Assembly: GCA_025612245.1 (NCBI GenBank)
Contig: JAAXKQ010000002.1
Location: 248,001 to 312,000, forward strand
DNA from: Ignavibacteria bacterium
GTDB taxonomy: Bacteria; Bacteroidota; Ignavibacteria; Ignavibacteriales; SURF-24
Direction of reading: 5' to 3'
Length of the DNA: 64,000 bases
Shown: positions 1 through 64,000 of the stretch, piece after piece
Layout of the letters: each line of letters opens with the position of its first letter
Position numbering within the stretch: the first letter of the stretch is position 1
The notes under the pieces: model-generated
Seen by the model: only the letters and a program-made list of their open reading frames with translations
Databases searched by the model: none
Told to the model about the DNA's origin: nothing
Translations under genes and position numbers: made by a program

Positions 1-438
1 TCTTCCGGCGCCGACCGGGTAATTATTGGATCTCTTTCGGTAGAGAATAAAAAGGAATTTGAATACATACTCTCTAAGCACAGGGCTGAAAAGATAGTAA
101 TTGCGGCTGACGTTAAAGACGGGATGATTGCTGTCAAAGGCTGGACGGAGCAGACTTCACTTTCCTTGCAGGAGCACATTGAATACTGCATGGCTAAGGG
201 AGTGGACACGTTCCTTTGCACGGACATTTCACGCGACGGAATGCTTTCCGGAACGAATACGGAACTTTATTCAAAAATCATGGGTGAATTCCAGGGCATT
301 AAGCTGATTGCCTCGGGAGGCATTAAGGATATTGAAGACGTAAGGAAGGTTTTGGAACTGAAGACCTACGGCGTTGTAATAGGCAAGGCAATTTATGAAA
401 ACAGGATCAGCTTAGAGGAGCTCGCAGAAGTTGGTTAG
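1..438 (+). CDS. hisA: HisA, 3' part (5' end outside window)
   Basis: C-terminal part of phosphoribosylformimino-5-aminoimidazole carboxamide ribotide isomerase, a histidine biosynthesis TIM barrel that opens the ribose ring of ProFAR. The frame is open from base 1 and reads [11 protein letters not shown], the phosphate-binding region of the HisA/HisF family, then [12 protein letters not shown] and LIASGGI, both typical of HisA. An internal ATG at 124 is not the true start because conserved HisA sequence lies upstream of it. The stop overlaps hisF by 8 bases, so the two are translationally coupled in one operon. About 100 residues are missing at the N-terminus. Confidence 0.93.
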
Positions 439-1189
439 CAAGAGAATTATCCCGTGCCTGGATGTAAAGGACGGGAAAGTGGTCAAGGGAACAAATTTTG
501 TAAATTTAATAGATGCCGGTGATGCCGTTGAACTTGCAGAAAGGTACAGCAAAGAAGGCGCCGATGAGCTCGTATTTCTGGATATAACGGCTTCGGCCGA
601 AAAGAGAAAGACTCTCCTGTATCTGGTAGAAAAGGTGGCAAAGGCCATAAGGATCCCTTTTACGGTCGGAGGAGGCATTTCGGAACTTCAGGACATAGAG
701 AGCCTTCTTAAGGCCGGGGCCGACAAGGTCTCGCTTAATTCCTCCATAGTACGTAACCCCTCGCTCATTACCGAGGCCTCCAGGCGCTTCGGAAGCCAGG
801 CAATTGTGGCTGCCATAGACACAAAAAGAAACATCAGCGGCGTAAACAAAGTTTTTGTAAAAGGGGGGCGCGAGGAGACGGAACTTGAAGGGCTTTCCTG
901 GTGCCAAAGAGCAGCTGAACTGGGGGCGGGTGAAATACTCCTTACCTCCATGGACAAAGACGGCACAAAGGACGGCTACGACGTGGAGTTCCTCAAGAAG
1001 GTAACCTCAGGCGTCAGCATACCAGTAATTGCCTCAGGAGGAGCCGGGAAAAAGGAGGACTTCCTGGATGCGTTCAAAACAGCAGGCGTAGATGCCTGCC
1101 TGGCTGCAAGTTTATTCCACTTCAGCATACTGGATATAAAGGAATTAAAACAGTATCTCAGAGAAAACAATATAAAAGTAAGGCTTTAA
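431..1189 (+). CDS. hisF: Imidazole glycerol phosphate synthase cyclase subunit HisF
   Basis: Cyclase subunit that, with HisH, turns PRFAR and ammonia into imidazole glycerol phosphate and AICAR. The 252-residue length is normal. The N-terminus [13 protein letters not shown] carries catalytic Asp11, and Asp130 sits in AAIDTKR, the two acid/base residues of the family. Phosphate-binding loops are TVGGGI (about 78-83) and IASGGAG. The start is TTG at 431, inside the end of hisA, and is fixed by the conserved N-terminus. It is followed 8 bases later by hisIE. HisH is not in the window and presumably lies upstream with the rest of the operon. Confidence 0.97.
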
Positions 1190-1197
1190 GGATAATT

Positions 1198-1806
1198 ATG
1201 ATTGAAATTAGCAAACTGGATTTTAATAAAATGGGCGGGCTTATTCCCGCAGTTGTAACAGACAACTCAAATGGTGAAGTCCTCATGCTCGGCTTTATGA
1301 ACAGGGAAGCCCTCGAAAAGACAATTGAGACGGGGCTGGTTACTTTCTTCAGCCGCACCAAAGAAAGGCTCTGGACAAAGGGGGAAACCTCGGGTAATTA
1401 CCTGAAATTAGTCAGTATGTTCCAGGACTGTGACAACGATTCTCTTTTAATTAAGGCAGTTCCTGAGGGCAATACCTGCCACACGGGGGCATATTCGTGC
1501 TTTTTTGAGGAAAAACCCGCTTCAATCAGCTTTCTAAACGATCTTTTTGCGCTCATTAAGGACAGAAAGGAAAAGCTTCCGGAAGGCTCATATACTACAA
1601 AGCTCTTCAAGAGGGGCACAAACAGAATAATACAAAAAGTAGGAGAAGAGGCCATAGAAACCGTAATTGCAGCCAAAAACAGGGATAAAAATGAGATAAT
1701 GAATGAAACAGCAGACCTCATTTACCACATGTTTGTAATGCTGGCCGAGCAGGAAATAGAGTTTACGGACATCGTAAAGACTCTTGAAATGCGCCATTCC
1801 AAGTAA
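1198..1806 (+). CDS. hisIE: Bifunctional phosphoribosyl-AMP cyclohydrolase / phosphoribosyl-ATP pyrophosphatase HisIE
   Basis: Carries out steps two and three of histidine synthesis. Residues 1-105 are the HisI cyclohydrolase with DCDND and NTCHTGAYSC, whose cysteines 78, 94 and 101 bind zinc. Residues about 112-200 are the helical HisE pyrophosphohydrolase, with the KVGEEAIETVIA helix and a nearby NETADLIYH segment giving the acidic metal ligands. The fused 202-residue form is usual in Bacteroidota. It is the last gene of the his operon: a strong hairpin follows 55 bases downstream and the next gene belongs to another function. Confidence 0.96.
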   Translation: MIEISKLDFNKMGGLIPAVVTDNSNGEVLMLGFMNREALEKTIETGLVTFFSRTKERLWTKGETSGNYLKLVSMFQDCDNDSLLIKAVPEGNTCHTGAYSCFFEEKPASISFLNDLFALIKDRKEKLPEGSYTTKLFKRGTNRIIQKVGEEAIETVIAAKNRDKNEIMNETADLIYHMFVMLAEQEIEFTDIVKTLEMRHSK

Positions 1807-1861
1807 TTTCGGCAATTATTGGTCTATAGTTTTTTTTTTGTCCACGGTTCCTTTTTTTCTT

Positions 1862-1892
1862 CCGGTCCGGGGGTGGGGCACCCCCGGACCGG
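1862..1892. terminator. Strong GC-rich hairpin after hisIE
   Basis: Perfect 14-bp inverted repeat (1862-1875 with 1879-1892) around a GGG loop, nearly all G:C. It lies between hisIE and the ferredoxin gene, where a terminator or mRNA 3' stabiliser would be expected. The T-rich run (1831-1839) is upstream of the hairpin and there is no T-tract after it on either strand, so a classical intrinsic terminator is not shown. It could act with Rho or as a processing/stability hairpin. Confidence 0.55.
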
Positions 1893-2017
1893 CAATATAA
1901 TTACACTATCCATTTTTAAGAAAATTCTCATTTTTGAAAATACCGCACTTACTTTGATTATTTTTTTTCTTAAGTTTGCTGTGTCTAAAATTAAACTTTA
2001 CAGAGGGCTGTGCTGTT

Positions 2018-2227
2018 ATGCTAATGATCGAGATTTTGCCGGGTAAATGCGACTTTTGCGGCTGCTGCGTGGGTGTATGCCCCGAGGACGCAATAGAGCT
2101 GAAGGAAGCAGAGATAAGAATTATCGAAGAGTTGTGCACGAACTGCTGCAAATGTGTCTGGAGCTGCCCTTTTGAGACCCTGAAATTCAACAAAAAAGAA
2201 ACTACGAGGCTGGAATTTGAAAGCTGA
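2018..2227 (+). CDS. 2[4Fe-4S] ferredoxin-type protein
   Basis: Small cytoplasmic electron carrier of 70 residues with two complete CxxCxxCxxxCP cluster motifs, CDFCGCCVGVCP and CTNCCKCVWSCP. The frame is open further upstream, but ATG 2018 begins at the usual distance from the first cluster and has an AGAGGG ribosome site about ten bases before it. The last 11 bases overlap the following geranylgeranyl-reductase-like flavoprotein, so the ferredoxin is the likely electron donor to that enzyme. This is inferred from position; the family itself is a general redox carrier. Confidence 0.88.
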   Translation: MLMIEILPGKCDFCGCCVGVCPEDAIELKEAEIRIIEELCTNCCKCVWSCPFETLKFNKKETTRLEFES

Positions 2228-3383
2228 ATATGACGTTATTGTAGTTGGAGCCGGCCCGGCCGGGTCCATGGCTGCCAGGTTTGCTGCTGAAAAGGGGGTC
2301 TCGGTACTGATTCTGGAAAAAGACAGGGATGTCGGCTATCCCGTCAGGTGCGGTGAAGCCGTAAGCAAGGCGGGTATTGAGGAGTTTTTAAGGCCGGATC
2401 CCAAATGGATTGCTTCTTCGATTGACAAATTTTCTTTGATTTCACCCGACGGGAGTGAAGTTATAATTCAGTTCTCCGAGACGGGTTACATACTGGAAAG
2501 AAGGGTATTTGATTATGAACTGGCCAAAATGGCGGCCTCCTGCGGGGCGGAGATTCTTACGAGGGCGTACGTTTCAGGGCTTATAACAGAAGGCGGCAGG
2601 GTTACGGGTGTAAAGTACCAGTTCAGGGGAGAAGAAAAACAGCTCAGGGCTAAGGTTGTCATTGCGGCCGACGGGGTCGAGTCACGACTTGGGCGCTGGG
2701 CGGGCTTAAAGACTTACGTGGACTTCCGCGACATGGAATCCTGCGCTCAGGTAACTGCCTCTAACATTAAGGTCGACCCTAATACGTGCTACTTTTATTT
2801 CGGCAAGGACGTGGCTCCCGAAGGCTACCTGTGGGTTTTCCCTAAGGGGAACTGTTCGGCAAACATAGGGCTTGGCGTAAGCGGGCTTACCGGAAAAAAG
2901 CGTTCGGCAGTTTCTTACCTGAACAGTTTCATGGAAAAGAATTTCCCGGATGCCCCAACCTTAACCTCAATTGCAGGCGGCGTACCGTGCTCGGTGACTT
3001 TGGAGAGGATTTCCGCTCCAGGCATCATGCTCACCGGTGATGCCGCGCGCCAGGTAAATCCGCTTTCCGGGGGAGGCATCATAAGCGGGATGATCGGGGG
3101 CTCTATTGCAGGAAGAATTGCAGCGGAAGCCGTAATTTCCAATAAACCGGATTATATAATGACTTACGACAAAGCCTGGAATGACAGGCTTGGTAGGCGC
3201 CATGAGATTTTTAACCGTATTAAGAACGGAATTTATAACTTTTCAGACGAAAAGTTTGACTCTATTGCCCACTCTTTCCTGAAGGTTTCAAAAGATAAAA
3301 GGACTCTGGGCAGTCTGTTCAGAACGGCGCTGTTTAATCAGCCCTCTTTACTATTGGACGTAGCAAAGGTGTTTTTAGGCTAA
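2217..3383 (+). CDS. Geranylgeranyl reductase family FAD-dependent oxidoreductase
   Basis: 388-residue flavoprotein. The N-terminal dinucleotide fold begins YDVIVVGAGPAGS, followed by the acidic end of beta-2 in LILEKD, the GxxxR segment near PVRCGEAV, and the second FAD motif GIMLTGDAARQVNPLSGGG, all characteristic of the geranylgeranyl reductase/hydroxylase group. Relatives saturate isoprenoid chains of lipids, chlorophyll or menaquinone; the substrate here cannot be read. Start is TTG 2217, inside the ferredoxin gene, immediately before the fold. The kinase gene starts one base after the stop, so ferredoxin, reductase, kinase and regulator probably form one transcript. Confidence 0.87.
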   Translation: MKAEYDVIVVGAGPAGSMAARFAAEKGVSVLILEKDRDVGYPVRCGEAVSKAGIEEFLRPDPKWIASSIDKFSLISPDGSEVIIQFSETGYILERRVFDYELAKMAASCGAEILTRAYVSGLITEGGRVTGVKYQFRGEEKQLRAKVVIAADGVESRLGRWAGLKTYVDFRDMESCAQVTASNIKVDPNTCYFYFGKDVAPEGYLWVFPKGNCSANIGLGVSGLTGKKRSAVSYLNSFMEKNFPDAPTLTSIAGGVPCSVTLERISAPGIMLTGDAARQVNPLSGGGIISGMIGGSIAGRIAAEAVISNKPDYIMTYDKAWNDRLGRRHEIFNRIKNGIYNFSDEKFDSIAHSFLKVSKDKRTLGSLFRTALFNQPSLLLDVAKVFLG

Positions 3384-3384
3384 C

Positions 3385-4890
3385 ATGAAGAAGATCATTT
3401 TAGAATTATTAAAAAAGAATTCCGAGTTCATAAAGAATAACTGGACCAGCGTTCTCGTGAAGCTTTTTGCGGGAAAGCTGACCGAGTCGCAGATTCAACT
3501 TTTTGTTGAAAGTACGCTTGATGCGATAAGGGAAATTCTGGAAGAATCCGACTATTCTTTGGCTGATAATTACCTGATCGATATCTTTAACCTGTTTGAA
3601 AATGCGAAGCTGAACCTTCTTGAGGTCAGCCAGCTGTTCAATAGCGGCAGGGTTTCCATCCTGCACTTTATAAATAAGGATAAGAATTCCGGTTATGATC
3701 CGATTATTATTGTAGAATTTATTGACGAAATAGTTGAGAACCTGTATGCGCGCTACAGCATGCTGCATCAGGAAGCGCAGATGAAGGAAATATCGCTTGA
3801 CCGCGACAGCCTTGCCTTAAAACTTGAGATTAACCAGCAGTACCTGAAGAATATTCTGCATACTTCCGATTCTGCCATTATGCTAATAGACCAAAACGAG
3901 AGGTTTATTGCGTGGAATAAGGGTGCCGAAATCATCTTCGGCTACAATGAGGCCGAAGTAATAGGACAGCCTTCTTCCCTGCTGCTGCCGAAGGATAAGA
4001 AATACTTAAGTGAGCTGGATTATATAAGAAGCGAAGTCATAAAGCGCGGGTTCGTAAAAATAGCCGAAACCGAGAGGATGACAAAGCTCGGGAAAATTGT
4101 TTCCGTTGAGCTGAACGTAACGCTTCTTCCAAGCAACGACGGAGAGTACATCGGAAGATCTGTCATAATAAAGGATTTTACGGAGGTCAAGAAGCTTCAG
4201 CAGCAGATTGACCAGTCGGAGAAGCTTGCCGTTATAGGGCAGCTTGCAGCGGGTGTTGCACATGAGATCGGTAACCCTCTTACCTCCATTTCCTCGATCG
4301 TGCAGATACTGCAGAGGCGTTCCGGCGACCCGCTCTTCAGTGAGCAGCTCGCAAATATAAAGCTTAACATAGACAGGATCTCCAGGATAGTGCGCGAACT
4401 TGTGGATTTCTCCAGGCCGCCAAGCCACGAGATGCTCCTGATTCAGATGACAGACGTCATTAAAACGGCCCTGGGTATTGTAAAGTACGACAAGAGGGTC
4501 AAGAAGGTGAACTTTGAGACAAAGCTCGATAACGACCTTCCAAAGATCAATATCGTGCCGGACCAGATGCTGCAGGTCCTGATTAACGTTCTTTTTAACG
4601 CCCTGGATGCCATTAACGGTGAGGGTAAAATTGAGGTGATTTCCTCGCACGACAAGGACAACGTTTATATTGAAATAAGGGATAACGGCTGCGGAATGGA
4701 TAAGGACACGATGAGCAAGATCTTCGACCCCTTCTTTACCACCAAGGAGGTGGGAAAAGGCACGGGTCTGGGGCTTTCGGTTAGCTACGGCATAATGAAA
4801 AAATTCAAGGGCGATATACTGGTTAAAAGCCAGTTAAAACAGGGCAGCAGCTTTACGCTTAAACTGCCCGTACATCAAAGTGTCAATTAA
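3385..4890 (+). CDS. Soluble PAS-domain sensor histidine kinase (NtrB-like)
   Basis: 501 residues without membrane segments. Residues 1-135 are an all-helical input region resembling RsbRD-type N-terminal domains. A PAS domain covers about 150-270 (IMLIDQNERFIAWNKGAE). HisKA has the phosphorylated His293 in GVAHEIGNPLT. HATPase_c has N-box NVLFNALDAI (401-410), G1 DNGCGMD (433-439), F-box DPFFTTK and G2 GKGTGLGLS. It partners with the sigma-54 regulator 17 bases downstream. Its location directly after a redox flavoprotein and the PAS domain suggest a cytoplasmic redox or metabolic signal; the ligand is unknown. Confidence 0.9.
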   Translation: MKKIILELLKKNSEFIKNNWTSVLVKLFAGKLTESQIQLFVESTLDAIREILEESDYSLADNYLIDIFNLFENAKLNLLEVSQLFNSGRVSILHFINKDKNSGYDPIIIVEFIDEIVENLYARYSMLHQEAQMKEISLDRDSLALKLEINQQYLKNILHTSDSAIMLIDQNERFIAWNKGAEIIFGYNEAEVIGQPSSLLLPKDKKYLSELDYIRSEVIKRGFVKIAETERMTKLGKIVSVELNVTLLPSNDGEYIGRSVIIKDFTEVKKLQQQIDQSEKLAVIGQLAAGVAHEIGNPLTSISSIVQILQRRSGDPLFSEQLANIKLNIDRISRIVRELVDFSRPPSHEMLLIQMTDVIKTALGIVKYDKRVKKVNFETKLDNDLPKINIVPDQMLQVLINVLFNALDAINGEGKIEVISSHDKDNVYIEIRDNGCGMDKDTMSKIFDPFFTTKEVGKGTGLGLSVSYGIMKKFKGDILVKSQLKQGSSFTLKLPVHQSVN

Positions 4891-4907
4891 TATTTTGGAG
4901 TTGATAA

Positions 4908-6281
4908 ATGTCTGCAAAAGTGCTTATTGTTGATGACGAAAAGGTAATCCGCGAATCGCTCGAGATATTGCTAAGGGATGAGGGCTACAAGGCGGAAACT
5001 GCCGCCGATGGCGAGGAAGCACTTCAAAAAATCAGCAATGATGATTACGACGTCGTTTTAACCGACATTAAGATGCCCAAGGTGGACGGAATTGAGCTGA
5101 TGCAGAAAGCTGCCAGGATATCTCCTGAGACTTTCTTCATCATAATGACGGCCTACGCCTCGGTTAAAACCGCAATTGAGGCCTTGAGGGAGGGTGCATA
5201 CGATTACTTAATCAAGCCCGTGGAATTCGACGACGTCATCTTACGCCTGAAAAGGCTCGTTTCCTACAAGAAGCTCTCAACTGAAAACAGGTCGCTTCGC
5301 CAGAGGCTTTCCTCTGAGATCGGTTTTCAGAACATTATTGGTAAAAGCGAGCCGATGCAGAGGGTTTTTGACCTTATCTCGCGCGTCTCTCAGACCAACA
5401 GCAACGTTTTAATTGTAGGTAAAAGCGGTACCGGAAAAGAGCTGGTTGCAAAGGCCATACATTACAACGGTCACAGAAAAGACCAGATATTCCTGCCCGT
5501 AAACTGCGGCGCAATTTCCGAAAACCTCATTGAAAGCGAGCTTTTCGGGCATAAAAAGGGCGCCTTTACTGGGGCTACGGAAGACAAGCTGGGGCTTTTT
5601 AAGGTTGCCGACGGAGGAACGCTATTCCTGGATGAAATCGGGGACCTCCCGCTCAACATGCAGGTCAAGCTCCTCAGGGTCCTCGAAGACAAGCAGTTCA
5701 TTCCGGTTGGAGCAACCAGGCCCGTTACAACGGACGTAAGGATAATTGCGGCAACAAACCAGAACCTGTTTGAAAAGACCAAGACCGGGGAATTCCGTGA
5801 GGATCTTTATTACAGGCTGAACGTTGTGGAAATTAAACTCCCCTCTCTTAACGAAAGACGTGAGGATATACCCGTCCTGGTGAACCATTTCATTGAAAAG
5901 TTCAGGATTGAGATGGGGCGCAGGATTGTGGGCGTGGACAATGAGACCATGCGCCTTTTAATGAACCATGACTGGCGCGGCGGTGTTAGAGAGCTTGAGA
6001 ACGTAATTGAAAGGGCCATTATATTCGCCCGCGATGAAATAATTACAATTAATGATCTTTCAGACTACCTTAAAGGCAACACTTTCAGCGATAATTTTCC
6101 GGACGCACTTAAGGATGCGCTTAAAATATTTGAGCGCGAGCACATCATTAAAACGATTAAAAAATACAATTACGACAAGGAAGAAGCCGCAAAGGCACTG
6201 ATGATTGGGCTTTCTTCTTTATACAGAAAAATGGAAGAGCTGGATATTCCTACCAAGGCACCTAAAGAAGTGGAAGAATAA
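4908..6281 (+). CDS. Sigma-54-dependent NtrC-family response regulator
   Basis: 457 residues in the standard order: receiver domain 1-120 with DD at 9-10 and phospho-acceptor Asp53 in LTDIKMP; AAA+ domain with Walker A GKSGTGKE (171-178), sigma-54 contact loop GAFTGA (218-223), Walker B GTLFLDEIG, and an arginine-finger region EFREDLYYRLNV; C-terminal Fis-type helix-turn-helix in which YDKEEAAKALMIGLSSLYRKM provides the recognition helices. It activates RpoN promoters once phosphorylated by the upstream kinase. SD TTGGAG precedes ATG 4908. Targets are not visible in the window. Confidence 0.93.
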   Translation: MSAKVLIVDDEKVIRESLEILLRDEGYKAETAADGEEALQKISNDDYDVVLTDIKMPKVDGIELMQKAARISPETFFIIMTAYASVKTAIEALREGAYDYLIKPVEFDDVILRLKRLVSYKKLSTENRSLRQRLSSEIGFQNIIGKSEPMQRVFDLISRVSQTNSNVLIVGKSGTGKELVAKAIHYNGHRKDQIFLPVNCGAISENLIESELFGHKKGAFTGATEDKLGLFKVADGGTLFLDEIGDLPLNMQVKLLRVLEDKQFIPVGATRPVTTDVRIIAATNQNLFEKTKTGEFREDLYYRLNVVEIKLPSLNERREDIPVLVNHFIEKFRIEMGRRIVGVDNETMRLLMNHDWRGGVRELENVIERAIIFARDEIITINDLSDYLKGNTFSDNFPDALKDALKIFEREHIIKTIKKYNYDKEEAAKALMIGLSSLYRKMEELDIPTKAPKEVEE

Positions 6282-6367
6282 TTAAGGCTTAACCCTTTTT
6301 ATGAATTGAATTTAACATTAGTGTTATTTATATTTGAAGATAAAATTTTAGAAGGCAAGGTAATAAT

Positions 6368-6577
6368 ATGAAAGCAGGAATTCATCCCTCATACAAAAAA
6401 GCTACTGTAAGTTGTGTATGTGGCAATACTTTTACTACCCGCTCAACAGCTGGTGACATAAAACTGGAAATTTGCGCAAACTGCCATCCGTTTTTCACCG
6501 GCAAGCAGAAACTTATTGACTCGACCGGTAGAGTTGAAAGATTCAACAGAAAATACGGTAAAACAGCGGGAAAATAA
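6368..6577 (+). CDS. rpmE: Large ribosomal subunit protein L31 (zinc-binding form)
   Basis: 69-residue ribosomal protein at the central protuberance. Four cysteines in VSCVCGN and EICANCHPF make the zinc site of the C+ form, so this is the zinc-replete paralogue rather than the zinc-free one. Other typical segments are MKAGIHPSY at the N-terminus and [14 protein letters not shown] at the C-terminus. An AAGGTAATAAT leader precedes the ATG. It is monocistronic, closed by the hairpin terminator at 6595-6625. Confidence 0.96.
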
Positions 6578-6594
6578 CGGTTTTATTTGGATTT

Positions 6595-6625
6595 CTTTAA
6601 CGGAAAATTCTTTTTTCCGTTAAAG
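6595..6625 (+). terminator. Intrinsic terminator of rpmE
   Basis: Perfect 13-bp inverted repeat (6595-6607 with 6613-6625, arm CTTTAACGGAAAA) with a 5-base loop, starting 17 bases after the L31 stop and followed by a T/C-rich stretch. The base of the stem is A:T, so strength is moderate. Confidence 0.7.
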
Positions 6626-6857
6626 AGCTCCCGTTTTTCCTTTCTCTCTCCTTTTCCATAAGCTCATTAAAGCTCTTCTTTATTCCTTACAACTTTACGC
6701 AAATAAAATGGTAGTTTAAGTCCCTTTTTGCTAAATTATCTTTTAGGTGATTTCTTACCCGGCAGGAACAATCCCTTCTTACGGTTTTCTGGCTTATTCA
6801 CTGTAGTGTGATTATATTAAATTAAATATGAATACACATAAAGAAAGAGGGTGCATT

Positions 6858-8117
6858 ATGCAACTATGCATTTTCGAGGACATATATTTCGACCGGCTGG
6901 AACCCCTGATCTATTCGAGGCCTACCTACGACCTGATCTGCGGAATTAACTCGCTGAGGGCCAAAATACTCCGCGCCTACCCCGCAACAAGGTATTCGCT
7001 TCATTGCAGGCAGTACCTGGAACCCGTTGTTAAGAGCAAAAACCCGAACGTAGAGGTTAATAAAATTGAGGATAGTGCCTGCCTTTTCATAAACGGCAGG
7101 ATACTGGCCCCTCCGGACATGGGCGATGTAATTCCGCTCGAGGGCAATGAGAACAGGCTTTACCTGAACAAAGGGACCATTATTGCGGCAAGGGTATCGG
7201 GCAATAAGCTCAATGAGTTAAAGGGAAACCTTTATGATCTTTTCTCTATGGCCGATTTTGACGGAATTCCGGTCGAACAGGTGGAAATAAAGCACATTGA
7301 TTACATCTGGGACCTGATTGCAAACAACCGGCAGCAGCTGCTTTGCGATTTTGGCGTATTGACGCAAAATAAGGGGGAAAGGATATTGGGCAAGGTATAT
7401 ACGGGGGCCCACATTTTGGAGAAAGACAACGTATTTATTGACGACGGGGCCGAGATAAAGCCGGGTGCGGTACTGGATGCGGAAAAAGGTCCCATATATA
7501 TAGATAAAAATGCTTCCGTGGGGGCAAATGCGGTAATTGAGGACGGGGTTTATATTGGCGAAGGCAGCCAGGTAAAAAGTTGCGCCAGGATTTACGATAA
7601 TGTAAGCATCGGCAGAATATGCAAGGTTGGCGGTGAGATTGAAGATACGATAGTGCTGCCTTATACGAATAAGCAGCATTCAGGCTTTATGGGGCATGCA
7701 TACCTGGGGTCATGGGTTAATATTGGGGCCGATACGAACTGCAGCGACCTGAAGAACAACTACGGTTCGGTTAAGATCTATGTCAATGGCGAGGTGGTAG
7801 ATAGCGGTTCGCAGTTTCTGGGCGTAATTATGGGAGATCATACGAAAACAGCCATCAATACTATGTTCAACACGGGAACAATTGTAGGCTATTCATGTAA
7901 CATTTTCGGCGCAGGCTTTCCTGCCAAGTACCTCCCCTCTTTCTCCTGGGGTGGAAGCGACGCTGTTACTACATACGACCTGCAAAGGAGCATTGAAACC
8001 GCACGACGCGCCATGTTAAGGCGCGAATACAACATGACTGAGCAGGATGAGAAACTTTTTAGAAAAATATTTGATTTAACTACAAAGGAAAGACGCAAAA
8101 AAGGCTATCCTTATTGA
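6858..8117 (+). CDS. GlmU-like putative sugar nucleotidyltransferase / acyltransferase
   Basis: 419-residue protein of the Bacteroidota-type GlmU-like family, thought to make UDP-GlcNAc or a related nucleotide sugar. The N-terminus MQLCIFEDIYFDRLEPL with YSRPTYDLICG is the characteristic opening; the C-terminal half (about 180-370) is a left-handed beta-helix of hexapeptide repeats with NTMFNTGTIVG and FGAGFPAKYLPSF, marks of this family. ATG 6858 is chosen over the upstream ATG 6828 because AGAGGG lies correctly before it and the family opens at this residue. It stands alone after a 230-base gap. Whether it is a true GlmU functional replacement is inferred. Confidence 0.83.
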   Translation: MQLCIFEDIYFDRLEPLIYSRPTYDLICGINSLRAKILRAYPATRYSLHCRQYLEPVVKSKNPNVEVNKIEDSACLFINGRILAPPDMGDVIPLEGNENRLYLNKGTIIAARVSGNKLNELKGNLYDLFSMADFDGIPVEQVEIKHIDYIWDLIANNRQQLLCDFGVLTQNKGERILGKVYTGAHILEKDNVFIDDGAEIKPGAVLDAEKGPIYIDKNASVGANAVIEDGVYIGEGSQVKSCARIYDNVSIGRICKVGGEIEDTIVLPYTNKQHSGFMGHAYLGSWVNIGADTNCSDLKNNYGSVKIYVNGEVVDSGSQFLGVIMGDHTKTAINTMFNTGTIVGYSCNIFGAGFPAKYLPSFSWGGSDAVTTYDLQRSIETARRAMLRREYNMTEQDEKLFRKIFDLTTKERRKKGYPY

Positions 8118-8158
8118 TATATTTGTAATAACAATTATTGATTTTAATTTCTGTTATT

Positions 8159-8196
8159 CCGGAAAACGTGATCGCGAAAAAGCGTTATGTTTCCGG
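8159..8196. other. Composite hairpin upstream of rsmB
   Basis: CCGGAAAAC at 8159-8167 pairs, with one bulge, with GTTTCCGG at 8189-8196, and encloses a small CGC-GAAAAA-GCG hairpin. It lies 40 bases before the rsmB start without a T-tract, so it is more likely part of the rsmB leader, or the 3' end of the previous transcript, than a clear terminator. Confidence 0.35.
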
Positions 8197-8233
8197 CAAA
8201 CTATGCAGATGAAAGGGAAAAACCGGTTTTATT

Positions 8234-9598
8234 ATGATAAATGAGGAAGGTCAGACAAAAGCTGACTTGTATGCAGGCGTAAGGGGTACAGCCGTTAAGG
8301 TGCTCAACAGGATTGAGCGTACGGATGCCTACCTGGAAAAGCTTCTTGAATATGAACTGAAGAACAGTGAGCTGAACAGTCAGGATAAGGCACTTCTCTA
8401 CGAGATTGTGCACGGCGTCTGCAGGTGGAGCGGCAAGATAGACTGGATATTAAACGGATTTTTTAAGGGACAGTTCTCCAAAAGCGTCCCCAATGTAAAG
8501 AATACGCTCCGCGTGGCGGTCTATCAGATAATGTTTTTGAATAAAATTCCGGCCTATGCCGCAGTTAATGAGGCAGTGGAGCTGATTAAAAGACTTCAGG
8601 GGCAGAAATATGCCGGGCTTATTAACGCCGTTCTGAGGAACATTATACGCTGTAAAGATTCAATCCGCTACCCGGATGCAAGAGAGGATACGGCCTTATA
8701 TTTAAGTATATATTACTCTCACCCGATGTGGATGGTCAAGCGCTGGCTGGCGAGGTTTGGCCTGCAGGCCACGGAAGCACTTCTAATTGCAAATAATGAA
8801 AGGCCGGGGCTTTCACTAAGGGTAAATACCGCAAAAACAACCCCCGAAGAGTTCAAAACTCTGCTGGACGGCGTAAGCCTCAAGTATTCACCGGGGCAAT
8901 ACCTGCTGGAATTCATAAAGCTCAACAGCGTAACGAACATAATGGACTGGGAGTATTTTGCAAAAGGGTACTTTAACATCCAGGATGAGAGCACGGGATT
9001 TTCCTGCAGGCTTCTGGATGTAAAGCCTTCCATGCGGGTGCTGGACCTGTGTGCTGCCCCGGGGGGAAAAACCACATATATATCCAATCTGATGCAAAAT
9101 GAAGGGGAAATTGTTGCAATTGACAAGTATGAAAGCAGGCTGAAGGCTTTGAGGAAAAACCTTGAGCGCCTGGGTATTACAAATGTAAAAACCGTTGAGG
9201 CAGATGCCTTAAAGTATGAAGACGAGCCCTTTGACCGCGTACTGCTGGATACCCCCTGCTCCGGGCTCGGAACACTTTCAAAAAAGCCGGATATTAAGTG
9301 GAAAAGAGACTTAGCAGACATCAGGAACCTGAACGCACTGCAGCTGGAGCTCCTGGAAAAAGCCGCCTCACTGGTAAAACCAGGGGGAGCGGTTGTTTAC
9401 TCCACCTGTACAATTGAGCCTGATGAAAATTACGAGATCGTAAAGAAGTTTCTGGACAACAATCCCGATTTTCAGGTGCACCGAAACAACGGCGAAGTCC
9501 CCGCTGAACTTATTGACGAGAACGGCTGCCTGCAGACGCTGCCGCAAGTGAACAATATAGACGGGGCTTTTGCATGCAGGCTCGACAGGGTTGGGTGA
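8234..9598 (+). CDS. rsmB: 16S rRNA (cytosine(967)-C(5))-methyltransferase RsmB
   Basis: 454 residues. Residues 15-145 are a NusB-like RNA-binding domain (LYEIVHGVCRW, AVNEAVELIKR). The C-terminal Rossmann methyltransferase has the SAM-binding motif DLCAAPGGKT (271-280), then DTPCSGLGT with Cys342 and YSTCTIEPDEN with Cys392, the release and nucleophilic cysteines of the RsmB/RsmF family. It methylates C967 of 16S rRNA. ATG 8234 follows a weak leader; the next in-frame starts would cut into the NusB domain. It appears to be a single-gene unit ending in a small hairpin. Confidence 0.92.
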   Translation: MINEEGQTKADLYAGVRGTAVKVLNRIERTDAYLEKLLEYELKNSELNSQDKALLYEIVHGVCRWSGKIDWILNGFFKGQFSKSVPNVKNTLRVAVYQIMFLNKIPAYAAVNEAVELIKRLQGQKYAGLINAVLRNIIRCKDSIRYPDAREDTALYLSIYYSHPMWMVKRWLARFGLQATEALLIANNERPGLSLRVNTAKTTPEEFKTLLDGVSLKYSPGQYLLEFIKLNSVTNIMDWEYFAKGYFNIQDESTGFSCRLLDVKPSMRVLDLCAAPGGKTTYISNLMQNEGEIVAIDKYESRLKALRKNLERLGITNVKTVEADALKYEDEPFDRVLLDTPCSGLGTLSKKPDIKWKRDLADIRNLNALQLELLEKAASLVKPGGAVVYSTCTIEPDENYEIVKKFLDNNPDFQVHRNNGEVPAELIDENGCLQTLPQVNNIDGAFACRLDRVG

Positions 9599-9626
9599 AT
9601 TGGCTGGCAAATGTGGCCAATTTTTC
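9599..9626 (+). terminator. Probable terminator of rsmB
   Basis: ATTGGC (9599-9604) pairs with GCCAAT (9616-9621), extended by G:T pairs, and is followed by TTTTTC. The hairpin begins at the first base after the stop codon. The stem is short, so confidence is moderate. Confidence 0.45.
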
Positions 9627-9705
9627 AGATAATTGCATATCTATTATAAAAAGTTTTTAATATTTTAATAACGAATAATTAAAAGTTGTATTACATGGGT
9701 CACTA

Positions 9706-13136
<3,431 letters not shown>

Positions 13137-13150
13137 CAGAGAGAATAAAT

Positions 13151-13498
13151 ATGGACTTTGAAGTAAAAAGAGTTGGGGATATTTCAATCTTCAAGCTAAA
13201 CGAAAAACGTCTTAATTCGTCTCTTTCCGGAATGGTAAAGGGAGAATTTACGGTTATGCTTCATGCAGAAGACGTAAGCAAGCTTGTTGTCGATCTGTCT
13301 GAAGTAGAATCGTGCGACAGCTCTGGTTTAAGTGCTTTACTTCTTGCCTACCGGATACTAAGTGGAAATCAGGGGCACATCAGGCTTGCCTCCCCTTCTA
13401 AAAATGTAATGACATTAATCCGTATTTCGCAGCTCGACAGGGTACTGCCGGTCTGCCCCACGGTTAATGAAGCTATTTCTGAACTCGAAAAAATATAA
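13151..13498 (+). CDS. STAS-domain anti-sigma factor antagonist (SpoIIAA-like)
   Basis: 115-residue single STAS domain: beta strand ISIFKLNE, LVVDLSEVESCDSSGLSALL with the phosphorylatable serine pair 57-58 after Asp56, and the C-terminal helix LIRISQLDRVLPVC. Such proteins are switched by phosphorylation by an HPK-type anti-sigma kinase and release a sigma factor or another partner. No kinase or PP2C gene is adjacent, so the partner is encoded elsewhere. SD AGAGAATAA is weak. The symporter gene begins 9 bases downstream, suggesting co-transcription. Confidence 0.83.
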   Translation: MDFEVKRVGDISIFKLNEKRLNSSLSGMVKGEFTVMLHAEDVSKLVVDLSEVESCDSSGLSALLLAYRILSGNQGHIRLASPSKNVMTLIRISQLDRVLPVCPTVNEAISELEKI

Positions 13499-13507
13499 GG
13501 TGAAGTA

Positions 13508-15028
13508 TTGGATCGTACAATTGATTATGTAATTATTGTAGCCTATCTGATAGGCATCGCAATCTTTGGTGTTGTTTCAGGCGGAAAGCAGAAATCCGCC
13601 AAGGATTATTTTCTGGGCGCTAAGGCAGTTCCATGGTGGGCGGTCTGTTTCTCGATCGTTGCTTCTGAGACAAGCACACTGACCTTTATTTCGATTCCTG
13701 GCGTGGCGTATCTGACAAACCTGAATTTCCTTCAGCTTACACTGGGTTACCTGATAGGCAGGGTTGTTATAGCTTACTTCTTCCTGCCACAGTATTATAA
13801 AGGTGAATTAAGCACGGCTTATGCTTTTCTTGAAAAGAGGTTCGGCGTTAAGACAAGGTCATTTGCCTCGGTGGTGTTCTTACTGACAAGAACTCTTGCC
13901 GATGGTGTAAGGCTTTTTGCGGCTGCAATTCCGCTGAAGCTCATGCTTAACATAAACTATCCTGTGGCAATTGCAATTATTGCCTGCGTAACTTTAATCT
14001 ATACATATACCGGCGGTGTTAAGGGTGTTATCTGGGTTGAGGTAATTCAGATGTTTATTTACCTTGGCGGTGCTGCAATTGCAGGCGTATTCCTGCTCCA
14101 CCTTCTGCCGGAAGGCTGGACGTCCGTTGTTACGGCGGCAATTCCGGGTAACAAACTGAACGTAATTAACTGGGGCTTTGAGAACGGAATAGCGGGATTT
14201 TTCTCGACTCCATATACTTTTATCGGCGGCGTACTTGGTGGAACCTTCCTTTCAATGGCTTCACACGGCACGGACCAGATCATTGTGCAGAGACTGCTTA
14301 CGGCAAAGAACCTTGCAGGCGGAAAGAAAGCCATCATCGGAAGCGGCATCATTGTAATCGTACAGTTTACAATTTTCCTTTTGGTAGGACTTGCACTCTA
14401 TGCATTCTACGGCCCGATGAACGTTAAGTCGGATGAAATATTCCCGAAGTTTATACTGGAAGTTCTTCCCGTTGGAATCTCGGGCATCATCATAGCCGGG
14501 CTATTCTCGGCTGCAATGTCTACTCTTGCGGGCTCCATGAGCGCGCTTTCTTCCTCGACGATGCTGGATCTGTTCAAGAACTATTTTCAGAAGCACAATT
14601 ATGACGACAAGAAAGAGCTCATGATCTCGAGGATTGTTACGATTGTATGGGCCGGGATACTGGTCCTTTCGGCAATATTCTTCATGAACTCCTCGCGTGC
14701 CGTAGTTGAACTGGCACTGAGCATTGCATCATTTACATACGGTGGTCTTTTAGGAACATTCCTTTTAGGCCTCTTTGTAAAGAAAGCCACACAGGAAGAT
14801 GCTCTTGCTGGCTTTACATCGGGAATATTCGTGATGGTTACGGTAATTTCCCTTAAACTCGTTGCCTGGACCTGGTACACAATTATAGGTGTTGCAACTA
14901 CGATGCTTGTTGGCTGGTTCCTGAGTAAGCTCACGGTCAGGAAAGATGAAGTCCTGAACAAGTCAAACGGCGCTGCAGTTTCAGGTGATGACATGATTCC
15001 TGTGGCAGATACAAATAAAAATTCTTGA
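13508..15028 (+). CDS. Sodium:solute symporter (SSS family)
   Basis: 506 residues with about 13 hydrophobic helices. Family features include the N-terminal DYVIIVAYLIGIAIFGV helix, KSAKDYFLGAKAVPWW, SIVASETSTLTFISIPG and SHGTDQIIVQRLLTAKN. The last motif and the GLFSAAMSTLAGSMSALSS helix (Na2-site region) mark the SSS family that co-imports sodium with sugars, nucleosides or acids; the substrate is not deducible. The start is TTG 13508 with AAGGTGAAG just before it. Close spacing to the STAS gene upstream and the HAD gene downstream suggests one transcript. Confidence 0.88.
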   Translation: MDRTIDYVIIVAYLIGIAIFGVVSGGKQKSAKDYFLGAKAVPWWAVCFSIVASETSTLTFISIPGVAYLTNLNFLQLTLGYLIGRVVIAYFFLPQYYKGELSTAYAFLEKRFGVKTRSFASVVFLLTRTLADGVRLFAAAIPLKLMLNINYPVAIAIIACVTLIYTYTGGVKGVIWVEVIQMFIYLGGAAIAGVFLLHLLPEGWTSVVTAAIPGNKLNVINWGFENGIAGFFSTPYTFIGGVLGGTFLSMASHGTDQIIVQRLLTAKNLAGGKKAIIGSGIIVIVQFTIFLLVGLALYAFYGPMNVKSDEIFPKFILEVLPVGISGIIIAGLFSAAMSTLAGSMSALSSSTMLDLFKNYFQKHNYDDKKELMISRIVTIVWAGILVLSAIFFMNSSRAVVELALSIASFTYGGLLGTFLLGLFVKKATQEDALAGFTSGIFVMVTVISLKLVAWTWYTIIGVATTMLVGWFLSKLTVRKDEVLNKSNGAAVSGDDMIPVADTNKNS

Positions 15029-15047
15029 AAGACGTTATATTTCTGGT

Positions 15048-15914
15048 ATGATAAATAAAGAAAATCTCAGTCAGCTTAAACTTATTGTCTTTGATCTTGA
15101 CGGTACACTGCTAAATGATAACGGTATGGTTGGTAATGAAACGCAGAAGCTTGTCGGGGAGCTAAAAAAACACGGTGTTGAGTTTACATTAGCCTCCGGA
15201 CGGCTGCAGTGCGCCATAACCGAATATGCATCTTTACTCGAACTTAAGACCCCGCTCATTTCAATGGACGGGGCTCTTATTAAGAGTAATTTCAATGGTG
15301 ATACGGTCTTTGAATCATTTGTGCCCGAACGTTATGTTAAGAAAGCAGTAAAGCTTGCAGATAAGCTTTTTCTCAAGGTTGCACTCTGCCATGATGAGGC
15401 GATATTCTTTACGGAGTACAATTCATCCATACCGAACATGCTCGACAAGTTCGGGGCTGAGTTCAGGGAAGTTGAAAGCTATGAAGGGCTTTCAAAAAGG
15501 GTCCTTGAAATTGTAGTTGCAGGTGAACAGAACGATTCGGTCAAATTCCTGAAAAGCAGGATGAGTTTTCCATACAGCTTCGGCATAAACGCTTCCTACT
15601 TTAAGTCCCACTATCACGACGGAATTTACTATTCCGAGATACGCAAATCCGGGGTTTCAAAGGGTTCCGGCCTTGAAAGACTTCTACGCCGCATGAAAAT
15701 AAAAATCACAGAGTCTGCCGTTATTGGCGACTGGTATAACGACAGAAGCCTTTTTGAAACCGGGGCCTTTAAGGTTGCCATGGCAAATGCCGTTCCGGAA
15801 ATTAAAAGAATGGCTCAGTACGTCACAAAAAGGAACAATAACGAAGATGGCGTAGCTGAGTTTTTGGAGATGGTACTACGAGCAAAAAAGGATAAGAATG
15901 GGCTTCGCGGATAA
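15048..15914 (+). CDS. Cof-type HAD-IIB family hydrolase
   Basis: 288 residues. HAD motif I is FDLDGTLL (nucleophile Asp16, acid Asp18); motif II is TLASGR; motif IV is IGDWYNDRSLFE; the ending VAMANAVPEIKRMAQYVT is diagnostic of the Cof/IIB class with a large cap domain inserted between motifs II and III. Members dephosphorylate sugar phosphates or flavin precursors; the substrate cannot be assigned. It overlaps the PgpH-type gene by 17 bases. Confidence 0.9.
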   Translation: MINKENLSQLKLIVFDLDGTLLNDNGMVGNETQKLVGELKKHGVEFTLASGRLQCAITEYASLLELKTPLISMDGALIKSNFNGDTVFESFVPERYVKKAVKLADKLFLKVALCHDEAIFFTEYNSSIPNMLDKFGAEFREVESYEGLSKRVLEIVVAGEQNDSVKFLKSRMSFPYSFGINASYFKSHYHDGIYYSEIRKSGVSKGSGLERLLRRMKIKITESAVIGDWYNDRSLFETGAFKVAMANAVPEIKRMAQYVTKRNNNEDGVAEFLEMVLRAKKDKNGLRG

Positions 15915-18090
15915 GTCAGTCCTGAGAAAAAGTCTGAGAATAAAGCTTCTGATTTTATTCGTTACGGTTGTACTGATCGTAATGATGTTCCCCGGAGGAG
16001 AATCGATCGAATCGGAGGTCACCGTTGGATCAATCTGGCTGCACGACGACTTAATTGCAAATAACAGCTTTCCCATCTACAAGAGTCCTGAACAGTACAA
16101 GCAGGAAAAAAGGCGGGCCGCACAAAATGTTTTTCCAATATTCCAGAAAAAGGAAAACGTGCTTCAGCAGACGCTGGATTCCCTCTCAAAATATAACGAA
16201 TACCTGATTGGTGTAATTGACCGGGACCTTGAAGGCAGCCAGTCGGAGCAGGACCAGGTATTCTTAAGTCCTTCTTCCTACAAGAGTTTCCGAATCCTAA
16301 GGCAGTCGGAAAGCACCTTTGCGGCACCAAACAACCAGAACCTGCGCTACATACTCTCACTTACAGAAAGCATAATCAAAGACGTCTACAAAACCGACAT
16401 ACTCAACCTCCTTTATAACGAAATAAGAAAAGACAGCATTGCCGTCAGGCTTGGCAAATTCGACAAGATAGAGACAAAAGTAAAATTTCAGGACATTACG
16501 CGAGTGCGCGGTGAGGTGGCAGAAAGAGCCTCAAAGCTCACCGGTGAACCGCAGCTGAATAATGCCGTTGCAGAGTATATCGACCACTTTATAAAGCCTA
16601 ACCTTCTATACAGGGAGGATTTGACAGAACAGGAAGTAAAGCTTGCTGAAAACAAAGTTTCGCCGAACATTGGCATTGTAAATGAGAATGAAAGAATTAT
16701 TGCAAAGCACGACAGGATAAGTGAGGAAGCGAAGCTTAAGATTGATTCCTACAGGAGGGCAAAGGCAGAAAAGCTGGGTTTCATAAACAGCTATACACAG
16801 CTCCTTGGAAAGTTTGTTCACGTGCTTCTAATTCTCGCCCTGTTTGTCATATACCTGTTCCTGTTCAGGAAAAAAGTTTATGCAGACAACGTAAAGATAC
16901 TCCTTATATCTATTATAATATTATTTATAAGTTTTGTAACCTTCCTGGTTCACCAGATAAACGTCGATTCCCCGGTCTATCTTTTAATCATTATCCCTGC
17001 TGCTTCCATGCTGCTTACGATAATTTTTGACTCCAGGGTTGGATTCTACGGCACCGTAGTTATTTCTCTTATTGCAGGAGGGCTCAGGGGAAACGATTAC
17101 TCGTTTGTTGCCATGAACATCTTTGCCGGTGCCCTGGCATCCTATACGGTTCGGGACATAAAGAACCGCACGCAGGTCTTCCGTTCCTTTGTTTTTATAC
17201 TGCTTGGCTATTCGGTCAGCATACTGGCCTTCGGCCTCGAACGCTTTGACACGATAAACAACATAGTGCTCGAACTGGTCTTTGCCGCTTCGAATGCTCT
17301 TGTAAGCCCGGTCTTTACATTCGGCATGATCATCTTTTTCGAGCGCCTCTTCAGGATTACGACCGATCTGACGCTCCTGGAGCTGACGGATTTCAACAGG
17401 CCGCTGCTTAAGGACCTGGCGCGCAAGGCTCCCGGCACTTTTACGCACGCCATGACCGTAGGCTCTCTTGTTGAAAGTGCTGCCGAACAAATCCACGCCA
17501 ATCCCCTTCTGGCAAGAGTCGGCGCTTACTACCACGACATCGGCAAGACAAAGGATCCTTCAAACTTTGTTGAAAATCAGCTTAATGATGAAAACCGCCA
17601 CGAGCACCTCGATCCAAGGGAGAGTGCACGCTTAATAATTGACCACGTGAAGCAGGGAATTGAACTGGCCAGAGAGAATAACATTCCCCAGGAAGTAATG
17701 GATTTTATTCCAATGCACCACGGAACCCTCGTCGTCAGTTTCTTCTATGAGAAGGCAAAGTCCCTCTACGGCCAAGAGAACGTAGACATAAACAATTTCC
17801 GCTACAAGGGACCAAAGCCAAATAGCAAGGAAACTGCGCTCGTAATGCTTGCAGATGCCTGTGAATCCACTGTCAGGTCAATCCAGAATCCTGACCCGGT
17901 AAAGGTTGAGAACGTAATCAACAGCCTCATTAAAAACAGGATTGATGACGGGCAGCTTGATGACTCCCCGATTACACTGTCGGACTTAAAGAAGATCAAG
18001 GAGTCTTTCCTCAGCATCTTACTCGGGCAGCACCACAAGAGGATCCGCTACCCGAAGCAGGATGAAATGGAAAACATGAAGGGAATCTGA
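15898..18090 (+). CDS. 7TMR-HDED / HD-domain c-di-AMP phosphodiesterase (PgpH type)
   Basis: 730 residues. One N-terminal transmembrane helix (about 15-37) is followed by an extracytoplasmic 7TMR-HDED region (about 40-290), a block of seven helices (about 295-480), and a cytoplasmic HD domain. The HD residues are in THAMTVGSLVESAAEQIHA and YYHDIGKTKDPSNF, with MHHGT and VMLADACESTVRS completing the metal site. This architecture is that of PgpH, which hydrolyses the second messenger c-di-AMP. The start overlaps the HAD gene; xerD follows after 20 bases. No cyclase is in the window. Confidence 0.9.
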   Translation: MGFADKSVLRKSLRIKLLILFVTVVLIVMMFPGGESIESEVTVGSIWLHDDLIANNSFPIYKSPEQYKQEKRRAAQNVFPIFQKKENVLQQTLDSLSKYNEYLIGVIDRDLEGSQSEQDQVFLSPSSYKSFRILRQSESTFAAPNNQNLRYILSLTESIIKDVYKTDILNLLYNEIRKDSIAVRLGKFDKIETKVKFQDITRVRGEVAERASKLTGEPQLNNAVAEYIDHFIKPNLLYREDLTEQEVKLAENKVSPNIGIVNENERIIAKHDRISEEAKLKIDSYRRAKAEKLGFINSYTQLLGKFVHVLLILALFVIYLFLFRKKVYADNVKILLISIIILFISFVTFLVHQINVDSPVYLLIIIPAASMLLTIIFDSRVGFYGTVVISLIAGGLRGNDYSFVAMNIFAGALASYTVRDIKNRTQVFRSFVFILLGYSVSILAFGLERFDTINNIVLELVFAASNALVSPVFTFGMIIFFERLFRITTDLTLLELTDFNRPLLKDLARKAPGTFTHAMTVGSLVESAAEQIHANPLLARVGAYYHDIGKTKDPSNFVENQLNDENRHEHLDPRESARLIIDHVKQGIELARENNIPQEVMDFIPMHHGTLVVSFFYEKAKSLYGQENVDINNFRYKGPKPNSKETALVMLADACESTVRSIQNPDPVKVENVINSLIKNRIDDGQLDDSPITLSDLKKIKESFLSILLGQHHKRIRYPKQDEMENMKGI

Positions 18091-18110
18091 CGTAACTGCA
18101 GACACTACGA

Positions 18111-19004
18111 ATGAAAAACTTAATAGACGAATATCTTACTGTCTTAAAGCTCGAGAAAAACCTTTCTGAAAATACCATTACGGGCTACAGAAACGACCTG
18201 ATGAATCTGGTGAATTTCGCCAGTGATCGCGGTATAGAAGACGAAAGCAGCATAGACTACAGGCTAATATCGGATTTCTACAAGATGCTAAGCGACATGG
18301 GGGTTGCGGGAACGACTTCTGCGAGGTATCTTTCCTCACACAAAGGCTACTTTGAGTATCTACTGTCGAACGGCTACATAGAAAGAAACCCCGTGGAAAA
18401 GATCATGTCGCCGAAGCTTTCACGCAAGCTGCCTCAGGTTTTGACCTTTAATGAAGTTGAAAAGATACTATCCCAACCCACGACTGATACTCCCCTCGGG
18501 ATACGCGACAAGGCTCTTCTTGAAGTTTTATATGCCTCGGGCCTGAGGGTTTCCGAGTCCATAGGTTTGCACCTGCAGGATCTCTTTCTAACGGAAGAGG
18601 TAATCCGTGTATTCGGCAAGGGCTCAAAGGAAAGGCTCGTTCCCATAGGATCGAGCGCAATAGAGTGGATAAATGTTTATCTTATGAGAAGCCGGCCGCT
18701 TCTGGAGAAAAAAGGCAAGAGCCAGAACGTACTTTTCCTGAATAACAGGGGCAGCAAGCTCTCAAGAATGGGCGTATGGAAAATTGTTGACAGGTATACA
18801 CGTGAGGCGGGGGTTCTGAAGGAAGTGCATCCTCATACATTCAGGCATTCCTTTGCTACGCACCTGCTTGAAGGCGGTGCCGACCTGAGGGCCGTGCAGG
18901 AGATGCTGGGGCACGCCGATATTTCAACCACACAGATATATACCCATATAGACAGGGAGTATATTAAACAGGTCCACAGGGACTGTCATCCGAGAGGGAA
19001 ATAA
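18111..19004 (+). CDS. xerD: Tyrosine recombinase XerD
   Basis: 297 residues, the usual length for chromosome-dimer resolution recombinases. The N-terminal SAM-like core-binding domain (LSENTITGYRNDL) is followed by the catalytic domain with Arg146 (ASGLRVSES), a lysine near 170-173, HTFRHSF (His242, Arg245), LGHADISTTQIYTH (His268) and nucleophile Tyr277. All six active residues are present. The context is housekeeping, not an island, and the length and motif spacing fit XerC/XerD rather than a phage integrase. Assignment to XerD instead of XerC is by overall resemblance. Confidence 0.88.
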   Translation: MKNLIDEYLTVLKLEKNLSENTITGYRNDLMNLVNFASDRGIEDESSIDYRLISDFYKMLSDMGVAGTTSARYLSSHKGYFEYLLSNGYIERNPVEKIMSPKLSRKLPQVLTFNEVEKILSQPTTDTPLGIRDKALLEVLYASGLRVSESIGLHLQDLFLTEEVIRVFGKGSKERLVPIGSSAIEWINVYLMRSRPLLEKKGKSQNVLFLNNRGSKLSRMGVWKIVDRYTREAGVLKEVHPHTFRHSFATHLLEGGADLRAVQEMLGHADISTTQIYTHIDREYIKQVHRDCHPRGK

Positions 19005-19667
19005 ATGCCTGATATTCAAATTAACGAAAGACTGATAAATTTTATCCTGTTCCTGCCGGTATTTTTCATTTCGCTGGCCTTTCATGAATTTTCGCACGCT
19101 TTTTCCGCCTCAAGGCTGGGAGACGATACTGCAAAGAATCAGGGGCGCCTGAGCCTGAATCCCTTAAAGCATATAGACCTTGTTGGAAGCGTTCTCATGC
19201 CGCTCATTTCATTTGCCTCATCGTCATTTATCATAGGATGGGCCAGGCCGGTTCCAATTAACAGGAACAATTTTAAGAATAAGCTGAGAGACGATGCTAT
19301 TGTATCATTTGCGGGGCCATTGGCAAATTTTATTCTTGCAATTCTGATGTTCGTGGTTTATGTGGCCTTGTCATCGCCTTCCATGGCAGAGAGTCCTGTA
19401 GTGCAGAGGCTTTCCGGCCTGATGTGGATGGGAAGTTACTTTAACGTATTTTTGTTCGGCTTTAACCTGCTTCCAATTCCGCCTTTGGACGGCTCGCACA
19501 TTCTTTTTGACATTTTCCCCAATGAATTAACTGCCAGGATTGCAGGCTCGGGACTTTACGGTTTTTTCATTCTTATGATATTTATTTTCAGCCCACTCTG
19601 GGGTTATTTTATAAGTGCTATCAATTTTATCTTTAAATTGTTTATCTTTGCGGGTGGAAAACTTTAA
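19005..19667 (+). CDS. Site-2 protease family membrane metalloprotease (M50)
   Basis: 220 residues with about five membrane helices. The zinc motif FHEFSHAF gives His27, Glu28 and His31; the third ligand is in the second motif PIPPLDGSHILFD (NPDG-like Asp). This is the short cytoplasm-facing M50B form without a PDZ domain, like the SpoIVFB/YwhC-like peptidases. The ATG directly follows the xerD stop, so the genes are co-transcribed. Substrate unknown. Confidence 0.87.
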   Translation: MPDIQINERLINFILFLPVFFISLAFHEFSHAFSASRLGDDTAKNQGRLSLNPLKHIDLVGSVLMPLISFASSSFIIGWARPVPINRNNFKNKLRDDAIVSFAGPLANFILAILMFVVYVALSSPSMAESPVVQRLSGLMWMGSYFNVFLFGFNLLPIPPLDGSHILFDIFPNELTARIAGSGLYGFFILMIFIFSPLWGYFISAINFIFKLFIFAGGKL

Positions 19668-19672
19668 CAATT

Positions 19673-20935
19673 ATGAAATGGTTGCTTTATCTGCTGTCTT
19701 TTTCTGTTTTCTTTATATCGTGCGGTAAGAAAGACAAAAAAGAAGATACGAATAAGGGAAGTTATTGCCTTCAGCTGAAGTCGTTTGGGACGAAGGATAG
19801 TGCGGAAGAATATGTTAGAAAACTGGAAACAAAGACGAACCAGCCCCTTTCTGTAACAGAAATCCCTGGGCAACAGGGGAAAATGCTGTTTCTTGTTAGA
19901 CTCGGAAACTTCCTCTCGTCTTATGAGGCCGGCATGGCTGCTTACAGACTCCTGAATTCAAAAGTTATAGACAATTACTCCGTAACGCGTGACATGAAAA
20001 GCGTTCCGGATGAATTTTCAAGAGTTATAATTGTGGGCAGTTCCAATGGAACGTCCTCACTCTTTGAATATGACCTTAAAACCGGAGAAAAGAAGAAGCT
20101 TTGGACGAGGCAGGGAGAAATTGTAATTGACCTGAGTTACTCTTCCGATATGTCCGGCGCACTTTTTACGACGGTAGGCGGATTCGGCAGAAATAGCATC
20201 TTCCCGTATGTAGATAATGTTAAAGTCTACAGAATTAGTCTTTCTGACCTGAAGGTTTCAAAGTTAAAAAGCCTGGGAAACGGAATTCAGCTTTACACGA
20301 ATAATGACCTGGGAAAGGCTTACAGGATAATAATGAACGTGTTTGACAGGAATAAAAATACGTTCGTAGTGCAGAATACCTATACTTACGACTTTCAGGG
20401 CAGGCTAATCAGCAGTGAAAAGAAGAGTTTTGACCTGGCAAAGGAGAACTACCCTCTTCCGCCCGAGCTGGTTTATGATAACCGCTCTCCTGACAACAAG
20501 AACCGGTTCGATGTTTCACTGAGCAAGGGCTCTTACTCTTTTTCGGTTACAAGGGTGGCTACTTCATCCGGGAAAAATATACTTACTACGGCGCAGAGGC
20601 TTAACCAGGCTGCCTGGTCGCCTGACGGGAGATACCTTATATTTTCAACCCTGGATCTCTCGCCCCGTAACAGGACCTTGCACGGAAGGATGCCGCAGAC
20701 TTCCAAGCTTTACCTTTACTCTGAAAATGACGGTAAAATTATCAAGCAGTGGGATGGCGGCGGCTATAAGAACTTTACCTTAAGAGGCAACCTGCTCTTG
20801 TTTGACGATGACTTTAGTGAAAAATCGCACATTATAGTATACGATTACAGAAATAACAGACTTATTGACACAGTTGCCATTGATGGCGGATGCGGAATAA
20901 GAAATATCCCTTACATACCTGACTTTGGATTATAG
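19673..20935 (+). CDS. SPOR-domain lipoprotein with beta-propeller-like C-terminal part
   Basis: 420 residues. A lipoprotein signal peptide ends in the lipobox FISC with Cys17. Residues about 31-106 resemble a SPOR domain (YCLQLKSFGTKDSAEEYVRKL, FLVRLGNF), which binds denuded peptidoglycan glycan strands. The remainder has TolB/WD40-like strands (AAWSPDGRYLIFSTLD). It is thus an envelope protein linking septal or glycan binding to a propeller. It lies 5 bases after the M50 gene and overlaps the ABC exporter by one base, which places it in the envelope-assembly group. Function beyond binding is not known. Confidence 0.75.
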   Translation: MKWLLYLLSFSVFFISCGKKDKKEDTNKGSYCLQLKSFGTKDSAEEYVRKLETKTNQPLSVTEIPGQQGKMLFLVRLGNFLSSYEAGMAAYRLLNSKVIDNYSVTRDMKSVPDEFSRVIIVGSSNGTSSLFEYDLKTGEKKKLWTRQGEIVIDLSYSSDMSGALFTTVGGFGRNSIFPYVDNVKVYRISLSDLKVSKLKSLGNGIQLYTNNDLGKAYRIIMNVFDRNKNTFVVQNTYTYDFQGRLISSEKKSFDLAKENYPLPPELVYDNRSPDNKNRFDVSLSKGSYSFSVTRVATSSGKNILTTAQRLNQAAWSPDGRYLIFSTLDLSPRNRTLHGRMPQTSKLYLYSENDGKIIKQWDGGGYKNFTLRGNLLLFDDDFSEKSHIIVYDYRNNRLIDTVAIDGGCGIRNIPYIPDFGL

Positions 20936-22791
20936 TGAAAACATATTCAAGAATATTAAATTTTATTAAGCCATACTGGAAGCATCTTTCGGCTTCCATA
21001 TTTTGTACGATCCTGTTTGCCGTGCTTAACGGTGCCTCGGTTTACCTGACAATACCACTTCTGGATACGCTTTTCCAGGAACAGGGAAAGGTTAAGCCGC
21101 AGGAACAAACACAAATGATAGACAAGGCCAACGGGCTACTGCCTCACTGGGTTACAGACGTGAAAGAGGCCGTTTCGCAGGCATTTAACAATTTCATCTT
21201 TTCGGGCAGCAAGACCGAAGCCCTGATGAAGATATGCGTCCTTGTACTCTTTACATTCCTGACAAAAAACATTTTCGGATACCTTCAGGCCTATTACCTG
21301 GCAACTGTGGAACAGGGGCTCATAAAGGATATGCGCGACAGCGCCTACAAGCACCTGCACAAGCTTCCCATGAGCTTCTTCAAAAATGAGAAAACGGGCA
21401 ACCTTATCTCGCGCATTACAAATGACGTTAACGCGGTTCAGGCAAGCGTTTCGGCCGTATTCCTGAACCTCATACGCGAGCCGCTTACGATTCTTGTTTT
21501 CCTTGGCATTGCAATTTCAATCAGCTGGAAACTGATGCTTTTTTCCATTGTGATACTTCCTGTCTCGCTGTTTGTCATCAGCTGGATCGGGCTGATCCTC
21601 CGCAGGCACAGCATACTGCTGCAGGAAAAAATGGCCGACATTACCACGGTTCTGCACGAGACGATTTCGGGCGTTAAGATCGTAAAGGCATTCGGCATGG
21701 AAGAATATGAAAATAAAAAATTCATGAGGCAGACCAAAAGCTACTTTAACCTCTTCCTTAAAATCGTAAGGATAAGAAACGCTTCAAGTCCCATTACAGA
21801 GTTCCTAAGCGTGGTGGTAGGCGTTTTTATTGTTTACTACGGCGGAAAGCTTGTACTGGAAGAAGGTACACTCAAAGCCAGCGAGTTTCTGGGCTTCCTA
21901 TTTTCAATATTCCAGCTCATGCCTCCAATTAAGGAATTAAGCGGCGTCAATAACCGCCTGCAGGAATCGAGTGCTGCAGCAGAAAGGGTTTTTGAGATCC
22001 TGGATACAAAGCCGGGTATTGAAGACAGGCAAGATGCCCTAAGGGTGGACACACTTTCGGAGAAGATCACCTTCCAGAATCTCTCATTCCACTACGAGGA
22101 TTCAGAACAGCTGGTCCTAAATGATCTCTGCTTTACCATAAATAAGGGCGAGATTGTTGCACTCGTAGGAAGCAGCGGCTCGGGCAAAACGACGCTGGTG
22201 GACCTGCTGCCCAGGTTTTACGACCCAACTTCCGGCAGTATACTCATTGACGGCATAGACATTAAAGACATTAAAATTGAAAGCCTCAGGAGCATGATGG
22301 GCATTGTGACACAGGAGACCGTTCTTTTTAATGACACGATTAGAAATAACATTGCCTATGGTCTGGATAACTATCCGATGGATAAGATAATTAAGGCGGC
22401 AAAGGCTGCCAATGCGCACGACTTTATCATGCAGTTCCCGCATGGATACGATACAGTTGTAGGCGAAAGAGGGGCAAAGATATCGGGAGGGCAGCGTCAA
22501 AGGATTTCAATTGCCAGGGCGCTGCTTGTAAACCCTCCGATCATGATTTTTGACGAAGCTACTTCGGCTCTTGACAACGAAAGTGAAGTCCTGGTGCAGG
22601 AAGCCATCGAAAGGCTCATGAAGGAAAGAACCACCGTTGTAATTGCACACAGGCTTAGTACAATAAGAAACGCAGACAAGATACTGGTGCTCGAAAAGGG
22701 GCGCATTATTCAGCAGGGAAGGCACGAGGAGCTGATGGAAAGCAGCAAGAGCGTTTACAGGAAACTTTATGAACTTCAATTCCGGGATTAA
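20935..22791 (+). CDS. ABC exporter, permease fused to ATPase (MsbA-like)
   Basis: 618 residues. An ABC type-1 transmembrane domain with six helices fills residues 1-320, including the coupling segment HKLPMSFFKNEKTGNLISRITNDV. The nucleotide-binding domain has Walker A GSSGSGKTT, Q-loop VTQETVLFND, signature ISGGQRQR, Walker B IMIFDEATSALD and H-loop IAHRLST. Half-transporters of this class work as homodimers and flip lipids such as lipid A core. The GTG start overlaps the preceding stop as TAGTG. The neighbouring O-antigen ligase and glycosyltransferase support a lipid-linked glycan substrate. Confidence 0.9.
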   Translation: MKTYSRILNFIKPYWKHLSASIFCTILFAVLNGASVYLTIPLLDTLFQEQGKVKPQEQTQMIDKANGLLPHWVTDVKEAVSQAFNNFIFSGSKTEALMKICVLVLFTFLTKNIFGYLQAYYLATVEQGLIKDMRDSAYKHLHKLPMSFFKNEKTGNLISRITNDVNAVQASVSAVFLNLIREPLTILVFLGIAISISWKLMLFSIVILPVSLFVISWIGLILRRHSILLQEKMADITTVLHETISGVKIVKAFGMEEYENKKFMRQTKSYFNLFLKIVRIRNASSPITEFLSVVVGVFIVYYGGKLVLEEGTLKASEFLGFLFSIFQLMPPIKELSGVNNRLQESSAAAERVFEILDTKPGIEDRQDALRVDTLSEKITFQNLSFHYEDSEQLVLNDLCFTINKGEIVALVGSSGSGKTTLVDLLPRFYDPTSGSILIDGIDIKDIKIESLRSMMGIVTQETVLFNDTIRNNIAYGLDNYPMDKIIKAAKAANAHDFIMQFPHGYDTVVGERGAKISGGQRQRISIARALLVNPPIMIFDEATSALDNESEVLVQEAIERLMKERTTVVIAHRLSTIRNADKILVLEKGRIIQQGRHEELMESSKSVYRKLYELQFRD

Positions 22792-22793
22792 AC

Positions 22794-24890
22794 ATGGAAA
22801 ATAAGAACTCAGTTATAAGGGTGCTGGATAAGGTTATTTTTGCCTGTGCTATACTGTTCCTGGTGAGCACTAACAATTCAATTTTTGTAAACCAGCTCGG
22901 CTATTACGGTGCGCTCCTGTGCATACTAATAGAATACTTCCTGAGGAAAAATAAATTTAAGAGGACGGGGCTTGAGGAGGCATTTGTTCTTTTTATACTT
23001 ATTGAAATAGTGACGGCTTTCTTTTCCTTTAATGAACGCCAGGCTTTCAATAATGTCCTGAGAAGATTCCTTCTCATACCCACAGTCTATACAATTATTG
23101 CCGCAGCGGATGACTTCAAGAAGGTAAAGCTTTTCTTTAAGGTTTACCTCGGGGCCGCTTTCGTTACAATTACATTTTATCTCGCATTTGCAGCCAGGTA
23201 TTTTCTTGCACATCTTTATACTGTGCAGGGAAAAGGGCCTTCGCTTTTTCAGTACGTTATGACTGCAGGCGGGCTTATCAGTTTTACTACGGTATTCTTT
23301 TTTGCTTTTCTTGTAAATGAAAAGAAAAGCCTTAAGATCAGGGCATTTTACGGGGCAGGATTCCTGCTCTCGCTAATTGCACTTGTTGCAAGTGACACGC
23401 GTGCTGCATGGATAGGAACTGCGGGAGCCATATTCCTGATACTCATTGTGAAAAGGAAGTGGCTGGTTCTTGCGCCCTTGGCCGTAGCTGCATTTGTCGT
23501 TATCGTTTTCCAGAATAACAAAAGCATACTGCACGTTTATTCAACTGATAAAGGCAGCATGGTAAAACAAAAGGATATAGCAACCGAAGGCAGGGCTATG
23601 ATATCCTGTTATGAAGGCAACAAGCTCTTTGTAAGCGATTATGACAACGGGATACTGGAATTTAACGGCCTTTTACTCTCGGACAGGGTGCCGACACCTT
23701 TCCCTGTTGTTGGAATTACACAGTGGAAAGACAGCTTCTATGTAGCAAGGCTACTCGATAACAGAATGTTCTTACTTGAGGAAGTTAAGGGGAAACTGAA
23801 ATTTAGAAAAGAGTTCATTTCACCGGGCCTCCTCTGGGATATTGTTCCGGTTAACGGCAGACTTTATATTGCCGACCAAGACAGCGGGCTTACGGTGCTT
23901 TCGGATCCGGAAAACCTGTCAAAAAGAAGCCGGTTTCCTGAAATCAATAAAATTAAAAGGATTACGGCGGACTCATTGCACCTGGCTATTTTTGACGACA
24001 ATGACTGCCTTTCAGTCTACAAGCTTAATGACGGGCTTCCTTCAGAAAAAATCTTCAGCCGGAGTTATAAAACGGCCTATGGCTTTATGCAGTTCATCGG
24101 AAGCAACTTATTTTTTATTGACGATAACGAGCTGAGGCTCTTCCACACGGGAGCGGATAATGTGACTCTGGTTGATTCAAATAAATCCCTGAAGGCCCTG
24201 TGGATGTACAGCCTGTCCGGTCAGAGGCTTTTTGCCTCGGACTATAACGGGAATCTTTATGAACTTGCTTATCCTGTTAACGACAAGCTTACGGTTAAAA
24301 GCGTAAATAAGCTGCCTTATGTTCCGGCCTCTATTGCCCTTTTGGACGGGAAAGTCTATACTTCCGAAGTAAAACGCAGCCGCGTGGGCAGTATTGTTGA
24401 CCCTTACCATCCCTCCAACGTTGAAAGGCTAAATCTCTGGAAGGCGGGTTACAAGATTATCAAGGAGCATCCTGCCTTTGGCGTAGGCGACATAGACATG
24501 CAGAACGTCTACAAGATCTATAGAAAGTACTACGACAAGGAGACATACGGGCACTTCCACAATAATTATGTCCATTTCCTCGTAGCACTCGGTATTCCGG
24601 GATTTCTTATAGTAATGTTTCTGATCGTACGAATACTGATGACGCACGTTAAAATCTATAAAGCACTGAAGACGGTTGAGTATGCTTCCTCGTATGCCCT
24701 TGGTGCAATGGCTTCTTTTATTGGATTCCTGATTTCAGGACTTGCCGAATGGAATTTCGGCGATCACGAAATTATTACAATGGTCTGGTTTACACTGGGA
24801 CTCAATCTGGCTTTTTACTATACTTATAAAGCAAAAGACCTGAAGGCGGAAACTACGGAAGCCGAAGAAATTGTTCATAACCTGAAATAA
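22794..24890 (+). CDS. O-antigen ligase/polymerase-family membrane protein with inserted beta-propeller
   Basis: 698 residues, far above the usual 400-450. Residues 1-240 hold about nine transmembrane helices with the family segment ASDTRAAWIG (199-208). Residues about 258-538 are a soluble stretch of repeated short strands, such as GNKLFVSDYDNGILEF, NGRLYIADQDSGLTVL and GQRLFASDYNGNLYEL, spaced like blades of a beta-propeller. The ligase sequence then resumes with SNVERLNLWKAGYKIIKEHP, FGVG and HFHNNYVHFLVALG (541-600), the catalytic periplasmic loop with Arg545 and the histidine cluster, and final helices. It is probably a Wzy- or WaaL-type enzyme for envelope glycans. Confidence 0.82.
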   Translation: MENKNSVIRVLDKVIFACAILFLVSTNNSIFVNQLGYYGALLCILIEYFLRKNKFKRTGLEEAFVLFILIEIVTAFFSFNERQAFNNVLRRFLLIPTVYTIIAAADDFKKVKLFFKVYLGAAFVTITFYLAFAARYFLAHLYTVQGKGPSLFQYVMTAGGLISFTTVFFFAFLVNEKKSLKIRAFYGAGFLLSLIALVASDTRAAWIGTAGAIFLILIVKRKWLVLAPLAVAAFVVIVFQNNKSILHVYSTDKGSMVKQKDIATEGRAMISCYEGNKLFVSDYDNGILEFNGLLLSDRVPTPFPVVGITQWKDSFYVARLLDNRMFLLEEVKGKLKFRKEFISPGLLWDIVPVNGRLYIADQDSGLTVLSDPENLSKRSRFPEINKIKRITADSLHLAIFDDNDCLSVYKLNDGLPSEKIFSRSYKTAYGFMQFIGSNLFFIDDNELRLFHTGADNVTLVDSNKSLKALWMYSLSGQRLFASDYNGNLYELAYPVNDKLTVKSVNKLPYVPASIALLDGKVYTSEVKRSRVGSIVDPYHPSNVERLNLWKAGYKIIKEHPAFGVGDIDMQNVYKIYRKYYDKETYGHFHNNYVHFLVALGIPGFLIVMFLIVRILMTHVKIYKALKTVEYASSYALGAMASFIGFLISGLAEWNFGDHEIITMVWFTLGLNLAFYYTYKAKDLKAETTEAEEIVHNLK

Positions 24891-24901
24891 TTTTAATATT
24901 C

Positions 24902-25672
24902 ATGATAAAGATATCTTCAATCATCCTTGCAAAGGATGAAGAAAATAACATTGCACGATGTATCGACAGCCAGCAAGGCAGTATTGACGAGATACTTGTA
25001 TTTGTTGATAGCAGGACGACGGATAACACGGTTAACATACTCAAGAGCAAGGGTGTAAGCTATGAAGTATGCACGTGGCAGGGTTATGCCAAGACAAAAC
25101 AATATGCCCTCTCAAAAGCTTCAAATGAATGGATATTGTGGATTGACGCTGATGAGGCCCTGACGCCTGAACTTAAGAGTGAGATAATTGAATTTAAGGC
25201 AAGTCAGCCCGTATATAATGTTTATTCCATTCCGCGCAAAGCAAATTTTCTCGGGAAGTGGATCATGCATAGCGGCTGGTACCCGGGTCGGGTGGAAAGA
25301 CTCTTTAATAAAAATCACGCGCACTTCAGCAACAAGGATGTTCATGAGCACCTGGTTTTTGAAGGGCAGACGGGTAAATTAAATCACGACCTGGAACATT
25401 ATACGGATCCTTCAATAAAGCATTATTTCGACAAATTTAACGTTTATACAAGCCTTGCAGCCGAAGAGCTTTTCAGGAAGAACAGGACCGCATCTGTAAA
25501 GGATATTCTTCTAAGGCCGCCATTTCTGTTCTTCAAGATGTATATAATGAAGCGGGGTTTCTTAGACGGACTGATGGGGTTTATGCTTGCCGTTTTTTCG
25601 TCTCTATATGTTTTTACAAAGTATTCGAAGCTCTGGGAGCTGGAGCATTCCAGAGTGCCTGAAGGAAAATAA
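24902..25672 (+). CDS. Glycosyltransferase family 2 (WaaE/KdtX-like)
   Basis: 256 residues. The GT2 core begins ISSIILAKDEENNIARCIDS, with the nucleotide-binding region VDSRTTDNTV and the metal-binding WILWIDADEALTPEL (DxD type). The segment GKWIMHSGWYPGRVERLFNK and DVHEHL is shared with WaaE/KdtX lipooligosaccharide glucosyltransferases. A C-terminal hydrophobic segment may anchor it to the inner membrane. It lies 11 bases after the O-antigen ligase-like gene and closes the glycan operon before a bidirectional terminator. Confidence 0.88.
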   Translation: MIKISSIILAKDEENNIARCIDSQQGSIDEILVFVDSRTTDNTVNILKSKGVSYEVCTWQGYAKTKQYALSKASNEWILWIDADEALTPELKSEIIEFKASQPVYNVYSIPRKANFLGKWIMHSGWYPGRVERLFNKNHAHFSNKDVHEHLVFEGQTGKLNHDLEHYTDPSIKHYFDKFNVYTSLAAEELFRKNRTASVKDILLRPPFLFFKMYIMKRGFLDGLMGFMLAVFSSLYVFTKYSKLWELEHSRVPEGK

Positions 25673-25714
25673 GGGATTTTTCTTGACCAGGGGAGATCCG
25701 AAAAAAGAATCATA

Positions 25715-25753
25715 AAAAAAGCATGGCTTCCGGTTTAGAAGCCATGCTTTTTT
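25715..25753. terminator. Bidirectional intrinsic terminator
   Basis: Perfect 16-bp stem, AAAAAAGCATGGCTTC at 25715-25730 with its complement at 25738-25753, and a 7-base loop, flanked by A-run and T-run. It serves both the plus-strand glycan operon and the converging S46 peptidase gene. Confidence 0.9.
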
Positions 25754-25783
25754 ATTTTTAATGCCAGCTTAAAAAAAAGTACG

Positions 25784-27997
25784 TTAAAGGTTTACTCCCA
25801 GTTCCTGTAGAATAAAATCTGCCCCTCCGATTTTCTGCGTTACCCAGAGCACATACCTTATATCCACCCCAATTGAGCGGCTGTAGTCTTCGTTCCACGC
25901 ATAATCGTTAATTGTTGCCTCATAAGTCCTGTCGAAGTTAACGCCTATCAGTTCACCGTAGGCATTCATTATGGGGCTTCCGGAATTGCCTCCTGTTGTA
26001 TCCATGTCGTATAAAAGCGCAACCGGCAGTCCCTTGGCCTTTTGGCTGTAGAACCTGCCGAAGTCCTTGTTTTTATATAACTCACGGAGTTTTTCAGGAA
26101 TTCTGTATTCGCCGCCCAGGTAGCTCTTTTCAATTACGCCCTGAAGAGTGGTAAAAGGCGCATTATAAACCGCGTCTGCCGGTGAATAACCACGCACGTG
26201 GCCGTAAGTCAGTCTGAGTGTACTGTTGGCATCAGGAATAAAAGACTTTTTCTGCCAGAGCCTTTTTACTTCAGTCAGCTTTGCTGAGAGTTCATCCAAA
26301 GTGCCTTCAACGGATAGTCTTTCCTCCTCATAAGAAGCAGCTTCCTTTCGCAGACTAAGCGCCAGGCCAACGATAGGGTTATCTAATTTAACCAGTTCAC
26401 CGTAAGGCTTTGAAAGCAGGCTGAGGAAATAATTCTGGTCGGTAAGCCTGTTGTTATTAAATGCCTTCTGTATGAATTCATCGATCGACTTGGACTTGTC
26501 ATTACCTTTAATGATCCTGTCCACGGATTTAATTCTGGATTCTTCCGGAAATTCCGAGGCATCCTGAAGCATTCTTCTTAAGAAAATCCTGTCAGCTTCA
26601 AGATCGAAAGTGCCATAAAGGACCGAGATATTCTTCTTTAATTCAGGAAGGTTTTTTTCAAGGTAAGCCTGCTTTCTTTCGCCTTCAGGCTTCCCTGCTT
26701 CAATTGCATAGTCCAGTGCGAGGTCTGCAAGCCTTAAGAGTGTTGAAGTCCTGTAGACCTGTCCTGTCCAAAGGTCGCGCTTTGCAGTTTTGAACAGTCC
26801 CTGATACACCTTTTCGGTTTCAGAAAGGACGTTGCCGTAGGAAGCTTTAAGTGACTGGTCGCCATCGATGAATGCCTGGAGATTTTTTTCTTCCTGGCGT
26901 TTTTTATCAACCAGGGAGAGTGACCGAAGTCCCTTTAGCTTGCCTTTATAGTTTTTTGTGGTGTTTGCTAGTCCCTTAATTCTCGAAGCAAAGCGGATGG
27001 CGAGTTCGTGGTTATTTTCACCCATCTTTTCCATTGTATTGATCTGAAAGTCGTAGAGTTCAGATATATAAGGCAACTGGTACTTCTCCTGATATTCGAG
27101 GAACTGAGAAGGCTTATGGCGGAAAGTCCTGCCCGGGTATCCAAGAATAAAAACGAAGTCCTCTTCGTTTACGCCATTCGGGTTGACCTTCAGGAATTTT
27201 TTCGGTTTATAAGGGACGTTGTCCTTTGAATAAGGAGCCGGTGAGCCGTCCTTTGCAACATAAGCCCTGAGGAAAGAAAAGTCGCCCGTATGGCGGGGCC
27301 AGACCCAGTTGTCGCTTTCGCCGCCGAATTCGCCTATACTGCGCGGGGGCACGTAAACAATTCTGACGTCGCGGATCAGCCTATATTTGAAAAGAACGTA
27401 TGTCTGGCCTTCGAACATTTCTGAAACTTCAGCGCGAATGGATTTATCCTTTCCTTCGGCTTCCCTGACAAGCCGGAGTTTTTCAAGTTCCATGGCTTTG
27501 CTCCTCTGGGCCGGATCATTCAGGCCTTCGGCGGCCTTCAGGATTTTGTCTGAAACATCCTCATAAGAATCGGTGATACGGCAGGCGAGGCCTTTGGCCT
27601 CAATCTCCTCTTCTGAAGACGTGGCTTTGAAACCATTTTCAATGTAGTCGTGTTCTACAGTACTGGCGGCCTGAAGCGCGCCAAATACGCAGTGGTGGTT
27701 CGTAATGATGAGTCCCTGATCGGATATGAAGGATCCAGTGCAGCCCCCTACGTTAACCAGCGCGTCTACAAGGCTGATGCCATTGGGGTTATACACCTCC
27801 ACAGGATCGATCCTGAGTCCTGCCTGTTTAAGGGCCAGGTTGCCTATTTCGCTTAACGGGTACATTCCTTCATCCAGGTTGGGCAGGTCTTTCCCGGGAA
27901 GGGGTTTTTCGGGCAGGGCCCTTGCTGCAAAGAATGAAATGGAGACAAGGCAGACAATTAAAAGAGATGTCTTCCTGTACTTATTTAATAAAAACAT
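25784..27997 (-). CDS. S46 family dipeptidyl peptidase (DPP7/DPP11-like)
   Basis: Secreted serine peptidase of about 737 residues that removes dipeptides from oligopeptides in the periplasm. A signal peptide (KTSLLIVCLVSISFFAARA) precedes the chymotrypsin-like fold with GGCTGSFISDQGLIITNHHC (catalytic His) and TGGNSGSPIMNAYGELIG (catalytic Ser), plus VNFDRTYEA near the S1 pocket. The frame opens at TTG 28015, but ATG 27997 is preferred because AGAGGAG lies five bases before it. In amino-acid-fermenting Bacteroidota these enzymes feed peptide use. It stands alone between two terminated units. Confidence 0.9.
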   Translation of the reverse strand: MFLLNKYRKTSLLIVCLVSISFFAARALPEKPLPGKDLPNLDEGMYPLSEIGNLALKQAGLRIDPVEVYNPNGISLVDALVNVGGCTGSFISDQGLIITNHHCVFGALQAASTVEHDYIENGFKATSSEEEIEAKGLACRITDSYEDVSDKILKAAEGLNDPAQRSKAMELEKLRLVREAEGKDKSIRAEVSEMFEGQTYVLFKYRLIRDVRIVYVPPRSIGEFGGESDNWVWPRHTGDFSFLRAYVAKDGSPAPYSKDNVPYKPKKFLKVNPNGVNEEDFVFILGYPGRTFRHKPSQFLEYQEKYQLPYISELYDFQINTMEKMGENNHELAIRFASRIKGLANTTKNYKGKLKGLRSLSLVDKKRQEEKNLQAFIDGDQSLKASYGNVLSETEKVYQGLFKTAKRDLWTGQVYRTSTLLRLADLALDYAIEAGKPEGERKQAYLEKNLPELKKNISVLYGTFDLEADRIFLRRMLQDASEFPEESRIKSVDRIIKGNDKSKSIDEFIQKAFNNNRLTDQNYFLSLLSKPYGELVKLDNPIVGLALSLRKEAASYEEERLSVEGTLDELSAKLTEVKRLWQKKSFIPDANSTLRLTYGHVRGYSPADAVYNAPFTTLQGVIEKSYLGGEYRIPEKLRELYKNKDFGRFYSQKAKGLPVALLYDMDTTGGNSGSPIMNAYGELIGVNFDRTYEATINDYAWNEDYSRSIGVDIRYVLWVTQKIGGADFILQELGVNL

Positions 27998-28139
27998 TGA
28001 AACTCCTCTTGGCAAAGATTAAGAATTAAGACATAAAAATATGAAATAAATTCTCATAAATCATGGAAGAAAGTCATATCAGTTTTTAAGGCGCCTGCAG
28101 GTTTGCATGTTCATTCCATAAGCATTATTTTTGAAAATT

Positions 28140-30329
28140 ATGAATAACCTGAATACAAATACTTTAGAGCATTCCGTTAAGTTTATCAAATCGGTTGGTC
28201 CTAAAAGAGCCGAGTCATTTGCCAAGATCGGCATAGAGACCATACGGCAGATGATGTACTTTTTCCCTACCAGGTATCTCGACCGTTCGACGACACTAAA
28301 TACGGCAAAAGTCTATAGCCATGTCGTCAACGGATACGAGGGTGAAGTAACCATTATGGGCCAGGTGCTCGATAAAGAAAAGATCAGGTATGGAAAAAAA
28401 GAGATACTGAAAGTAAAGATGCGTGATGCGAGCGGGTTTTTCGAATGTGTCTGGTTTCAGGGGGTCAGATACATGCAGCTTCTGTTTAACCCAGGCGAAC
28501 ACTATGCGATTTCTTCAAAACCCGTACTGACGAAATATGGACACCTGCAGTTTGTTCACCCCGATTTCGACAAAATTACGGAAGACGAGACACAGCGCTT
28601 CCTTAATACGGGCAAAATCATTCCTTTCTACCGCGTTTCAAAGGAACTTCGCTCGACCAATATTGGTGATCTTAGCCTGAGGAAAATAATAAGCTCGGCT
28701 GTTGAAACTTATGCCGATGAACTTGGTGAAACACTTACTGAAGATATAATTGAGAAGCACGGACTTCCGGGTATCAGGGAAGCCATAAAGAACATTCATT
28801 TTCCGGAATCGAAGGAAGCACTTGAAAAGGCTCAGCTGAGGTTCAAATTTGAAGAGCTCTTCTACATTGAACTCCTGGTTGCCCTGAGAAAATACAACCT
28901 ACAGGAGCAGGTACCGGGCTATTCCATGGTAGTCAGGACGCATCTTGTGTCGGACTTTCTGAAAAAGCTTCCTTTTGACCTGACGAAGTCGCAGCTTGGC
29001 GTTTTAAGCGAGATCAGGAAGGATATGCAGAAGCCGAGCCCGATGAACAGGCTTTTGCAGGGAGACGTGGGGAGCGGAAAGACAATTGTTGCACTTATTT
29101 CAATGCTCATTGCAAAGGATAATGGCTTCCAGTCGGCTCTCATGGCGCCGACGGAAATTCTGGCCGACCAGCACTATAAGAACATTACCCGCCTGCTGGA
29201 GGGATTTGACATAAAGGTAAGCCTTCTTATAGGGGGGCAGAAGAAATCCGAGAAGCAGAAGAACATGGCCATGATTGAAATGAACGAAAGCGATATTGTC
29301 ATAGGCACACACGCCCTCTTTGAAGAGGCTGTTACCTTTAACAATCTTGGCCTCATTGTAATTGATGAGCAGCACCGCTTTGGCGTTGTACAGCGTTCAA
29401 GGCTGATTACAAAAGGGCATTCGCCTGACGTGCTTGTAATGACTGCAACTCCAATTCCAAGGACACTCTCGATGACGGTTTATGGTGACCTTGATGTATC
29501 CGTAATAAATGAAATGCCAAAGGACAGGATTCCGATCAGGACCTCACTAAGGGGAGAAGCGAGCCTTCCGAACATATATAAATTTATCGTTGATAAGAAG
29601 AAAGAAGGCTACCAGTCGTTTATAATATATCCTCTTGTCAAGGAATCCGATAAAATTGAACTCAAGGCCGCTGAAACTCACTTTGTTGAGCTTAAGGAAA
29701 CGTACTTAAGCGAACTGAGGGTTGCAATGGTGCACGGACAAATGTCGTGGCAGGAGAAAGAAGAGATAATGGTGCTTTTTGCGAAAAAAGAGTTTGACGT
29801 GCTGGTTGCAACAACCGTAATTGAAGTAGGTATAGACATTCCGGATGCCAACATAATTGTAATCAATGATGCCGAGAGGTTCGGGCTTTCGCAGCTGCAC
29901 CAGTTAAGAGGAAGAGTAGGCAGGAGCAACAAGCAGGCATACTGCATACTTGTAACTAAGGATGAGCATGCTGAGAGGACAAACAATTTCAGCGCCGATT
30001 ATGAGTACATGTCGCCCTCGCAGATAGAGAAGAACAAAGCCGTTGCAAGGCTGCATTCGATGGTAAAATATGCCAGCGGATTTGAACTCTCTGAAATTGA
30101 CCTTAAGCTCAGGGGGCCGGGCGATATATTCGGAACGAAGCAGAGCGGATTTCCCGAGCTCAAGTATGCAGACGTTGTAAATGATACACAGATCCTTGTG
30201 GATGCTAAAGGCGCGGCATTCAGCCTGATTGCCTCCGATCCAAAGCTGCATCTGCCTTCAAACAGCCTCATTAAAGAAAACCTGCTCAGGAGCTACAGGG
30301 AAAACCTTTCTTATGCCAGGATTGCCTAG
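28140..30329 (+). CDS. recG: ATP-dependent DNA helicase RecG
   Basis: Branch-migration helicase that remodels stalled forks and Holliday junctions, about 729 residues. The N-terminal wedge OB fold (EVTIMGQVLDKEKIR) precedes helicase motifs: Walker A LLQGDVGSGKTIVA, motif II DEQHRFG, motif III TATPIPRT, and the C-terminal half with TTVIEVGIDIPDAN, ERFGLSQLHQLRGRVGR and the RecG-specific GDIFGTKQSGFPE. An upstream TTG (28131) is possible; ATG 28140 is chosen, though neither has a clear SD. The gene is isolated, with AT-rich DNA after it. Confidence 0.96.
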   Translation: MNNLNTNTLEHSVKFIKSVGPKRAESFAKIGIETIRQMMYFFPTRYLDRSTTLNTAKVYSHVVNGYEGEVTIMGQVLDKEKIRYGKKEILKVKMRDASGFFECVWFQGVRYMQLLFNPGEHYAISSKPVLTKYGHLQFVHPDFDKITEDETQRFLNTGKIIPFYRVSKELRSTNIGDLSLRKIISSAVETYADELGETLTEDIIEKHGLPGIREAIKNIHFPESKEALEKAQLRFKFEELFYIELLVALRKYNLQEQVPGYSMVVRTHLVSDFLKKLPFDLTKSQLGVLSEIRKDMQKPSPMNRLLQGDVGSGKTIVALISMLIAKDNGFQSALMAPTEILADQHYKNITRLLEGFDIKVSLLIGGQKKSEKQKNMAMIEMNESDIVIGTHALFEEAVTFNNLGLIVIDEQHRFGVVQRSRLITKGHSPDVLVMTATPIPRTLSMTVYGDLDVSVINEMPKDRIPIRTSLRGEASLPNIYKFIVDKKKEGYQSFIIYPLVKESDKIELKAAETHFVELKETYLSELRVAMVHGQMSWQEKEEIMVLFAKKEFDVLVATTVIEVGIDIPDANIIVINDAERFGLSQLHQLRGRVGRSNKQAYCILVTKDEHAERTNNFSADYEYMSPSQIEKNKAVARLHSMVKYASGFELSEIDLKLRGPGDIFGTKQSGFPELKYADVVNDTQILVDAKGAAFSLIASDPKLHLPSNSLIKENLLRSYRENLSYARIA

Positions 30330-30644
30330 CTGTAAAAGCGTCATAAAGTTAAGCAATAATCTAACTGCTACGCATTTGAGAATGACCTTGGCAAGGAGGG
30401 TCTATCTGTTAAAGAAAAAAGAAAATAATTTGCCGTCTTGTTTTATTTAAAGGATAACTTTTTATATTTTTACAAAATGATTTTTACGAAGAATTTTTAA
30501 AAATATTTTGATTTTTATCAAAATATTTTTCTTATTGCTCCAAAAATATTTTTAAATAATAAAGAATGTTTTATATTACAATTAAGTGTTCTTGCAAACT
30601 GATTTAGAAAAATTTTTACACATAAATTTTTTCATCGTTTAACT
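30330..30644. promoter_or_regulatory. AT-rich intergenic region with a long AT palindrome before the ATP-grasp operon
   Basis: 315 bases without a gene. The main feature is a perfect 14-bp inverted repeat (30499-30512 with 30517-30530, arm AAAAATATTTTGAT) with a TTTT loop; part of the arm recurs at about 30541-30553. It is almost purely A:T, so it is not a convincing terminator and may be an operator or a DNA-bending site of the downstream operon. The remainder is T-rich with no confident promoter boxes. Confidence 0.4.
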
Positions 30645-31760
30645 TTGGGAGCAGTTATTACATCGCTTAACAATAACATTCAGCTGAATGTTGCAATTAC
30701 ATTTAATGTGAAGCCCGAAGAGGAGTCTATAACAGAACCTCCGTCTTCGAAAGAAGAATTACCCTCAGAACAACAGTCTGTCCTGCCTCAGATTTCTACA
30801 CTATACAATGACGTATATGCCGAATGGGATTCTTCCGAAACAATCGAAGCCGTACGCGGCGCCCTGGCTTTTTATCACAATGTAACATTAGTTGAAGCAA
30901 ATGACACGGCTTTTGACAAGTTAAAAAAACTGCGCCCGGATATTGTCTTTAACATTGCCGAAGGCATAAACGGCATAAGCCGGGAAGCTCAGATACCTGC
31001 GATGCTGGACATGCTTAATATACCTTATACGGGAAGTGATCCCCTTACGCTTGCAACGTGCCTGGATAAGGCAAGGACAAAAGAAATTTTATCGTATTAC
31101 GACATAAAGAATCCCCGTTTCATTACTGCCTCAGACCCGGATGAGCTTAAGGAATTTCCATTAAGGTTTCCCGTAATGATTAAACCCGTGGCTGAAGGCT
31201 CAAGCAAAGGAATTTTCAACTCTTCATTTATAAATAATTACGAGGAACTGAAGGAAGCTGTTGCTGTTAACGGCAGAACATACGGACAGCCTTCATTGAT
31301 TGAAGAATTTCTTCCCGGCAGGGAGTTTACCGTGGCAATAATCGGAAATGGCAGTAATGCCTGTGCATTACCCATTGTAGAAATTAATTTCAGCGAACTC
31401 CCCGGTGGAATGGCGCCAATATATTCATACGAGGCAAAGTGGATAGTTGATAGAAGAGAAAATCCGCTTGAAATATTTACTTGCCCGGCCTATCTGGAAG
31501 GCGGACTGGAAGATAAAATAAAGAGTGCTGCTTTAAGGACGTATAAAACCCTCCGCTGCAAGGATTGGAGCAGAATTGACATAAGGCTGGACGAGGAGGG
31601 CGAACCAAACATAATTGAAGTAAATCCCCTTCCGGGAATCCTTCCCGATCCGAAAGATAATTCCTGTTTCCCAAAAGCCGCACGTGCCGCGGGGCTGGAT
31701 TACCAGCAGATGATAAACCAGGTTTTATATGTTTCAGCAAAAAGGCATAATCTAATATGA
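30645..31760 (+). CDS. D-alanine-D-alanine ligase-like ATP-grasp protein, paralogue 1
   Basis: About 371 residues with the Ddl fold: an N-terminal domain ending LRPDIVFNIAEGINGISREAQIPAMLDML, the substrate segment YTGSDPLTLATCLDKARTKE, the ATP-grasp core FPVMIKPVAEGSSKGIF, SLIEEFLPGREFTVAIIG and the metal site DIRLDEEGEPNIIEVNPLPG. The family joins a carboxylate to an amine through an acyl phosphate. The start is uncertain: no ATG exists in frame; TTG 30645 is used here, and GGGAG overlapping it would better serve a start near 30657. It overlaps paralogue 2 by ATGA. It is unlikely to be the wall Ddl, given the duplicate and the neighbours. Confidence 0.82.
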   Translation: MGAVITSLNNNIQLNVAITFNVKPEEESITEPPSSKEELPSEQQSVLPQISTLYNDVYAEWDSSETIEAVRGALAFYHNVTLVEANDTAFDKLKKLRPDIVFNIAEGINGISREAQIPAMLDMLNIPYTGSDPLTLATCLDKARTKEILSYYDIKNPRFITASDPDELKEFPLRFPVMIKPVAEGSSKGIFNSSFINNYEELKEAVAVNGRTYGQPSLIEEFLPGREFTVAIIGNGSNACALPIVEINFSELPGGMAPIYSYEAKWIVDRRENPLEIFTCPAYLEGGLEDKIKSAALRTYKTLRCKDWSRIDIRLDEEGEPNIIEVNPLPGILPDPKDNSCFPKAARAAGLDYQQMINQVLYVSAKRHNLI

Positions 31761-32815
31761 GTAGCGATACAAAAATATTAGTCTGTTATAATGAGCCTGC
31801 AAAGGTCTATAAGAACTATCTTGGAAAGAATGTAGCTTCGGATGAGGAAAATGTCGACCTCTCGGAAACCGAAGTGATGAATCACATCAATGATATTGTT
31901 TCCGGGCTTCAGCTCTATTTCAAGGACATAGAGACCTATGCTTTCAGTTCGGACATAGAGGCAGCAATCTCCTGGATTACCTCTTATTCGCCGGACCTGA
32001 TTTTCAATTTCGTGGAATCAGTAGAGGGGAAGGCAAACTACGAAGCATATACGGCGGGTTTGTATGAGCTTCTGGGCTTCAATTATACAGGCAACATACC
32101 ATTATGCCTGGGGCTGTGCCTGAACAAGGCAAGAACAAAGCAGCTCCTGCAGTCCGGAAACATTAAAACTCCGGGTTTTCACATAGCAAAATTAAACACC
32201 GTCATAGATCCTGAATGTTTTACCCTGAAATTTCCCGTCATACTGAAGCTTTTGAATGAAGACGCCAGCATAGGCATATCGGAATTCTCTGTAGTAAATA
32301 GTGTTGAGGAAGCAAACCGCAGGCTGGGATTTTTATTTAAGACATACAGGCAGGATGTAATTATTGAAGAATTTATCAACGGCAGGGAATTCAACGTCTC
32401 GATCTTAGGAGGAGATGTCCTGCCAATATCTGAAATTATTTTCAGCGGTTTACCAAAAGGCTTACCAAAGATTGTAACTTACGAGGGTAAGTGGTCTCCA
32501 AACAGTACTTATTACAAGTACACGAATCCAAATTGCCCGGCAGAAATTGAACAGGAGCTCAGAGTGAAAATTGAGACTGTTGCCAAAGAAGCTTATGAGC
32601 TGATGAACTGCCGCGATTATGCAAGGGTAGATATTCGTTTGAGTAAAAGCGGTATCCCCTACGTGATTGAGGTTAATCCGAATCCGGACCTATCCCAGGA
32701 CGCCGGATTTGCCAGAGCAGCCAGAGCCAAAGGACTCTCGTATCCGGAGTTATTATACAGCATAGTTAATTTAGCAATGGACAGGAAGGAATATGATCCG
32801 AAAACTAATGGCTGA
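31757..32815 (+). CDS. D-alanine-D-alanine ligase-like ATP-grasp protein, paralogue 2
   Basis: 352 residues, diverged from paralogue 1 but with the same plan: SPDLIFNFVESVEGKANYEAY, YTGNIPLCLGLCLNKARTKQ, FPVILKLLNEDASIGIS, VIIEEFINGREFNVSILG and DIRLSKSGIPYVIEVNPNPDLS. The glycine-rich loop is altered to EDASIGIS from the GSSKGI of paralogue 1, so the substrate or ATP loop probably differs. Two such ligases in tandem could add two amino acids in sequence. It overlaps both neighbours (4 bases before, 23 after), so the operon is tightly coupled. Confidence 0.82.
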   Translation: MSSDTKILVCYNEPAKVYKNYLGKNVASDEENVDLSETEVMNHINDIVSGLQLYFKDIETYAFSSDIEAAISWITSYSPDLIFNFVESVEGKANYEAYTAGLYELLGFNYTGNIPLCLGLCLNKARTKQLLQSGNIKTPGFHIAKLNTVIDPECFTLKFPVILKLLNEDASIGISEFSVVNSVEEANRRLGFLFKTYRQDVIIEEFINGREFNVSILGGDVLPISEIIFSGLPKGLPKIVTYEGKWSPNSTYYKYTNPNCPAEIEQELRVKIETVAKEAYELMNCRDYARVDIRLSKSGIPYVIEVNPNPDLSQDAGFARAARAKGLSYPELLYSIVNLAMDRKEYDPKTNG

Positions 32816-33263
32816 GGACAGGGAGAAGCTTAGTGAAATCCTGCGTGGCATAGTGCAGTTTAATGCCGAGGAAGTGGAAGTTGCTATGGAACTGATAGAT
32901 GTTGCAATACTAAGGCCTTTGCAGGAAGATTATCTCATTTACGTCTACGAGCAGGACGGCAATGTTATTGGCTACCATTGCACGGGAAGAAGACCTCTTA
33001 CCGATGGAGTTTTTGATCTTTACTGGATTGTTGTGGACCCCTCAGTCCAGTCGAAAGGAATAGGCCGTCAGCTTCTGAATCATGCCGAGGGGATTGTAGC
33101 CCAAAACAAAGGCAGATGGCTTCTGGCGGAGACTTCCTCGAAAGATAGTTACCTGGGCACGAGGAGTTTTTACATGAAAAACGGCTATTCTGTTGTAGCT
33201 GAAATAAGAGATTTTTATTCATTAAAAGATAACTTGGTAATCTTTGGTAAGTACTTTCAATAA
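32793..33263 (+). CDS. GNAT family N-acetyltransferase
   Basis: 156-residue single GNAT domain. The acetyl-CoA binding region is VVDPSVQSKGIGRQLLNHAE (motif A with the Q-x-x-G-x-G pattern), preceded by the strand GVFDLYWIVV and followed by WLLAETSSKDSYLGTRSFYMKNGYSV, where the last part is motif B. It starts inside the second ATP-grasp gene and is followed by the aminomutase gene after 17 bases. It probably acylates a product or substrate of that pathway; it is much shorter than the AblB beta-lysine acetyltransferase of methanogens. Confidence 0.85.
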   Translation: MIRKLMAEDREKLSEILRGIVQFNAEEVEVAMELIDVAILRPLQEDYLIYVYEQDGNVIGYHCTGRRPLTDGVFDLYWIVVDPSVQSKGIGRQLLNHAEGIVAQNKGRWLLAETSSKDSYLGTRSFYMKNGYSVVAEIRDFYSLKDNLVIFGKYFQ

Positions 33264-33280
33264 CTTAAAGGGTTAATTCA

Positions 33281-34507
33281 ATGGAACTATGGCAACAAAT
33301 GCTAAGAGACAGTGTTCACTCAGTGGACCAGCTCGTCGAGAAATTTCACATCGACAGGGCGACTGCCGAACAAATAGACCAGTTTTTTCAGGCCCGAATC
33401 AATCCTTATTATATGAGTCTGATAAAGTATCCTGGAGACCCGATCTGGAAGCAATGCGTTCCCGACAGGGTTGAACTGGAAGACTTCGATGCCTTTGAGG
33501 ACCCGCTTAATGAAGATGCTATGAGCCCTGTTCCAAATATTACCCACCGCTATCCTGACCGCGTACTGTTTCTTGTTACCAGCCAGTGCGGAATGTATTG
33601 CAGATTCTGCACGCGCAAAAGAAAAGTAGGCAACTCAGACAAGATTTCCATGAAAGGGCTGGAATCGGCCTTCAATTATATAGAATCACACGCTGAAATC
33701 AGGGATGTCATTCTCTCGGGAGGTGACCCGTTGATGCTCACGGACTATATGCTTGAAAAAATCCTAATCCGCCTGCGCCAGATTCCTCACGTGGAAATTA
33801 TCCGCATCGGCACTAAAATGCCCTGTGTGCTGCCCCAGAGAATTACACCTAAACTCTGCAGCATGATAAAAAAGTATCACCCGATTTATATAAATACACA
33901 TTTTAACCACCCATGGGAAATTACCTCTGAAAGCTCCCGCGCCTGCCAGATGCTGGCCGATGCAGGATGCCCTGTTGGCTGCCAGACCGTTCTGATGAAA
34001 GGCGTTAACGACGACCCGGATACTATAAAGGAACTCATGCAGAAGCTGCTTAAGATGCGGGTTAAGCCTTATTACCTCTATATGGCTGATGAAACGAAAG
34101 GAGCCAATCACTTCAGGACATCGATCAGGACGGGTATAGAGATCATGGATAAGCTTAGAGGCCACACAAGCGGGCTCGCTATTCCCTACTTTGTTATCGA
34201 CGCCCCTGGAGGCGGAGGCAAGATTCCAATACTTCCGGAGTATGTACTTCACCACGATGATGAGAAGATCATACTCAGGAACTATAAGAACCAGGTCTAC
34301 GTCTATAAAGAAGCCGTGGATAAAAACAATCCCAAGGAAAAGCCCGCAGAAAAAAAGCCAGTGAAGGAAAAAATTTCCATCAGTGTTCCTGCAAACGCAA
34401 GAAACGGAAACGGCAGAAATGGGAATGGTAAAAATGGAAAACATCCCGAAGAAATCAGAAAAATTTCGGCCGAAGAAATTACGGAGATGACAATTATAGA
34501 GAACTGA
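33281..34507 (+). CDS. Lysine 2,3-aminomutase-like radical SAM enzyme (KamA family)
   Basis: 408 residues. The radical SAM cluster motif is CGMYCRFC (Cys103, 107, 110), followed by LSGGDP. Lys314 in DAPGGGGKIP is the PLP lysine. Asp270 (YMADETKG) and Asp307 (FVIDAPGG) correspond, with a constant offset of 23, to Asp293, Asp330 and Lys337 of the clostridial lysine enzyme; the two aspartates bind the substrate side-chain amine, so L-lysine to beta-lysine is the likely reaction. EpmB paralogues are shorter. The C-terminal 60 residues are a low-complexity tail with NGNGRNGNGKNGK. It ends the operon at a terminator. Confidence 0.88.
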   Translation: MELWQQMLRDSVHSVDQLVEKFHIDRATAEQIDQFFQARINPYYMSLIKYPGDPIWKQCVPDRVELEDFDAFEDPLNEDAMSPVPNITHRYPDRVLFLVTSQCGMYCRFCTRKRKVGNSDKISMKGLESAFNYIESHAEIRDVILSGGDPLMLTDYMLEKILIRLRQIPHVEIIRIGTKMPCVLPQRITPKLCSMIKKYHPIYINTHFNHPWEITSESSRACQMLADAGCPVGCQTVLMKGVNDDPDTIKELMQKLLKMRVKPYYLYMADETKGANHFRTSIRTGIEIMDKLRGHTSGLAIPYFVIDAPGGGGKIPILPEYVLHHDDEKIILRNYKNQVYVYKEAVDKNNPKEKPAEKKPVKEKISISVPANARNGNGRNGNGKNGKHPEEIRKISAEEITEMTIIEN

Positions 34508-34519
34508 TACTTTATTCAT

Positions 34520-34550
34520 AAAAAAGGCGCTCATAAAGGGCGCCTTTTTT
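34520..34550. terminator. Bidirectional intrinsic terminator
   Basis: Perfect 11-bp stem AAAAAAGGCGC (34520-34530) with its complement (34540-34550), 9-base loop, A-run on one side and T-run on the other. It separates the converging aminomutase operon and the thioredoxin-like gene. Confidence 0.88.
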
Positions 34551-34581
34551 ATCGATTCTTACATTCCAAACCTTCAGAAAA

Positions 34582-35130
34582 TTATTTATCTTCCGGTTTC
34601 CCGGTGGAATCTTTGTTTTCCACGGGCTTCCCCATTACAATATTATAAGTATCCTTTTCAAGAGTTTCCTGCGGGGCTTCTGTAATGCGGCCTTCTTCTT
34701 TTCCCATGTTGTAGAAAATAATAGTGGGCACAAGCTCAATCTTAAGGCTGTCCACCTCACCTGAAAGGTCCTTTCTTTGCCTGTCGACCATAATGAGTTT
34801 TATCCTGTTTTCAGGAAAGTTCAAGGTGTCAAGAATTTTGAAGAATCTGGGGATTTCGCGGTGGCTGTCGCTGCACCAGGTACCCATTACAATCGTAATG
34901 TTGAAATCTTTGATTTTAGCGGCAACGCCTTCGAGGTCCTTTGTTTTCACCCTGTAGTTGTCGTATTCTGAATTATACCACCATGAATAACTTGTATCCT
35001 GGAATGCGCTTCTACTGGCAATGCCAACGAGCATGGGCTTGCCCGATTTTTCATCGGTTATGGTTTTAAGCTTATCCTGTGCGTTCAGGCTGAAAAAAGC
35101 AATAAAGGATAAAAACACCAGAAATTTCAT
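34582..35130 (-). CDS. Exported thioredoxin-fold protein with a single cysteine
   Basis: 182 residues. A signal peptide (KFLVFLSFIAFFSLNA) is followed by a thioredoxin fold with ITIVMGTWCSDSHREIPRFF and the cis-proline loop VPTIIFY. The usual CxxC is reduced to CSDSH: only one cysteine occurs in the whole protein, so it cannot form the standard disulphide. It may act as a monothiol chaperone or by mixed disulphides. A similar single-Cys pattern seems to be widespread in this phylum, from memory. It is a single-gene unit; the NAD kinase start region lies upstream. Confidence 0.78.
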   Translation of the reverse strand: MKFLVFLSFIAFFSLNAQDKLKTITDEKSGKPMLVGIASRSAFQDTSYSWWYNSEYDNYRVKTKDLEGVAAKIKDFNITIVMGTWCSDSHREIPRFFKILDTLNFPENRIKLIMVDRQRKDLSGEVDSLKIELVPTIIFYNMGKEEGRITEAPQETLEKDTYNIVMGKPVENKDSTGKPEDK

Positions 35131-35190
35131 TTTGCCTCCAGTAAATATGTCTTATAAAGCGGGATTAACTATTCTTAAAAATGGAGAAGG

Positions 35191-36078
35191 CTACGGATGG
35201 AAAATTTTTCTAAGGTCCATCCCCCAGAAGAGCTTCTCCCGGAGAGTCTTAAAGTAATTGGTAGAATAAGTGTGTACTAAGCGCACGTGTTTTTTACTTT
35301 TCCTTACCGTGATATCCAGCGGCGGGGTATAGTTATAGACCCTCTGCCCGTCGCAGTTGATCTGCACGGAGGTATGCATTGAACTCACGCGTATATTAAT
35401 TGTATGGCTGCTGGTAAGTACAAGTGGCCGCATGGTAAGGCTGTGAGGCGAAATGGGGCTCATTGTAATTACGTCGGCCTGCGGGCTTACGATAGGTCCC
35501 CCGGTAGAAAGTGAATATGCCGTTGAGCCGGTAGGGGTGGCAAGTATAAGCCCGTCGGCGGCAAACGTCGTCACGTAATCGTCGTCCACTTTCAGTGAAA
35601 GCTCAATCATTTTGGGCCAGCCGCCTTTTTCAATTACGATGTCGTTAATAGCAAAGAGGAATTTATTTTCGCATGAAGAGCACTCGCCTTCGAGCACCAT
35701 GCGGTTGTCGATTGTATACTTCCCTTCTTTTATTTCCTTTAAGAGCTGATCCATGTGGTTGATGTCGAACTCGGCAAGGAAGCCCAGTTTGCCGAAGTTA
35801 ATACCCATAATGGGGGTCTCCCAGTTCCTGGCCTGGAATGCAGTGTTCAGCATGGTGCCGTCTCCTCCGATAGAGGCCACCATGTCGCACTGTCCGAAGA
35901 TTTCTTCAACATCCATGTAAGGCCCCTGCCTGATTTCCTGTGGCAGCTCTTTTAAGGAATGGTTGAAGTTACTGCTGATTATGTAATCGAAGCCATTTTC
36001 GCGCAGACTTTTTACGAGAATTGAGACTACTTCTGCAATATTCTCCTTTGAGGTATTTGGCAATATACCGATAGTCAT
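35191..36078 (-). CDS. nadK: NAD kinase
   Basis: 295 residues; phosphorylates NAD to NADP. It has the GGDGTML motif, the NFGKLGFLAEF strand, the NE/D-type segment ALNDIV-like AINDIVIEKGG, and DGLILATPTGSTAYSLSTGGPIV with the conserved glycine-rich NAD site. The C-terminal HSLTMRPLVL is also typical. It follows the DUF1844 gene after 51 bases on the minus strand. Confidence 0.95.
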   Translation of the reverse strand: MTIGILPNTSKENIAEVVSILVKSLRENGFDYIISSNFNHSLKELPQEIRQGPYMDVEEIFGQCDMVASIGGDGTMLNTAFQARNWETPIMGINFGKLGFLAEFDINHMDQLLKEIKEGKYTIDNRMVLEGECSSCENKFLFAINDIVIEKGGWPKMIELSLKVDDDYVTTFAADGLILATPTGSTAYSLSTGGPIVSPQADVITMSPISPHSLTMRPLVLTSSHTINIRVSSMHTSVQINCDGQRVYNYTPPLDITVRKSKKHVRLVHTYSTNYFKTLREKLFWGMDLRKIFHP

Positions 36079-36129
36079 GTTTTTGGTTTGTCCGCTATTA
36101 AAAGGTTAAGCCTCTGGTGCCCCGAAATG

Positions 36130-36390
36130 CTATTTACTTTCATTAACATAATTAAGTTTTAACTCTCTTACAACGTCATGAATGAATTTTTCCTCATTAG
36201 GGCCGAGATTTCCCTTTGTCTTTGCAATTAACATGTCAAGCATGTCTATTGCAATTTTAGCCTGTTCCAGGTTTTTCTCCATTTTGCCGGAAACAGGATT
36301 ATTAAGTTTGCCCAGGCCCATCATAGCCAGCTGCTGATTCTGGTAAACCAGCTGCATGAATAAAATTTCATTCAGTTCATTTGTTTCCAT
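36130..36390 (-). CDS. DUF1844 family protein
   Basis: 86 residues, all helical, with ILFMQLVYQNQQLAMMGLGKL and the segment EQAKIAIDMLDMLIAKTKGNL that define the DUF1844 family. No signal or membrane segment. Function is unknown. It lies between NAD kinase and the flavoprotein of the PKS operon, and may be transcribed with either on the minus strand. Confidence 0.82.
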   Translation of the reverse strand: METNELNEILFMQLVYQNQQLAMMGLGKLNNPVSGKMEKNLEQAKIAIDMLDMLIAKTKGNLGPNEEKFIHDVVRELKLNYVNESK

Positions 36391-36465
36391 TTAATATCCC
36401 GTTTTTTTTATCTTACCTAAAATAAGAAATAAAGGGCTATTATAGAAGTGCCGGTATGAGCCGTC

Positions 36466-37620
36466 TCAAATTATCCCCCTGGTTGAATTTATAAAGTAGC
36501 TTAACAATCCCGGAAACATTTTAGCGGCAAAGTATGCCGGTTTGGATAAGTCGGGCTTAAGAATGGTTTTTTGCAGAAGCAGGGCTGTTCTGAGCCTAGG
36601 GGAAAAGAGTTTTCTGTAATTGTGTGTATAGAAATTTTCAGCATCTTTTTCCCCGAGCTTATTTTGGAGTTTCTGCGAGACAGCTTCACAGGCAAGCTCT
36701 GCGCTTTGCAGAGCCATTGCAATGCCGTCGCCTGAAAGAGGGGCAATTACGCGTGCGGCATCGCCAGCCATAAAAATACCGTTTTCAACGCAGTTCCTTT
36801 TCCCGAAGTAAATATTCCCTGTTCCGTAGACGGGAAGGGAATCTAAGATAGTAAAAATATCGGGGGAGAAAATTTCCTTAAAGCTTCTGTTCATTGAAAT
36901 GAGTTCTTTAAGGCGCACCCTGGGAGGGGGCTCATAGTCCGTCCTGTCCTCAAGAAAGCAGACGGTAAGAGTCTGCCGGTCAACCCGGTTTACTCCGCAG
37001 TAAATCCCCTTGCCGACATAAATATGGATTTCATCTTCAGGGAAGTTTGGGGCGAATTGGCAGGGTACGTGGAGCTTGAGTCCGTTCAGGCGTGTTTTAA
37101 TTCCGGTAAAATCCCTTTTTAGCTCGCGGTCTAAAGGGCTTTGCCTTCCGTATGCGGCAATGACGTTTTTGGCCAAAAGTTTCAGCGTGCCCTTAGGCGT
37201 TAAAACGGATAAAGCGTAACCCTGGGAAGTCTGACTGATTTCCTTTGCCGAGGCAGGCTGAAGCAGGTCTATTCCTTCCTTTATGGCAGATTTCAGGAGA
37301 AAATTATCGAGGCTTCCTCGCTTTAAGCCGTAACCCGTAAAATTAAGGCTGGTTTTCAGCTTTCGGCCATCACTAAGAATAAAACTGAATGAATGGATCG
37401 GGTTTGGGTGGAGCATGAGGAATTTCTTAAAGAGCCCGAGAGAATTTAATATTTCCGTAGCCTCCCTGGAGATAAACTCTCCGCAAAGGGTTTCCCTTGG
37501 AAAAGTTTTCTTCTCTATCAGGCAGACATTAAAGCCCTGGCGTGCCAGGCGGAATGCTGCAGAAGAGCCCGCCGGGCCGCCTCCAACGACTGCGACCTCA
37601 TATATCCCGGCTGAATCCAT
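36466..37620 (-). CDS. FAD-dependent oxidoreductase of the type III PKS operon
   Basis: 384 residues of the geranylgeranyl-reductase/aromatic-hydroxylase group: YEVAVVGGGPAGSSAAFRLA (GxGxxG), CLIEKKTFPRETLCGEF, and the second FAD motif GIFMAGDAARVIAPLSGDG. It could hydroxylate or reduce the polyketide produced by the operon, as the hydroxylase SrsC does with alkylresorcinol in Streptomyces; the exact reaction is inferred from context only. It begins 38 bases after the methyltransferase stop and is the last gene of the operon. It is a paralogue of the flavoprotein at 2217. Confidence 0.83.
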   Translation of the reverse strand: MDSAGIYEVAVVGGGPAGSSAAFRLARQGFNVCLIEKKTFPRETLCGEFISREATEILNSLGLFKKFLMLHPNPIHSFSFILSDGRKLKTSLNFTGYGLKRGSLDNFLLKSAIKEGIDLLQPASAKEISQTSQGYALSVLTPKGTLKLLAKNVIAAYGRQSPLDRELKRDFTGIKTRLNGLKLHVPCQFAPNFPEDEIHIYVGKGIYCGVNRVDRQTLTVCFLEDRTDYEPPPRVRLKELISMNRSFKEIFSPDIFTILDSLPVYGTGNIYFGKRNCVENGIFMAGDAARVIAPLSGDGIAMALQSAELACEAVSQKLQNKLGEKDAENFYTHNYRKLFSPRLRTALLLQKTILKPDLSKPAYFAAKMFPGLLSYFINSTRGII

Positions 37621-37658
37621 AAGAAAACTCCTGGAAATTTAATTTTTCGTGTAAAAAC

Positions 37659-38378
37659 TTATTTCTCGGACCATGGTTTAGGATCCGCATGCCTGGCGTT
37701 TTTAGCGCAATATATAAGCCACCTGAAAGCCCATTTGCGCTTTATTACAAACCTGCAGTCCGCAAAATTTGAAAAGATGCTCTTTAACTCCCTTTTTGTA
37801 AATCCCCTTTTTACTGAAAGAGGGGCGTCGTTTTTTACCATACTGCTTTTTGAGAAAAGCCTGGTTAGGACTTTAATTCCCGCAAGTGCCGGTACTGAAC
37901 GCCTGAGGTCATTGATTACAATTCCCTGTTCAGCAAGCAAATAGCTTTGCTCAAGGATATCCAGAATTTCCTGTTCCCGGAAATGATGAAAAAAAAGGGA
38001 AGCATGGACGATATCAAAACTGTTTTTCTTAAACGGTAGCATGAGTGCATTGCAGCAGACGACCTTTGCCCCGGGGTGCAATTCCCTGGTAAAGCGGCAG
38101 GCCTGTAGGTTTAAGTCGGCACTTACGAGGTCCGTAATTTTACCATTTGTTTTAAGCCTGAAGAAGAGGTCGGAGGCGCCGGAACCCATGTCGAGAATTT
38201 TGGTGCTATCTGTAAATCTAGACATTCTATTTAAGTCCGAGATGCCCTTTCTGCTTACGGAATTGCCCCCGAGAAAATAGTTAATAACCTTCAGTTCAGA
38301 AAGCGCCCGCTCCAGGCGTTCACCGCTAATTGCAAAGTCGTCTATTATTTCCTTGTTGAAACTTCTCTTAAGCAGCAT
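37659..38378 (-). CDS. Class I SAM-dependent methyltransferase
   Basis: 239 residues. The SAM site ILDMGSGASDLFFRL (motif I), the acidic VSADLN end of beta-2, and NSFDIVHASLFFHHF (motif IV region) give a class I methyltransferase. Its ATG overlaps the PKS stop by one base (ATGA), so it is made together with the polyketide synthase and probably O- or C-methylates its aromatic product. A UbiE/COQ5-like role in quinone methylation is an alternative. Confidence 0.83.
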   Translation of the reverse strand: MLLKRSFNKEIIDDFAISGERLERALSELKVINYFLGGNSVSRKGISDLNRMSRFTDSTKILDMGSGASDLFFRLKTNGKITDLVSADLNLQACRFTRELHPGAKVVCCNALMLPFKKNSFDIVHASLFFHHFREQEILDILEQSYLLAEQGIVINDLRRSVPALAGIKVLTRLFSKSSMVKNDAPLSVKRGFTKRELKSIFSNFADCRFVIKRKWAFRWLIYCAKNARHADPKPWSEK

Positions 38379-39466
38379 CAGGCGCCCTTAAAGAAAGCAA
38401 CTTCCATGGTCAGTCCGGGTCCAAAAGCAACGGCGCAGAGAATATCTCCCTTTCCGATGTTTGTCTTCAGCAGTTCTTTCATGACGAATAAGATTGAAGC
38501 CGATGACATATTACCGTAATTTTTCAGTACGTGGCGTGAGGCTTTCATATCCTCATCGGAAAGCCCGACACCCGTCTGCATGGCATCAAGAATTGCCCTT
38601 CCGCCCGGATGCAGTGCCCAGTGCCTGATCTTATCTTTCTCAAGTCCCATTTCGTCAATGATTTTTAAGAGTGCCGGGGCCGCCTGTTTTAAGATTATGC
38701 CGGGCAGTTCAGAAGAAAGAACCATCTCGAAACCAAAGTCTCCTATCTTCCAACCCATAATTTCAGCCGAGTTGTCGAAAAGAACGGACCTTGTGCTCAA
38801 TAGATCCAGCCGCGGTGTTATGGAGGCTTCGGATGCATCTGCAAATAAGGCAGCAGCGCAGCCGTCGGCAAAAATAATATTTGACAGTATGTTATCGCGT
38901 GTGCTTTCGGTCTGAAGATGGATGCTGCATAATTCCACGGAGACCAGGAGTGTAGCCGGGGCCTGGCCTTTTGGGGCTGAATTCATGGCTTCAAGTACAG
39001 AAGTAAAGCCTATTATTGAGGCCGCGCATCCCATAAAGCCTATATTGGTTCTTTTTGTGCAGGCGGGTATTCCGAAGGTTTTCATCAGGTGGTAGTCGAG
39101 CCCGGGTGCAAAAAATCCAGTGCAGGAAATTGTAATGAGCCTGGAAATTGCAGACGGACTGAAGTTTGTCTTCTGCAGGAGATCCCCCACGGCTTTTGAA
39201 GTAAGCTCCTTCGACCATTTCTCATATTCCTGCATTCTTTTTTTTGTGCCAGGCGTTGGGGCCTCTTTAGCATAAAATTTTTCCTCTGAAAGGTCTTCGG
39301 CATCGGGCACAACGACGTATCTGGTGCTAATGCCCGAATGAACGGCAGCCATATCTATCATTCTGGCAGTTGCGGGGCGGTCGGCCATTCTGTTTTTCAG
39401 TTCCGAGGCAGCCTTTGTCTGGCTGACCATAAATGGCGGAAGTGCGGTGGCAATGTCTATTAGCAT
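38378..39466 (-). CDS. Type III polyketide synthase (chalcone/alkylresorcinol synthase-like)
   Basis: 362 residues, a homodimeric thiolase-fold enzyme that condenses a starter acyl-CoA with malonyl-CoA. The catalytic triad is Cys147 (FMGCAAS), His286 (LHPGG) and Asn319 (NYGNMSS); the spacings of 139 and 33 equal those of chalcone synthase. CTGFFAPGLD is the typical motif near the CoA tunnel. It is first in an operon with a methyltransferase and flavoprotein, the same enzyme set as the srs phenolic lipid genes. Products might be alkyl-resorcinols, pyrones or quinones. Confidence 0.9.
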   Translation of the reverse strand: MLIDIATALPPFMVSQTKAASELKNRMADRPATARMIDMAAVHSGISTRYVVVPDAEDLSEEKFYAKEAPTPGTKKRMQEYEKWSKELTSKAVGDLLQKTNFSPSAISRLITISCTGFFAPGLDYHLMKTFGIPACTKRTNIGFMGCAASIIGFTSVLEAMNSAPKGQAPATLLVSVELCSIHLQTESTRDNILSNIIFADGCAAALFADASEASITPRLDLLSTRSVLFDNSAEIMGWKIGDFGFEMVLSSELPGIILKQAAPALLKIIDEMGLEKDKIRHWALHPGGRAILDAMQTGVGLSDEDMKASRHVLKNYGNMSSASILFVMKELLKTNIGKGDILCAVAFGPGLTMEVAFFKGA

Positions 39467-39574
39467 ATTATTCCCGGAGTATTAAACTTGTCTTTTTATC
39501 CAATTTAATACATCCTGACAGATAGTCAACGTATTTGAATTTGTTTTGGAACGGGGCTAAGTGTGAGGCAGTAT

Positions 39575-39603
39575 AAAAAAAGCCGGCCATAAAGACCGGC
39601 TTT
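39575..39603 (-). terminator. Terminator of the T9SS cytochrome gene
   Basis: AAAGCCGG (39579-39586) pairs with CCGGCTTT (39596-39603); on the minus strand the stem is followed by seven T bases (39574-39580 region). It lies 23 bases after the cytochrome stop. Confidence 0.8.
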
Positions 39604-39625
39604 AAGAACAAGTAAAATGCAAATC

Positions 39626-41776
39626 TTACTTTGTAAGGATCATTTTCTTTGTCATGCTGAAGTTCTGTCCATTCTGTCCCATGCCTTCAATGCGGTAGAG
39701 GTAAACGCCGCTTGCAGCCATTGAACCGCTCAGGTCCCTGCCGTTCCAGGTAGCTGTGTAGTTTCCGGGAGCAAATTCACCGTTAACCAGTGTTGCAACC
39801 AGCTGGCCAACGATGTTATAAACATTCAACTTAACACGGGCTGCAGAAGGAATGCTGAATACAATCTGTGTTGAAGGGTTGAACGGGTTTGGATAGTTCT
39901 GGCTTAAGTCGAATGATTTAGGCACTTCATTATTCTTTACGGAAACGCCTGTTGTACCACCCGCCAGGTCGGCCAGTGATGCCTTCAGTAAGGCTACGGT
40001 ATACTTTGTGTTGTGCATACCCTGAGAAGCGTCGCTCTTAATGAAGAGGTAGTTGTAGATAGCGGCAACAACCTTCTTATTCAGCTTGGTATTTGCCGTA
40101 TCAGCTATAGAAGAAATGACTTCGCCGGTTTTATCCTGCGGCAGTTTTGATTTGAGTGTAGCCATGAGGTTTGCAATTTCAGTCTTTGCACCTTCGACCA
40201 CGCCGTTGCCGTCATAGTCCTGACCCTTGATATCGCCGAAGGATTTAACTGAAGAGCCGTGGCATCTCTGGCAGATTTCAACCCTGTCGGTCTCAACGCC
40301 ATTGACTTCCTCGGTCATAGTCCATTCGTGGTTAGAAATGGTAGCTCCCATTTCGGTGCGTTCCTGCATGTGGCATGTTACGCACGCATCGTCCATGAAA
40401 GCGTGAGTTGTATAGTTTTCCCACTTCTGTCCATAGGTGTAAGCGTTCTGTCCGAAGTACATATCTGTCTGCGGATTTCCGTGAGGTCCGTAATGGTCGG
40501 CAAATCCGTAAAGGGGAGCCTTGTCGGTGACCTTGGTAGCGACGTTATAGCGAGAGCTGTGGCAGTTCATACAGATCATACCTTTTCCGCCCCTGTCAAT
40601 AGCGAATCCGTTCCTAAGAGGAGGAGTTGACATGGTACGGATCTGGTTTGGCTGTCCGTTACCATGAGGATCGTGGCAGGCAGCGCATGTTAAAGCTACG
40701 TCAGCCTCGGCAGCGCCGTTGGTGCTGTAGATGGAAGCGTCGGTCATGGCAGGCTTGCCTTTGTCGACCCATTTCTGGAATGCAAGGCCGCTGTGGCAGG
40801 GGTAGCAGGAAGTACGTGCGGTATGTTCGCCGTCGGGCCACTTTGCGTGAGCCGAAGCATTGTAATACTTTCCCAGTCTGTGGTGTTCAAGGGCATCGTG
40901 GCACTGCAGGCAGACGCCGGCGTCTATGCTATAGGAAATTTTGCTTACGTTGCCGTTGTGCTCCTTGCCGGCGCCGTGGCAGTTTTCGCAACCTATTGAA
41001 GCTACGCCTTCCATTTTGGGATCCATGGATTTCATCAGGTTCCAGGCCGTCAGGTCGCCCGATTTTGTCCAGTAGTCGCCATCCCTTAATTCGAGGCCCT
41101 TGTACCAGGTGGTATCAAAGCCGGTTTTTTTAGCATAGTAGCCAAAGTTACCGTTATCGACTGTCTGGTCCCAGCCAACGACGTGGCATTTGAAGCAGTT
41201 GGTTGAATAAGCGCCTTTGCCGGCTTCAACTTCGAGCTGACCGGTAACGCCTTTTTTGAACCACTGTGCGTGTCCGGTTTGCTGCCAGGCATCATACTTA
41301 TCCTTGTGGCAGACACCGCAGCCGGGTTCAACGTTGCCCGTACCGTCATTAAGATCCCTAATGTAGAAAGTTCCCAGGTAAGTATTTACATAAAAAGTAT
41401 CCAGGTCTGTTTTTCCATCGGCATCAACCTTAATGATATAACGGCCGGTCAGGTCGGGAGTAAAAACAGTGGGTTTTCCTGCGGCAGTTTTGAAAGTGGC
41501 ATTTGATCCGCTTGGTTTTTCAAGGAAGGACCATGTGACGTTCAAAACCGTACCGGTAGTATCGGCATTGACATAAACCTGCTGCCCCTTTGCAACCGTG
41601 CGAAGACCGCTGTAGACCTGGAATGTGCCTGCAGGGGCTTTGCCCGGGGCATAAAAGCCGGCAAGATTTGTAGAGGACATTGCCTCTCTTTTAATCTTTA
41701 CTGTCTGGGCGAAGCTTTCCATAGTAAAGAAGCCTGCCAGAAGTAGGATCGAACAAAATAGTATCGATCTTTTCAT
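39626..41776 (-). CDS. Secreted nine-heme c-type cytochrome with T9SS sorting domain
   Basis: 716 residues. Signal peptide (ILFCSILLLAGFFTMESFA), an Ig-like beta region (about 30-140), then nine CxxCH heme sites in order: CGVCH, CFKCH, CENCH, CLQCH, CYPCH, CAACH, CMNCH, CVTCH, CQRCH. The C-terminus is a type A T9SS sorting domain (NYPNPFNPSTQIVFSI, ending in MTKKMILTK), which sends the protein to the cell surface. Start ATG 41776 follows GGAGG at eight bases; the upstream TTG frame start overlaps that SD. It probably moves electrons outside the cell or to surface acceptors. The redox partner is not adjacent. Confidence 0.92.
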   Translation of the reverse strand: MKRSILFCSILLLAGFFTMESFAQTVKIKREAMSSTNLAGFYAPGKAPAGTFQVYSGLRTVAKGQQVYVNADTTGTVLNVTWSFLEKPSGSNATFKTAAGKPTVFTPDLTGRYIIKVDADGKTDLDTFYVNTYLGTFYIRDLNDGTGNVEPGCGVCHKDKYDAWQQTGHAQWFKKGVTGQLEVEAGKGAYSTNCFKCHVVGWDQTVDNGNFGYYAKKTGFDTTWYKGLELRDGDYWTKSGDLTAWNLMKSMDPKMEGVASIGCENCHGAGKEHNGNVSKISYSIDAGVCLQCHDALEHHRLGKYYNASAHAKWPDGEHTARTSCYPCHSGLAFQKWVDKGKPAMTDASIYSTNGAAEADVALTCAACHDPHGNGQPNQIRTMSTPPLRNGFAIDRGGKGMICMNCHSSRYNVATKVTDKAPLYGFADHYGPHGNPQTDMYFGQNAYTYGQKWENYTTHAFMDDACVTCHMQERTEMGATISNHEWTMTEEVNGVETDRVEICQRCHGSSVKSFGDIKGQDYDGNGVVEGAKTEIANLMATLKSKLPQDKTGEVISSIADTANTKLNKKVVAAIYNYLFIKSDASQGMHNTKYTVALLKASLADLAGGTTGVSVKNNEVPKSFDLSQNYPNPFNPSTQIVFSIPSAARVKLNVYNIVGQLVATLVNGEFAPGNYTATWNGRDLSGSMAASGVYLYRIEGMGQNGQNFSMTKKMILTK

Positions 41777-42188
41777 AGAACGAACCTCCAATTAATTAAT
41801 AAATAACCATGCGCATGTTATTCGATCGGAAAGCCTTAAGGCTTCCTTATCCTGCTATTTTAAATAGCACCTATGGTCGCCTTAATAAGTCAAATTGCAT
41901 ACCAGTGCCCCAATTGAGAAAGTGTTGAATATTGAAATACAGCTACCGAGATATTCCCAATATTAGTAAAAACAGGTTCTTTGTTTCTGGAAAAATTGTT
42001 CATAAATTGAACAGTCAAATGTTGAAAAACTAAGCATTTAGGGTTTCTTAAGGGGGTGGAAATTGTATAAAAAGTAAACAGATGAAAAATTGGGAAAATG
42101 GGGCGGAAATTACCCATGTATAATTGTTTCTCCGGAAGGAAATTCTAAATTCCGGGAAAAAAGCTGGGAGGTGTTAATTGGGTTAAAA
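41777..42188 (-). promoter_or_regulatory. Leader and promoter region of the cytochrome gene with palindromes
   Basis: About 410 bases without a credible gene. Two palindromes stand close together upstream of the cytochrome start: AAGCCTTAAGGCTT at 41831-41844 and TGCTATTT-T-AAATAGCA at 41853-41869. They are suitable as operators or as a structured leader, about 55-95 bases before the start codon. No confident promoter boxes were recognised, and the 75-codon antisense frame here has no coding character. Confidence 0.35.
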
Positions 42189-42225
42189 AAAGGCTATGCC
42201 GGGGGTTAAAGCCGGCATAGCCTTT
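42189..42225 (-). terminator. Terminator of the NRAMP-related gene
   Basis: Perfect 14-bp stem with core GGCTATGCCGG (42189-42202 with 42212-42225), 9-base loop, and an A-run on the left that is a T-run on the minus strand, ten bases after the transporter stop. Confidence 0.85.
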
Positions 42226-42234
42226 CTTGTGGTC

Positions 42235-43491
42235 TTAGAAATTAATGACGGGTTCCAGAGTAAGAATTATTGTCAGAATGACCAGAATGGTTATTGTGGA
42301 CCACCCGATAAAATTTTTAATTGGGGTATTTGTAAGCGCCCCCATGATTTCTTTCTTATTTACAATGATCATCATCGAGATCAGTACTACGGGCAGGAGA
42401 ATTCCGTTAATTACCTGTGTCCAGATTGTGATTTCGATCAAAGGTGCGCCAGGAATAAGAATGATCAGCACGGAAATAATGATTATTGAGGTAAAGAAAG
42501 TATAAAATTCAGGCGCCTCGCGGGGCTTTTTATCAATTCCGGCCTCAAAGCCGAACGCCTCGCAGATGTAGAAAGCAGTTGCAAGGGGCAGTATTGTAGC
42601 TGCAAAGATTGAAGCAATAAAGAGCCCGAAGGCGAATAGCTGAGAGGCAAAGGCACCGGCAAGGGGCTGGAGTGCCTCGGCGGCGTCTTTGGCGTCATTT
42701 ATCTGAATTCCCCGCTGGTGCAGTGTGGCGCCGCAGGCAACAATGATAAAAAATGCAACTGCAACGGTTGCAATGCAGCCTATTACCACGTCCAAGAGTT
42801 CGTACTTGTACTCATCCAGTTTAATTCCCTTTTCTATTACAGCCGACTGCATGTAAAACTGCATCCATGGAGCAATTGTGGTACCGACAATACCTATGAC
42901 CATTCCGATAAAACGGGTATCCATTTCAAAAGAAGGCCTTGCGATGGCTGTACCTATTGCAGCCCAATCGGGTTTAGCCAGTACTGCAGAAACGACGTAT
43001 GAGAGCAGAAACACGCTGAAAACCAGGAAAATCTTTTCAGCCGAGCGGTACGTGCCGTGAACCACGAAGAACCAGACCAGCAGGGCTGAAACGGGTACTG
43101 AAATGTACTTATTGACCCCGAAGATCTGAAGGCTTCCGGCCACGCCGGCAAATTCAGTTGTTGTGTTTCCTATATCGGCAACTATAAGGCCGAGAAAAAT
43201 AAAAAATGTAACCTTGACGCCGAAATTCTCGCGAATCAGGTCCGCAAGTCCCTTTCCGGTTACAATTCCCATTCTGGCATTCATTTCCTGGACGACCAGG
43301 AGGACTATGAAGGCTGGAATTAAAGTCCACAGCAGCCTGTAACCGTACATGGCGCCGGCTACAGAGTAGGTTGTAATTCCGCCGGCATCATTATCCACAC
43401 TCCCGGTAATAATGCCGGGACCCAGTATGCTCAGAAATACCAGCAGGGTAGGAATCCACCCTTTTTTCTTTCCATTTTTATCAACTACCAG
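42235..43491 (-). CDS. NRAMP-related divalent metal (probably magnesium) transporter
   Basis: About 419 residues and 11 helices. TM1 has ILGPGIITGSVDNDAGG where classical NRAMPs carry DPGN, and TM6 has GTTIAPWMQFYMQ where they carry an A/C-x-x-M-P-H motif. Loss of the metal-binding methionine is the mark of NRAMP-related magnesium transporters. The soluble MgtE-like gene upstream supports Mg. The start is uncertain: GTG 43398 would cut TM1; the frame continues upstream through KKKGWIPTLLVFLSILG with no in-frame ATG, GTG or TTG. CTG 43491, eight bases after GGAGGA, is used here; a one-base frameshift is the alternative. Confidence 0.8.
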   Translation of the reverse strand: MVVDKNGKKKGWIPTLLVFLSILGPGIITGSVDNDAGGITTYSVAGAMYGYRLLWTLIPAFIVLLVVQEMNARMGIVTGKGLADLIRENFGVKVTFFIFLGLIVADIGNTTTEFAGVAGSLQIFGVNKYISVPVSALLVWFFVVHGTYRSAEKIFLVFSVFLLSYVVSAVLAKPDWAAIGTAIARPSFEMDTRFIGMVIGIVGTTIAPWMQFYMQSAVIEKGIKLDEYKYELLDVVIGCIATVAVAFFIIVACGATLHQRGIQINDAKDAAEALQPLAGAFASQLFAFGLFIASIFAATILPLATAFYICEAFGFEAGIDKKPREAPEFYTFFTSIIIISVLIILIPGAPLIEITIWTQVINGILLPVVLISMMIIVNKKEIMGALTNTPIKNFIGWSTITILVILTIILTLEPVINF

Positions 43492-43608
43492 AACCTTTCT
43501 CCTCCATATTTGATTGGCGTAAAGCCGGAACGTGCGCCAGGTTCAAACTAAAAATAAGATTTTACTTTATTTAACAATATTGCCAAGGAGCATAGTGGCG
43601 GCAGCTGA

Positions 43609-43646
43609 AAAGAGGAAAGGTGACTTCCGGCTTTTACCTTTCCTTT
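43609..43646 (-). terminator. Possible terminator between the MgtE-like and NRAMP-related genes
   Basis: AGGAAAGGT (43613-43621) pairs with ACCTTTCCT (43636-43644); on the minus strand a short TTTT follows. The weak tail may allow partial read-through to the transporter. Confidence 0.4.
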
Positions 43647-43668
43647 AGCACTCTGCCGCTTAGTGAGC

Positions 43669-44886
43669 CTATCTTTCCTTCAGTATTTCGTACATTATGT
43701 CGTTAATGACTACGTTACCTACAAGGTTCATCTCCTTATCCACAATTGGAATGGCAAAAAGATTATATTTTGTGACAATTTTTATCAATTCTTCAATTTC
43801 GTCGTTATCGTACATAAAGATAATATCCTTATGCATAATGCTTTTCAGCGTGACCGAAGGATCGGAAATGACGATGTCTCTCAGTGAGACCTTACCGATC
43901 AGCTTATTTTTCTGGTTTGTAATATAAATATAGCTGGTTGTGCCTTCCTCGGGCTTCTGTTCGCGTATAGTGCTTATGACCTGGCCTACGCTTGTATCGC
44001 TTCTGAAAGAAACAAATTCATTACTCATAAGGCTGCCGACGGACTTTTCGTCGTACTCCATGAGTTCCCTGACCTCGTCGGAGGCTTCCTTTTCCATATT
44101 GTTAAGGAGCTCTTCCACCCTTTCCTTATCCATTCCGTCCAGGATATCGGCCACCTCATCGGCAGGCATTTCCTCGAGTATATCGGCGGCCTTATCGGTA
44201 GCGAGGTTTTCGAGGACCTTGACCTGTGTTTCCTCCTCCATTTCTTCCAGAACGTCGGCGCCCCGGGCCGTATCGAGGTGAGCGAAGATGGTCATACCCG
44301 TTTTAGTATCGAAATCCTCGATTATGTCGGCCAGATCCGACGGGTGAAGAGTAGAAAGTTTGTTATATGTTTTTGAAAGGACGATATTTTCGCTTCCGGA
44401 GAAAACGGTTTCAACGTCATTCCACAGAATAAGTTTCGAGGGCACCTTAATGCCGAGCTTCATGATCGGTTTTGCGATACCTAGGCGCCTTAGAAGCCCT
44501 TCGGTCCCGATATCCACCGCAACGACAAACATTCCGGCAGAAAGAAGGGCTAGTCTTATGTCGTTAACGCGTACGACCTTGCGTCCGTTCACGTCAATGA
44601 TCTGTTTATCCATGACCTGTTTATTGAGCATTAGCAGGTCCTCGACCGGCATCTCCTCGAGTTTGGTACAAGAAAGGTGGTACTGTCCGTGTCTTTTAGA
44701 GAGGGTGATATAGTCCCAGTTAATGAATTTTATTCCGTCTTTAGTTTTTACCTTAGCGGCCCGAACGCGAGGATTTCTGACGTCGTTAGTAACGGCCACA
44801 TCCTTCAGCTTGCCGATAATCTGGTAATCGTGAGAAAAGATATTTAGATCCAGTATTCTGCTGAAATCAAAGCTAATAAATTGCAT
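43669..44886 (-). CDS. Soluble MgtE-like protein: PRC barrel, MgtE N domain and CBS pair, no membrane domain
   Basis: 405 residues. Two PRC-barrel-like regions fill about 1-150 (IIGKLKDVAVTND, IDVNGRKVVRVNDIRLA). The MgtE intracellular N domain follows with superhelical repeats (LHPSDLADIIEDFD, DKAADILEEMPADEVADILDGMD). Two CBS domains end the protein (SVGSLMSNEFVSF, LKSIMHKDIIFM). The MgtE channel domain is absent, so this is a free magnesium-sensing regulatory module, probably acting on the NRAMP-related transporter encoded 180 bases downstream. GGGGAGG lies five bases before ATG. The leader is unusually long and structured. Confidence 0.87.
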   Translation of the reverse strand: MQFISFDFSRILDLNIFSHDYQIIGKLKDVAVTNDVRNPRVRAAKVKTKDGIKFINWDYITLSKRHGQYHLSCTKLEEMPVEDLLMLNKQVMDKQIIDVNGRKVVRVNDIRLALLSAGMFVVAVDIGTEGLLRRLGIAKPIMKLGIKVPSKLILWNDVETVFSGSENIVLSKTYNKLSTLHPSDLADIIEDFDTKTGMTIFAHLDTARGADVLEEMEEETQVKVLENLATDKAADILEEMPADEVADILDGMDKERVEELLNNMEKEASDEVRELMEYDEKSVGSLMSNEFVSFRSDTSVGQVISTIREQKPEEGTTSYIYITNQKNKLIGKVSLRDIVISDPSVTLKSIMHKDIIFMYDNDEIEELIKIVTKYNLFAIPIVDKEMNLVGNVVINDIMYEILKER

Positions 44887-44946
44887 TTCAACCTCCCCTG
44901 CAGAGAGAAATTAAGCGTTATGAAATAAAAACCTAGTCATTTAATC

Positions 44947-45050
44947 AAAGGCATAGATACAACATTTCCAATCCCAGTCATAAAAGTCGGGGGCAGCAGC
45001 AAGAAAGGCTCTCTCTGTGAACACACCGGTTCAACCTGTAACGCCTTTTC
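44947..45050 (-). promoter_or_regulatory. Structured 5' leader of the MgtE-like gene, M-box-like
   Basis: On the minus strand the leader holds, in order, AAAGGC, CGTTA, GGTTGAACC, GCTGCTGCCC (44991-45000), a CCC/GGG pairing, and TTGTATCTATGCC, then GCCTTT. The first AAAGGC can pair either with GCCTTT at 44947-44952, closing the whole element, or with GCCTTT at 45004-45009. GCTGCTGCCC, the CCC/GGG pair and TTGT..CTATGCC occur in this order in the M-box (ykoK) magnesium riboswitch. The element is shorter than a standard M-box and the 3' GTGCTAAAGCTC box is not found, so this is a candidate only. Confidence 0.4.
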
Positions 45051-45061
45051 AAGCAAATGCC

Positions 45062-46449
45062 TGCTTTAGAAGCAAAATGCTTAGACAGAAGAGATGTAAT
45101 ACATGTAAAAATTGGCCTGGAATAAGAATCCCCAATATTCCCGGAGCGAATTAAAAGAAATTGCAATTTTTACAAAATTACCGGAAGCACTATCAGAGGG
45201 TTATCATAGGGAGATAAGAAAAAAAATCAGCCTCAGACCCGGAGATTGCACTTCCCTGGTATGTCGGGATAAATTCTTCGAGCAAAATAAGCAACGCTTA
45301 TCACCGCCAGAATCGTCCACAGTATCTCCTCTGTTTGTTGCTAAAATTTTTTTCCTGCATGTAATTTTAATTAAAATATTAAGTTTTGTCAATTATTTTT
45401 TGACGCACTTTGAATAAAACTGCGCAATAATTCACCCGGCAGAAGCAAAAGACGAGTAACAGAGACATAAAGGTTTTACAAAAGAAAAAGACGGGAAGAA
45501 AAACTTCAGGGCTCAAAAGGAACTCTTGAATTTGGCATTCTAAAAAAAATTGTCGGGCGCCTTATTAATGAATCCCCGTAAAAAGGGCTTCATTTATGTT
45601 TTCAGAAATAGCTAAAGTAACCAAGTAGTTTAGTGAAAAGAAAATAAAAAGGCAACAAGAAAATATATTAATATTGAGTATGGCAACCCTTGACTTTAAT
45701 AAATTATTTTTCTGCGAAGAAAAAGAAAAGTAAAATAATTTCCCTGAGATTTAACCATCCGGGAATTTATCCGCAGACGGCAATAAAAATTTAATAAAAA
45801 GATTAAGCCATATTAGCTCAAAACCCGGAAGGGAAAAATAATCCCCCCGAATATCTGGTAAACAGTCAGATGTTTGATGCGATAATCTATCTGAAAAACA
45901 GGAGCCGGTTTCAAAATGAGAAAAACGACAGGTGAGGAAATTCTCAGGTCCCAGAGCAGAGGTCTTTGGAACTTCATTTCCCTTGTAAGGGAAGTGTTAG
46001 GAAGCATTATGGCTCATGCGATGGATATTCCGGGGCAGGATCACAGATCAGAGTCTCTTGAAGCAATGGGATGTGAATTGGGCTGGCGGGCAGGAAAGAA
46101 GTTCCCAGGCGCAAGTGCACAATTCCCAGCTGATATAATCATTTCTAAAACATCGACAGAGCAATTCACGGTATCCGGGATACCAGACATAAAATACACG
46201 GCAGAAAACATTTCCAGAGACACTAAGAGATTTGAACATACAGAATTAACTCCCCTTTACGGCGGCGGCATACAGCGTTTTTTTATGCCTGAAGGGAGCA
46301 AAATTCAGGGGCGGGAAAGAGGAGCTTATACGTCCTTACCTTTCAAGCAGTTCTTCCTGCGGACTGAAGCAGTTACTTCTGCCTGTTCAGGTTTAAGTGG
46401 CCGATGGGATTTATCGGGTTGTTTTTACTAGACAAAATAAAGGTATACT
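45062..46449. other. Gene-poor region of about 1.4 kb
   Basis: No recognisable gene. Open frames such as 45112-45417 and 45916-46431 have no family resemblance, odd composition and poor start contexts, although the second has AGGAG 12 bases upstream. The region is AT-rich with scattered weak hairpins, for example near 45570-45595. It contains the upstream sequences of both the MgtE-like gene (minus) and the TonB-receptor operon (plus), so divergent promoters must lie here. It may hold an uncharacterised RNA or decayed DNA. Confidence 0.5.
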
Positions 46450-49400
46450 ATGAAACATTTCCACCAATCAAGCACCAGCATTTTCCGCTCATGGATTATT
46501 GTCTTGTGCATCATGATTTGTTCCGGGTCATTAATGGCCGGGAATGGAAAACTAACGGGAAGAATAATGGATAAGGAGACGAACGAGCCGCTTCCAGGCG
46601 TGAACGTTGTACTTACCCACATTATTCAGCCCGACGGCAAGGAAACGGAACTTGACAGACCAATGGGTTCCGTGACTGATGTCGATGGTTATTATTTTAT
46701 AATGAACGTTCCTTCTGGTAATTATATCTTAAGGGCCAGTCTTATTGGTTATGGGACAGTTACACAGAAGATGGTTAAAGTTGAGCTGGACAGAACGACT
46801 ACCGTAAACTATGAGCTTTCGACCAATTCCATACAGACCGAGCAGATTATAGTAACGGCAAAGAAAGAAGTAGTCAAGCAGGACGTGGCCGGAACGCAGG
46901 AAGAAATTTCCGCCATGCGTATTCAGCAGATGCCGGTCTTAAGAGTTGATGAATTTGTCGGCCAGTTGAAAGGTATTCAGGTAGTCTCAAGTTCTGAAGG
47001 AAACGGCCTCCAGGTGCGCGGCGGTTCAATCCGTGAGACACAGGTTTTCATAGATGGCATGTCGCTCCAGGATCCGAGGAGCCAGACGTCGTACCTGAAC
47101 CCGAATGCAACTGCAATTGCATCGACACAGGTAATTACCGGCGGATTTGAAGCCAAGTATGGCGGCATTACCTCGGGTGTTGTAAACTTTATTACAAAGG
47201 ACGGAAGCCGCGACCGTTATACCGTGTCGATAAGAGCAAATATGACGCCTTCGGGACAGAGGAGATATTTCGGCAACAATCCCTGGAGTGACGACAATAT
47301 TATTTACCAGATATTCTCAGGTAAATATGCCATGGACGGAGTTGGTGCAGACTCATTATTAGTTCCGGAAAAGTACAAGGACTTTAAAGGGTGGAATAAC
47401 GAAAACTTAAATGACCTTAAATATCTGACTCCGGAACAAAGGCTGGATCTTTGGAACAAGCAGCATCCGAAATATTCATACCAGGCCAGGCCGGATATTT
47501 ATGTTGAAGGCAGCATTACAGGTCCTGTTCCCGGAGAGTCAGTTCCTTTCTGGGGAGAATTTGCCAAGAGGACGACCTTCCTGGCTGCATTTAAGTATGA
47601 AAACACACAGATGGCCTTCCCTACCTCGCCAAGAGACAATTACATAGACTGGAACGGCCAGTTAAAATTGACCACGCTTCTGCAGGATAACCTCAAGCTG
47701 CAGTTAAACGGATTCTATTCAAAAATTAATTCGGCAAATAACGGTACAACAACCAGCATTGGAGCGGACGGCTCTTCGAGCTTTGGTTTTGTAAATAACA
47801 ATGAATATTCCATCATTCAGCAGGCCGGACGCTTAAGCGGAACAAACATTGATTTTATATGGGACAAAAGCCGTCAGCAGTACTACGAGCAAAGGAATTT
47901 TGCGGGTGGTGCCAAGATGACACATACCTTGTCATCCAAGGCTTTCTATACACTGGAATTCAACACGACATATACGGATCAGAACCTGCTTCCCTTTAAG
48001 TATGATCCTAATAATTACGATTATTATGCCAACTATGCTGTACAGATTAACGGAAGGGATACGGTTCTGCATTTCGCACTTCCTCAGTACGGAACGCCTA
48101 ACGGTTCGACGAATTATGGTTATGATGCAAATGGTGATTTTGCCGTTTACGGCGGTATGCAGAGAGCAGATTCATCATACGCTTACACATATAATTTTAA
48201 GGGTGACATGACCTACCAGCTGGGAATTCACAACCAGTTGGAAGCAGGGTTCTCGTTCAAATACAACAATGTTCAGGTATATGCCGGTTCGTGGAGCCAG
48301 GCCTACACTGCATTTACTCCCGGTACATGGCAGTACTACAAAGCAAAACCTTTGGAAGGCGGCCTTTACCTGCAGGATAAAATGGAATTTGAAGGAATGG
48401 TGCTGACGGGTGGTTTACGTCTCGATTATTTTAATCCGCAGAAAGACGGCTACCAGGTATCTTTACCTGAGTACGATGCGTACAAAAACCTGTACGACGA
48501 AATCTATTCTTCGCTTCCTGGATCCGAGGGCAGCTATGAGCGCTGGGTTGCCTGGAGAGACCTGCTGAGCAATCTCCCGGGAGTACCTAAGAAATCAACT
48601 TCAGCACAGTTACACCTCTCTCCGCGTTTGGGTGTATCATTCCCCATAACCGAGCAGAGCAAGCTGTATTTCAACTTTGCAACTACATTCCAGAGACAGC
48701 CGATGGCTTATCTCTATAACACCGTAGTTTACCAGGGTTCGGTAGCAATTCCAACCCCGGACCTCCCGATGAGGCGTACGATACACTATGAATTCGGCTA
48801 TGAGCAGGTTCTCTTTGGAGAGGTCCTTGCAAATGCAACAGCTTATTATAAAGACAACGCAAACGGACCACTGGGTGTATCTTACTTAAGCTACTATAAT
48901 GATAATAACGTTTCTGTATTTACCCCTGATGGATTTTCAGACGCAAAAGGTCTTGAACTGAGACTTGAAAGGCCTGTCGGCAGATATTTTACTTTTTCAG
49001 CCATGTATGATTATATGATGACGGGTTATGGACAGTCGGGTATTTCAACGATTTATGAAGATAAGACACAATCCAGAGATGGTTTACTCCGTACTGTAAA
49101 TATAAATTCATATGATGTTACACCAAGAGCAAATATCAACCTTAATTTCCATACTCCTGAACAGTCGGATTCTAAATTTATGGGAGTAGACTGGCTAGGG
49201 AACTGGTATGCTAACATCTTTTTTGAATGGAAAGCATATCCTAAGGTTAACCTCAACAGCGGTGCTGCTGATCCAAAGGATTACAGGTGGGTTGATCGTG
49301 TCAGCAGATGGAATATCAACATGAGGCTATCGAAAGCCTTTAACACGCAGTACGGCAGCCTCGAATTTATGCTGACGGTTCAGAACCTTACCAACAATAA

Positions 49401-49596
49401 ATACCTGGAAGTTGGAAACATGGCCGACGCCGATTACAAAGCATACATAAATTCATTAAAGACACCCGATAAGGGCGGAAATGACAAGTTCGGCGATTAC
49501 AATTCCGATGACGGACATATAGTATTGCCATGGTGGCAGATGCCATTGTTCCTCAATCCAAGGAAAATTGTATTGGGCGCAAGTCTGAATTTTTAA
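46450..49596 (+). CDS. SusC-like TonB-dependent outer membrane receptor
   Basis: 1048 residues. Signal peptide, then a carboxypeptidase regulatory-like domain (GKLTGRIMDKETNEPLPGVNV, residues 32-130), a TonB plug (LRVDEFVGQLKGIQVVSS, VRGGSIRETQVFIDGM, ITGGFEAKYGGITSGVVN) and a large C-terminal 22-strand-type barrel ending in an aromatic LGASLNF. It imports a ligand driven by TonB. No SusD gene follows; instead there are a secreted protein, a PorV/PorQ-type protein and a T9SS-sorted protein. AAAGG lies seven bases before ATG. Confidence 0.93.
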   Translation: MKHFHQSSTSIFRSWIIVLCIMICSGSLMAGNGKLTGRIMDKETNEPLPGVNVVLTHIIQPDGKETELDRPMGSVTDVDGYYFIMNVPSGNYILRASLIGYGTVTQKMVKVELDRTTTVNYELSTNSIQTEQIIVTAKKEVVKQDVAGTQEEISAMRIQQMPVLRVDEFVGQLKGIQVVSSSEGNGLQVRGGSIRETQVFIDGMSLQDPRSQTSYLNPNATAIASTQVITGGFEAKYGGITSGVVNFITKDGSRDRYTVSIRANMTPSGQRRYFGNNPWSDDNIIYQIFSGKYAMDGVGADSLLVPEKYKDFKGWNNENLNDLKYLTPEQRLDLWNKQHPKYSYQARPDIYVEGSITGPVPGESVPFWGEFAKRTTFLAAFKYENTQMAFPTSPRDNYIDWNGQLKLTTLLQDNLKLQLNGFYSKINSANNGTTTSIGADGSSSFGFVNNNEYSIIQQAGRLSGTNIDFIWDKSRQQYYEQRNFAGGAKMTHTLSSKAFYTLEFNTTYTDQNLLPFKYDPNNYDYYANYAVQINGRDTVLHFALPQYGTPNGSTNYGYDANGDFAVYGGMQRADSSYAYTYNFKGDMTYQLGIHNQLEAGFSFKYNNVQVYAGSWSQAYTAFTPGTWQYYKAKPLEGGLYLQDKMEFEGMVLTGGLRLDYFNPQKDGYQVSLPEYDAYKNLYDEIYSSLPGSEGSYERWVAWRDLLSNLPGVPKKSTSAQLHLSPRLGVSFPITEQSKLYFNFATTFQRQPMAYLYNTVVYQGSVAIPTPDLPMRRTIHYEFGYEQVLFGEVLANATAYYKDNANGPLGVSYLSYYNDNNVSVFTPDGFSDAKGLELRLERPVGRYFTFSAMYDYMMTGYGQSGISTIYEDKTQSRDGLLRTVNINSYDVTPRANINLNFHTPEQSDSKFMGVDWLGNWYANIFFEWKAYPKVNLNSGAADPKDYRWVDRVSRWNINMRLSKAFNTQYGSLEFMLTVQNLTNNKYLEVGNMADADYKAYINSLKTPDKGGNDKFGDYNSDDGHIVLPWWQMPLFLNPRKIVLGASLNF

Positions 49597-49660
49597 GTAT
49601 CCGCGGGGCAAATTCCCGGCCGGGAAGAGCCCCGCAAAAAATATTTGACAAGGAACAAAT

Positions 49661-51757
49661 ATGAGAAAAACAATTAATAAAATTATAAGCCTGCTGGGAC
49701 TGCTGCTGATTACGTCGGCAGTAACTTACGCTCAGCAGCGTAATTACAAGCCATACTTGATGGAAATAAACGTTGGTAATTTCTACATGAAATTTGACAA
49801 GGCACTGGGAGATGGCGGATTGCAGTCGCAGTTCAGTTATGACATTGTTTCAGTTCCCACGCCGAATAATGTCCTCTTTAAATGGCCGCGCGACCAGTAC
49901 CAGAGCGGCATGTTATTCCAGATATTTAACCCGATATCCCTGGATGAAAAAGTAGGGATAAAGGATATCGATGGTAAGAAAATGACCTCCTTCAGGGGAG
50001 AGGGCAAGCAGATTGTAAATTCAGGGCAGCTAGACTGGGCAATTGAGACGCGCAGATACAGGCCGCCAAACGTCTTTATCGATGGGGTCAATGTTACACC
50101 GCCATACAGGTGGAATGTGGACCCGACGCTCAAGGCGGATATTAAAGTTGAATTTGAAGATGTTCTCCCGCAGTTCGGAATCCGCAGCCACGTGGAAATT
50201 TACGCATTCAGCAATCCCCGTCATGCAGATTACATGATCTGGAAAGCGACGCATAAGTTTACGGGTGAAATTGCACGTCCCAGCCATTTAACCGCCGGAA
50301 TAGACTCATTGCCCGACCAGACGATCAGATTATGGTGGCCGTTTGGCATGAGTTTCGGTCCCTCAAAGATTGGTGTATATCAGACAAGCGGTGCCAGTTG
50401 GGGATATGAAGGTGAGGATGATTTGGATAACTGGGCAAGGCAGCCCTCAGTGGTTCCAAATGGCGAGCGCGATACGCTTACGTATGCATATTTCTGGGAT
50501 TCAGACAATCCGGGTGTGACAGGTGACGACACGGGTGATCCCGATCCGGAGACAGGGCATTTATATTCACCGCAGATTCCGGGCTATGCGCTTCTTTATG
50601 CGGATAAATCTGCCTCTGTGAAGATGGACGACAGAAGCCAGCCTTATGCAATGTCGCACGTAGGTATTCAGGCAGATTTCTGGGGTGATACAAAGCTTCC
50701 CAGGATTCAGCAGAAATACCGCGGAGATTATTTACTTGGGCGTTTCCCGAAACCTCAAAAACTCGAGAAAGGTCCGATGCGCTTAATTGTAACGGGCCCA
50801 TATGAACTGACAAAAAATACTGCAGAAAGCCGTTATGATTCACTTACATTTGTCTATGCCATCGGTGCCGGCAGCATAGGCGAATATGCCGCTGACTCAA
50901 TTGGCAAGGCAACCAAAAGCGGTGGGATGACTGTAGCGCAGAGAAATGCAGTTATGATGCAGGGAAAAGATTCACTATTTGCCACACTGAGCCGCGCAAA
51001 CTGGGCTTATAAAAGGCTGAGCAACAATGAAAGCATTCCTACTCCGCCGCCGCCGCCGGATATAGACGTTAAGGCAGGTCCTTATTGCAACTTTGTCAGC
51101 TGGTCTTATTCTGATCCTTCATACTTCAAAAACACCATAACCGGTGTTGATGACTGGGATGAATGGAAAGTTTACAGAAAACGCGGTGCCTCGCTGACAG
51201 ACGATCCACTCGACCAGAAAAGCGGAGCAAAATGGGAGCTTGTATATTCGACAAAGTTAAGGGATTCTGTAAACTTTATAGACAGGAATGTGCAGCGTGG
51301 CGTAAACTATTTTTATGCCGTAACAGCCGTTAATAACGGTTCACAGAATAACACGGAAATTTTCCCGGGTGAAAGGCTGGAAAGTTCAAAATACGCAAAT
51401 ATGACTCAGATACCAGTAATTCCATTTCAGCCTGGTCTTGCCGAATCTGATAAGATCAGAATAGTTCCAAATCCTGCCACATCATATGCAGCAGGAGCGC
51501 AGCTGAATGCGGGCGAAGCGAACAGGATTTCCTTTTTCAATCTGCCCTATAAGTGTACATTGAAGATCTTTACCGAGACGGGTGATCTTATTAAGACAAT
51601 CGATCATATCGGAACAGCAGACGATAAATGGGATCAGAGAACCAGTGGTAATCAGTATGTAGTGAGCGGATTATATATTCTTGCAGTTACAAACTGCAAG
51701 GCTCTGGATGGAAAGAATCTTCCAGACCAGTTCCTAAAGTTTGTAATAGTAAGATAA
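49661..51757 (+). CDS. Secreted protein with FN3-like region and a sorting-like C-terminus
   Basis: 698 residues, not assigned to a named family. Signal peptide (ISLLGLLLITSAVTYA), a long beta-rich body (PPYRWNVDPTLKADIKVEFEDV, IRLWWPFGMSFGPSKIG), a proline run PTPPPPPDIDVKAG at about 460, a fibronectin-III-like part (VSWSYSDPSYF, VNYFYAVTAVNNGSQN) and an end with IVPNPATS and GLYILAVTN...KFVIVR. That end resembles T9SS/FlgD-type tails but lacks a classical NYPNPFNP. It sits between the receptor and the PorV-like gene and is probably the surface partner of the receptor. Confidence 0.75.
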   Translation: MRKTINKIISLLGLLLITSAVTYAQQRNYKPYLMEINVGNFYMKFDKALGDGGLQSQFSYDIVSVPTPNNVLFKWPRDQYQSGMLFQIFNPISLDEKVGIKDIDGKKMTSFRGEGKQIVNSGQLDWAIETRRYRPPNVFIDGVNVTPPYRWNVDPTLKADIKVEFEDVLPQFGIRSHVEIYAFSNPRHADYMIWKATHKFTGEIARPSHLTAGIDSLPDQTIRLWWPFGMSFGPSKIGVYQTSGASWGYEGEDDLDNWARQPSVVPNGERDTLTYAYFWDSDNPGVTGDDTGDPDPETGHLYSPQIPGYALLYADKSASVKMDDRSQPYAMSHVGIQADFWGDTKLPRIQQKYRGDYLLGRFPKPQKLEKGPMRLIVTGPYELTKNTAESRYDSLTFVYAIGAGSIGEYAADSIGKATKSGGMTVAQRNAVMMQGKDSLFATLSRANWAYKRLSNNESIPTPPPPPDIDVKAGPYCNFVSWSYSDPSYFKNTITGVDDWDEWKVYRKRGASLTDDPLDQKSGAKWELVYSTKLRDSVNFIDRNVQRGVNYFYAVTAVNNGSQNNTEIFPGERLESSKYANMTQIPVIPFQPGLAESDKIRIVPNPATSYAAGAQLNAGEANRISFFNLPYKCTLKIFTETGDLIKTIDHIGTADDKWDQRTSGNQYVVSGLYILAVTNCKALDGKNLPDQFLKFVIVR

Positions 51758-51822
51758 TTACGTGCAATAGCCGCAGCTGAAGTGAAGCTGCGGCCGCAAA
51801 AATCGATTATTTTGGAGGAAAA

Positions 51823-52833
51823 ATGAAAGTTAACATAAAAATCTTAAAATATGCCTGCATTTCCGCTCTGATTTTACTTACTACAGCAAAAGCTCAGGTA
51901 ACGCAGCAGGCACAGACAGGTTTCAGGTTTTTGCTGAATCCTGTTTCAGCTGAGGTGATAGCCAGGGGCGGAACCGGGCTGACAAGCACATATAACTCTA
52001 ATGCAGTCTTCTGGAATCCTGCTATGCTCGGCTTTGTACAGACCGATTACGATGTAAATCTGAACCGTACGAATGGCATAGCGGACATAAACTATAATGC
52101 CGCTGCTGCATCCATTAAATTAGGGGAGGTTGGAACACTTGCTCTGAGTGCCATGGCTATGGACTATGGAACTCTTCATGCCACGGTCAGGGCAGATAAC
52201 GATAATGGCTATTTGGACATGGGAACCTTCTCGCCGGGGGCATCTGCCTTCGGAATTGCATTCTCGCAGAAGATGAATGACAGGTTTTCCTATGGAATCC
52301 AGATAAAACTGGCACACCAGAACCTTGGCGAAGCCTACACGATGAGAACCGGAGATTCACTAAATCTTTACAAAGTTGCTTACAAGAAAAATGTAATTGC
52401 CGGCGATGTAGGCGCATTTTATGATTTCAATTATAACGGGATCCGTTTTGGTGCTGTGATGCAGAATATTTCTCCCCAGGTAAAATACGAAGTTGAAGGA
52501 TTTCAGCTGCCTTTTGCAATCTCATTTGGCTTAAGCTTTGAGCCCCTTGATTTTCTTATGCAGAAAAATCCGGAGCATAACTTTGTCCTTAGCGTAGAGA
52601 GCTATCACCCGAAGGATTTCGGATCCAAAGTTAAGGTAGGCGGTGAGTATTCGTTTTCCAATTTGTTCTTTGTAAGGGGCGGCTACATGTCGAACTACGA
52701 CGGACGCAGTTTTACAGCAGGAGCAGGGATCAGGCAGGAAATAAGCGGGATCAACTTCCGGGTTGATTATGCATACCAGCCTTATGAAATATTCGGCGGA
52801 GTTCATTTTATTACTCTGGGTATAGCATATTGA
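51823..52833 (+). CDS. PorV/PorQ-family outer membrane protein
   Basis: 336 residues. Signal peptide ending TAKAQV, then FLLNPVSAEVIARGGTGLTSTYNSNAVFWNPAMLGF, the start of the PorV/PorQ (UPF0164) family; its repeated strands are FadL-like. PorV shuttles T9SS substrates to the surface attachment complex; paralogues in Ignavibacteria often accompany secreted substrates. The GGAGG SD before ATG is strong. It lies directly before a T9SS-sorted protein gene, so it probably serves that cargo. Confidence 0.85.
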   Translation: MKVNIKILKYACISALILLTTAKAQVTQQAQTGFRFLLNPVSAEVIARGGTGLTSTYNSNAVFWNPAMLGFVQTDYDVNLNRTNGIADINYNAAAASIKLGEVGTLALSAMAMDYGTLHATVRADNDNGYLDMGTFSPGASAFGIAFSQKMNDRFSYGIQIKLAHQNLGEAYTMRTGDSLNLYKVAYKKNVIAGDVGAFYDFNYNGIRFGAVMQNISPQVKYEVEGFQLPFAISFGLSFEPLDFLMQKNPEHNFVLSVESYHPKDFGSKVKVGGEYSFSNLFFVRGGYMSNYDGRSFTAGAGIRQEISGINFRVDYAYQPYEIFGGVHFITLGIAY

Positions 52834-52932
52834 AATTAAATAATGGAAAGGAGGTGCGGCATATCCCTTTCGTTTAAGGAAATTTGGTCACTTATAAATA
52901 ACAGTTCATCAACAAAACAAAAAAGGTCTCTC

Positions 52933-54735
52933 ATGAAAAAATATCTATTACTTATGGCTGCCTTTGTAACGCTGAGCTTTGCAGTAAATGCCCAGAGAAT
53001 TACAAAAGCAGACTATTATTTTGCGGGCCATATCGATACTACGATGGGAACAGGTTCTGGTATTATTGTGGACCCGGAAGGTAAAATATGGTATGGTACG
53101 GAAAGTGATACAACCGGTTTAATAGTTCTTGGTAAGGACTTAAAGCCCGTTTCTTTTTCAGGAATTAAAACTTTAACTCTTAACGGCGTCAGCCACAATG
53201 TTAAGACAAAACTTAAAGGTATTACAACAGATAATAATGGCAATATTATTGCCACTATTACCAGCGAGTTATACAGGATCAACTACAAGACAGGTGAGCT
53301 GATGAACTTTGCCTCCTACAAGGATTTCTCAGGAAGGACAAATGCAGGTTCATTAACAAAGCCATCTGTTGATGCAGCCGGTAACATTTATGTAGCAAAA
53401 GTTGGTCCCGCAGGCTCAGGTTCCGGAGCAAACGAAAACCCGATCTGGATTCTCAACCCTGACTTTTCTTATAAAGGTTCAGTAATTGATACACAGATAA
53501 CCTGGTCGAGATCCGTACTGGCAAGCAAGGACGGAAAAGATGTATATCTTGGTACACTTGGAAAAGCAGTAGAACATTATATCTTGGGCGATGACGGTAA
53601 ATATACACTTGATGAAAATTCTCCAGAGCCGGTTGGCATATGGGAAGGAGAACCCCCGATTGGCGAATGGGGCGGCGGTATAGTTGCTTCAACAGTGGAT
53701 AAAGCCGGAAACGTATGGTTCAGTGATGAAGGTGCCAATACTATTTTCATTTACAATCCTACAACAAAGCAGTTCTCGCAGATAAGAGGGATTGATCCTG
53801 CATTAACAGACTTAAATGTTCCAAGGGCACTTGCTCTAAGCGCAACAGAAGATACAGTATATGTATGTAACTTCGGTACTAAAGGTTATACTTCAATGTT
53901 CATCAGAGGCGGCGGATTCAAGGGAACTGAAGTTTTTGACGACTTTACGGATAACAACACTACAAATGCCTGGGGCGGCGAATGGACAAAATTCGGCGCA
54001 GGTACAATTAACCTTGCAGTTACGGACGGCGCTTTGCACGTAACAGGCACATGGTCGGGTTATGGCGGAGTACAGTCGACAATGACTGCAAATCCGGATA
54101 CAAACATCAGCAGATTTGACGGCATTCAGTTCAGGGCCAAAGCCGGTGCCAATACAAACGAAGCATGGATTCGTATAAGGGAAGCAAAAGCAGATGCAGA
54201 CCGCGGTTATGCATATTTTGTTTACAAGTTCACTCCGACAGCTGAATGGCAGACATATACGGTGCCATGGACCGCACTCACAGTTCAGTACGGCGACCCC
54301 ATACCGGCTTTTGATGCAACAGACATAACATCAATTGACTTTGCCGCTTCGAAGGGTAATGTTGAAGCTGATTTCTATGTAGATGACATAGCTTTCTACG
54401 GCGTTGGTGCTACAGTTGTTCCCGGCGGAACATCAGGAGTTGAAAAGGTAGGCGGCAAGTCTGTACCTGCAGCATACAAACTCGAACAGAACTATCCTAA
54501 TCCATTCAATCCTACCACACAGATACAGTTCAGCCTGAAACAGAGCGGAAATGTAACTCTGAAGGTATATGATGTAGTTGGTCGTGAAGTTGCAACATTA
54601 TTCAACAATGAATATATGGGTGCAGGCACTTACAAGGCACAGTTTAGCGGTGCAAATTTAGCATCAGGAATGTACATTTACAGATTAAACGTAAATGGGA
54701 ACATTCTGACGAACAAAATGATGCTCTTAAAGTAA
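52933..54735 (+). CDS. T9SS-sorted protein: beta-propeller plus CBM-like domain
   Basis: 600 residues from ATG 52933, chosen because the signal peptide KKYLLLMAAFVTLSFAVNA follows directly and AAAGG precedes it; the frame open from 52843 adds an unlikely 30-residue extension. Residues 20-330 are propeller-like strands (GIIVDPEGKIWYGTESD, GNVWFSDEGANTIFIYNPT). Residues about 340-510 resemble a CIA30/CBM-type galactose-binding fold (FDGIQFRAKAG, ADFYVDDIAFYG). The C-terminal 85 residues are a type A sorting domain (NYPNPFNPTTQIQFSL, NGNILTNKMMLLK). It is a surface, possibly glycan-binding protein, closing the operon. Confidence 0.9.
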   Translation: MKKYLLLMAAFVTLSFAVNAQRITKADYYFAGHIDTTMGTGSGIIVDPEGKIWYGTESDTTGLIVLGKDLKPVSFSGIKTLTLNGVSHNVKTKLKGITTDNNGNIIATITSELYRINYKTGELMNFASYKDFSGRTNAGSLTKPSVDAAGNIYVAKVGPAGSGSGANENPIWILNPDFSYKGSVIDTQITWSRSVLASKDGKDVYLGTLGKAVEHYILGDDGKYTLDENSPEPVGIWEGEPPIGEWGGGIVASTVDKAGNVWFSDEGANTIFIYNPTTKQFSQIRGIDPALTDLNVPRALALSATEDTVYVCNFGTKGYTSMFIRGGGFKGTEVFDDFTDNNTTNAWGGEWTKFGAGTINLAVTDGALHVTGTWSGYGGVQSTMTANPDTNISRFDGIQFRAKAGANTNEAWIRIREAKADADRGYAYFVYKFTPTAEWQTYTVPWTALTVQYGDPIPAFDATDITSIDFAASKGNVEADFYVDDIAFYGVGATVVPGGTSGVEKVGGKSVPAAYKLEQNYPNPFNPTTQIQFSLKQSGNVTLKVYDVVGREVATLFNNEYMGAGTYKAQFSGANLASGMYIYRLNVNGNILTNKMMLLK

Positions 54736-54759
54736 GTTACGGTTGAAAAACTTGTCTTC

Positions 54760-54798
54760 AAAGGCAGAGAAGGGTGAATCCTTCTCTGCCTTTTTTTT
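54760..54798 (+). terminator. Intrinsic terminator of the TonB/PorV operon
   Basis: Perfect 14-bp stem AAAGGCAGAGAAGG (54760-54773) with its complement (54780-54793), 6-base loop and eight T bases after it. Confidence 0.93.
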
Positions 54799-54903
54799 GT
54801 GACAGTGGCAACGAAATTTTACATTTACTTCTTTGAAGAAAAATAGCTATTTTATATAATAGATAAAGAAAGCAGTAAAAATTAAAAAATATGCTTTTAT
54901 TGC

Positions 54904-54932
54904 TTGACAAGTAAGGAATAATTACATATTTT
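54904..54932 (+). promoter_or_regulatory. Probable promoter of tRNA-Asn
   Basis: TTGACA (54904-54909), a 17-base spacer and TATTTT (54927-54932) fit a sigma-70-like promoter. The tRNA begins 48 bases downstream of the -10 box, with no gene in between. Confidence 0.5.
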
Positions 54933-54980
54933 AATAACTCAAATTTTTGCTCGGCAAGAGAAAAGATTTGAAAAATACAC

Positions 54981-55046
<66 letters not shown>

Positions 55047-55052
<6 letters not shown>

Positions 55053-55098
55053 CTGATATAAAGCCCAGAATGCCATCTGGGCTTTTTCTTTTTAAATG
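55047..55098 (+). repeat. Copy A of the tRNA-tail/terminator repeat (with functional terminator)
   Basis: The last six tRNA bases GCGGAG plus the downstream terminator: stem AAAGCCCAGA (55060-55069) with TCTGGGCTTT (55076-55085), loop ATGCCA, then T-rich DNA ending TTTAAATG. This 52-base unit recurs at 56611-56663 with one inserted T, and in decayed form at 60664 and 63331. It is the presumed parent because it belongs to the intact tRNA. Confidence 0.9.
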
Positions 55099-55343
55099 TG
55101 AGATATATCAAGACATTAGGGGCCTTGATTCTTATAATTTAAAATCCTAAACTTGGGGGTCTATTTAAAACGAGTGACAGATTTCAGTGACGCCAGCCAG
55201 CCGGTTTTGATTACCCTCTAATTATTTAGAATAAAGATGTCGATTGCCTAAACTTTGTGTTGCGATATAAGAACTTATCTACTATAAATAACTCGCAAAA
55301 ACTTTTATAAGTTTTACTTACTAATAATGTAGGAGTTCGTAAT

Positions 55344-55739
55344 ATGAAACACTTTCTTATCTTCCCTATTCTAATTTTGGTTACCTTTTCTTTTGTCCTT
55401 TCTTCATGCAGCACTGAAAACATTGTTCAAGTGCCAGATGAAAATATTTCAAGTAATGTTTCTCCCGGTAGTTTCACCAAATTAGCCAAAACTAAAAAAT
55501 GGCCCCCTGATTTTATTATAGATACATGCTTCGGATATGGGAAAATTACATTTGATACGACTTTTCACAAATTTAAAGATATGAAAGATGATGTATATAC
55601 AACGGGTAATTCTGATATACAAATGTGATAAATACGTAAATCCAAACTGCCATGCCACTGTGATCCTACGCTTGAGAAAGATTGGTATTTGTACTCAATT
55701 ACTCCAACTGGTTATATTATAGAAAATCCTAGATATTAA
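55344..55739 (+). pseudogene. Broken small lipoprotein gene
   Basis: The first part, 94 residues, has a lipoprotein signal with LSSC lipobox and stops at TGA-TAA (55626-55631). After the stops, coding-like sequence resumes in the same frame, CHCDPTLEKDWYLYSITP, and runs to TAA at 55737. Between them the best protein reading (IYKCDKYVNPNCH) is in another frame, so two compensating one-base shifts would restore a protein of about 131 residues. Either a degraded gene or sequence errors. Family not recognised. It lies between copies A and B of the tRNA-tail repeat. Confidence 0.5.
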
Positions 55740-55805
55740 TGCCGATTAATTAAATTCCCAATTCTTTTATTGGGATCGGGAATCAAAAATATTTGAGGGA
55801 AAATC

Positions 55806-56396
55806 ATGTATAAGGTTACTTTCGTATTATTGCTAATCCTGCTAAGCAACACTATAAAACCGCAGAAAGTGGAGCTGGGCTTCAGATTCGAAACTTTAGG
55901 GATGCATCGGAGTTATAAGGAAACTTTAAATGGAGTTTCAAAAAATACCGGCTCGGATTTCTTCATGGCGCCTTTTTTTACAACATTTCAGACTAACATA
56001 GCGCTTTACCCTTCGGAAAAGGTATCTATTGAGGCCAGATTCGATCGGGAATTTTTGTGGGATAATTTCATAGGCTTTGATTACGGAATATTCTCAAAAT
56101 ATTTCTTTAGAGAATACGCTTATGTTACTGGCGGCCTTGCCCTCCACGTAAATGATGGGGGCCATGGCGGAATTTCAAGCGGGTCCTTCAGAGCAAGAAT
56201 TTATATGCCCTCAGCCGGGATCGGGGCAAAAATATCCAGAGTCACCGGCTTTGAGCTATTGTTCCAATATGCCGGAAGTAAGGGGATCGGTTCCAGCTGG
56301 TATAATTATGGTTATCATAGTGGAGATATTGCCTCTAACATTACCGCAGCTGACTGGCTGATTAAATTAAACCTTGTCTTCGGCTGGAAGCTATAA
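55806..56396 (+). CDS. Small outer-membrane beta-barrel-like protein of unknown function
   Basis: 196 residues. A signal peptide (KVTFVLLLILLSNTIKPQ) precedes alternating hydrophobic strands (VELGFRFETLG, ALYPSEKVSIEARFDREF, YAYVTGGLALHV, TGFELLFQYAGSKG) and a terminal WLIKLNLVFGWKL, which fits a barrel of eight or so strands with an aromatic end. No family recognised. SD GAGGGAAA lies seven bases upstream. It is the only intact gene of the module between tRNA-tail copies A and B. Confidence 0.65.
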   Translation: MYKVTFVLLLILLSNTIKPQKVELGFRFETLGMHRSYKETLNGVSKNTGSDFFMAPFFTTFQTNIALYPSEKVSIEARFDREFLWDNFIGFDYGIFSKYFFREYAYVTGGLALHVNDGGHGGISSGSFRARIYMPSAGIGAKISRVTGFELLFQYAGSKGIGSSWYNYGYHSGDIASNITAADWLIKLNLVFGWKL

Positions 56397-56570
56397 TTAC
56401 ATGTTTTTTTTTGCAACGAATGGAATTGAGTTGGAGAAGGGCTGTGCAGACCTGTCCTTCCGAAAGTCCGTACAAGTTGAAATATCAACATGATTGCAGT
56501 ATACTCTGTACGTGATTTACGAGTTGGGGTTTTCAACTGGTACTACCCAGCTTCAGCCTGGTAAAGTGGG

Positions 56571-56593
56571 AACCTGTTTCCATAAAACAGGTT
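56571..56593. other. AACCTGTTT hairpin at the start of repeat copy B
   Basis: Perfect 9-bp stem (56571-56579 with 56585-56593) and a CCATA loop, without a T-tract. The 37-base repeat shared with copy C begins in this loop, so copy C lacks the left arm. It may mark an old junction. Confidence 0.5.
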
Positions 56594-56663
56594 CTAATTG
56601 CTTTCAGTTTGCGGAGCTGATATAAAGCCCAGAATGCCATCTGGGCTTTTTTCTTTTTAAATG
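56581..56663 (+). repeat. Copy B of the tRNA-tail/terminator repeat
   Basis: Two linked identities. Bases 56581-56617 (CATAAAACAGG...GCGGAGC) are identical over 37 bases to 60634-60670 in copy C. Bases 56611-56663 match copy A over 52 of 53 positions, including the terminator hairpin 56624-56633 with 56640-56649. Copy B therefore bridges the two families. No complete tRNA precedes it. Confidence 0.9.
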
Positions 56664-56771
56664 GGCAGAGCATTCGGCTCTTATCCCGAAAGCTTTCGGG
56701 ATGCAGGTCCCTGGACCCTGCCTGCGGAGCCTTTAGACCCAGGTTTTAGCCGGGCCCTTTCTTCTTAAATG
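56660..56771 (+). pseudogene. Decayed tRNA-Asn-like sequence plus a second degenerate tail
   Basis: ATGGGCAGAGCATTCGGC then TTATCCCGAA matches the D-arm and anticodon arm of the intact tRNA; GCAGGT...CCCTGC and CTGCGGAGC match the T-arm and acceptor end. The 5' acceptor strand is missing, and the anticodon loop is enlarged with an inserted CGAAAGCTTTCG palindrome. It is followed by a degenerate copy of the terminator tail (GACCCAGG...CCGGGCCC, TTCTTCTTAAATG). Not a functional tRNA. The 56397-56570 stretch before copy B holds nothing else recognisable. Confidence 0.75.
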
Positions 56772-57769
56772 CCCCGGCGTTTTAACTGCCTGAAGCTAAT
56801 TAACTTTTTCTGTTCCTCATCCCAGAGATGAAGCATCATGCTCCTGAAACTTTTGCGGATGGTTAAAACAGGTGCCTTCTGCAGCGCGGGATTTTTCCTG
56901 TGGCATTTCTCCAGTAAGTAATTCGGTATCCCGGGATTTAAATGATGGATATGATGGAAACCGATGTTGCCGGAAAACCATTGCAGGATTTTGGGTAATT
57001 TGTAATATGAACTGCCCTGAATGGCCGCTTTGGAATAATCCCACTCCTCTTTTTTTGCCCAATATGTGTCCTCGAACTGATGCTGGATGTAAAACAGCCA
57101 GTTGCCGATTGAGGTTGAAATAAATATTATGGGAAGCTGTATAAGCAGAAACATTTTCAGACTTACCAGCCATATCATAGTTCCTACCAGCAGTATCAGC
57201 ACCAGGTCTGTCCAGTATATATTCGGCTCAACTTTTTTCAAGGCTTTATCTTTTGAAGTCGGGAACCTGTACCAGATAATGAAAATAATTGCGGGAATAA
57301 AAAGGAATAAAAACAATGGATGGCGGTAAAGCCTGTACTTGACCTTTTCCCATTTGGACTTTTGCAGGTATTCCTTTACTGTTACAGTGTAAACATCCCC
57401 AATGCCCCTGCCTTCAAGATTGCCGGCATTGGCATGATGGATGCCATGACCCCGTCTCCAGTAAAAATACGGAGTCCAGGTAAAAAAACTGCAGAACAAA
57501 CCTGTTATGTTATTTGCTTTTTTTGATTTGAAAAATGAACCGTGACCGCAGTCGTGCTGAATTATAAAAATCCGCACCAGAAGGCCAGCCTCGGGTATGG
57601 CCAACAGAAGTGTCAGCCAATAGCTGTATCCGACAGAAAGGTACATTAAATACCAGGTGAGAAAAAAGGGGATGAATGAATTGAGAACCTGCCAGACACT
57701 TTTCCATGCCCGCGATGTCTGATAATCCGCAAGCGTGCTTCTCCAACTTCCTGAGTTGGTATTACCCAT
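56765..57769 (-). CDS. Membrane fatty acid desaturase family protein
   Basis: 334 residues with four or more membrane helices. The three histidine boxes of the di-iron desaturase family are present: HDCGH (in IQHDCGHGSFF), HGIHHANAG and HHIHHLNPGIP. It introduces a double bond in membrane lipid acyl chains or a related substrate. ATG 57769 is chosen because the 40-residue upstream extension lacks family features and AAAGG precedes it. It reads toward copy B of the tRNA-tail repeat and is 227 bases downstream of the P-type ATPase on the same strand. Confidence 0.88.
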   Translation of the reverse strand: MGNTNSGSWRSTLADYQTSRAWKSVWQVLNSFIPFFLTWYLMYLSVGYSYWLTLLLAIPEAGLLVRIFIIQHDCGHGSFFKSKKANNITGLFCSFFTWTPYFYWRRGHGIHHANAGNLEGRGIGDVYTVTVKEYLQKSKWEKVKYRLYRHPLFLFLFIPAIIFIIWYRFPTSKDKALKKVEPNIYWTDLVLILLVGTMIWLVSLKMFLLIQLPIIFISTSIGNWLFYIQHQFEDTYWAKKEEWDYSKAAIQGSSYYKLPKILQWFSGNIGFHHIHHLNPGIPNYLLEKCHRKNPALQKAPVLTIRKSFRSMMLHLWDEEQKKLISFRQLKRRGI

Positions 57770-57995
57770 ATTTGAAAGACCTTTATGAAATCTATACGAC
57801 AAAACCGGAATATATCGCCATGTGTATATTGTTAAATTATTGGATTTGTTTATTCCATTTATGATACGGACTATATGTAGGAACAGCAAGATACTTTTAT
57901 TTGCACCTTGGGGAAAATGAATATTGGGGAGGAAAAATAAAATAATATTCCTTAGCAGCAGTCAAATTTAATTAAGTACTCGGTTTATCATGCCC

Positions 57996-60518
57996 TTAAA
58001 ACCTCACTCTCTCATAGAAAATCTTCTTTACAATTTCCGCGGTGATAATGTATAATAGAACTATTAATCCGATAAGAAGAATGAATGAGAGCGGAAGCGG
58101 GGCAAATCCCAAAATGCCGGCAACCGGGCTGTAAGGCAAACCAAGGGTTATAATTGCAATCGATAAGGTTGTAATTAATAAATATTTCCCGGGCCGGCTT
58201 TTGAAAGCAGGCATCCGGCTTCGTATGATCAGGACGATCAATGATGCGGAAACAACCGATTCAACAAACCAGCCTGTCCTAAACTGAATCTCAGTTGCAT
58301 TAAGAAAAAGAAGAAGTAAGCCGAAAGTAAGATAATCGAACAGCGAGCTTACAATTCCAAAAGTAATCATGAATTTCCGGATCACTTTAATATCCCAGCG
58401 CCTAGGACGGCTTATCATTTCCTGGTCCACGCTGTCGGTTGCAATTGTCATTTCAGGAAAATCGGTCATCAGATTTGTAAGCAAAATCTGCTTTGGAAGC
58501 AGCGGCAGAAAAGGCAGAATAAGTGAAACTCCCGCCATGCTAAACATATTTCCAAAATTTGCGCTGGTGGCCATAAAAACATATTTAAGCGTATTGGCAA
58601 ATGTTGCCCTTCCTTCCAGGACACCCTGCACTAGAACACCCAGGTCTTTTTCGAGCAGTACAATATCCGCCGCTTCCTTGGCCACATCCACAGCGCTGTG
58701 GACGGAAATACCTACATCGGCGGCATGAATTGCTGAAGCATCATTAATGCCGTCGCCCATGTATCCGACCACATTGCCAGCCTTTTTAAGGGCAATAATG
58801 ATCCTCTCTTTTTGATTTGGTTCTATTTCAGCAAAGACCTCCACCTCCCCAACCTTTCTTATAAGCGAAGCGTCGCTCAGCCGGCCAAGTTCTGATCCGG
58901 TAAGTATTTTCGCGTTATTTAATCCCACCTGCCGGCTGACGTTTGCCGCAACCAGATGATTGTCACCCGTGATGACTTTAAGCGCAACACCAAGCTTCTT
59001 CAGATTTATAATTGTGTTTATGACGTTTGGCTTTGGCGGATCAAAAAGAATGAGGAATCCGGAAAATGTCATTTCAGTTTCCTCATCCTTACCGAACTGT
59101 GAATCCGGAGGAATATTCCGGTAAGCAACACCCAGAGTACGGAATCCATTATTGCTAAATTCCTCAAATTTCTTTTGAATTAGCCCAAGCATGGTAGAAA
59201 TATCGGAAATGGTTCCATCGCTGGCTTCCACCTTCCTACAGATATCAAGTATATTCTGCAAAGCGCCCTTGGTCACCATCAGAGATTTATTATCATGTGA
59301 AACCAGAATGCTCAATCTTTTACGGATAAAATCGTACGGGATTTCTTTCAGTTTATTATATCCTGAAAGGTCGTGCCTGCGGTAGCTGCGGATAGCTTCA
59401 TCTATCGGGTTCTGAAAACCTGTTTCGTAAAAAGCGTTTATGTAAGCATTCAGGAGGACTTTCTCGCTCTCAGAGCCGTCAATATCAAGGGCCGACTTCA
59501 GTTGTACAACCCCTTCGGTCAATGTTCCGGTTTTATCCGAGCAGATTACGTTCATGCTGCCGAAGTTTTCAATTGAGGAAAGGCGTTTGACTATGACCTT
59601 CTTTTCAGCCATCCTTTTAGCACCGTGGGAGAGATTTATGCTGATGATGGCAGGAAGCAGCTGTGGGGTCAGTCCTACTGCAAGGGCTAAGGAAAACAAG
59701 AATGAATCCAGAACCGGACGCACCAGATAGACGTTAATGGCAAAAATGGATACCACAAGAAGCAGCGTTACTTCCATAAGGAAGTAGCCGAACCGGCGGA
59801 TACCAAGCTCAAATTCAGTTTCCAAAGGCCGGAGTTTAAGCCTCTCCGATACTTTTCCCAACTCAGTATCTTTACCCGTGTGCACAATCAGCACGCTGGC
59901 AATGCCGTTAACAACATGTGTACCCATCCAGAGGGAATTTGTACGCTGGCTTAGCTGTGTATCCCGAGGCAGCACAACAGGGGCTTTTTCAACCGGGAAT
60001 GTTTCGCCGGTTAAAATGGCTTCATCTACGAAAAGGTCATTTGAATCCAGCACGAGCGAATCGCCCGGAATAATGTCGCCTGCATTCAGCTTGACAATAT
60101 CTCCCGGCACAACCTCTTCAACATAAATATCAACTAAAGTACCATTACGCATCACCGCGGCTTTTGTCTGCACAATTGAAAGCAGTTTCTTTATAGCGTT
60201 CGAGGCGCTATACTCCTGCCAGAACCCAAGCAGGCCGCTTACAATAACTATAGACAGAATGATAAAGGCATCAACCCGATCGTGAAGGAAAAATGATAAT
60301 ATGGTTGCGAATAATAGTATAAGGATTATGGGGCTTTTGAATTGAGATATTAAAAGCGAAAGCGCGCTGGAGCTTTTAGCGGGCCTCAGCTGGTTCGTTC
60401 CCAAAAGTGCGATCCGCCTTTTGGCTTCAGCGCTGGAAAGTCCTTCTTTAGTCGATCCAAGCATCTTTAGCAAATCTTCAGCTGGCAGGCTCCAAAATTC
60501 AACAGGGGGCTGGTTCAT
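57996..60518 (-). CDS. Magnesium-translocating P-type ATPase (MgtA-like)
   Basis: 840 residues from ATG 60518, preceded by AAAGGA; the longer frame from TTG 60578 is less likely. The N-terminal cation ATPase domain (WSLPAEDLLKMLGS) precedes actuator ILTGETFPVEK, the phosphorylated aspartate in CSDKTGTLTEG, the hinge MGDGINDASAIHAADVGISV, and C-terminal helices with ILLTNLMTDFPEMTIATD, the P3B (MgtA/MgtB) signature. It would import Mg2+ at the inner membrane. It is located in the accessory region between tRNA-tail copies B and C; no MgtC or mgtA leader is seen. Confidence 0.92.
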   Translation of the reverse strand: MNQPPVEFWSLPAEDLLKMLGSTKEGLSSAEAKRRIALLGTNQLRPAKSSSALSLLISQFKSPIILILLFATILSFFLHDRVDAFIILSIVIVSGLLGFWQEYSASNAIKKLLSIVQTKAAVMRNGTLVDIYVEEVVPGDIVKLNAGDIIPGDSLVLDSNDLFVDEAILTGETFPVEKAPVVLPRDTQLSQRTNSLWMGTHVVNGIASVLIVHTGKDTELGKVSERLKLRPLETEFELGIRRFGYFLMEVTLLLVVSIFAINVYLVRPVLDSFLFSLALAVGLTPQLLPAIISINLSHGAKRMAEKKVIVKRLSSIENFGSMNVICSDKTGTLTEGVVQLKSALDIDGSESEKVLLNAYINAFYETGFQNPIDEAIRSYRRHDLSGYNKLKEIPYDFIRKRLSILVSHDNKSLMVTKGALQNILDICRKVEASDGTISDISTMLGLIQKKFEEFSNNGFRTLGVAYRNIPPDSQFGKDEETEMTFSGFLILFDPPKPNVINTIINLKKLGVALKVITGDNHLVAANVSRQVGLNNAKILTGSELGRLSDASLIRKVGEVEVFAEIEPNQKERIIIALKKAGNVVGYMGDGINDASAIHAADVGISVHSAVDVAKEAADIVLLEKDLGVLVQGVLEGRATFANTLKYVFMATSANFGNMFSMAGVSLILPFLPLLPKQILLTNLMTDFPEMTIATDSVDQEMISRPRRWDIKVIRKFMITFGIVSSLFDYLTFGLLLLFLNATEIQFRTGWFVESVVSASLIVLIIRSRMPAFKSRPGKYLLITTLSIAIITLGLPYSPVAGILGFAPLPLSFILLIGLIVLLYIITAEIVKKIFYERVRF

Positions 60519-60633
60519 ACCGAGCATCCTTTGTAAAATATTCCGTTTACCTTTCTCAATACAAAACCCTAAGTACAAACGATAATAGAAGTTAGCAAAA
60601 TATTTGAATAAATGACATAAGATCGTGATGGGT

Positions 60634-60720
60634 CATAAAACAGGTTCTAATTGCTTTCAGTTTGCGGAGCAAGACTAAAGGCCTGATATGCCATTCAAGG
60701 TTTTTTCTTTCCCAAAAAAC
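60634..60720 (+). repeat. Copy C of the tRNA-tail/terminator repeat (decayed)
   Basis: Bases 60634-60670 are identical to 56581-56617. The tail after GCGGAGC (GACTAAAGG...ATGCCATTCAAGGTTTTTTCTTT) aligns with the terminator part of A and B, but the hairpin is reduced to about five pairs with a bulge. It stands upstream of the ATPase gene (minus) and of the damaged transglutaminase gene (plus). The remaining bases 60519-60633 and 60721-60790 show nothing else. Confidence 0.85.
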
Positions 60721-60790
60721 TTTGATAATATTACATCATTTATTAAATTACTCCAGGGATTCTTGTGTTTCTTACCTTTATTGGGATTTT

Positions 60791-61436
60791 ATGGATTTAA
60801 GGATTAATAAACTTATCTCACTATTATTTTTATTGGTGTAAAGTTTTGCATTATTGCAACTCCTGTATATTCATCAGCTCCTTTTCTTACAGCATTTCTT
60901 ATCACAATCAGTCCGTATTTGATTTAGAAAAAACTCCTGAAAGCAAGATAAACATAGGGAAATGGGCGCTTGTAATTGAAAAAGAATATAATCCCTCTAT
61001 AGATATTCAGTTTTACCAGAAAAAGCTTCAGGGAATGGCCCAGGAGATAAACAAAATGCTCGCAGGAAGGACTAAGGATATGGATAAGTTCCTTGCAGTA
61101 AAGACATTCCTTTATGAACCTGGCCCGTGGAACAACTATAAACCATTCAGCTATGACTTAAATGACCCACTTGGAAACATTCTTGACAGGCAGCTAATAA
61201 GCTCATACATTGATACAAGAAAGGGGAACTGTGTCAGCATGCCGACACTGTTTCTTACTCTTATGGAACTTGTTGACCCGAAGGTGAACTTCTGCGCTAT
61301 AAAGGCTCCGCTTCACCTGTTCTGCAGATTAAAAGACAGACAAACAGGTGATGTGTGGAATGTTGAGACAACAAACGGCGGTAATCCAGCAAGAAAGCAG
61401 TGGTACATTGACCTGCAGAGATTGGTTATAAGATGA
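60791..61436 (+). pseudogene. Transglutaminase-like protein, damaged 5' end
   Basis: From 60846 a frame of 196 codons contains a transglutaminase-like core: RKGNCVSMPTLFLTLMEL (Cys), IKAPLHLFCRL (His) and WNVETTNGG (acid), preceded by KTFLYEPGPWNNYKPFSYDL. The natural start seems to be ATG 60791, which encodes a signal-like MDLRINKLISLLFLLV but hits TAA at 60839; a frameshift is needed to join the two. The protein also ends soon after the catalytic acid. It is probably a non-functional remnant, although TTG 60846 could start a leaderless version. Confidence 0.55.
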
Positions 61437-61597
61437 AAACATCAAAAGAAACTCATACGAAAGAAGAAAAGGAGATTGAGGATTATGAAAAAGAATCCCG
61501 CACTTATATTGATAAGGCAATCTCTCTTGGATGGAAAGAGCAAAGCAGGGAAAACCGTGAAAAATACCTGGAATCGGTAAAAAATAAAATAAATTAA
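61433..61597 (+). CDS. Small charged ORF of 54 residues
   Basis: ATG overlaps the transglutaminase stop as ATGA. The product is hydrophilic and helical, with KTSKETHTKEEKEIEDYEKE, SRTYIDKAISLGWKEQ and REKYLESVKNKIN. No family recognised. The tight coupling suggests it is part of the same broken gene pair, possibly a short partner or the detached end of the upstream protein. Confidence 0.4.
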   Translation: MKTSKETHTKEEKEIEDYEKESRTYIDKAISLGWKEQSRENREKYLESVKNKIN

Positions 61598-61633
61598 CGA
61601 TTGTAAAATTCAATACACTTCTTAGGAGAAATA

Positions 61634-62553
61634 ATGAAACTTTCAGTTACACTATTGTTACTTCTACTAGTACTAAGTTCATTTACTTACTCACAGTCAA
61701 ACCCGTTTCAAGTTCAGGCCGTACTGCCCTGATACTCTCTTAAATGAAAATAAAGCAGAAGAATTGGATATAAGGGATCTTGCAAATAATCTGTCTGCAA
61801 GGTGGCTTTCGGTTGACCCTTTGGCTGATAAATACCCTGGGTGGTCTCCTTATAATTATTGTGTAAATAATCTGCTCAGGGTTATTGATCCTGATGGAAT
61901 GAAAGTTCGTATATGCACAGGTGAAACTAATGAGAATGGGGATTTTAGTGTATATTACCTATACGGCTGGAATGGAATATAAAGGGGACAATATTTTTGT
62001 TTCAACTGTTATTAGTTCATTAAATAAAATGGGTTCAGTTAAAATTGGAGGAGATGTTCTGTCATCTTTAATAAATTCCTCAAATGCATTTTCTTTCCCA
62101 AATATAATCTCTGAGGGTGGCTCAAATACCTTGCAGTTCATCCCGAGTGAGAATGGTGGTGGTGCTATTTATGCTGCTTCAATGCTTAATTTTAATAGTG
62201 GTACTAATCTTGAGAACGTATCTCACGAGTTATATCATGGTTATCAGTCCGAGAATGGCGGAATCAAGGGTGTCAATAGTGAAGTCGAGGCTTACTTATT
62301 TAGTCGGGGCGTGACATCGACATGTACCAAGATGTTGATGAGTTTTTCGGGCAATTCTTCATCAAGTGGTAAACAATATTCAGACGCCATGAACAATTTG
62401 ATATTTAGTGAGAAATTTGACAAAGTGGATTTCAACACTGCAGTAAATTCATTCAAGTCAGGAACTCCAGCGGGAAATCTTTATAAAAATTCAAAGATAT
62501 ATAAAGACTTTTCCCCAACCATCGGTGAATTTTTCCCATTAATCAGGTGGTAG
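61634..62553 (+). pseudogene. Orphan RHS C-terminal tail with HExxH metallopeptidase toxin domain, frameshifted
   Basis: ATG 61634 after AGGAGA encodes a signal peptide ([19 protein letters not shown]) and stops at 61730-61732. In another frame follows [20 protein letters not shown], then the RHS core end [20 protein letters not shown] and [13 protein letters not shown] (to 61982). A third frame continues with [20 protein letters not shown] and a domain with SHELYHGYQ...NSEVEAY, a zincin-type HExxH plus downstream Glu, to 62553. Two one-base shifts thus break an otherwise colinear protein of about 300 residues. No RHS repeat body is present. Confidence 0.7.
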
Positions 62554-62554
62554 T

Positions 62555-63025
62555 ATGAAAATGTTATTTTTAATCATTTTTATCATTGCAAAATCAGCCC
62601 TTCCTCTGTTGGCCCAGGATACTTTAGATTGTCCAGTTCAGAATTTTGATATTCCATTTGAAATTAAAGATGATCCGAATATAAGGATATCATTTCCTGA
62701 AAATTTCTTCTCAAAAGGGGTAAAAGGCATTGCTTTTGCACCAGTGCTGGTTGATGGGAAAGGGACACTGATAAAATATTGTGTTAATGCCATCCGCATT
62801 CAGGATTCTACAAAAAAAAATTCTCTGGTTTATACAGATTACAATATGAAACTGGAAAATATTAATGGGATATCTGCAGAAATGCCAATTGAGAAATATC
62901 CTTATTATATACGATTCATCGTAGAAGAAATTTACAAAAAAATTAAAATGATAAAATTTTTTTCTGATAAACCAGTATCAGCAAAAAAACAGTATCAATT
63001 TTCAGTTATCTTCAAGATGGAGTAA
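62555..63025 (+). CDS. Exported protein of unknown function, candidate immunity protein
   Basis: 156 residues with a signal peptide (KMLFLIIFIIAKSALPLLAQ). The body KGIAFAPVLVDGKGTLIKYC and ISAEMPIEKYPYYIRFIVEEIYKKI resembles the short TonB-C-like fold, but this is uncertain. It starts one base after the toxin-domain stop, the classical position for an immunity gene, and is exported, which would suit a toxin acting in the periplasm. No known immunity family is recognised. Confidence 0.5.
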   Translation: MKMLFLIIFIIAKSALPLLAQDTLDCPVQNFDIPFEIKDDPNIRISFPENFFSKGVKGIAFAPVLVDGKGTLIKYCVNAIRIQDSTKKNSLVYTDYNMKLENINGISAEMPIEKYPYYIRFIVEEIYKKIKMIKFFSDKPVSAKKQYQFSVIFKME

Positions 63026-63037
63026 GAACCTGCCTGA

Positions 63038-63232
63038 AATAATTCAAGATTATATAAGTTTGAGGTTCAAGATAGCATACTTGACAAATATGAGTTTTGG
63101 AATATTGATTTGGAAAGATGTATATTTTTTGTGGGACGGAGAGTAAATGGTGAATTCAATAGTTTTTACAAAGAATTGAAGCCCAAATATTGTGCTCTGA
63201 ACTCCAATTGCCAAAACAATGGTATTATTTGA
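63038..63232 (+). pseudogene. Coding remnant without a start
   Basis: An open frame of about 63 codons after a TGA reads RLYKFEVQDSILDKYEFW, RCIFFVGRRVNGEFNSFYK and PKYCALNSNCQNNGII before a stop. It has protein-like composition but no ATG, GTG or TTG at its beginning. It is probably the 3' end of a lost gene similar in style to the upstream exported protein. Family unknown. Confidence 0.4.
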
Positions 63233-63307
63233 CTGTATAAAAGATATTAGTCTTCATAAAAATCCGCAACTTATAACAAAGATTATTATCTTCCTTGTTA
63301 AGGGAAA

Positions 63308-63435
63308 AGGTTCTAACTTCATTCAGCCAGCGGAGCTAATTAAAGCCCTGAATGCCATCGGGGCTTTTCATATGGGCAGAGAGCATTCGGATGTTATTCC
63401 GAAAGCTTTCGTGATGCAGGCATGAGGCCCTCTTG
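63308..63435 (+). repeat. Copy D of the tRNA-tail/terminator repeat with decayed tRNA body
   Basis: AAGGTTCTAACTTCATTCAG-CCAGCGGAGC aligns with the 37-base segment of B and C. The hairpin AAAGCCCTGA (63342-63351) with TCGGGGCTTT (63358-63367) is kept through a T:G pair, with the same ATGCCA loop. ATGGGCAGAGAGCATTCGG, TTATTCCGAAAGCTTTCG and GATGCAGG then align with the decayed tRNA at 56660. Bases 63436-63484 are C-rich spacer with nothing else recognisable. Confidence 0.75.
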
Positions 63436-63484
63436 CAGTGTGGATACATCCCCCCCACGGGAAAACCCCGGAGGTAAAATTTAC

Positions 63485-64000
63485 TCAGTATTTATTTAAT
63501 TCATTGAGCGCTGCATCAACTTCCGGATCCTTCCCTGAAAAGAAACTTTCAGATTTTACAGGCACTATGATCTCGGGGAGGATAAACATCCTGCTGTCAT
63601 TTATGCTTATCGGCTGATTGAATCCGGATGAAATTGTTCCCCGAAGGCCTGAAAACGGCAGTTTGAAGGGCCGTTCATTCCCGTAATGGTTCGGCTTTGA
63701 GCCCGTTTTCTCACCCAAAAAAAAAGCATTGGTCCATTGATCTATTCGTGATGCAAAAGTCTGTGCAGCCGAAAAAGTCATCCTTCCAACCAGTACAGCT
63801 ATTCTGCCGCCTTCCACGTCGAAGCTCACGCATGTCCTGAACAGTTCATCTGCCTTTGATGCTTCACCGCCATTATTATACCGTAAGTCCAGTATCATCT
63901 TCTTATATGGTTTTAACAGATTTCTTAATTCCTTCCCGAAATCTTTCAGAGTCTTTTCCTGGGAATCATTCATCGAATTTACGGCCACATAAAGCACGTT
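63485..64000 (-). CDS. S41 family peptidase, C-terminal part (N-terminus outside window)
   Basis: At least 171 residues of a tail-specific-protease-type serine peptidase. It shows KKMILDLRYNNGGEASKADELF, the conserved strand and loop, and AVLVGRMTFSAAQTFASRID with the catalytic serine of the S41 core, then FLGEKTGSKPNHYG. The frame is open to the window edge, so the start and the N-terminal domain lie beyond 64000. It ends 50 bases from copy D of the repeat, at the edge of the accessory region. Confidence 0.82.
   Translation of the reverse strand, partial: NVLYVAVNSMNDSQEKTLKDFGKELRNLLKPYKKMILDLRYNNGGEASKADELFRTCVSFDVEGGRIAVLVGRMTFSAAQTFASRIDQWTNAFFLGEKTGSKPNHYGNERPFKLPFSGLRGTISSGFNQPISINDSRMFILPEIIVPVKSESFFSGKDPEVDAALNELNKY

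Follow-up and report, generated by a model that had tools for sequence, protein, structure and literature searches.

A 698-aa protein of an Ignavibacteria bacterium, encoded in the window (the whole analysed stretch of 64,000 nt from contig JAAXKQ010000002.1), carries a complete beta-propeller domain in the working loop of an O-antigen-ligase-family enzyme, and this arrangement is genuine and conserved in Ignavibacteriales (Table 1). Pfam analysis revealed Wzy_C (PF04932) as the sole family in the protein (E-value, 9.9 × 10−23; 81 bits against a cut-off of 31.7); the match consists of two stretches, one on each side of the insert, and PF04932 was matched in all 40 family members. Comparison with NCBIfam gave no confident name, as the best match, to the IctB family, reached 46.5 of the 366.4 bits required. 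The junction is sharp: short forms of the protein read TM9...FAPxxQxxRAxSIVDPYHPSN..RLNMW, whereas in the window protein the propeller separates the end of TM9 from the same RVGSIVDPYHPSNVERLNLW. An earlier note on this DNA had placed the propeller at 23,565–24,407, between ASDTRAAWIG (residues 199–208) and SNVERLNLWKAG (residues 541–552). The insert is indeed there, but that span begins about 48 nt and ends about 30 nt too late. The three blade motifs listed in the note, VSDYDNGILEF (280–290), IADQDSGLTVL (359–369) and ASDYNGNLYEL (481–491), are present and form, in the predicted model, hairpins of strands B and C in blades 1, 3 and 6.

Table 1. Positions, in the window, of the propeller-bearing ligase gene, its parts and its neighbours.
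Feature	Position	Strand	Basis
SPOR lipoprotein	19673..20935	+	Pfam SPOR; upstream of propeller and propeller-less ligases alike
MsbA-like lipid A flippase, directly upstream	20935..22791	+	Best NCBIfam match MsbA_lipidA, 553.9 bits, under the cut-off of 602; adjoins in most related loci
O-antigen-ligase-family membrane protein with inserted beta-propeller, 698 aa	22794..24890	+	ORF; Pfam Wzy_C; PDB profile match to WaaL 7tpg
N-terminal membrane half, residues 1–241, TM1–TM9 in the model	22794..23516	+	AlphaFold2 helices up to residue 238; mean column conservation 0.57
R203, putative counterpart of the first functional Arg of WaaL	23400..23402	+	Matched by position only, no alignment to 7tpg; R in 38/40
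Predicted seven-bladed beta-propeller insert, residues ~242–528 (~287 residues)	23517..24377	+	AlphaFold2 strands 243–527; VIA Z 23–24 (251–527); LVIVD in 11/40; orthologues without insert at the same junction
Conserved face of blades 1–3: loops 264–267, 283–285, 300–304, 321–324, 342–346, 362–364	23583..23894	+	Per-loop conservation
Remainder of the catalytic loop and TM10–TM12, residues 529–698	24378..24887	+	AlphaFold2 model; mean column conservation 0.64
R545, on R265 of 7tpg	24426..24428	+	HMMER alignment; invariant in 40/40
HN-x9-G-xx-G motif with putative catalytic H589	24558..24602	+	H, N and both G invariant in 40/40
GT2 glycosyltransferase, directly downstream	24902..25672	+	Pfam PF00535; adjoins in many related loci

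A fold prediction from the single sequence was useless (pLDDT 41), and therefore an AlphaFold2 model built on the alignment of the 40 family members was used (mean pLDDT, 89.6; pTM, 0.85). The model contains 28 strands (residues 243–527) between helices 223–238 and 540–558; after the strands come helices 530–534, 540–558 and 569–576, and then three long terminal helices. Six full four-stranded blades are flanked by an N-terminal strand pair (243–252 and 255–263) and a C-terminal one (513–517 and 520–527), and this order of 2 + 6 × 4 + 2 suggests that the two pairs together make up a seventh blade and close the ring. VIA-align superposed about 265 residues (251–527) on many seven-bladed propellers, including WD40, YncE and lactonases, at 2.7–3.0 Å (Z, 23–24). 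A Pfam LVIVD repeat (PF08309) was detected at E ≤ 1 in 11 of the 40 members (best E-value, 7.1 × 10−12); at this threshold it was absent from the window protein itself. With the insert profile, weak matches were obtained in the PDB to propellers that include YncE-family proteins and PQQ-type repeats. LVIVD-like repeats are most regular (e.g., LLLTEGENGISIVDISDASNP) in the inserts of three related members (L063, L065 and L067), which are perhaps nearer to the ancestral propeller form. A search for insert paralogues elsewhere in the genome yielded none at E ≤ 0.01. Thus, the fold that the earlier note had read from blade-like repeats is predicted with high confidence between two helices, and its proposed site, the periplasmic catalytic loop, also agrees with the model, in which the insert stands between TM9 and the loop arginine on the predicted periplasmic side.

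The search of related genomes for the same fusion recovered it from dozens of Ignavibacteriales. The full-length insert is present in 34 of 59 relatives, and the 40 insert-bearing members (the others being 28–44% identical to the window protein) align end to end; the insert is thus not a chance feature. Scanning of named genomes yielded 70 loci, almost all of which carry the label of Ignavibacteria, Melioribacter, Ignavibacteriales or unspecified Bacteroidetes MAGs. The proteins fall into two size classes, of about 685–705 aa with the insert and about 390–440 aa without it; in BLAST comparisons with the short class, residues ~51–231 and ~528–690 of the query align and the insert is skipped. 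The 395 genomes searched within the phylum gave 25 full-length matches, all of them in the order of the window, Ignavibacteriales; the other 15 matches, from other orders of the same class, lie outside the insert only, the insert being absent as judged by open-frame length (G062 and G274 were read directly). In other orders of the class, ligases without the propeller hold the same slot in the order MsbA-ligase-GT2. A 662-aa open frame of G062 was considered as a second large-insert form and rejected, since the gene codes for an insertless ligase of 448 aa. In trees of the core alone, the insert-bearing proteins are found on one side of a single branch once distant paralogues are left out; the support of this branch is low (16), and the pattern is consistent with a single gain of the insert. 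The root was not trusted because rooting with the genome's own paralogues gave branches of 8–10 changes per site.

In Ignavibacteriales genomes that lack a propeller-bearing ligase, the ORF after MsbA often encodes a divergent ligase-like protein of about 380–420 aa without a propeller. This was found in about 10 genomes (G004, G028, G020, G009, G008, G050, G037, G038 and G040, plus a split one in G033), and these ORFs make up a tree group of their own with full support. The slot next to MsbA is thus held by either of two ligase lineages, indicating that the basic role of the slot does not require the propeller. In the fetched loci, a search with the insert profile detected no detached propeller gene beside insertless ligases. 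Several loci deserve separate mention. The slot ORF of L122, L123, L125, L126, L129, L131 and L136–L138 carries an HN(D/V)...ESG motif, and a lineage swap at one locus is possible. No ligase-like ORF directly follows MsbA in L127, L128, L130, L132, L133 and L124, where the ligase may be absent or located elsewhere; in G041, a ligase-like ORF is found on another contig (L134). The short ligase ORF beside MsbA in G033 (L135:3038-4233) is read in two frames (285 and 115 aa) owing to a frameshift or a sequencing error, and the ligase frame of a Melioribacter roseus MAG (L097:4856-5598) is broken into two overlapping frames, possibly by sequencing error.

The insert and the core differ in their rates of change. 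Mean conservation across the 40 members is 0.37 in the insert and 0.57 and 0.64 in the flanking parts of the core. In comparison with a relative of the same genus, the insert is 51% and the core 80–82% identical, with dN of 0.44 and 0.12–0.13, respectively; no dN/dS ratio is claimed, as dS is saturated. Judged by these divergences, the propeller is evolving several times faster than the core, which fits a ligand-facing module but also weak constraint. Conservation within the propeller is uneven: the D-A and B-C side loops score 0.54–0.76 in blades 1–3 and 0.21–0.41 in blades 4–7, and the contrast of this face with the A-B and C-D loops gave p = 0.027 in a single exploratory permutation test. 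With the ring closed as suggested above, attachment of the ligase at the B-C position of blade 7 would place the conserved face on the side of the ligase. The conserved loops of blades 1–3 could, on the other hand, be structural turns.

The best solved relative of the family profile in the PDB is the WaaL structure 7tpg/7tpj (E-value, 8.1 × 10−6). R545, H587, H589, N590, G600 and G603 are invariant in the 40 members. In Escherichia coli WaaL, R215, R288 and H338 are functional residues (PMC3643930). The AlphaFold2 helices are compatible with 12 TM segments and a long TM9–TM10 loop, and the modelled propeller is located at the start of the active-site-bearing loop, between R203 and R545. Based on these data, the protein may be pictured as a WaaL-type O-antigen ligase, an inverting enzyme of GT-C fold with 12 TM helices, whose large periplasmic loop acquired a complete seven-bladed propeller at a site bounded by the end of TM9 and R545. 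In the core, R203 and R545 would hold the pyrophosphate of the undecaprenyl-PP-glycan, and H589 would activate the lipid A-core acceptor supplied by the neighbouring MsbA. If the first two and the last two strands complete one blade, the ends of the propeller come to lie side by side, so that the domain could be attached to the loop and leave the core undisturbed. The propeller would most likely be an accessory recognition head above the mouth of the active site, where it would bind either the acceptor or the incoming glycan and thereby tune the choice of the ligated chains or the efficiency of ligation. We give this reading of a WaaL-type ligase with an in-loop recognition head about even chances; recognition of a glycan or an acceptor by the propeller is plausible as a hypothesis only. 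A bolder version, in which a lineage-specific in-loop propeller equipped the ligase with a glycan- or partner-reading head of its own, through which ligation is gated at the periplasmic mouth, is offered tentatively and is rather doubtful. If true, such gating would be a type of regulation without a described precedent among O-antigen ligases.

The main rival to glycan or acceptor recognition is that the propeller serves as a protein-docking scaffold for a partner from the export path (MsbA, the Lpt bridge, a Wzz-type regulator or an envelope lipoprotein), which we consider unlikely, if worth keeping in mind. Propellers are often platforms for protein interactions, the top Foldseek matches of the model are chains of BamB, a periplasmic partner-binding propeller, the gene lies directly behind that of MsbA, and the one-sided conservation of blades 1–3 would also suit a fixed partner. 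However, evolution of the insert at a much higher rate than the core is less expected with a fixed partner, and the candidate lipoprotein, the SPOR protein encoded upstream of MsbA, is not exclusive to propeller loci. This lipoprotein shows weak TolB/PD40 similarity in its C-terminal part of about 320 residues, and the gene order PgpH-XerD-(M50)-SPOR-MsbA is kept in many relatives. The TolB signals of the SPOR family are below threshold (E-value of 0.092 against the PDB; 18 of 343 bits in NCBIfam), and based on them the protein may contain a propeller-like part. The suggestion that it shares a glycan-binding theme with the insert is not supported, since hhalign detected no relation between the SPOR family and the insert family (probability, 1.6%) and the SPOR gene also precedes propeller-less ligases.

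It is distinctly unlikely that the core is another PF04932 enzyme, be it a polymerase of the Wzy type or a protein O-oligosaccharyltransferase resembling PglL or TfpM, whose propeller would select a protein acceptor. WaaL and PglL are inseparable by simple sequence comparison (PMC3643930), and a propeller-less orthologue gave weak matches to TfpM and PEP_O_lig, which leaves some room for this reading. Against it, PglL_A (PF15864) had no match in the window protein at E ≤ 1, nor does it appear in the list of 25 families obtained for the 40 members, and the role of polymerase probably falls to the genome's other two Wzy_C genes (C27 and C31), which are located within 6–8 kb of Wzz matches. The genome encodes LpxC, a Kdo-transferase family member and four Wzz-family matches, none of the latter being on the contig of the window. 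The order MsbA-ligase-GT2 is common to both size classes, and a distant propeller-less orthologue (L105) is found beside MsbA and two genes matching LPS heptosyltransferases. Thus, the MsbA-ligase-GT2 context, the heptosyltransferase-like neighbours, the LPS genes, the position of Wzz beside the other Wzy_C genes and the unmatched PglL_A favour a WaaL-type ligase, and the enzyme probably joins long sugar chains to an outer-membrane lipid. Of the earlier designation as an O-antigen ligase/polymerase, the family assignment is borne out by the Wzy_C and WaaL profile matches, whereas the polymerase part is disfavoured by gene context.

The possibility that the propeller is a near-neutral passenger, which entered a permissive loop once and persists with no particular function, appears very improbable. 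The low conservation of the insert and the propeller-less forms that occupy the same slot in relatives would agree with it, but the full fold is retained at near-constant length (286–303 aa, with a slightly wider cut) in 40 divergent members, the polar positions D282, D322, R324, D361 and D363 are kept in 88–93% of them, and no decayed insert was seen in any insert-bearing lineage. Finally, assembly or merging of two genes, which the earlier note had named as a possible source of the segment, has a negligible chance of being the explanation and is refuted by recurrence, as the same fusion with the same junctions is found in many independent genomes, including single-contig G006, G024 and G026 and the isolate Stygiobacter electus (L059), and the gene is one open frame with even GC along its whole length.

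Donor and acceptor choice by WaaL-type ligases and the coupling of ligation to export are poorly understood. A natural insertion at the active-site loop, together with propeller-less ligases in the same slot, offers a ready comparison for what this loop region controls. Both the fold and the ligase family are known; no description of an O-antigen ligase or Wzy_C protein fused to a beta-propeller was found in the open-licence literature, and the profile search for the fusion covered the phylum of the window. Seven-bladed propellers of the LVIVD, YncE and WD40 types have the same fold as the insert, but they are separate soluble or surface proteins, and we know of no case inside a polytopic glycan ligase. 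WaaL (CAZy GT121; 7tpg/7tpj) shares with the window protein the PF04932 core, the loop arginine and the HN-x9-G-xx-G motif, and its 12 TM helices with a long periplasmic TM9–TM10 loop are compatible with the helices predicted for the window protein; however, known WaaL proteins are of about 400 aa and have no extra folded domain in the loop that here accommodates about 287 residues. With this fusion, an accessory module of well-defined structure is added to a family of membrane glycosyltransferases, in which the only other example of a fused domain that we met is the bifunctional ligase WadA of Brucella (PMC9938171). Like the window protein, WadA is an O-antigen ligase with an additional domain, but that domain is an N-terminal cytoplasmic glycosyltransferase, whereas the present one is internal, predicted to be periplasmic and of no known enzyme type. 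PorZ is likewise an envelope protein with seven-bladed propellers that works on LPS; it differs in being a stand-alone protein of the cell surface that has two propellers and a CTD, and no homology to the insert is claimed. As PorZ binds the A-LPS glycan (PMC8545088), it may serve, by analogy only, as a precedent for a propeller protein that binds a glycan in a related envelope setting.
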